Source of the DNA: a virus
Length of the DNA stretch: 28,318 nucleotides
IMG/VR virus record: IMGVR_UViG_3300030116_007618
Span: 1 to 28,318 of that record
Direction: 5' to 3' (one strand)
Shown piece after piece: positions 1 to 28,318 of the stretch. A program made the position numbers and the translations under genes. How positions within the stretch are numbered: the first letter of the stretch is position 1; the number at the start of each line of letters is the position of its first letter. The notes beneath the pieces are model-generated. The model did no database searches and was not told the DNA's origin. It saw nothing but the letters and a program-made list of their open reading frames with translations.

Positions 1-14
1 GCGCACATTTTTCG

Positions 15-42
15 TGCTCATATTTAATAATATGCTCATATT
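15..42. repeat. 10-bp direct repeat pair near left end
   Basis: TGCTCATATT occurs at 15-24 and again at 33-42 (period 18). The spacer makes an inverted repeat, CATATT-TAAT-AATATG. Lying just upstream of the small terminase gene and at the contig end, this could be part of a cos or terminase-binding region. That role is inference from position only. Confidence 0.4.
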
Positions 43-69
43 ATGTTTTTTTATATTAAATATATATAG

Positions 70-96
70 TTGCTTGTTGTTGTATGTTATTATAAT
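70..96 (+). promoter_or_regulatory. putative promoter for the packaging/head operon
   Basis: A perfect TATAAT lies at 91-96, with a TTGCTT -35-like hexamer at 70-75; the 15-bp spacer is short. The downstream gene has an AGGAG ribosome-binding site, so the transcript would carry a leader of about 30 nt. Moderate to low confidence because the region is very AT-rich. Confidence 0.4.
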
Positions 97-135
97 TGCA
101 TAACAGGTAACAAATACATTTAGGAGTAATTTATA

Positions 136-648
136 ATGCCACGTGGCCCTATACCTAAAAATAAAAATGAATTAGTTGGCCATAGAGATAATAGTTTAAG
201 AATATTAGATGGCGGCAAAAGTAATTTACAACCAAAACCTAATTCACGCTGGATTGCTAAAACTAAAAGTTATTGGAAAGAGTATTGGAATAGCGAACTA
301 GCAGTTGCTGCTCAAGCTGTTGACTTGCCGGCGTTTTATAGGTTATTTCAATATTATGATGAAGCTGAGCGTGCTAATAGAGTTATAGCAAGACAGGGCA
401 ACTCTGGTTTATTGGCAGAAGGATCGAAAGGACAAGCTGTTATAAATCCGTTAATTAATTTAACTTTAAAATTAGAAACAGTAATTTTAAAACTTGAACA
501 AGAACTTGGGTTAACTCCTCTATCAAGGCAACGTTTAGGAATTGCTTTTACTGAATCACAAATGGGATTTCAACAACTACAACAATTATTACACGAAGAT
601 AGTAAACAAATTGACGATCCTAGATTATTGCAGCTAGAAGAAGAATGA
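136..648 (+). CDS. terS: terminase small subunit (P27 family-like)
   Basis: A 170-residue protein that should recognise phage DNA for packaging and recruit the large terminase. The C-terminal half has the P27-type pattern: SKGQAVINPL near residue 97, then an E-rich helix, LEQELGLTP and SRQRLG. The N-terminus is basic (PRGPIPKNK), as is usual for this family. The start is supported by AGGAG upstream. Its stop overlaps the large terminase start (ATGA), and that neighbour is the strongest contextual support. HNH-cos-TerS is a common arrangement, and an HNH gene sits at the opposite end of this window. Confidence 0.85.
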   Translation: MPRGPIPKNKNELVGHRDNSLRILDGGKSNLQPKPNSRWIAKTKSYWKEYWNSELAVAAQAVDLPAFYRLFQYYDEAERANRVIARQGNSGLLAEGSKGQAVINPLINLTLKLETVILKLEQELGLTPLSRQRLGIAFTESQMGFQQLQQLLHEDSKQIDDPRLLQLEEE

Positions 649-2093
649 TTGCTTTACCTGAAACTAAGGGCGATCGAGTTGTAAAGTTTATTGAAGGCTT
701 TTGTGTTCATGGAGAAGGTGATTTTTATGGAATGCCATTTAAATTAGATGATTGGCAAAAAAAAATAATTTATGAAATGTATGAGCTTAATGATCAAGGA
801 AATAGAAAATATAGAGAAGCGCTAATAGGTTTACCTAAAGGAAATGGAAAATCTCAACTTATTGCAGGTTTAGGCTTATATGAATTGTTAGGCTCTGGAG
901 TAACTTCACCCTTAGTTGCTGTTGCAGCAGCTTCTTATGAACAAGCTAATTTAGTTTTTGGAACAATGAAAACAATGTGCAATGAAAGTCCAGTTTTAAG
1001 CGGAATGGTTGAAACATATCAAAATGAAATACAAGTTAAAAACGGATCGGGCCGAGCATATAGAATAGCTGCAAAAGCAGGAACAGCTGATGGAGGAAGA
1101 AACAGTTGTAGTATATTCGATGAAGTTCATGAATTTAATAATATTAATTTAGAAAGAGTTCATTACGTTTTAAGTAATAATACTGCTAAAAGAAGAGACG
1201 GAATAGTTATTAATATATCAACAGCTGGGCACGATCTTGATAGCCTTATGGGCAGATTATATACAAGAGGAATTATGAAAGAAGCCGGCAAAGTAAAAGA
1301 TGAAGAATTTTATTTTAAATGGTTTGGTGCTAAAGATACAGATAACCCTAAAGATGAAAAGGTTTGGAAAAAAGTAAATCCAGCAATTCAAAACGATTGG
1401 TGGCCTATTGAAAATTTAAGAAGAAGATTTAAATCATTGCCGGTTAATGAATTTCAAAGATACCATTTGAATCAGTGGACAAGAATTGAAGAACAAAGTT
1501 GGATTAGCGCTGAACAATGGGCAGCATGTGAAAATAAAAAAATGAAATTAGAATTAGGCGCAGATACATTTGTAGGAATTGATATGGCATTAAGGCACGA
1601 TACTTGTGCTGTTGCATTTGGACAAATAGATAAAAAAGGAAATATAAAAGTAAACGCAAAAATATGGCAGCCTAAAGGAGAAAATTATTTAGATGTACAA
1701 GAAATTGAAGCATTTATAATCGAGCTAGCTACAAAATATAAATTAATTGAAGTTGCTTACGACCCTGCTTTTATGGAACGTACAGCGCAAGTATTATTAG
1801 ATAGAGGAATTAATATGGTTAACTTTCCACAAACACATTCTCGAATGATTCCTGCGTGCGGAATCAGCTATGAAACCATTGCTAATAAAAAGTTAATTCA
1901 TAATGGTGATCCTGAATTCACAGATCAAGTTTTAAGCGCTGCTCAAAAAACAACAGATAGCGGCTGGCGTTTAAGTAAAGGTAGATCAAAAAGAAAAATA
2001 GATAGTGCTATAGCCATGGTTTTAATGATTGATAGAATAACAGCGCCAACTCCTAAGGATGAAAATCCAGAAGTAGCTATTATAAATTTATGA
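645..2093 (+). CDS. terL: terminase large subunit
   Basis: A 482-residue packaging ATPase and nuclease. The Walker A-like loop LPKGNGKS is at residues 63-70 and the Walker B stretch CSIFDE at 155-160. A coupling-motif candidate (NISTAG) follows near 190. The C-terminal RNase H-like nuclease domain begins around 305 with FVGIDMALRHDT and continues with AYDPAF; these supply the acidic metal ligands. Length and motif order fit the Terminase_1 group found with HK97-type heads. The gene overlaps TerS by ATGA and is followed by a small membrane protein and the portal. Confidence 0.93.
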   Translation: MIALPETKGDRVVKFIEGFCVHGEGDFYGMPFKLDDWQKKIIYEMYELNDQGNRKYREALIGLPKGNGKSQLIAGLGLYELLGSGVTSPLVAVAAASYEQANLVFGTMKTMCNESPVLSGMVETYQNEIQVKNGSGRAYRIAAKAGTADGGRNSCSIFDEVHEFNNINLERVHYVLSNNTAKRRDGIVINISTAGHDLDSLMGRLYTRGIMKEAGKVKDEEFYFKWFGAKDTDNPKDEKVWKKVNPAIQNDWWPIENLRRRFKSLPVNEFQRYHLNQWTRIEEQSWISAEQWAACENKKMKLELGADTFVGIDMALRHDTCAVAFGQIDKKGNIKVNAKIWQPKGENYLDVQEIEAFIIELATKYKLIEVAYDPAFMERTAQVLLDRGINMVNFPQTHSRMIPACGISYETIANKKLIHNGDPEFTDQVLSAAQKTTDSGWRLSKGRSKRKIDSAIAMVLMIDRITAPTPKDENPEVAIINL

Positions 2094-2230
2094 AAGACAT
2101 AATAACAACGGCTGTTGAAGTGCTTGGAGCTGGTCTTATAATTTATGGTGTATATACATTTAATGTAAGTCTGGCATTTATAATAGCCGGAGCATTTTTA
2201 ATTGTAGGAAGTTATTTATTTAGTACATGA
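2090..2230 (+). CDS. small two-helix membrane protein
   Basis: A 46-residue ORF starting at ATGA overlapping the TerL stop and ending in an ATGA overlap with the portal start, so it is translationally coupled on both sides. Two hydrophobic segments (about residues 8-21 and 25-43) predict a short membrane hairpin. Function unknown. Because it sits tightly between terL and the portal gene it is unlikely to be spurious. No homologue is named here. Confidence 0.7.
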   Translation: MKDIITTAVEVLGAGLIIYGVYTFNVSLAFIIAGAFLIVGSYLFST

Positions 2231-3441
2231 GTTTATTTAATAGAAGAGAAAACAGGGACGCAGCTTTAGGAAACTTAGTTGATCTATTAGCATTAAGAGA
2301 AGGCGGTCTTTCAAATGATACTGGAGAAAAAGTTAATGAAATGTCTGCGCTTGGAATTTCAACAGTATTTAGTGCAATATCATTAATTGCTGACAGTATA
2401 GCTTTATTACCTATTAAAACAATAAGATATGAAGGTGAAAAAACAATTTTTACCGATAAACCAAAATTTTTACAAAAACCTAATATAAGCCTTGATCTTA
2501 CAATGTTTTCTTTAGTTCATCAAACTATAACTTCTTTAGCTATGCACGGAAATGCTTTTATTTTAATTGATAAAGATAGACAAGGAAGACCAGTTCAATT
2601 AACCCCTATACATCCTGAAAAAATAAAAGTTGAAATGGTTAATGGAATGAAATGCTACTTTATACAAACGACAAAAAATAAAAAGTATGACAGAAAAATA
2701 ACTGGCGATAATATGCTTCATTTTACCTGGTATAGTTATCCAGGCAACTTAATAGGTATTAGCCCACTAAGAACAAATGCTAATACTTACGGCCTTGCTT
2801 TAGCAATGGAAAGACATATAGCACAATTTTATGGGCAAGGTGGAACGCCTAGTTCAGTACTAGAAACAGATAGAGATTTGACAGCAGAACAAGCTAAAAC
2901 ATTAAAAGAAACTTGGTTAGGCAATCATAATAAAAATAGAAAGCCTGCTGTTTTAACAGGCGGATTAAAGTGGCGTGCTATTAGTGCAGCTGCAGGTGAT
3001 GAATTAATAAATGCTAGAGATCAAATAGTTCATGAAATTGCAAGAGTATTTAGAATACCTGCACATTTATTGTTGTCTAAAGACGGCTCAAATGTTTATT
3101 CAAATATTGAAAGTAATGGGTTAGCTTTTATTAGACATACTCTTTTGCCCTGGATTAGAAGAATTGAAGATGGCTTTTCATCTTTATTACCTGGAAAACA
3201 ATTTGTAAGACTTGATACAGATGAATATGCTAGAGGAGACCAATTAAGTAGAGTTCGATCATTTCAAGTTGCAGTTAGCTCTGGAATTATGACACCTAAT
3301 GAAGCTAGAGCTAAAATGGAATTAGAGCCTTATGAAGGTGGAGACAAATTCTATATTGGTTTGCAAGGAGCTTTAATTGATCCTACGTTACCTCCACAAG
3401 GAGTTGATGAGCATGACCCAACAAATGAATTAAATACATAA
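2227..3441 (+). CDS. portal protein (HK97 family)
   Basis: A 404-residue protein forming the dodecameric channel at the capsid vertex. Recognisable HK97-portal features are the N-terminal VFSAISLIADSIALLPI stretch, the wing segment around HGNAFILIDKD, GISPLR near residue 178, the AQFYGQGG-PSSVL segment, FRIPAHLL near 278 and a C-terminal GIMTPNEAR motif. Length is typical. It overlaps the upstream membrane-protein gene and ends exactly where the protease ORF begins. Confidence 0.93.
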   Translation: MSLFNRRENRDAALGNLVDLLALREGGLSNDTGEKVNEMSALGISTVFSAISLIADSIALLPIKTIRYEGEKTIFTDKPKFLQKPNISLDLTMFSLVHQTITSLAMHGNAFILIDKDRQGRPVQLTPIHPEKIKVEMVNGMKCYFIQTTKNKKYDRKITGDNMLHFTWYSYPGNLIGISPLRTNANTYGLALAMERHIAQFYGQGGTPSSVLETDRDLTAEQAKTLKETWLGNHNKNRKPAVLTGGLKWRAISAAAGDELINARDQIVHEIARVFRIPAHLLLSKDGSNVYSNIESNGLAFIRHTLLPWIRRIEDGFSSLLPGKQFVRLDTDEYARGDQLSRVRSFQVAVSSGIMTPNEARAKMELEPYEGGDKFYIGLQGALIDPTLPPQGVDEHDPTNELNT

Positions 3442-5333
3442 TGCCTTATTCTATTGACAGTAATAATAAAGATTGTGATGGCTTCGCTGTAATAAAAGAA
3501 AGTGATAAAGAAATAATGGGCTGTCATAAAACTGAAAAAGAAGCACAAGATCAAATAACAGCATTAAATTTAGCTGAAAAAGAATATAGCAGACAAGCAG
3601 ACCCTGACAACGATATTTATGAAACACAAAAAGAAGCTGAAGATAAAGCTAAAGAAATCGGTTGTGTTGGATCACATACTCATGAAATAAATGGTGAAAC
3701 TTATTATATGCCTTGTGAAAAAATGGAAGACTACACAAAATTAACTGGAATGAAACATAAAGACGAAGAAGAAGTTGATTTAATAGAAAGCGAAAGAGAA
3801 GTAAGGCAAGTAGACAGAAAGCCTCCGGTGTTTATGCAAAAAAACGCGCAAAGGGGTTTAGATAATTTAAGAAAAGCTGGACCTGGTTTAACAGATAAAA
3901 CTAAAAGAGAAGCAAGGTCAATGGCAGCAGGTGAGCCAATATCAATATCAAAAATTGTTCGCATAGCTGCCTGGCACAAACGCCATATTGTTGATCTTGA
4001 TAGAGAAAAAACTAACCCTCAAGACCCTGACACTTGGCGCTATTCGGATGTAGCTTTTTTATTATGGGGGTCTAACCCTTGGACTGATCCAATGCAAGCA
4101 GCAGATTGGGCAGACAGAAAAATAGCACAATTAGTTAAAGAAGGTGAATTAGAGCCTAGAAATGATCCATCAACACCTGCGCCAAAAAAAGACCAAATTA
4201 AAGGAAGCAAAAAAAATCCAAAAGGGTCAGCTAGCGGAAAAGCAGGCGGAATCAAATTTAGTGAAGGAACTGAAAAAGCTATTAAAAATAGAATTAAAGA
4301 ACATAATGAAGAAGTTGAAGGAATGGCTTCATGGCGAAGATTAAAAGCTTCATCTGCTAAAGCGGTTGTAAGAAGAGGCTTTGGTGCTTTTTCAACAAGT
4401 CATAGGCCAGGTGTAAGTAGGCAAGCATGGGGTTTAGCTAGATTAAAAGCCTTTAGTTATTTATTAAAAAATGATAAACCAAAAAATCCAAACTATAAAT
4501 CAGATAATGATTTACTTCCTAAAGAACATCCAAGATATAGTGCTAAAAAAGAAAATAAATTTGCACAGCATGAAAATGTTTTCGATAAAGCAATTGCAAT
4601 GTCACAAACAATAGAAAAGCTTAAAAGCTTTACTAATATAAAAAACATGGAAAGACAAACTGAAAATAGAAGTTTTACATTTGCAGCAGTAGAAGAAAGA
4701 AATACAGAAGATAAAGATACTTTATTATTTACAGGTTATGCTTCTGTATTTGATAAGCCTTATGGAGTTCGAGATAGTAAAGGACAATATAATGAAACTA
4801 TTAAACCAGGCGCTTTCAAAAAAACACTTCAAGAACAAGATGATGTAAGATTTTTAGTTAATCATGATGGCATTCCTTTAGCCAGAACTTCTTCAAACAC
4901 TTTACAACTTGAAGAAGATGATTATGGTTTATTTGTAAGAGCCGAACTTGATCCATCAAACCCTACTGTAGCAGAAGTTGCAAGTGCTATGAAAAGAGGA
5001 GATTTAAATGAAATGTCTTTTGCTTTTGCCGCTATTAAAGATAATTTTGATGAAAGAGGCGAAAACAGAGAAGTAAATGAAGCTAGGCTTTTCGATGTAA
5101 GCGTAGTTACATATCCTGCAAATCCGTGGGCTGGTGCGAAGCTTAGAGGAATTGATATTGACAACTTGCACAAAGAATTAGTTGAAGCAAGAAATGGTGA
5201 ACAAGCAAAAGAAATTTTAGAAGGTTTTATTAACAAAGTTGCAGAAAGTGATGATGTTGATGAAAAACGAAAAAATCCAAAAGTTGAATTATTAAAAATG
5301 AAACTAGAAATGGATGGAATTCGTAAGTCTTAA
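3441..5333 (+). CDS. multi-domain prohead protease fusion
   Basis: A 630-residue protein in which the HK97-type (U35/S78) prohead maturation protease occupies only about residues 403-580. The likely catalytic pair is His475 (LVNHDG) and Ser526 (MSFAF), 51 residues apart as in HK97 protease. Upstream are at least four further modules: residues 1-48 (CDGFAVIKES...GCHKTEKEAQDQI), 58-105 (a CVGSHTH/MPC segment), 125-235 (a module with ARSMA, WHKRHIVDLD and LLWGSNPWTD) and 265-375 (GAFSTSHRPGVSRQAW). These resemble small domains seen attached to structural proteins in other marine phages. An internal ATG at 4647 could start a standalone protease but lacks a visible ribosome-binding site. Confidence 0.88.
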   Translation: MPYSIDSNNKDCDGFAVIKESDKEIMGCHKTEKEAQDQITALNLAEKEYSRQADPDNDIYETQKEAEDKAKEIGCVGSHTHEINGETYYMPCEKMEDYTKLTGMKHKDEEEVDLIESEREVRQVDRKPPVFMQKNAQRGLDNLRKAGPGLTDKTKREARSMAAGEPISISKIVRIAAWHKRHIVDLDREKTNPQDPDTWRYSDVAFLLWGSNPWTDPMQAADWADRKIAQLVKEGELEPRNDPSTPAPKKDQIKGSKKNPKGSASGKAGGIKFSEGTEKAIKNRIKEHNEEVEGMASWRRLKASSAKAVVRRGFGAFSTSHRPGVSRQAWGLARLKAFSYLLKNDKPKNPNYKSDNDLLPKEHPRYSAKKENKFAQHENVFDKAIAMSQTIEKLKSFTNIKNMERQTENRSFTFAAVEERNTEDKDTLLFTGYASVFDKPYGVRDSKGQYNETIKPGAFKKTLQEQDDVRFLVNHDGIPLARTSSNTLQLEEDDYGLFVRAELDPSNPTVAEVASAMKRGDLNEMSFAFAAIKDNFDERGENREVNEARLFDVSVVTYPANPWAGAKLRGIDIDNLHKELVEARNGEQAKEILEGFINKVAESDDVDEKRKNPKVELLKMKLEMDGIRKS

Positions 5334-5404
5334 AGCCGTGTTTTGCGTATCACACTTAAGCACACTCTAAGCATAGTAAAAGAAAAAATAACATAAAGGA
5401 AAGT

Positions 5405-6739
5405 ATGAGTAAATTAATTGAAGCTAGAGATTCAAAAACAGCTGAACTTGATGGCCTTGTAGCCGAGCTTGATGAAATGGAAGCAGGCGAAGAATTTGAT
5501 ACTAAATTTGATAGATCAAAAGCTTTGCATGAAGAAATAAAAGAGCTTGACGAAAAAATTGAGGAAATTAGAGAAGCTGCAGAAACTCTTAAAGCAGTTA
5601 AAGAAAGCAGACAAGAACTTAATGTTGAAGACGAAGACTTAAGCGAAAAAGAAGCTATTGTTGAAGTCAACGAGCCAGATATGTATAGAAAAGGTGGCGA
5701 CCACTCTTTTATTGCAGACGCTTGGAGATCAAAACAGGGCGATTTTAAAGCTCAAGAAAGAATCGGAAAACATCAAGATTTTGAAGCTAGAGATATTGGA
5801 ACAGGGGCCTTTACAGGTTTAGTAGTTCCACAATATCTAGTAGACGAATATGCACCAATAGCAAGAGCTGGCGCAGCAGTTTATAACGCTGTACCTAAAA
5901 AGCCTCTTCCAGATTTTGGTATGAAAGTTGAAGTTTCAAGAATTACAACTGGATCACAGGCAGCTGAACAAGCTTCCCAAAATTCAGCAGTTCAAGAAAC
6001 AAATATTGACGATACCTTATTAACAGTTAATGTTGATACTGTAGCCGGTCAACAAGACGTTTCAAGACAAGCTCTTGAGCGTGGAGGTCAACCAGGATTT
6101 AGTCTTGAAAACATAATTTTTCAAGATCTAGTTGCTGCATATTATGGTAAATTAGATGAATTAATGATTGAAGGATCAGGAAGCTCTGGGCAACCGCTCG
6201 GAATCAGAAACGTTTCAGGTCAAAATACTGTAACATATACTGATGGAACTCCTACAGTTGGAGAAGCATTTCCTAAAATAGCTGACGCTGTACAAAAAGT
6301 TAATGCTAATAGGTTTGCTCCGGCAACTGCAATTATTATGCACCCTAGACGTTGGGGTTTCTTTACAGCAGGCGTAGACGGAAACTCAAGACCATTAGTA
6401 TTGCCTTCAGGAAATAATCCTGATAATGCTGTTGGTATTGGTGAAGCTGCAGCTTATGGAAACGTAGTTGGAAATATTCTTGGCTTGCCAGTTATAACTG
6501 ACGCTAACGTAACAACAACAGATGGTGGCGGAAACGATCAAGATCAAATTTATGTTTTGAAAGTTGATGATCATATTCTGTTTGAGGACAGCTTAATGCA
6601 GTTGAAATTCGAAGAAACAAACGCCGGATCACTTACAACCAAAATGGTTGTTTATGGTTATTCTGCATTTGCTTCTGGGAGATACCCAGCTGGAATGACA
6701 AAAATTCAAGGAACAGGACTTATAACTCCTAGTTTCTAA
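5405..6739 (+). CDS. major capsid protein (HK97 fold)
   Basis: A 444-residue protein. Residues 1-80 form an acidic and basic coiled coil, the scaffold-like delta domain that the upstream protease should remove. The rest matches HK97-type capsids: GAFTGLVVPQYL near 137, a central VNVDTVAGQQDVSRQALE segment, LIxG-type DELMIEGSGSSGQPLGI, MHPRRWGF, and a C-terminal VVYGYSAFASGRYP. AAAGGAAAG precedes the start. A strong stem-loop follows directly downstream, fitting a highly expressed gene. Confidence 0.93.
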   Translation: MSKLIEARDSKTAELDGLVAELDEMEAGEEFDTKFDRSKALHEEIKELDEKIEEIREAAETLKAVKESRQELNVEDEDLSEKEAIVEVNEPDMYRKGGDHSFIADAWRSKQGDFKAQERIGKHQDFEARDIGTGAFTGLVVPQYLVDEYAPIARAGAAVYNAVPKKPLPDFGMKVEVSRITTGSQAAEQASQNSAVQETNIDDTLLTVNVDTVAGQQDVSRQALERGGQPGFSLENIIFQDLVAAYYGKLDELMIEGSGSSGQPLGIRNVSGQNTVTYTDGTPTVGEAFPKIADAVQKVNANRFAPATAIIMHPRRWGFFTAGVDGNSRPLVLPSGNNPDNAVGIGEAAAYGNVVGNILGLPVITDANVTTTDGGGNDQDQIYVLKVDDHILFEDSLMQLKFEETNAGSLTTKMVVYGYSAFASGRYPAGMTKIQGTGLITPSF

Positions 6740-6747
6740 GTTAAATT

Positions 6748-6787
6748 ATGGTTAAGGCCTGCTAGGCAACTAACAGGCCTAAACCAT
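6748..6787 (+). other. stem-loop after the major capsid gene
   Basis: ATGGTT-A-AGGCCTG (6748-6761) pairs with CAGGCCT-A-AACCAT (6774-6787): 13 base pairs with one A-A mismatch and a 12-nt loop. No U-tract follows; instead a GGAAAG ribosome-binding site for the next ORF appears. It is more likely an mRNA 3'-end stabiliser or processing site, or a weak attenuator, than a full intrinsic terminator. Confidence 0.7.
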
Positions 6788-6801
6788 TAAGGAAAGATAT
6801 T

Positions 6802-6978
6802 ATGGCAAAAAATAAAGAAGAAATAGAAGCTTTAAAAGAAGAACTTAAAGGGTATGAACTCTATGGAAAGGCTGAACGTGCTAAAGCAGTTAAAGACGCT
6901 ATTAAAGCAGCAGGTGGAAAAGTTGAAACAAAAACTGCAAAACCTAAAGCAGAAAAAAAAGTAGAAAAGAAAAAGTAA
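6802..6978 (+). CDS. small Lys/Ala-rich head-region protein
   Basis: A 58-residue protein starting after GGAAAG. Residues 4-30 look helical and charged (EEIEALKEELKGYELYGKAERAK), followed by a low-complexity Lys/Ala/Glu tail ending in EKKVEKKK. Its position between the capsid protein and the head-tail connector suggests a minor head or DNA-interacting component, but no family is assigned. Confidence 0.65.
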   Translation: MAKNKEEIEALKEELKGYELYGKAERAKAVKDAIKAAGGKVETKTAKPKAEKKVEKKK

Positions 6979-6980
6979 TT

Positions 6981-7052
6981 ATGCCTAAAAGTAAGTATGG
7001 TTACGGAAAAATGAAAGGGTCAAAAAGTAAAGGCCGAAAAAAAAGGAAGTAA
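6981..7052 (+). CDS. very small basic protein
   Basis: A 23-residue ORF (MPKSKYGYGKMKGSK followed by a Lys/Arg-rich tail) two nucleotides after the preceding stop. Its composition of Lys, Gly, Tyr and Ser resembles tiny basic proteins seen near capsid genes of other phages. It may bind nucleic acid, or be a leader whose AGGAAG end provides the ribosome-binding site for the connector gene. Low to moderate confidence because of its length. Confidence 0.45.
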   Translation: MPKSKYGYGKMKGSKSKGRKKRK

Positions 7053-7058
7053 TTTTTA

Positions 7059-7691
7059 ATGGCAATTACAAATGGCTACTGTACCCAAAATCAACTTAAA
7101 GCATTTGTAGGAATTCCTACAAGTGATAGCGAAGATGATGATTTGCTTGATGACGCTGTAAATGCAGCTAGTAGACAAATAGACGCTTTTTGTGGTAGAC
7201 AATTTTATCAAGATGGCGCAGCAAGCGCTAGAAAATTTTTTACTGATGATCTATATAGATTAAGAGTTGATGATATATCAACTGAAACCGGTTTAGTTGT
7301 TAAATATGATGATGATGATGACGGAACTTATGAAACAACAGTTTCTTCCAGCGATTATCAAGTTTTACCTATTAATGGAGTTGTAGGCGGAATTCAAGGT
7401 AATCCATTTTACATTATTGAATTGATTTCAGATTCAACTCATGAATGGCCTTTAGATTTTTCAAGCAACAGAGCAAGAGCAGAAATAACAGCTAAATGGG
7501 GTTATGCTACAACACCAGAACAAATAAGACAAGCAACTTTAATGCTTGCTAGTGAATTATTTGCTATGAGAAATGCGCCTTTAGGTGTAGCTGGTGTTGG
7601 AGATTTTGGAGTAGTTAATATTCAACAAAATAGAGAAATAACAAGAATGATTGCACCATTTCGAAAAGGTACTGTTTTAGGTGTTGCATAA
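7059..7691 (+). CDS. head-tail connector (gp6-like)
   Basis: A 210-residue protein. The N-terminal helices (YCTQNQLKAFVGI, then DDAVNAASRQIDAFCGRQFY) are the hallmark of phage head-tail connector proteins that dock under the portal. A beta-rich middle contains an Asp-rich turn (KYDDDDDGTYE), followed by ITAKWGYATTPEQIRQATLMLASELF, the conserved C-terminal helix region. It overlaps the next ORF as TAATG. Its place after the capsid gene matches canonical order. Confidence 0.85.
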   Translation: MAITNGYCTQNQLKAFVGIPTSDSEDDDLLDDAVNAASRQIDAFCGRQFYQDGAASARKFFTDDLYRLRVDDISTETGLVVKYDDDDDGTYETTVSSSDYQVLPINGVVGGIQGNPFYIIELISDSTHEWPLDFSSNRARAEITAKWGYATTPEQIRQATLMLASELFAMRNAPLGVAGVGDFGVVNIQQNREITRMIAPFRKGTVLGVA

Positions 7692-8113
7692 TGGCAACAA
7701 TGGCGCAAATTAAAGACGGCCTTAAAACAACAATAAGTAACATAAGCGGCCTAAGATGTTATGACAATATTCCTGATAATGCAATAAATTTTCCTGTTGC
7801 GTTTTTTATTCCAACAAATATCGAATTTGATTTAGCTATGCAAAGAGGTACAGATTTATATACTTTCGATTTATTAGTTGCAGTTCAAAGAAGCGATTCA
7901 AGGACCGCTCAAGATAAACTTGATGAATTTGTAACCGGATCAGGTAGCAAAAGTATAAGACAAATAATTTATAATAATAAAACTTTGGGGCTGTCTGATA
8001 CAGACGCTAGAGTAGTAAATATGACAAATTACAGCGCTGACTTTAATTTAAATGGAATTGATGGAATAGGTGCTAATTTAGAAATTGAAGTTTATACGAA
8101 AGGATCAAGTTAA
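7691..8113 (+). CDS. tail terminator / neck protein
   Basis: A 140-residue protein with the pattern AQIKDGLKTTISNISGLRCYDNIPD, RGTDLYTFDLLVAVQRSDSRTAQDKLD and NNKTLGLSDTDARV, followed by a beta strand. This resembles the tail terminator proteins of actinobacteriophages, which cap the tail tube and join it to the head. It is coupled to the connector gene by TAATG and to the tiny Cys-rich ORF by another TAATG. Confidence 0.7.
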   Translation: MATMAQIKDGLKTTISNISGLRCYDNIPDNAINFPVAFFIPTNIEFDLAMQRGTDLYTFDLLVAVQRSDSRTAQDKLDEFVTGSGSKSIRQIIYNNKTLGLSDTDARVVNMTNYSADFNLNGIDGIGANLEIEVYTKGSS

Positions 8114-8151
8114 TGGAGTGTTGCGGAAGCGGCTGTTGTGGAGGAAAATAA
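8113..8151 (+). CDS. 12-residue Cys-rich micro-ORF
   Basis: ATG at 8113 overlaps the previous stop as TAATG, and the ORF ends in a TAATG overlap with the next gene at 8151. The product is MECCGSGCCGGK, with two CC pairs separated by three residues. AAAGGA lies upstream. Its own codons hold the GGAGGA ribosome-binding site of the next gene, so it could be a real metal- or thiol-active microprotein or a translated leader that couples expression. No family known to me. Confidence 0.45.
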   Translation: MECCGSGCCGGK

Positions 8152-8375
8152 TGGCTAAATATAAAATAGTTGGTTCAAAAAAAGTTCAAGGCAAAGAGCC
8201 AGGCGAAGTTATTGAAGTAACTGATGAACAAGTTGCAAAAACATTAATGAAAGCCGGACATATAAAACCTACTAGAATTATAAAGAAACGTGCTAGAAAA
8301 AAAGATGGCACATTTATAAAAGATGATAAAAGTACGCCAGATATAAACGAGGCGTGGGAGCAAGTAGATGGCTAA
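8151..8375 (+). CDS. small basic head/tail-region protein
   Basis: A 74-residue protein starting MAKYKIVGSKK. The start at 8151 is chosen over an in-frame ATG at 8085 because it has GGAGGA at the right spacing and avoids a long overlap with the tail terminator gene. The segment KEPGEVIEVTDEQVAKTLMKAGHIKP resembles a small beta/helix unit found in many phage structural operons; the rest is Lys/Arg-rich. Likely a minor virion or assembly protein; exact role unknown. Confidence 0.65.
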   Translation: MAKYKIVGSKKVQGKEPGEVIEVTDEQVAKTLMKAGHIKPTRIIKKRARKKDGTFIKDDKSTPDINEAWEQVDG

Positions 8376-9093
8376 GTTTGTATTTAATGATGGTAAGGTT
8401 TTTACTGGTGGCTATGATTTAAGTAGCAATGTAACATCTGTTAATTTAGAAATAAACGCTGAACAATTAGATTCAACAACAATTAATTCTGGCGGATTTT
8501 ATGAAACCTTAGGCGGATTAAAAGATAGCACTTTACAAATTGATGGATTTTATGAAGCTGGAGCTAATAAGCCGGACGCTTTATTAGGAGCCTCAGTAGG
8601 TAATGAACTTATAGTAACTTCTGTTCCGGACGCTGGCGTAGGTAATATAGCTTACTTTATGAAATCATCATTATTTAGTTATTCAATATTAGGTGAAGTA
8701 GGACAAATAGCGCCATTTAGTATTACTAAAAATCAATCGTCAGACGTTGTAGTAAGAGGAACAATTCAATTAGATTCTGCCTTGACTTCATCAGGTAATT
8801 CAACTGGAACACAGCTAGGAGCCGTTGGAGCAACTGAAAAATGTTATGCAGCTATTCATTGTTATAGTGTTTCAGGAACATCTACTCCAACTATAACTTT
8901 TAAATTACAATCAGACGACAATTCTAGTTTTACAAGTCCAACTGATCGAATTACTTTTACTGGTATAACAGCTATAGGTGCAGATTTTCAAAGTGTTGCC
9001 GGGGCTGTAACGGATCAATATTGGCGTTTAAATTATACAATATCTGGAACAAATCCAAGTTTTGGAATTCATGCAACAATAGGTATTGAATAA
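8368..9093 (+). CDS. tail tube protein paralogue 1, with extra C-terminal domain
   Basis: A 241-residue protein. Residues 1-130 share MAKFV--D, DLS-NV-SV-L-I-A and GGLK--TL-I with the protein at 9589-9996, so the two are homologues of the siphovirus major tail tube family. Residues 130-241 form an additional Ser/Thr-rich beta domain (AVGATEKCYAAIHC, TITFKLQSDDNSSF, YWRLNYTISGTNPSFG) of a type seen in other phage tail proteins. Either paralogue could be the main tube subunit. The start has GGGAG upstream and overlaps the previous gene by 8 nt. Confidence 0.75.
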   Translation: MAKFVFNDGKVFTGGYDLSSNVTSVNLEINAEQLDSTTINSGGFYETLGGLKDSTLQIDGFYEAGANKPDALLGASVGNELIVTSVPDAGVGNIAYFMKSSLFSYSILGEVGQIAPFSITKNQSSDVVVRGTIQLDSALTSSGNSTGTQLGAVGATEKCYAAIHCYSVSGTSTPTITFKLQSDDNSSFTSPTDRITFTGITAIGADFQSVAGAVTDQYWRLNYTISGTNPSFGIHATIGIE

Positions 9094-9129
9094 AAATAAT
9101 TTAAATTATTACGCATTATAAAAAATACT

Positions 9130-9138
9130 TGCTATAAT
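9130..9138 (+). promoter_or_regulatory. extended -10 promoter for the structured RNA cassette
   Basis: TGCTATAAT is a perfect extended -10 element. The expected transcription start, about 7 nt downstream, falls at 9145-9146, the first base of the long terminal stem of the structured RNA. The -35 region (TTACGC at 9109-9114) is poor, as is common for extended -10 promoters. The match between predicted start and stem end makes it more credible than an isolated AT-rich hit. Confidence 0.65.
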
Positions 9139-9145
9139 AAATATA

Positions 9146-9294
9146 GAACGCTTTACGAACTGCGTATGTTTGGAAAGCAAAATAGGGTCGCATTGATTCT
9201 AGTGCGAGCCCTGGTTTTAAAACCTAATATTTTGTTTATAAAAACATAATGCTAGATGGCAACCAAACTATGAAGCGCAGTTTGTAAAGCGTTC
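9146..9294 (+). ncRNA. multibranched structured RNA, unidentified class
   Basis: Outer stem P1: 9146-9164 pairs with 9276-9294 over 19 consecutive pairs, one of them G-U. P2: GTTTGG 9168-9173 with CCAAAC 9263-9268. Inside are three hairpins: P3 AGGG-TCGCA (9184-9192) with TGCGA-g-CCCT (9203-9212); P4 GGTT-TTAA-AACC (9213-9224); P5 ATT-t-TGTTT (9229-9237) with AAACA-t-AAT (9242-9250), loop ATAA. The P3 loop side TCTAG (9198-9202) could pair with CTAGA (9252-9256) as a pseudoknot. It encodes no ORF and lies between a promoter and a 49-residue ORF. It may be a free ncRNA or a cis-regulatory leader. I cannot match it to a named RNA family. Confidence 0.75.
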
Positions 9295-9313
9295 AAATAA
9301 AAGGAGGACATAA

Positions 9314-9463
9314 ATGGCAATGAGTAGAAAACATTATGAAGCAATAGCGGAAGCTTTAAAAAATAATTTTGCTACAAGCGATCTAATACTTGATTTAGCA
9401 GAAATATTTGAAAATGACAATCCAAGCTTTGATGTTAGTAGATTTTTAAAAGCAAGTAGATAA
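9314..9463 (+). CDS. small helical protein of a widespread phage type
   Basis: A 49-residue protein (MAMSRKHYEAIAEALKNN..., ending FDVSRFLKASR) preceded by AAGGAGG. The pattern SRKHYEAIAE, then a hydrophobic helix, then NPSFD--RFL-AS is one I recognise from uncharacterised small ORFs in marine phages. Here it is isolated from the tail operon, bounded by the structured RNA upstream and two hairpins including a terminator downstream. It looks like the protein part of a moron-type cassette. Function unknown. Confidence 0.75.
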   Translation: MAMSRKHYEAIAEALKNNFATSDLILDLAEIFENDNPSFDVSRFLKASR

Positions 9464-9485
9464 TATATAAGCAGCCCCTTATATA
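9464..9485 (+). other. AU-rich hairpin after the 49-residue ORF
   Basis: TATATAAG (9464-9471) pairs with CTTATATA (9478-9485) around a CAGCCC loop; one further A-T pair extends it outward. It begins directly after the stop codon and precedes the GC-rich terminator. It could protect the 3' end or be a weak first terminator. Confidence 0.5.
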
Positions 9486-9493
9486 TACGAGTG

Positions 9494-9518
9494 AAAGACC
9501 GGACCAACCCCGGTCTTT
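9494..9518 (+). terminator. intrinsic terminator
   Basis: AAAGACCGG (9494-9502) and CCGGTCTTT (9510-9518) form a perfect 9-bp stem with a 7-nt loop. The descending arm runs into TTTTGCTTTAAT. This is the clearest Rho-independent terminator in the window and closes the RNA/49-residue-ORF cassette before the second tail tube gene. Confidence 0.8.
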
Positions 9519-9588
9519 TGCTTTAATAACATATAAAACTTTCTTTCGATAGCCTCATTTAAAATAAATATATTGAAAGGAGTTAATT

Positions 9589-9996
9589 TTGGCTAAATTT
9601 GTATTAACAGACGCAAGCGTAGTGCTTAACAGCGTTGATCTATCAGACCACGTTGCAAGTGTTACTTTAGATATTACAGCTGATGAAATAATGACCACAG
9701 CAATGGGCTCAACATTTCAAACAAGAACGGGAGGCCTTAAATCAGGTACTCTTTCGATCGAGTTCCAGCAAGATTTTGCTTCAAGCGAAGTTGACGCAAC
9801 TTTATTTCCTTTATTAGGAACAACTACAGCTTTTGTAGTTAAACCTACTTCAGGATCGGTAAGCGCAACTAATCCAAGCTACTCAGGCAATGTCTTAGTA
9901 AATCAACATATACCTTTAGCAAATGCTGTAGGAGAGCTTGCCACAATGTCAGTTTCGTTCCCAACTTCGGGAACAATTACTCGAGCTACAAGTTAA
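9589..9996 (+). CDS. major tail tube protein, paralogue 2
   Basis: A 135-residue protein starting at TTG with AAAGGAG upstream (MAKFVLTDASVVLNSVDLSDHVASV...). The sequence, including FQQDFASSEVDATLFPLL, VKPTSGSVSATNPSYSG and the C-terminal GELATMSVSFPTSGTI, closely fits the compact major tail protein of actinobacterial siphophages. It directly precedes the frameshifted tail-assembly chaperone, the usual position of the major tail gene. It is homologous to the N-terminal half of the protein at 8368-9093. Confidence 0.85.
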   Translation: MAKFVLTDASVVLNSVDLSDHVASVTLDITADEIMTTAMGSTFQTRTGGLKSGTLSIEFQQDFASSEVDATLFPLLGTTTAFVVKPTSGSVSATNPSYSGNVLVNQHIPLANAVGELATMSVSFPTSGTITRATS

Positions 9997-10253
9997 TGGG
10001 TAATATGATCGTCATCATGAATGACGGCACCACATTAGAAGTTAAAGTAAAACCAGCAGACATTATAAAATTTGAGCGTAAGTTTGACATACCAATTTCT
10101 AAATTGAATGATGAGCAACGCTATGAATGGCTTTTATATCTTGCATGGTTAGGCGCTAAAAGAAATGGTGTTACAGAAGATTATGACGCTTGGATCGAGA
10201 AAGTTGATGAGCTTGACTTAGCAGCAGGAACAAGTGATAATTTAAAAGACTAA
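9996..10253 (+). CDS. tail assembly chaperone, short (unshifted) form
   Basis: An 85-residue protein (MGNMIVIMNDGTTLEVKVKPADIIKFERKF...) between the major tail gene and the gp10-like and tape measure genes. It is the lambda-gpG analogue that coats the tape measure during tail assembly. Its last codons carry the slippery heptamer T-TTA-AAA at 10241-10247. The start overlaps the tail tube stop as TAATG. Identification rests on position plus the frameshift signal; sequence alone is weakly diagnostic. Confidence 0.8.
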   Translation: MGNMIVIMNDGTTLEVKVKPADIIKFERKFDIPISKLNDEQRYEWLLYLAWLGAKRNGVTEDYDAWIEKVDELDLAAGTSDNLKD

Positions 10254-10381
10254 ATGGATTTATTGATTTAGTTGCAGCTATCTCAGTTGAAACTGGAATA
10301 GATCCAAACGCTTTAGCAGAAACTGATATGGAAATGTTTAACGCAATTGTCAATGTTATAAATAAAAGGTATGAAAAATAA
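9996..10381 (+). CDS. tail assembly chaperone, -1 frameshift long form (GT-like)
   Basis: A -1 slip after codon 84 would read AGA CTA AAT GGA TTT... to a TAA at 10379-10381, adding 44 residues (RLNGFIDLVAAISVETG..., ending NVINKRYEK) for about 128 in total. The extension fills the otherwise empty 10254-10380 gap and ends in a TAATG overlap with the next gene, just as its neighbours do. The G/GT pair is the standard arrangement upstream of tape measure genes. The extension has no start codon of its own at its beginning, which supports frameshifting. Confidence 0.85.
10241..10247 (+). promoter_or_regulatory. programmed -1 ribosomal frameshift site
   Basis: The heptamer T-TTA-AAA sits in the zero frame of the short chaperone form, three codons before its stop (codons AAT TTA AAA GAC TAA). 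It is a canonical X-XXY-YYZ slippery site. No strong downstream hairpin was recognised, so stimulation may be weak or come from elsewhere. Confidence 0.85.
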
Positions 10382-10935
10382 TGGCTAAACTTTCAATGGA
10401 TTTTACAATCGACAACTCTGAGTTAATACAATTACGAAGAGATTTTAATAAGTACGGCCAAAAAGACGTTTTAAAAGTTTTGTCTAAGTTTCATAGAGAA
10501 ATAGCAAAAGAACAATTAGCAGACATACGGCCTTTAGCTAAAAAACAAAACGTACCAAAACGTAATGCTTCAGCTATGGGATTTACAGCTTCAGGCACAA
10601 GAACAGAAGCTAAAATAACTTTGAAAAGTAATGATAAAAGACCTAGTACCTGGTCTATGGAATATGGCCGTCGTTATATGTATGTTCCTACAAAAAATGG
10701 AAAAACAAGAGCTATAACTAGAAATCAAGTAGGCAGACTAAGATATTCAAGACCTGGCGCACAATTTCCGTATAAAAAATGGATTGGCAACCAACATCAA
10801 AAAGGTGAAAGTACATTTACTGAAATGGGTAAAAAAGGTTACGTTGTTGGTAAAACATTAAGTGATAATCAAAACAAAATAGCTGACACTTATAATGATC
10901 GATTGTATGACGCACTAATTAAGGCAATAGCATAA
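10381..10935 (+). CDS. HK97 gp10-like tail completion/connector protein
   Basis: A 184-residue basic protein. The middle segment STWSMEYGRRYMYVP, followed after a loop by SRPGAQFPYKKWIG, resembles the EyGT...PFlrPA core of gp10-like tail completion proteins. Gp10-like genes usually lie before the major tail gene; here it sits between the chaperone and the tape measure, which is unusual. It could instead be a tape-measure partner. Overlaps on both sides as TAATG. Confidence 0.5.
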   Translation: MAKLSMDFTIDNSELIQLRRDFNKYGQKDVLKVLSKFHREIAKEQLADIRPLAKKQNVPKRNASAMGFTASGTRTEAKITLKSNDKRPSTWSMEYGRRYMYVPTKNGKTRAITRNQVGRLRYSRPGAQFPYKKWIGNQHQKGESTFTEMGKKGYVVGKTLSDNQNKIADTYNDRLYDALIKAIA

Positions 10936-12320
10936 TGGCAAGAGATAAAAAAGTTTCAATATCTATTATTGGTAAAACTAAACAATTTACTGATAGTTTA
11001 ACTAAATCACAAAAAGCTATGCAAGGCTTTAGCAATGTAGCTGGTAAAATAGGAAAAGCCACAGCTGCAGGTTTAGGAATAGCTAGCGTTGCAGCCGTTA
11101 CATTAGGAAAAGATCTAGTTGATTTAGGATCAGACGCTAATGAAGCTAGAGCAGCTTTTGAAACTACATTTGGAGATAGCGTTCCAAAACTTACTGAATT
11201 TGTTGGAGATTTTGCAAATATGGCTGGTTTAGCCGCTCATGAGTTAGAAGGCTTGTTAACTCAGTCTGGAGCTATTCTTCAAGGTATTGATATGACTGCT
11301 GAAAGTTCTGCTGACTTGTCTGTTAAGCTAGCAACTCTTGCCGGCGATGTCGCTTCATTTAGTAACGTTCAAGGAGGAGCTGAGCCAGTTATGCAAGCCT
11401 TTACTAAAGCTCTTCTCGGAGAGAGAGAATCGCTTAAAACGTATGGAATTGCAATTATGGAAGCTGACGTTCAACAACAAGCTTTTATAATGACTGGAAA
11501 AGAAAGTGCGAGTGAATTAACAAAGCAGGAAAAAGCATTAGCAACATACGAATTGCTTTTACAAAAAACTAAAGTGCAACAAGGCGATCTTAATAGAACG
11601 CAAGAAAGCTTTGCTAATAAATCAAGGGCAGCTCAAGCTAAACTAAAAGATTTAAAAGTAACAATGGGCGCTGAGTTGCTTCCAGTTGTCGAAGAGCTTC
11701 TTCCTGTTATTGTTGATTTAGTAACAGAAGTTGGTCCTCATTTAATTGGTGCCATACAAGCTGTTGCTCCATTTTTAAGAGCAATAGGTGAATTGTTTTC
11801 TGCAATAGCTCCGCCTATAATTGCTATTGTTACTTTATTACTTACGTTGTTAGCCCCAGCTTTTGAAAAGTTTACTGAAATAGTTGATAAATTTTTAAAA
11901 CCATTTTTTACTAACTTACCGAAAAATTTTGAAAATATGATTAACAGAATTATAAATAGCTTAAATGGATTTATAAGAACTATCAACGGTTTTGTTGATA
12001 GGGTTGCTAATGTTCTAGGCAGAATAGGTGTAAATATAAATTTACCTAAATTATCGGAAATAGGAAATGTTTCTTTTGGATTTGCTGAAAGTGAAGTTAA
12101 AAGATTAGCACCTCCGCCGGAAACTGTAATTGATCCTTCTGCTACATTAGATTCTTTAGCACAAAATACAGCAGCAGCCCAGGCAGCTTTAATGCAACCT
12201 GATAGAGGCTTAACTGTTAACTTTAATAAACCCGTAAGCGATCCTAATGCAGTTGTAGACGCATTAAGTAATTATACAAGAAGAAATGGACCGTTAGGCA
12301 GAGTTCTAACAATTCAATAA
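10935..12320 (+). CDS. tape measure protein (short)
   Basis: A 461-residue protein. N-terminal helices with FTDSLTKSQKAMQGFSNVAGKIGKATAAGLGIA lead into the TP901-type tape measure core (DLGSDANEARAAFETTFGD, LAHELEGLLTQSG-ILQGI, FTKALLGERESLKTYGIAI). A hydrophobic stretch near 285-310 (FSAIAPPIIAIVTLLLTLLAPAF) could act in membrane passage during DNA entry. By the rule of about 0.15 nm per residue, the tail would be roughly 70 nm. The C-terminus ends NGPLGRVLTIQ. Confidence 0.9.
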   Translation: MARDKKVSISIIGKTKQFTDSLTKSQKAMQGFSNVAGKIGKATAAGLGIASVAAVTLGKDLVDLGSDANEARAAFETTFGDSVPKLTEFVGDFANMAGLAAHELEGLLTQSGAILQGIDMTAESSADLSVKLATLAGDVASFSNVQGGAEPVMQAFTKALLGERESLKTYGIAIMEADVQQQAFIMTGKESASELTKQEKALATYELLLQKTKVQQGDLNRTQESFANKSRAAQAKLKDLKVTMGAELLPVVEELLPVIVDLVTEVGPHLIGAIQAVAPFLRAIGELFSAIAPPIIAIVTLLLTLLAPAFEKFTEIVDKFLKPFFTNLPKNFENMINRIINSLNGFIRTINGFVDRVANVLGRIGVNINLPKLSEIGNVSFGFAESEVKRLAPPPETVIDPSATLDSLAQNTAAAQAALMQPDRGLTVNFNKPVSDPNAVVDALSNYTRRNGPLGRVLTIQ

Positions 12321-13549
12321 TGGCACAACCTACAGTTAGAGTTCGAATGGGGTTTGCGCCTAATACCTTTACTTTAGATGATTTAGTAAGAGGTGTTTTA
12401 GATGTTTCTGAGTTAGGTGGCGGCTCGACTTTAACTGATGTAACTTCTGATGTGCAAAGCGTGACTATTAACAGAGGAAGATCCAGAGACTTAGCAACAT
12501 TTAATTCAGGTAGTTGTTCTGTAAGATTAATTAATAATTCTAGAAAATATGAAAATACAAATACTTCATCACCATATAGCCCTGGAATTGAGCCTTTGAT
12601 TGCTATTCATATTGACGCTACTACTGATGGCGGAAGTAATTATAAAGATTTATTTGTAGGATTTATAACAGATATTAATTTAAGTTATCCTGATCAAGGT
12701 AACTCTTTTGCAGATTTTTCAGGATCAGACGCATTTATGAAATTAGCTAATACTAATTTAATAAATGCAAGTTTTTCAAGTTCAACTTCTGGAACTTTAA
12801 TTGAAAATGTATTAGATAATGCAAACGTAAAATTTGGTACTGAAAGAAATATTGAAACCGGTATTTCGACCATGCAGGCTATTAGTAACTTAACAGAAAA
12901 TACTTTAACTTTTTTACAGAATATTGAAAGGTCTGAAAATGGTTTATTATTTATGAGTAAAGATGGCAAGTTAACTTTTAAATCAAGACATACAACTTTT
13001 CCTTCGAGCCCAGCTGCAACATTTAGTGACGATGGCTCTGATGTTCCTTATTTAAGTATTGATTATATAAATGATGATAATGAAATTTTTAATATTGTTG
13101 CATTAACTAGAACAGGTGGATCAACGCAAACTGTTCAAGATACTGCTTCGCAAGGAAAATATTTAGTTAGAACTTTGTCAAGAGATGGCTTATTAAATAA
13201 TTCTGATACAGAAGTTTTAGCAGCCGCAAATTTTTTATTAGGTAAATTTAAAGACGCTTTAATAAGATTTGATAATTTAACTATAGATTTAACTGAAGCA
13301 ACTACAACAAATCAAAATACTGTTTTAGATAGAGAAATAGGTGATATTGTAAAAGTTGAATTAACACCTCCCGGGGGAGGATCACCAGCACAAATTACAT
13401 CTAATGAAATAATTGACTCTATTAGTTATAGTATTACACCAGAAATTTTTAGTTGTTCATATCAATTATCGAATGCTGATGTTCAATCATTTATACGTTT
13501 AAATAATACTTTATTTGGTATTTTAGATACTGATAAACTTGGTTACTAA
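12320..13549 (+). CDS. minor tail / tail hub protein
   Basis: A 409-residue protein. Its N-terminal region (TDVTSDVQSVTINRGRSRDLATFNSGSCSVRLIN, then YENTNTSSPYSPGIEPLIAIHI) is a recognisable signature of minor tail or hub proteins in actinobacterial siphophages and prophages. The remainder is beta-rich with a GFITDI segment typical of hub domains. It directly follows the tape measure gene, where distal tail and hub proteins are expected. Confidence 0.75.
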   Translation: MAQPTVRVRMGFAPNTFTLDDLVRGVLDVSELGGGSTLTDVTSDVQSVTINRGRSRDLATFNSGSCSVRLINNSRKYENTNTSSPYSPGIEPLIAIHIDATTDGGSNYKDLFVGFITDINLSYPDQGNSFADFSGSDAFMKLANTNLINASFSSSTSGTLIENVLDNANVKFGTERNIETGISTMQAISNLTENTLTFLQNIERSENGLLFMSKDGKLTFKSRHTTFPSSPAATFSDDGSDVPYLSIDYINDDNEIFNIVALTRTGGSTQTVQDTASQGKYLVRTLSRDGLLNNSDTEVLAAANFLLGKFKDALIRFDNLTIDLTEATTTNQNTVLDREIGDIVKVELTPPGGGSPAQITSNEIIDSISYSITPEIFSCSYQLSNADVQSFIRLNNTLFGILDTDKLGY

Positions 13550-13582
13550 TGACGCATAAAGGTTTGCACATAAGTAGAAAGA

Positions 13583-13588
13583 TAAAAT
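13583..13588 (+). promoter_or_regulatory. leaderless-type -10 before the tail fibre gene
   Basis: TAAAAT at 13583-13588 is exactly 6 nt from the ATG at 13595, and no Shine-Dalgarno lies at normal distance. This is one of four genes here with TANNNT-N6-ATG. The hexamer is a weak match by itself; confidence comes from the repeated geometry. Confidence 0.4.
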
Positions 13589-13594
13589 AAAAAT

Positions 13595-14479
13595 ATGGCA
13601 AACGGTTTTAAAGTATTTAGTACAGGAGAAGTATTAACAGCAGCTGATGTAAACGATTATCTTATGGAACAATCCATAAGTATTTTTGCTGATAGCACAG
13701 CTAGAGACGCACAAATTTCAAGTCCGGTCGAAGGCCAGTTTTGCTATTTATCCGATTCTAATATTTTACAATTTTATAATGGAAGCGGGTGGTCTTCATT
13801 TATAGGAGAAGGAGATATCACTGCTGTTAATACATCAGGAACTTCAGGTTTAGGAGGAGGCGCTGTTTCTGGAGCAGTAAACTTAACTGTTACTCCGAAT
13901 AGTGCTACAGCTGGAACTATTGCTTCAGGCGATGAAATTTTATTTGGTGATATATCTGATAGTAACAATTTAAAAAAAGCAACAGCGCAAACAATTGCAG
14001 ATTTAGCAAGTGTAACAGCTTTAATAACTAATGTAACAGTTAAAGTAGCAGACGACGGCTCAGGAAGTCAAAATGTTTTTTATATGCTTTCTGGTTCCGA
14101 TACAGGCTCAGGAACTAAAACACCAGCTATTGATGTTTATTTTGGAATGAAAATAAGATTTGATACTTCGGATAGTTCATTAAGCGGACATAATTTTAAA
14201 TTTAGCACTACTAAAGATGGAACACATACTGGAGGCGGAGCAGAGTTTACAACTAATGTAACAACAAACGGAACTCCAGGATCAGCTGGCGCTTATACAC
14301 AATTAGAAGTAACTCCAGAAACAATGGGAACAGCAACAGCTAACGGATCAACAACTCAAACTCTTTATTATTATTGTTCAAACCATAGCGGAATGGGTGC
14401 TAATGGAAATTTAAGTTTGTACCCGGCTGCTTCATCAGGTGGCGGAACAAGTATTGGTTTAGTATTGGCTTTAGGATAA
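13595..14479 (+). CDS. tail fibre protein with cupredoxin-like C-terminal domain
   Basis: A 294-residue protein. Residues 5-70 (STGEVLTAADVNDYLMEQSISIFADSTARDAQI, then ILQFYNGSGWSSF) match an N-terminal attachment domain common in phage tail proteins. Residues 80-140 are a Gly/Ser/Thr repeat-like shaft. Residues about 145-275 contain SGHNFKFSTTKDGTH and YYYCSNHSGMG, a pair known from marine phage virion proteins. His199, Cys261, His264 and Met267 have the C-x2-H-x2-M spacing of amicyanin type-1 copper sites. Copper binding is inference. Confidence 0.7.
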   Translation: MANGFKVFSTGEVLTAADVNDYLMEQSISIFADSTARDAQISSPVEGQFCYLSDSNILQFYNGSGWSSFIGEGDITAVNTSGTSGLGGGAVSGAVNLTVTPNSATAGTIASGDEILFGDISDSNNLKKATAQTIADLASVTALITNVTVKVADDGSGSQNVFYMLSGSDTGSGTKTPAIDVYFGMKIRFDTSDSSLSGHNFKFSTTKDGTHTGGGAEFTTNVTTNGTPGSAGAYTQLEVTPETMGTATANGSTTQTLYYYCSNHSGMGANGNLSLYPAASSGGGTSIGLVLALG

Positions 14480-14493
14480 AAGAAAGGTAAAAA

Positions 14494-14823
14494 ATGGCTG
14501 AAGCGTTTAAAAATGCTTATTTAGATGTAACTAACTCGGCACAAACTATTTATACAAATAGTTCTGGTGGAGCAAGCGTTGTTTATACTCTTAGAATTAC
14601 AAATGTAGATGGAAGTGCGTCAGATACAATAACTGCTGACGTAATTGACGGCTCAAGTGGTAATTCTAGAATTGCATTTAACATGACAGTAGCAGCAGGA
14701 ACTTCAATTGAGTTAGCTGGGCAATCTAAAATAAATTTAGAAAATGGCGACAAAATTGATTTAACAGGAGGAGCTTCAAGTGGAGACCTCGAAGCATTCC
14801 TAAGTTGCGTAGAAATAACATAG
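14494..14823 (+). CDS. small beta-rich tail/virion protein
   Basis: A 109-residue protein preceded by AAAGG. Alternating hydrophobic strands (TIYTNSSGGASVVYTLRITNVDG, SRIAFNMTVAAGTSIEL, LENGDKIDLTGGASSGDLEAFLS) predict a compact beta sandwich. Its location among fibre genes suggests a tail tip or decoration component. I recognise the general type from marine phages but cannot name a family. Confidence 0.6.
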   Translation: MAEAFKNAYLDVTNSAQTIYTNSSGGASVVYTLRITNVDGSASDTITADVIDGSSGNSRIAFNMTVAAGTSIELAGQSKINLENGDKIDLTGGASSGDLEAFLSCVEIT

Positions 14824-14830
14824 GAGAAAT

Positions 14831-15508
14831 ATGTCTGGACAAATTATTGGCGGTGATACTGCCCAAAGTAAAGGAGCTAATTTTGGCATTCTAAATACTA
14901 ATGAAGTTTCAAATTTAGTTCGTGAAGATTCATATAGTAACAAGCCGGGAATGGTTTATTTGGGAAGCTATGACTATATAAGTTCAACTTTTGCCAGTGG
15001 AATAAGCTTACCTACTGTTGCAAATGGTGGTTACATAGATCCAACAAATTATAGAACTCACATGATTCTTGTTTCAAGAATAAGACAATCACATTCAAAT
15101 AGTATGAATATAGTTTATACATTTAGAAATAGTGGTAATACAGGTGCAGTAACAGGTAATTATTACAGTTGGGCTTATGAAACTTTACAAGATAGTTCTG
15201 ATAACAACTCTTTAAGAGAAAATAACGCAGGGAGTTACATGAGAAGCACAGATTATGAATTAAAAAATGAAGATGACGCTCAAGCAGTACAACAAATTTA
15301 TTTGTTTGATATAGGTCAAAACACAAAGTTTGTTACTGTATTTAGTAGGACTGCACTAAGAGGTTTTGCTTATACAGGTAGGCATAGAAGTTTTGACCAA
15401 ACAGGCTCATTAGGTAATAGAGATGATATTGGTGGTTTTCGTTGGTCTGGTTATACGACTTCAACATGGAACGCTAAATTTGATATTTACGGGATAATGG
15501 AGAAATAA
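14831..15508 (+). CDS. tail tip / receptor-binding candidate 1
   Basis: A 225-residue beta-rich protein with AGGAG upstream. It shares the overall plan and C-terminal ending (KFDIYGIMEK) with the next two ORFs, which end NVSVFGVGK and KFTVFGIRQS. The three tandem genes look like divergent members of one virion family, possibly jelly-roll domains of a fibre tip. Middle segments are rich in Tyr, Ser, Asn and Asp, as expected for glycan-facing loops. Receptor binding is inference from position and composition. Confidence 0.55.
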   Translation: MSGQIIGGDTAQSKGANFGILNTNEVSNLVREDSYSNKPGMVYLGSYDYISSTFASGISLPTVANGGYIDPTNYRTHMILVSRIRQSHSNSMNIVYTFRNSGNTGAVTGNYYSWAYETLQDSSDNNSLRENNAGSYMRSTDYELKNEDDAQAVQQIYLFDIGQNTKFVTVFSRTALRGFAYTGRHRSFDQTGSLGNRDDIGGFRWSGYTTSTWNAKFDIYGIMEK

Positions 15509-15509
15509 T

Positions 15510-16043
15510 ATGGCAGGTGTATTTTTAGGTCATAAAACTTTTACAACTGATAATAATGATAGCAATTGGTTACAAATGGATAATATTTTTTCAGATAAAT
15601 TTAGTGCTTATGAAATTCATTTTTACGATTATTACACGCAAGGAGATACAAGCGTTAACAATATGCTGATGAGTTTAATTGATAATACAGGTGCAGTAAA
15701 ATCTGATAGCGCATATTATTCTTGCAATAATTATGGTAGATCAAACGCAGATGGTAGGCAAACTCCTGCTGTTTATGATGGTCTAGCTTATTGGCGTGTT
15801 GCTTTTGGCTGTTATGATGATTTTTCAGCTAACACAATTTTAATAATGCACACCCCATTCGAAAGTGATAGGATAACAAGTTTTTACAATACTGATATTG
15901 GCAGCACTTCAGAAATTTATACAAGTTCTTATGCAGGAACTTATGAAACTAATGCAAGTATTACTGGTTTTAGAGTTTACAGTCAAGACAATACAGAAGA
16001 AATGAAATCATTGAATGTATCAGTATTTGGAGTTGGTAAATAA
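15510..16043 (+). CDS. tail tip / receptor-binding candidate 2
   Basis: A 177-residue protein starting 2 nt after the previous stop (MAGVFLGHKTFTTDNNDSNWLQMDNIF...). The pattern of an early strand followed by FSAYEIHFYDYY and a C-terminal FRVYSQDNTEEMKSLNVSVFGVGK suggests a beta sandwich. It overlaps the next ORF as TAATG. It is similar in plan to both flanking genes, so tandem duplication and divergence is likely. Confidence 0.55.
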   Translation: MAGVFLGHKTFTTDNNDSNWLQMDNIFSDKFSAYEIHFYDYYTQGDTSVNNMLMSLIDNTGAVKSDSAYYSCNNYGRSNADGRQTPAVYDGLAYWRVAFGCYDDFSANTILIMHTPFESDRITSFYNTDIGSTSEIYTSSYAGTYETNASITGFRVYSQDNTEEMKSLNVSVFGVGK

Positions 16044-16597
16044 TGGCGAATAGTGCATTTGTTGAATTAGCTCATGTTGAAGTTACTTCTAATGTAACAG
16101 CAGTTGATTTACCGAACTGTATGAGTGATACATATATGAATTACTATGTTGTTGCAAGTAATGTAACTTTGAATGGAGATGGTGGTTTCACTATTACAGG
16201 CAAAGTTAGTAATACTGCTAAAAGTGCAAATGAGTGTAATTATGCAGGCAGGTTTTCTGATATGGGAAGCGTTATGCAGAGAGCAATTACATCAACTTAT
16301 TCTGGGCCACTTCCACATATTATGATCCAAAGAAATTATAATTTCCAATCTGGATTGACTGGAAATCGTGCAATCCTAGAAGGATATTTATTCAATGTAA
16401 GAAGTTCATCTCACAATAAATATGCAATTTTTAATAGCATGCACGGAACAAGTAATACTTCTGACAGATTTTGGCGTTATCGAATGCAATCAGAGGACGA
16501 TAGCACTAATGTTTATGATGGATTATATTGTGCAACTTTAGGAGCTAGCCATTTTACAGGTGGCAAATTTACAGTTTTTGGAATTAGGCAAAGTTAG
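16043..16597 (+). CDS. tail tip / receptor-binding candidate 3
   Basis: A 184-residue protein (MANSAFVELAHVEVTSNVTAVDLPNC..., ending TGGKFTVFGIRQS). Predicted strands and the terminal F-V-F-G-I motif parallel the two preceding ORFs. It contains several Tyr-, Asn- and Ser-rich loops. As the last member of the tandem set before the small chaperone-like ORF it may be the distal-most fibre or tip protein. Confidence 0.55.
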   Translation: MANSAFVELAHVEVTSNVTAVDLPNCMSDTYMNYYVVASNVTLNGDGGFTITGKVSNTAKSANECNYAGRFSDMGSVMQRAITSTYSGPLPHIMIQRNYNFQSGLTGNRAILEGYLFNVRSSSHNKYAIFNSMHGTSNTSDRFWRYRMQSEDDSTNVYDGLYCATLGASHFTGGKFTVFGIRQS

Positions 16598-16609
16598 GAA
16601 AGGAAAAAT

Positions 16610-16912
16610 ATGGCAACATTAGAAGAATTTGTTGAACAAGTTACTGCTGAAGTTGAAGCTGAAAAACCATTATTTATGGCAAATGGCGAAGATAAGGTAG
16701 AATTTACTGATGCAGATTATGATTGGTTGATTAATTCAAGAGCAAGTACGTTATTTTGGGAACAAGAAAACGGTTGGAAAATTGCAAGACAAGAAGCGTA
16801 TGGATCACTTGAAGAACAAATGGATATGCAATATTGGGACGCAGTCAATAGCACTACTACTTGGCAAGATCATATAGCAAAAGTCAAAGCCGATAATCCA
16901 AAACCAAGTTAA
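16610..16912 (+). CDS. tail fibre assembly chaperone-like protein
   Basis: A 100-residue acidic protein preceded by GGAAAGG. The C-terminal half (ARQEAYGSLEEQMDMQYWDAVN, then TTTWQDHIAKVKADNPKP) matches a motif that recurs at the ends of phage fibre operons: R-AYgSLeEQ-DM-YwD--N-TT-W---I--VK--NPKP. The role as a fibre chaperone or small virion protein is inferred from position. It ends the structural block; a new promoter follows. Confidence 0.6.
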   Translation: MATLEEFVEQVTAEVEAEKPLFMANGEDKVEFTDADYDWLINSRASTLFWEQENGWKIARQEAYGSLEEQMDMQYWDAVNSTTTWQDHIAKVKADNPKPS

Positions 16913-16938
16913 TTAAAAAACTTAAATTTTGTCATAAA

Positions 16939-16951
16939 GTTAGTATATAAT
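16939..16951 (+). promoter_or_regulatory. promoter box GTTAGTATATAAT
   Basis: The 13-mer GTTAGTATATAAT ends in a perfect TATAAT and recurs identically at 25463-25475, also just upstream of a gene block. A TTGTCA at 16929-16934 is only 11 bp from the -10, so it is not a normal -35. An AGGAGGG ribosome-binding site follows before the ATG at 16972. Confidence 0.55.
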
Positions 16952-16971
16952 ACTTTATAACAGGAGGGCTT

Positions 16972-17214
16972 ATGTCACTTAAAGAGTTCAGTAATGCTTA
17001 TAATGGTAGATTAACTGGCAAATCTAGTTTTTTGCATAAAAATCCAAAAGTATTAAAAGAAACAAAAAAACTTTTAAAAGAAGCAGAAAACATAAATATG
17101 AACGATACGGCTGTTGCTATTTATATGGTCCAAAATATACCAGAGCTTAAAAATCATTCGCATAATACAGTTAGAAAATGGTTTAAAGATGTTCGATTAG
17201 GTTTATATGAGTGA
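16972..17214 (+). CDS. small helix-turn-helix-like protein
   Basis: An 80-residue basic protein. Residues 45-75 (TAVAIYMVQNIPELKNHSHNTVRKWFKDV) look like a DNA-binding helix-turn-helix in which NTVRKWFKD is the recognition helix. It overlaps the metallophosphoesterase start by 8 nt, so the pair is probably co-translated. It could be a site-recognition partner for that enzyme or a local regulator. Identification of the HTH is by eye. Confidence 0.55.
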   Translation: MSLKEFSNAYNGRLTGKSSFLHKNPKVLKETKKLLKEAENINMNDTAVAIYMVQNIPELKNHSHNTVRKWFKDVRLGLYE

Positions 17215-18412
17215 ATTAGAAAAATATAAAAAAACTTACACTGATAAAAAACCTAGAAAAAAAAAGATAAAAATAGAACATCCTCCTCGATTCAAACCTG
17301 GCTTTAAATTTAGTGAAAAAACTAATTCAGGCGAAATAGTTTCAGAGCCACAAAAAACAAATAAAATTAATTGGCAAGAGCAGCTTTATGATTATTTTGG
17401 AGACGAAGCTGAAAATTATTCTGTTGTACCTGGAACAGCCGAAATAAGATTTTGGGACACAAATATGGGTGCTGGAGATGTGCAAAGGATGTATTATTTC
17501 AAAGCAAAAATTGTTTCTAATAAAAATTATATGGTTGATAATGATTTTCAAAAATTATTAAAAGAAGCCGGAAAGAAAACTGTTGCAAAAAAACAAACAA
17601 AAAAAATAGACGAAACTTTTGTTATTGTTTTAAGTGACTGGCAAATAGGCAAAAAAGGATCAGCTAAAACTATTGAAAGATTTAATGAAGCTATTCCTAA
17701 AATAAAACAACAAATAAAGTTATTGAAAAAAAACAATAATATAAATCAAATATTATTTGCTGGAGTAGGTGACATAGTCGAAGGCTGTTCTGGCTATTAC
17801 GATATGATGGAATATTCTGTTGAAATGGATTATCGACAACAACAAAAAGTAGCAAGACGTATGGCATATAAATTAATAAAAGAAACTCTTCCTTTATTTG
17901 ATAATGGCATAGCCGCTTTTATAGGAGGAAATCATGGTGAATATAGAAAAGGAAATAAAGCGTTTACTTCATTTGGTGATAATAGAGATGTGCAACTAGC
18001 AGAAGAATTATATGAAATATTTAAAGAAGCGCCAGCTTATAAAGATAAATTACAATTTATAATTCCTGACAATGAATTGAGTTTGACTTTTGATGTTTCA
18101 AATATTACACTAAGCATAGTTCATGGCCACCAAATGAAGTCCGGAGTTAATGCTCAGGCTAAAGCTAAAAAATGGTTAAGTGATCAGTCATTAAGTAGAA
18201 ATGCTTTAGCTGACGCTGATGTTTTACTTATGGGACATTTTCATTTTTTTTCTGCTTATGAAACAAGTAATCGATTAATAATTCAAGCGCCTACTTTAGA
18301 TAGCGGATCAGAGTGGTTTGAAAATGTTTATGGTGATAAATCAGAGCCAGGTATATTAACTTTAACTTTAGGCGGCAATAACAAATGGGACAATATCAAA
18401 ATTATAAGGTAA
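17207..18412 (+). CDS. calcineurin-like metallophosphoesterase
   Basis: A 401-residue protein. After a basic 135-residue N-terminus, the phosphoesterase motifs appear in order: SDWQIGKK (Asp144, with Gln146 in place of the usual His), GVGDIVEG (Asp189), GGNHGE (Asn242-His243), VHGHQ (His306/His308) and MGHFH (His344/His346). The Gln variant of motif I occurs in related actinophage proteins. Substrate unknown; nucleic acid or nucleotide phosphodiesters are plausible given the HTH partner. The C-terminus is TLGGNNKWDNIKIIR. Confidence 0.8.
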   Translation: MSELEKYKKTYTDKKPRKKKIKIEHPPRFKPGFKFSEKTNSGEIVSEPQKTNKINWQEQLYDYFGDEAENYSVVPGTAEIRFWDTNMGAGDVQRMYYFKAKIVSNKNYMVDNDFQKLLKEAGKKTVAKKQTKKIDETFVIVLSDWQIGKKGSAKTIERFNEAIPKIKQQIKLLKKNNNINQILFAGVGDIVEGCSGYYDMMEYSVEMDYRQQQKVARRMAYKLIKETLPLFDNGIAAFIGGNHGEYRKGNKAFTSFGDNRDVQLAEELYEIFKEAPAYKDKLQFIIPDNELSLTFDVSNITLSIVHGHQMKSGVNAQAKAKKWLSDQSLSRNALADADVLLMGHFHFFSAYETSNRLIIQAPTLDSGSEWFENVYGDKSEPGILTLTLGGNNKWDNIKIIR

Positions 18413-18418
18413 TATAAT
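18413..18418 (+). promoter_or_regulatory. leaderless-type -10 before the DUF5675-like gene
   Basis: A perfect TATAAT sits exactly 6 nt before the ATG at 18425. The nearest SD-like AAGG is about 16 nt upstream, too far to serve. Transcription starting at the A of the ATG is predicted. Confidence 0.6.
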
Positions 18419-18424
18419 AGCTTT

Positions 18425-19012
18425 ATGAAGTTAGACGTTGTAAGAACGCAATTTGGTAAAGACGCTACAAATGGCATGCTTTTTGTTGATGGAGTGTTCG
18501 AAGCTTTTACTCTTGAGGACGAAGTAAGAGATAAAAAAATAAAAGGTGAAACAGCTATTCCATTAGGCGAATATGAAATAAAGCTACGTACTGTTGGAGG
18601 TTTTCATTCAAAATATACTGAAAGGTATGGAGCAGCTTTTCATAAAGGAATGTTAGAATTACAATCTGTCCCTGGGTTTCAGTATATCCTCATACACACC
18701 GGAAATTCTGATTCGCATACTGCGGGATGTCTTCTCATTGGAGAAACTCAACAAGACTTAGATAAAGGTAAAGATGGTTTTATAGGCGGATCAGGTGACG
18801 CTTATAAAAAGTTTTATCCTAAAGTTAGAGACGCTTTAATAGCTAGAGAAAAAGTAACTATTAAATATTCAAATATAAATTTAGATTCAAATGAACTTAG
18901 CAATAAACAAACTGATGACGTTATGCTAACTAAACTTGTTGATGATAAATTTAACAAAATTATTAAAGAGTTGAATGCTCTTAAAACTATTCAATTAAAT
19001 AAAATACAATAG
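18425..19012 (+). CDS. DUF5675-like protein, possible lysis or wall-active enzyme
   Basis: A 195-residue protein. Residues 1-145 show the family plan: R-QFG-DAT-GMLFVDG-FEAFTLEDE, then ETAIPLGEYEIKLR, then FQYILIHTGNSDSHTAGCLLIGE. The IHTGN...H-AGCLL segment resembles the His/Cys centre of L,D-transpeptidase-like folds, but catalysis is not established. Residues 150-195 form a Lys-rich helical tail. Position directly before holin candidates suggests the lysis module. Expression appears leaderless. Confidence 0.6.
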   Translation: MKLDVVRTQFGKDATNGMLFVDGVFEAFTLEDEVRDKKIKGETAIPLGEYEIKLRTVGGFHSKYTERYGAAFHKGMLELQSVPGFQYILIHTGNSDSHTAGCLLIGETQQDLDKGKDGFIGGSGDAYKKFYPKVRDALIAREKVTIKYSNINLDSNELSNKQTDDVMLTKLVDDKFNKIIKELNALKTIQLNKIQ

Positions 19013-19019
19013 AGGTTAT

Positions 19020-19160
19020 TTGAAAATAAATTGTCCAAGATGTCAAGAACAATTGGAATATATTGATCAGTCTTTTATTTGCATGAACAACAAATGTAGC
19101 GCTTATAAAAAAGTACAAATATCAAATAAAAGAACTGAAGACCAACTAGGCTTAAAATAA
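19020..19160 (+). CDS. small zinc-ribbon protein
   Basis: A 46-residue ORF starting at TTG with AGAGG upstream. It has CPRC at residues 5-8 and a second pair formed by Cys21 and Cys26 (CMNNKC), consistent with a small zinc ribbon. It lies between the DUF5675-like gene and the holin candidate with short spacing. Function unknown; the ribbon could bind nucleic acid or another protein. Confidence 0.55.
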   Translation: MKINCPRCQEQLEYIDQSFICMNNKCSAYKKVQISNKRTEDQLGLK

Positions 19161-19177
19161 TTATGAAAGGAAAAATA

Positions 19178-19393
19178 TTGAACACTAAAAAAGATTGGAA
19201 AGCCTATTGGAAGTTTATGTTTGCAAAAGCTTTTCGTACTGGTTTGCAATCAGCCATCTCTTTGTGGTTAGCAAATTCGACCGGGATTATTGACGCGGCT
19301 GCGCTTGAGCTAATTGGTTGTGCATTTTTAACCTCATTCATTACGGTTTTACAGCACGCCTTAGAACAGTATAAACCTAAAGAAACTTTTTAA
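19178..19393 (+). CDS. putative holin (r1t-like)
   Basis: About 71 residues from a TTG at 19178, chosen because AAAGGA sits at good spacing; an in-frame ATG at 19163 lacks a ribosome-binding site. WKAYWKFMFAKAFRTGLQSAISLWLANS and a second hydrophobic helix (LELIGCAFLTSFITVLQHALEQ) resemble r1t-type holins, which form pores that release endolysin. The C-terminus is charged. The DUF5675-like and XhlA-like neighbours support a lysis cassette. Confidence 0.6.
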   Translation: MNTKKDWKAYWKFMFAKAFRTGLQSAISLWLANSTGIIDAAALELIGCAFLTSFITVLQHALEQYKPKETF

Positions 19394-19426
19394 ATATCAT
19401 AAAAATTTAGCATATTTGCTATATGG

Positions 19427-19432
19427 TAATAT
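19427..19432 (+). promoter_or_regulatory. leaderless-type -10 before 19439
   Basis: TAATAT is followed by 6 nt and the ATG at 19439, with no usable Shine-Dalgarno. A second -10-like element (TTGCTATAT at 19416-19424) lies just upstream. The geometry repeats that at 18425, 27238 and 13595. Confidence 0.5.
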
Positions 19433-19438
19433 TGAGAT

Positions 19439-19629
19439 ATGTCTCATGATAAACCTAATGGCCTAACTCAAAAAGAGTTAAGTTTACTTATTTTAGAAGG
19501 CCAACAACAAATTAATGAAAGAATTGATCAACTTCACGAAAAAGTAAATCAAAAAATTTCAAGAGCTGAATTAAGCGGCTGGCTTGTTGCAGTTTCTGCT
19601 TTAGTAGTTTTAATTCAAGCCGTTATGTA

Positions 19630-19630
<1 letters not shown>
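19439..19630 (+). CDS. XhlA-like coiled-coil membrane protein
   Basis: A 63-residue protein. An amphipathic coiled coil (residues 10-45, LILEGQQQINERIDQLHEKVNQ) precedes one C-terminal transmembrane helix (SGWLVAVSALVVLIQAVM). This plan matches haemolysin XhlA-type accessory lysis proteins that work with a holin, though such helices are not specific. The stop overlaps the start of the large secreted protein as TAATG, tying that gene to the lysis cassette. Confidence 0.55.
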
Positions 19631-21554
<1,924 letters not shown>

Positions 21555-21558
<4 letters not shown>

Positions 21559-21737
21559 TAAAAAAAATATTAGATTATTTAGTAATAGCATTTAAAGAAA
21601 CTTTAAATCTTTTATGGACCCTTGTGGGATTAGTGATCGCCACGCTTACGTTAACTGGTACAGCTCAACAAATAACAGGCGTAGCTACTTTAATTACTTT
21701 AATAATATGGCTATTAACTATAAAATTTAGAGCATGA
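21555..21737 (+). CDS. small membrane protein
   Basis: A 60-residue protein starting at TTG, with AGGAAAA upstream and overlapping the previous stop. Two hydrophobic helices (LLWTLVGLVIATLTLTG and GVATLITLIIWLLTI) with a short hairpin and a positive C-terminus (KFRA) could make a second holin-like or envelope protein. It follows the secreted protein without a gap and its stop overlaps the next tiny ORF. Confidence 0.65.
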
Positions 21738-21832
21738 AAACAAAAAAAAGTTGTTATATAGGTAAAAATAAAAATGGAACACATATTTCAATATGTAATT
21801 GTAAATATGGCGATAAAAGCCATATAGGCTAA
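21734..21832 (+). CDS. 32-residue Cys-containing ORF
   Basis: The start overlaps the preceding stop as ATGA. The product is MKTKKSCYIGKNKNGT plus ISICNCKYGDKSHIG, with Cys7, Cys21 and Cys23 and a lysine-rich N-terminus. It is the last rightward ORF before the convergent gene. No family recognised; coupling is the main support. Confidence 0.4.
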   Translation: MKTKKSCYIGKNKNGTHISICNCKYGDKSHIG

Positions 21833-21925
21833 CCTGGAGCTAAATAAAGCTAATTAGCTAATTGCTAGACTGAGTGAAGCAGCTAACTATTAAACCCCTA
21901 TATGGAGCTCTATATAGCCTCTATA
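21833..21925. promoter_or_regulatory. palindrome-rich region between convergent genes
   Basis: Holds AGCTAATTAGCT (21848-21859, perfect palindrome), TTAGC-taat-TGCT pairing with AGCA-GCTAA across a short loop, and CTATATGGAGCTCTATATAG (21898-21917), a 20-bp palindrome with one G-T pair. It may act as a bidirectional terminator for the rightward late genes and the leftward gene, or as a protein-binding site. No long U-tract is present. Confidence 0.5.
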
Positions 21926-22159
21926 TTACCAATTTTGTGGCGGAAAAAATTTGCCGTCATCTGGATAATTATCGCCATCTGTTCTTTTGAGATCATCTTG
22001 AATTTTTTGAATTGATTCGTCTAAGCCATTTATTCTTCTAATAAATTCTTTTTCGGCTTTTTCGAATTTAATTCTTGCTTGAACTTTAAGCTCTATATGG
22101 TGCTTTAAGTTAGTTTTTAAGATGTCCTCCATAGTTGGATTATTTCGAAATTCAACCAT
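21926..22159 (-). CDS. leftward small coiled-coil protein
   Basis: A 77-residue protein, the only supported minus-strand gene. The start at 22159 (MVEFRNNPTMEDIL...) has AAAGGAGG at ideal spacing on the minus strand; an earlier in-frame ATG would lie upstream of that site. Residues 14-60 form a charged helix or coiled coil (KHHIELKVQARIKFEKAEKEFIRRINGLDESIQKI). The tail is hydrophilic (DGDNYPDDGKFFPPQNW). No helix-turn-helix is obvious, so a repressor role is not supported. It is divergent from the early block. Confidence 0.75.
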   Translation of the reverse strand: MVEFRNNPTMEDILKTNLKHHIELKVQARIKFEKAEKEFIRRINGLDESIQKIQDDLKRTDGDNYPDDGKFFPPQNW

Positions 22160-22180
22160 TTGTCCTCCTTTCATAAAATA

Positions 22181-22189
22181 ATTATATCA
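22181..22189 (-). promoter_or_regulatory. leftward extended -10 promoter
   Basis: On the minus strand TGATATAAT forms a perfect extended -10, about 20 nt upstream of the start at 22159 with GGAGG between. It lies back-to-back with the rightward early promoter; the two control regions overlap within about 40 bp. Confidence 0.6.
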
Positions 22190-22195
22190 TAAAGG

Positions 22196-22223
22196 TTTAC
22201 AAAATAATTATTATTATTATAAT
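22196..22223 (+). promoter_or_regulatory. early rightward promoter, nearly leaderless
   Basis: TTTACA (22196-22201; 5 of 6 to TTGACA), a 16-bp spacer and TATAAT (22218-22223), the best two-box promoter in the window. The first ATG is at 22233, only 9 nt after the -10, and no Shine-Dalgarno exists, so the transcript has a leader of 0-3 nt. Confidence 0.65.
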
Positions 22224-22232
22224 TTATTAATA

Positions 22233-22403
22233 ATGACTAATATTTATACAAATAAATATAACTTAGAAATTACTTTATTTAATGAAGCTGGATCAGAAAA
22301 AGAAGCAGCAGAAAAAGCATTAAGACAATTAAGTAATATTCAAGTTAACTTAAGTAATGACTTTACAAGAACAAGTTTATTGCTTAAAGATACGGAGGAA
22401 TAA
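22233..22403 (+). CDS. small early protein
   Basis: A 56-residue protein (MTNIYTNKYNLEITLFNEAGSEKEAAEKALRQLSNIQV...) that opens the early block directly behind a strong promoter. It predicts as a beta strand followed by a helix and another strand. Its end (KDTEE) carries the GGAGG ribosome-binding site of the next gene and overlaps it as TAATG. No family recognised; first-gene position and small size fit a host-takeover protein. Confidence 0.6.
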   Translation: MTNIYTNKYNLEITLFNEAGSEKEAAEKALRQLSNIQVNLSNDFTRTSLLLKDTEE

Positions 22404-22624
22404 TGCCTGATAAACCAGGACGTCCGGCAAATAGTTTGCCAACGGCTACTCATCTCTTAAATACGTTAGAAAGATATAAAAAAGAAACTGATATTATTGA
22501 TGATGATTTAACTTATAAAGAAATAAAACAAAGATTAAGTGTTCGAATTGTACAAGATCAATTAAGAAAAAGAAAAAAAAATAAAGAACAAGTAGAGAAA
22601 TGGAGGACAAAAAATGCTAAGTAA
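22403..22624 (+). CDS. small basic protein with GRP motif
   Basis: A 73-residue protein. DKPGRPANS near the N-terminus resembles the GRP core of AT-hook motifs, though it lacks the flanking Arg. The rest is a long basic helix (KRKKNKEQVEKWRTKNAK). It may bind AT-rich DNA; this is inference from composition. It overlaps both neighbours (TAATG upstream, 11 nt downstream) in the early operon. Confidence 0.6.
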   Translation: MPDKPGRPANSLPTATHLLNTLERYKKETDIIDDDLTYKEIKQRLSVRIVQDQLRKRKKNKEQVEKWRTKNAK

Positions 22625-22784
22625 TTTTGACATTAATGGCGACGGCATATTTAATGGATTTGAATTATTAAGTTATACAGTATTATTTATAATTTTGTAT
22701 TATTATTTAAGTAAGTGGCTGTACAATAAATTCAATTTTTGGTTTATGCCGAATCGAGAAGCATATAAGCAATATTGGAAATAA
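22614..22784 (+). CDS. small membrane protein with EF-hand-like loop
   Basis: A 56-residue protein starting after GGAGG. Residues 6-17 (DINGDGIFNGFE) fit the EF-hand loop pattern D-x-N-x-D-G-...-E, although position 8 is Phe where Ile, Leu or Val is usual. A single transmembrane helix follows (YTVLFIILYYYLSKWL). The C-terminus is aromatic and basic. A calcium-responsive envelope protein is possible; the loop could also occur by chance. It precedes the structured leader. Confidence 0.6.
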   Translation: MLSNFDINGDGIFNGFELLSYTVLFIILYYYLSKWLYNKFNFWFMPNREAYKQYWK

Positions 22785-22786
22785 AT

Positions 22787-22837
22787 AGCAGGACTGACGA
22801 GGCGGTTAGGAATTGTCCTCCGGCCGCCTTGCCTGCT
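22787..22837 (+). promoter_or_regulatory. structured 51-nt leader of the nucleotide-metabolism operon
   Basis: AGCAGG (22787-22792) pairs with CCTGCT (22832-22837). Inside, after a 5-nt bulge, CGAGGCGG (22798-22805) pairs with CCGCCTTG (22824-22831, one G-U), and AGGA/TCCT form the tip with a 4-nt loop. GGAGG starts 3 nt after the helix and serves the TTG start at 22851. It is strikingly GC-rich for this genome. It may control translation or protect the 5' end; a ligand-binding role is speculative. The same terminal pairing occurs at 25482-25504. Confidence 0.7.
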
Positions 22838-22850
22838 TAAGGAGGATAAT

Positions 22851-23483
22851 TTGGACATATATAATTTAGTTGTAGAGTTTCAAAAAAAAGTTTTAAACAA
22901 TAAACCATACTTTGATTTGCCTAACGATCAAGAATTTTTATTTATGGTAAATACACTTGAAGAAGAGCTACAAGAATTTAAAGATGGTTATAAAAATAAA
23001 AGTTACAATGAAATGGCTGACGCCCTGATCGATTTAATTTATTTTGCATTAGGTCATTCATTTAGAATGGGAATAAACTTTAATGATAATTTTTTACTAG
23101 TGCATAAAGCAAATATGCAAAAAATAAAAGCTAATACTAATCGAGGCGAAACAGACGCTAAAAAGCCTGAAGGTTGGCAAGAGCCAGAATATAAACCTTT
23201 AGTAAAAATGCCTCAATTATTTATCGACGCAGCAGAAGTGCAGCAAGAAAAAGATAAAGATTATAATAATAAAAATTCAAGAAAAGAATATTTTCCATTT
23301 GGCCTAAAAAGTTATATTCAAATGATTTGGATCAAAGTATTAAGAATGGTTAATGTTGTTGATAAAGATAAAGTATTTAATGAGCCACTTCACGACAGCA
23401 TAATCGATTTAGTTAATTATGCTTCATTTTTGTATGATGAAATTTATTATGATGAGTTAGATACAGAATTTGAAGAGGAATAA
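22851..23483 (+). CDS. MazG-like / DUF1599-like fusion protein
   Basis: A 210-residue protein from a TTG start with GGAGG. Residues 1-95 carry MazG-type metal ligands: TLEEELQEF (Glu38, Glu39, Glu42) and NEMADALIDL (Glu54, Asp57), suggesting dNTP or NTP pyrophosphohydrolase activity. Residues 120-200 (EKDKDYNN, EYFPFGLKSYIQMIWIKVLRMVN, EPLHDSIIDLVNYASFLYDEI) match the DUF1599 plan, a domain linked to nucleotide modification genes. The next gene, a dNMP-modifying enzyme homologue, overlaps by TAATG. Together they suggest control of the dNTP pool. Confidence 0.7.
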   Translation: MDIYNLVVEFQKKVLNNKPYFDLPNDQEFLFMVNTLEEELQEFKDGYKNKSYNEMADALIDLIYFALGHSFRMGINFNDNFLLVHKANMQKIKANTNRGETDAKKPEGWQEPEYKPLVKMPQLFIDAAEVQQEKDKDYNNKNSRKEYFPFGLKSYIQMIWIKVLRMVNVVDKDKVFNEPLHDSIIDLVNYASFLYDEIYYDELDTEFEEE

Positions 23484-24343
23484 TGACGCCTAGTAATACT
23501 ATATTAAATTTACAAAATGTTGCTTATCATAGAGGCGATTTAGGATTTAATAAAAGAACTAATCAAAATGTTAAAACTTTATATAATACTTCGCTTATGT
23601 ATTTTGATGATACAGATAAATTTTCAAATACTAATTTTTTTATAATGCCAGAAGGCCGTTGTGTATTTCCATATATAGCCGCTGCAGAATTATGCTGGGC
23701 ATTAACAGGCGAAAAAAATACTGCTTTAATAAAAAAATATTCTTCTATGTGGGACAAATTTTCAAATGAAAAAGGTGAAGTTGAAACGGCTTATGGTTAT
23801 AGAATGAGAAGACATTTTGGAAGAGATCAGTTATTTGAATTAATAGATTTATTAAATAAAGATAAATCAACAAGGCAGGGTTTAATAATGTATTGGGACC
23901 CGGTAACAGATGGGCTAATGAGTCAAGGCAGTGTAAAAAATGTACCTTGTCCGTTCGCTTGGCAAGTTAATATAACAAGTGAAAATGAATTACAATTAAC
24001 ATTATTTATGCGCTCAAGCGATTTAGTTGTAGGTTTGCCTTATGATTTTATGTTTTATGATCAATTAGCTTTAGCTTTAGCAAATGAATTAAAAATTAAA
24101 AAAAATAATATTGCTATATTTTCTGCTAACAGTCATTTGTATGAAGAGCATGAGCCAATAGTTATTCAACAATTAATGTTAGATGAAACAATTTTTTTGC
24201 CTAAATATTATTCTACAAAGTTTAGCTTAAGCGAAATAATGATTGATCCTGAAGCCTATATAGAAGAAATAAGAGGCCTTTGTTCGCCAGATGTAGAAAA
24301 AAGAAAAGAAATGTATAATCCTAAACCGGAGGTATTTGAATGA
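23483..24343 (+). CDS. thymidylate synthase family, likely dCMP-type
   Basis: A 286-residue homologue of ThyA. Conserved features are Glu69 (ELCW), Trp90-Asp91, Arg131, catalytic Cys156 (VPCPFAWQ), Arg177 and Asp180 (MRSSD), and His218/Tyr220 (SHLY). The key dUMP-recognising Asn of ThyA (Asn177 in E. coli, in GLPFN) is Asp188 here (GLPYD), in ungapped alignment from RSxD. Asp at this site is the hallmark of T4 dCMP hydroxymethylase, and an Asn-to-Asp mutation shifts thymidylate synthase toward dCMP. The substrate is therefore probably dCMP, with a methyl or hydroxymethyl product; unproven. A DHFR-like gene follows. Confidence 0.8.
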   Translation: MTPSNTILNLQNVAYHRGDLGFNKRTNQNVKTLYNTSLMYFDDTDKFSNTNFFIMPEGRCVFPYIAAAELCWALTGEKNTALIKKYSSMWDKFSNEKGEVETAYGYRMRRHFGRDQLFELIDLLNKDKSTRQGLIMYWDPVTDGLMSQGSVKNVPCPFAWQVNITSENELQLTLFMRSSDLVVGLPYDFMFYDQLALALANELKIKKNNIAIFSANSHLYEEHEPIVIQQLMLDETIFLPKYYSTKFSLSEIMIDPEAYIEEIRGLCSPDVEKRKEMYNPKPEVFE

Positions 24344-24480
24344 TTAATAAATATACAGTAATGATAAGAGGACATAAAACTTTATTTGCTAAAAGCGAAA
24401 AAGAAGCTTATGAATTAGTAGATAAAGATTTAAAAACAACTCATCCTAATTTTAATTTGAAAACTTATGTTGAACAATAA
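24340..24480 (+). CDS. 46-residue hypothetical protein
   Basis: Starts as ATGA over the previous stop, with GGAGG upstream. The product (MINKYTVMIRGHKTLFAKSEKEAYELVDKDL..., ending TYVEQ) looks like a short strand, helix and tail. It lies between the two folate-linked genes in the same operon. No family recognised. Coupling and ribosome-binding site support it as real. Confidence 0.6.
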   Translation: MINKYTVMIRGHKTLFAKSEKEAYELVDKDLKTTHPNFNLKTYVEQ

Positions 24481-24496
24481 AAAACACGAAATAAAT

Positions 24497-24994
24497 ATGG
24501 ATTTAATAATGGCTAGAAGTGTTGATGGTTTTTTTGCTAAAAATGATAATGATTCAATGAAATGGACAGGCAAAAAAGATAAAGAATTTTTTAAATTATT
24601 TACAATGCTTGGTAATACAACTTTATTATGTGGAAGCCCAACAGCTTTTACTATGCCTAATTTGCCATATAGAAATTTAGAAGTTGTAACAAGAAATAAA
24701 TCCAATAATTTAAGCTTTATGCCTAAAAATGGCGAACTTTTAAAATTAATTAATTTTGATCAATTAAAAGAAAAAAAATATCAAAATGCAAAAGTTATAG
24801 GCGGTCCTATGTTTGCAGGAAGTGTCATAGATCAAGGATATATTAAATATGCTTATATTTCTGTTATACCTATTGAATTAGGATCAGGTATAGGAGTTGG
24901 TTTAAATAGTTATTTAAAAGATTTTCAATATACGCTAATTGATTTTGGTGGATTGGAAATAAGAAAGTATAAGTTAAAAGGAGAAAAAAAATGA
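24497..24994 (+). CDS. dihydrofolate reductase / RibD-like protein
   Basis: About 165 residues from ATG 24497 (MDLIMARSVDGFFAKND...); an in-frame ATG at 24467 gives 10 more residues and neither has a clear ribosome-binding site. Features of the DHFR/RibD fold are IMARSVDGFFA, MKWTGKKDKEFFKLFT, TTLLCGSPTAF, LPYRNLEVVTRN and VIGGPMFAGSVID, a nucleotide-binding Gly-Gly turn. It could regenerate tetrahydrofolate used by the thymidylate-synthase-like enzyme. The overlap with 24340-24480 is avoided if 24497 is the start. Confidence 0.7.
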   Translation: MDLIMARSVDGFFAKNDNDSMKWTGKKDKEFFKLFTMLGNTTLLCGSPTAFTMPNLPYRNLEVVTRNKSNNLSFMPKNGELLKLINFDQLKEKKYQNAKVIGGPMFAGSVIDQGYIKYAYISVIPIELGSGIGVGLNSYLKDFQYTLIDFGGLEIRKYKLKGEKK

Positions 24995-25452
24995 CTGATA
25001 CTAATAGAAGCATAGCAAAAAGTGTAGCTTTAAAAGGAGCAACACATTTAATGAAAGATAAGTTTGATATAAATGCAGACTTATCAGCGCAGACTGAAAA
25101 AGTTATAGCTGTAAGTAACAAGTTATATGATTGGTTATGTGAAGGAACAATAAACGCTGTTGACGAAGTTTTTGAAACAGTTGATAAAACAAAAACAAAT
25201 GCAGCACAGAAACCACAAACTAATGAAGCTGGAATAACAAGCAAAGTAATTCCATGTCCTTCCTGTGGCGGCGAAATATGGGACAATAGACATAAACCTA
25301 AAGAAGGTTTTCCTATTATGAAATGTAAATCAACTGCAGTTGAATGCAAAGGTGAAGGCGCAAAATGGCCGTGGTCTATATTTAGTCAAGATGAAGTTGA
25401 CGCTTTGATAAAAGCTACAAAAGAAAATTCATCAAATTATCCGCCATTTTAA
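24991..25452 (+). CDS. zinc-ribbon protein, replication-region type
   Basis: A 153-residue protein. The N-terminal helical region (DTNRSIAKSVALKGATHLM) and a middle YDWLCEG are followed by a zinc ribbon: Cys89 and Cys92 (CPSCGGEIWDNR), then Cys112 and Cys119 (KCKSTAVECKG), with GAKWPWSIF after. Proteins of this plan are common beside phage replication and recombination genes; their role is not settled and may be single-strand DNA handling. It overlaps the DHFR-like gene as ATGA. Confidence 0.65.
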   Translation: MTDTNRSIAKSVALKGATHLMKDKFDINADLSAQTEKVIAVSNKLYDWLCEGTINAVDEVFETVDKTKTNAAQKPQTNEAGITSKVIPCPSCGGEIWDNRHKPKEGFPIMKCKSTAVECKGEGAKWPWSIFSQDEVDALIKATKENSSNYPPF

Positions 25453-25462
25453 TGCAATATAG

Positions 25463-25475
25463 GTTAGTATATAAT
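25463..25475 (+). promoter_or_regulatory. promoter box GTTAGTATATAAT, second copy
   Basis: Identical 13-mer to 16939-16951, ending in TATAAT at 25470-25475. The predicted start, about 7 nt later, falls at 25482, the first base of the following hairpin. A weak TTTTAA lies 17 bp upstream. Confidence 0.6.
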
Positions 25476-25481
25476 AAAAAA

Positions 25482-25504
25482 AGCAGGGCTATTGAAGTCC
25501 TGCT
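25482..25504 (+). promoter_or_regulatory. 5' leader hairpin of the replication block
   Basis: AGCAGGGCT (25482-25490) and AGTCCTGCT (25496-25504) make a 9-bp stem with one G-U and a 5-nt loop at the predicted 5' end of the transcript. GAGGAGG follows at 25512-25518. The AGCAGG/CCTGCT pairing and the CCTGCTTAA...GGAGG layout repeat the leader at 22787-22837. Confidence 0.7.
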
Positions 25505-25521
25505 TAAACCTGAGGAGGGCA

Positions 25522-26022
25522 ATGAGTCAAATAGAAAAAATAAAACTTGAACGTAAAGAATTTATTTATTGGGCTAACTGGATCGCAATGCGTTGGCCAA
25601 ATGCAAAAATAGATCAAACACAAATAAAAAGCTTATATCATGACTTTTCAATTTATACAGATGATATATTAGGGCAAGCCGCTGTTGAACAATTAGATGA
25701 AGGCTCTGAGTTTTTTAGTTGGCCTAAGTTAAAAAAACGTTGTAAAGAAATATATAATGAAGTTTTATTAGATTCAATTCAAAAGGCTAAAACACTTAGA
25801 GAAAAAAAAGAATTACAAAGAGATAAACCGGGTACTTTACAGGCATATTTAAAAGCAAATGGTTGGAAAACAACTGAAGAAGCCATATTTTATACAAGAG
25901 TTCGGCTATATAGACAAAAAAAATTATTTGATTGGGATATGAAAAATATGGAAGATTATATAAATTGTACCTTTAAGGAGGCTAAAGAAAAAGGTTGGAC
26001 TATAGGAATGTTTTCATTATGA
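25522..26022 (+). CDS. uncharacterised replication-region protein
   Basis: 166 residues from ATG 25522, chosen for its GAGGAGG; an in-frame ATG at 25492 lies inside the hairpin. It is largely helical and basic (IYWANWIAMRWPNAKIDQTQIKSLYHDF, then EGSEFFSWPKLKKRCKEIYNE). Its position directly before a replication-initiator-like gene, with an ATGA overlap, suggests a helicase-loader or initiation partner, but no motif proves this. Confidence 0.6.
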   Translation: MSQIEKIKLERKEFIYWANWIAMRWPNAKIDQTQIKSLYHDFSIYTDDILGQAAVEQLDEGSEFFSWPKLKKRCKEIYNEVLLDSIQKAKTLREKKELQRDKPGTLQAYLKANGWKTTEEAIFYTRVRLYRQKKLFDWDMKNMEDYINCTFKEAKEKGWTIGMFSL

Positions 26023-26732
26023 CAGATAAAGTTAAATATGAAGTAAATTTTGCTTTAGTGCCTTATTGGGTTTATGATATTTGTAGTGATTTAGAATTAA
26101 AAGCTTATATTGCATTAGCTAAATATGCTAATAATGAAACAAAAGAATGCTGGCCAAGTATTAATACAATCGGAAAACAAATAAAAAAAGGCAGGGTAAC
26201 AACCATAAAAGCCTTAAAAGGTTTAGAGGAAAAAGGCTGTATTATTGTAAAAAGAAGAAAAAAAACTAATAAAGACAACGAAACTAACTTATATACATTA
26301 ATGATAAATAAGCCAGCTAGTATAAAAAATTATACCGGGTCTAATTTAGAAAAAGAAACTGGTACTAGTATTGAAAAGCATACTCAAACTATACCTAATA
26401 ATAACTATATTAATAATAACTATACAAGCGATCAATCGCTTTATGAGTTTCAACAAAGCATATTAAAAGCAGTTGCTATTAATAAACCTACTGACAATCA
26501 AACAAGACACGCTTTTAAAGAGGCCAAAGAACTTAAAGAAGCAGGATTTAATCCCGAAGACGCTTTAACTATTGCAAAAAATATAGGCTTATCTATGGGG
26601 GTAAGCTTTATAACTATAGGTAACATTAACAAATATAGTTATTTAAAAGACGGACCTAGAACAGCTGGGCCTAAAGAAATTGAAACAGCTATAGCAAATA
26701 ATGAGCTACAAGAATGGGTCAATGATAGCTAA
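26019..26732 (+). CDS. winged-helix replication initiator-like protein
   Basis: 237 residues from ATG 26019, which overlaps the previous stop; an in-frame ATG at 25995 lies inside the upstream gene. Residues 20-95 form a winged helix of the replication-protein type: LELKAYIALAKYANNETKECWPSINTIGK, then RVTTIKALKGLEEKGCIIVKRR. A polar Asn-rich linker (about 122-135, PNNNYINNNYT) is encoded by direct repeats and leads to a helical C-terminal region. This is the layout of lambda O-like initiators that carry the origin inside their gene. Confidence 0.65.
   Translation: MTDKVKYEVNFALVPYWVYDICSDLELKAYIALAKYANNETKECWPSINTIGKQIKKGRVTTIKALKGLEEKGCIIVKRRKKTNKDNETNLYTLMINKPASIKNYTGSNLEKETGTSIEKHTQTIPNNNYINNNYTSDQSLYEFQQSILKAVAINKPTDNQTRHAFKEAKELKEAGFNPEDALTIAKNIGLSMGVSFITIGNINKYSYLKDGPRTAGPKEIETAIANNELQEWVNDS
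26387..26441 (+). repeat. iteron-like repeats inside the initiator gene (candidate origin)
   Basis: TAATAATAACTATA occurs perfectly at 26396-26409 and 26411-26424 (period 15). The core AACTATA also occurs at 26387-26393, giving three units spaced 16 and 15 bp. Next to them is the palindrome AAGCGAT-CA-ATCGCTT at 26426-26441. Repeats plus AT-rich DNA within an initiator gene recall phage lambda ori. The Asn-rich linker they encode could also explain them. Confidence 0.5.
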
Positions 26733-27216
26733 TTGCATAATTATTTATGCTTCTATAATAAATAGTTTTGGTACAGGTAACGTGCCCGATATTAATGAAT
26801 TGAATCAAATTACTTATTGTCAGAATAATTTGCCAGCAAATACTTTGCAATATGCAACATTGTTAGTTGATAATTTTCAAGAAAAAAATATTGAAACAGC
26901 TGTTAAAGTAATGTTTTGTGAAAGTAGAATGAAACCCAAAGCTTATAGATGGCAAGCAAATGATAGCGGTTTATTTCAAGTTATACCTCGAACATGGGGT
27001 TGGGTAAAATCAAAACACAATATACCTAATTGGGATTATCCGATAGGAAATAGTTTTGCTCAATTTGTTCCAAAATATAATATAAAAGTAGCTGCGTTAT
27101 TGGTAGAAAATATGCACTCAAGAGATGATTATTGGAAACCATGGTCAAGTAGTCAATGGTGTTGGGAAGATAATAAAACATTTGAAAATATTTGGAGAAA
27201 AGAAAAAAATAGTTAA
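26722..27216 (+). CDS. lytic transglycosylase-like (lysozyme-fold) protein
   Basis: 164 residues from ATG 26722; an in-frame ATG at 26701 overlaps the upstream gene further. A hydrophobic N-terminus (ANCIIIYASIINSFGTG) suggests a signal or anchor. The lysozyme-like core has AVKVMFCESRMKPKAY with catalytic Glu67, SGLFQVIPRTWGW, and a late YNIKVAALLVENMHSRDDYWKPWSSSQWCW segment typical of transglycosylase domains. It probably cleaves peptidoglycan. Its place in the early block, away from the holins, is odd for an endolysin. Confidence 0.7.
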   Translation: MIANCIIIYASIINSFGTGNVPDINELNQITYCQNNLPANTLQYATLLVDNFQEKNIETAVKVMFCESRMKPKAYRWQANDSGLFQVIPRTWGWVKSKHNIPNWDYPIGNSFAQFVPKYNIKVAALLVENMHSRDDYWKPWSSSQWCWEDNKTFENIWRKEKNS

Positions 27217-27225
27217 TTTATAAGT

Positions 27226-27231
27226 TAATAT
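27226..27231 (+). promoter_or_regulatory. leaderless-type -10 before the WhiB-like gene
   Basis: TAATAT followed by 6 nt and the ATG at 27238, with no Shine-Dalgarno in the preceding 20 nt. Same geometry as at 13595, 18425 and 19439. Confidence 0.5.
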
Positions 27232-27237
27232 AAATCT

Positions 27238-27888
27238 ATGTTGTGGCAAAACAGGGCCGCGTGCAACTCTATGCCAACTGATTTATTTTTTCCAGGTAAA
27301 AATGGAATAACAGATAAACAATATTGGCAAGCGCATATTGTTTGCAAAGAGTGTCCAGTTAATATAGATTGTTTAAAAGAAGCGTTAAATAATAATATAA
27401 ATAATGGCGTTTTTTGTTTACCTGAAAGAGTTAGAAAAAGATTTAAAAATAAAATAATAAAAAACTTTAAAGAAACAATAACTGAAGCATTTAAAGTATT
27501 AGAAATAATGGATCCTGAGTTTGATTCAAATGGAAAGCTATATAAAAAAAGATGTTTACGTTGTAATAGATTTTGTAAAGGTTTTGCTTTAGACTTTGAA
27601 AATTGGGGTGCAAGAAGTCATATTTGTATAAGTTGTTATATTGAAATAGAAAATAATAAACATATTGATAAGTTACTTGAAATAGAAAAAAAACCGTCAA
27701 AGTCTATGCCGGAATTTGATAATCACGGATTATTAATTAGTAAGAAATGTACTAAGTGTTGGCAAAGAAAACAAGCTAATGATTTTACTAAAAGACCTAA
27801 AGGAATAGGTAATAAAACAAGCTGGTGTAAAGATTGTTTAAATAAAAACTTACAAGATTGGCATGATAAAAAAAATGCAAACGCCTAA
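27238..27888 (+). CDS. WhiB-like protein fused to two zinc ribbons
   Basis: A 216-residue protein. Residues 1-70 are WhiB-like: Cys9, Cys36, Cys39 and Cys45 (C-x26-C-x2-C-x5-C) to hold a 4Fe-4S cluster, preceded by WQNRAAC and followed by GVFCLPERVRKRFK in place of the usual G-[VI]-W-G-G turn. Two tandem ribbons follow: Cys106/109 with Cys130/133, and Cys171/174 with Cys197/200. Each begins with PEFD-[NH]G-L, so they are an internal duplication. WhiB proteins are confined to Actinobacteria and their phages and act with the sigma factor. The fusion is unusual. Probable regulator of host or phage transcription. Confidence 0.8.
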   Translation: MLWQNRAACNSMPTDLFFPGKNGITDKQYWQAHIVCKECPVNIDCLKEALNNNINNGVFCLPERVRKRFKNKIIKNFKETITEAFKVLEIMDPEFDSNGKLYKKRCLRCNRFCKGFALDFENWGARSHICISCYIEIENNKHIDKLLEIEKKPSKSMPEFDNHGLLISKKCTKCWQRKQANDFTKRPKGIGNKTSWCKDCLNKNLQDWHDKKNANA

Positions 27889-28216
27889 AAGACCATGCTT
27901 AACTTGTCGTATGTTAATTACTCCAACTAAAGAAAACCCATCACATTGTAATATTCATAAGCCAACAATTAAAAAATATAAATATAAAGATAAAAGAAAA
28001 CGAGCTTATAATGATCCTGAATACAGACGTAACAAAGCTTTAATAAAGAAAGCTCAACGCAATTGTGTATTATGTAATGCTGAAGGTAATGCTAGCAATC
28101 CCTTACAAGTTGATCATATAATTCCTATAAGCAAAGGAGGCACTCATGCTATTTATAATCTTCGAGTTTTATGTAAGGCCTGCCATATAAAAAGAAGAGG
28201 TATTGATCATAAATAA
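27875..28216 (+). CDS. HNH endonuclease
   Basis: About 113 residues from ATG 27875 (MQTPKRPCLTC...); an in-frame ATG at 27863 is also possible. CPLTC-like CLTC opens a zinc-binding N-terminal part. The HNH core reads NCVLCNAEG, then VDHIIPISKGGTHAIYNLRVLCKACH, with the DHI, N and H residues in place and two CxxC pairs for structural zinc. At the genome end opposite TerS it fits the HNH nuclease that assists terminase at cos sites. Confidence 0.88.
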   Translation: MQTPKRPCLTCRMLITPTKENPSHCNIHKPTIKKYKYKDKRKRAYNDPEYRRNKALIKKAQRNCVLCNAEGNASNPLQVDHIIPISKGGTHAIYNLRVLCKACHIKRRGIDHK

Positions 28217-28318
28217 TAAAAAAATAATCTGGCGTATATTGGCGTAAAAATAAGCTTAAAATAAGCATTTATAGCTAGCCGGGCGGCATATTTTTTTTAT
28301 GCAATAAGGGCTTGCCAC
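28217..28318. other. right-end noncoding region, candidate cos flank
   Basis: Contains TGGCGTA at 28230-28236 and 28240-28246 (period 10), AAAATAAGC at 28247-28255 and 28258-28266 (period 11), a locally GC-rich GCTAGCCGGGCGGC and GCATA/TATGC arms around a T-run. Helically phased repeats next to an HNH gene suit a terminase-binding region. No ORF is supported, and no terminal repeat with the left end was seen. Confidence 0.45.

Follow-up and report, generated by a model that had tools for sequence, protein, structure and literature searches.

What kind of element fills the gap between a pair of paralogous major tail protein genes in IMG/VR record IMGVR_UViG_3300030116_007618, where a noncoding stretch of 149 nt is predicted to form an elaborate RNA fold immediately upstream of a small ORF? 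The RNA could serve the ORF as a leader, could be a palindromic DNA insertion, or could be a product in its own right. The stretch analyzed (the window) is that virus record over 28,318 nt, and its coordinates are used throughout (Table 1). It encodes a large terminase, a protease, a major capsid protein, a connector, and tail proteins, and no tRNA genes were found in it. The nearest match of the terminase is in a Pontimonas phage and those of the capsid protein are in mycobacteriophages (31-40% identity for the two proteins), a combination suggesting that the host is likely actinobacterial.

Table 1. Features of the cargo site and its borders (window coordinates unless a relative is named)
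Feature	Position	Strand	Evidence
Major tail protein gene 1 (MTP1), left border of cargo site	8368-9093	+	phrog_9522, E 1.4e-40
Extended -10 element TGCTATAAT of cargo-site promoter	9130-9138	+	Sequence; TATAAT in nearly all relatives' leaders
Structured RNA, 149 nt, predicted +1 at 9146	9146-9294	+	MFE z -8.7; top-conserved 149-nt stretch against RNA-plus relatives
P1 5' arm, pairs with 9275-9294 (20 pairs with G-U)	9146-9165	+	
P1 3' arm	9275-9294	+	
P2 5' arm, pairs with 9263-9268 (6 bp)	9168-9173	+	Pair probability ~0.87
P3 5' arm, pairs with 9229-9237 (9 bp)	9175-9183	+	Pair probability ~0.5-0.6
Hairpin P3a	9184-9212	+	Most pair probabilities 0.75-1.0
Hairpin P3b (GGUUUUAAAACC)	9213-9224	+	Pair probability ~0.56-0.76
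Hairpin P4; CUAGA complementary to UCUAG of P3a loop region	9250-9261	+	
Shine-Dalgarno AGGAGG of 49-codon ORF	9302-9307	+	Sequence; predicted accessibility 0.57
49-codon ORF, small phage protein family	9314-9463	+	Relatives at 48 IMG/VR loci; no NCBIfam, no Pfam above cut-off
Probable intrinsic terminator closing cargo transcript	9494-9518	+	Terminator prediction and sequence
Major tail protein gene 2, right border of cargo site	9589-9996	+	phrog_4574, E 1e-31
Structured noncoding RNA, ~0.8 kb, same cargo site	L015:2046-2852; L034:1347-2115; L147:219-1003; L017:4818-5602		

The initial annotation described a 19-pair closing stem, a second stem, and three internal hairpins, all noncoding, and both arm complementarity and folding recover this architecture. 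The two 19-nt arms (9146-9164 and 9276-9294) are 95% complementary, and none of 100 shuffles matched the arm with three or fewer mismatches; the lone mismatch is a G-U pair in RNA, and an extra U-G pair extends P1 to 20 pairs. Length alone is less striking, as a 20-pair stem with G-U allowed arose in one of 12 simulated sequences. The whole RNA has a minimum free energy (MFE) of -60.6 kcal/mol (z about -8 to -8.7; 0/200 shuffles as low), and the core stripped of P1 still folds below all 200 shuffles (z -3.3). The top scorer among 2254 windows of 150 nt, scanned in 25-nt steps on both strands of the 28-kb record, overlaps the RNA. Pair probabilities are at least 0.8 throughout P1 (mostly ~1.0) and lower (~0.5-0.75) in P3, which encloses P3a and P3b in the predicted fold, and in P3b and P4. 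The coding-sense strand folds better than its complement (-60.6 versus -48.6), which favours an RNA over a DNA palindrome. A possible 5-bp pseudoknot had also been noted; the P3a and P4 loops are indeed complementary (UCUAG/CUAGA), so that the pairing is possible, but by a simple energy estimate the duplex (-3.3 kcal/mol) would cost 8.9 kcal/mol of hairpin pairs, leaving it energetically disfavoured and unsupported.

The RNA begins 7 nt past the extended -10 element, so that the predicted start coincides with the first base of the stem, as initially noted; the +1 at 9146 is a prediction by spacing. No good -35 accompanies TGCTATAAT, and a consensus promoter scan that requires a -35 does not list this promoter. 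The proposal that the RNA has its own promoter holds as to the element's presence but not as to exclusivity, since TATAAT is kept in the leaders of nearly all relatives, RNA-plus and RNA-less alike, at the same place. In relative L015 the RNA stands behind a different upstream sequence. No terminator lies directly 3' of the RNA; a free RNA would therefore need processing.

Copies of the RNA are known from the window and three other IMG/VR contigs only, always at this tail-gene site: L035, L049 (the same as L138), and L015 (the same as L115). These three copies are mutually identical, with 5 of 149 positions differing from the window's copy. Searching IMG/VR for exact patterns turned up no copies beyond these contigs and this one site; BLAST against phages and plasmids found no homolog (the best phage match was 28 nt and AT-rich); and a covariance model run over 35 complete viral records and ~135 fetched loci recognized nothing beyond the known copies, with hits on their reverse strands as well, and one weak hairpin match in L109. 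Seven matches to a gapped pattern in a prokaryote genome set were not recognized by that model. The initial annotation knew of no RNA class with this layout. In Rfam 15 there was no gathering-score match in the window and nothing relevant to E<=10 in 9000-9600. By these searches, the RNA is rare among known virus fragments.

The site itself, compared among relatives fetched from IMG/VR, is variable. The gap between the two tail protein genes is empty in many (57-63 nt) and filled in others with 273-1590 nt carrying differing small ORFs. It shows the features of a phage moron or cargo cassette, namely presence or absence between close relatives, core-gene flanks, and a predicted promoter and terminator.

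Between the window and its RNA-plus relatives, the RNA is 96.6% identical and is the top-conserved 149-nt stretch in each alignment; the alignment mean is 79-81%, the next best 149-nt stretch elsewhere reaches 91-93%, and MTP1 is 79-81% identical. So few changes in the RNA at the mean rate have a probability of about 1e-9. The promoter (92%) and leader (95%) are also well conserved; the 49-codon ORF is 73% identical, and 47-63% of third codon positions are the same. Two of the differences between the RNA versions keep pairs and two break them (2/55 model pairs are broken in the second version); with only two distinct sequence versions, no pair is altered on both sides. The 4.8 kb upstream are 97.4% identical between L049 and L016, yet only L049 has the RNA; comparison of L015 with L034, L147, and L017 gives the RNA as a clean 149-nt insertion after TATAATAAATATA whose ends are the stem ends. 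In L010-L013 the leader has AACGTTC at the point where the two ends of the stem would join, possibly a scar left by deletion. Because of the L049/L016 difference, the clean L015 insertion, and the contrast in identity between RNA and ORF, we conclude from these alignments that gain and loss of the RNA occur independently of the ORF.

The initial annotation had also considered a cis-regulator of the 49-residue ORF, and had listed retention of the ORF without the stem among the findings that would count against its reading. As regards a required cis-regulator, the relatives present just this: of the 20 contigs in this phage group that carry the ORF, 4 have the RNA and 16 lack it, the latter keeping the ORF (and promoter) nonetheless. 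A conserved leader of the family would accompany most homologs, and the RNA is therefore not a required leader of this ORF; on comparative grounds it is an RNA-encoding cassette inherited separately. The RNA was not recognized upstream of more distant ORF homologs, some of whose leaders fold well. The accessibility of the Shine-Dalgarno sequence is predicted to be the same with or without the RNA, so the model does not predict occlusion of the ribosome site. The ORF family has the consensus MAMSRKHYEAIA...DNPxFDxxKFLxA and is present in many viral contigs; searches with its product gave nothing in NCBIfam and nothing above cut-off in Pfam.

A second structured RNA, unrelated to the first, occupies the same site in four relatives (L015, L034, L147, and L017; ~0.77-0.81 kb). 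Its fold is strong (z -4.6 to -4.9 in L034 and L147), and its alignment contains several consistent one-sided pair changes and eight two-sided ones, some of them in a poorly alignable central domain; that domain is replaced by unrelated sequence between copies. It has no long ORF, no Rfam match, and no phage match. In L015 the large RNA is followed directly by the 149-nt RNA. In L147, the large RNA has at its 3' end an exact antisense match of 15 nt to window positions 9270-9284 (E 3e-4); the match is 12 nt in L015 and L034.

Sequence comparison establishes the site and how its content varies, shows the RNA cleanly present or cleanly missing at the predicted transcript start, and separates the history of the RNA from that of the ORF. 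On that footing we favour, tentatively and at somewhat less than even probability, an optional, moron-like cargo cassette with a structured RNA product that is cleaved off the leading end of the cargo transcript and acts in trans. A short cargo mRNA ending at the terminator would begin with the RNA; the nearly blunt 20-bp P1 helix would shield the RNA's 5' end and allow its release by cleavage, with RNase III as one candidate enzyme; and the freed, folded core would act on a host or rival-phage factor. The chief competitor, possible though rather unlikely, is a cis-acting 5' leader whose near-blunt helix at +1 protects the message against 5'-end-dependent decay or controls expression of the downstream ORF in some other way. 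Such a role fits the position of the RNA, which in each of the four contigs starts exactly at the predicted +1 and stops a short way upstream of the Shine-Dalgarno sequence, as well as the two different ORF versions found behind it; most ORF-positive relatives lack the RNA, however, the predicted ribosome-site accessibility does not respond to it, and plain protection needs neither a 149-nt branched core nor near-complete sequence conservation. Given that conservation, the branching of the core, and how loosely the RNA is tied to the ORF, action in trans is a somewhat better reading than action in cis.

Less probable still is a palindromic insertion at the DNA level (MITE-like or a hairpin element) with no function as RNA. 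Ends that coincide with 19-nt inverted repeats, the clean junction against L034 and L147, and the possible scar in L010-L013 are what such an element would leave; yet a mobile element of this kind should occupy several sites and duplicate its target, and both IMG/VR exact-pattern scans place the RNA in these contigs at one site, where a duplicated target is not clearly seen. Read in the transcribed sense, moreover, the mismatches of the stem are G-U pairs, so that the coding strand folds better, and the core is structured too. We consider it improbable, more so than the insertion, that the high identity merely records a promoter-leader block that related phages recently exchanged by recombination, the RNA riding along as a passenger. 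The cargo site is plainly mosaic, the RNA copies of L015, L035, and L049 are identical though their genomes differ by 5-14%, and a block of promoter, RNA, and leader could yield such identity without constraint; but three of the five differences between RNA versions fall within one 5-nt linker (chance about 1.6%), and recombination leaves the existence of such a fold unexplained. Group I or II intron, retron, and packaging-RNA readings were dropped, there being no family match and no relevant gene among those annotated.

Among known systems, the phi29 packaging RNA likewise has a closing helix, a branched core, and mutually complementary loops; the 149-nt RNA differs in that it has no Rfam match, an ordinary large terminase is encoded in the window, and most relatives lack the RNA. 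GOLLD and ROOL are large, ornate phage RNAs that, like this one, are structured and have no assigned function (PMC12286853); they span several hundred nucleotides against 149 here, where there is neither an Rfam match nor a nearby tRNA gene. The prophage-encoded regulatory small RNA svsR (PMC12803456) and phage-encoded anti-sRNAs (PMC4104026) resemble the proposed RNA as products of phage accessory regions that affect the host or a rival phage. The likeness drawn is one of kind; the 149-nt RNA is the branched 5' part of a predicted cargo mRNA and lacks a terminator of its own.

Optional cargo at this one accessory site includes at least two structured RNAs that are unrelated to each other. It is conceivable, if doubtful, that the site swaps structured noncoding RNAs as it does small protein genes, and that both are new RNA classes affecting the host or rival phages. 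The near-isogenic pair L049 and L016 would suit a clean functional test of the 149-nt RNA. Phage accessory sites are mined for protein genes; should these RNAs prove to be trans-acting, phage cargo would include RNA cassettes that have so far been overlooked.
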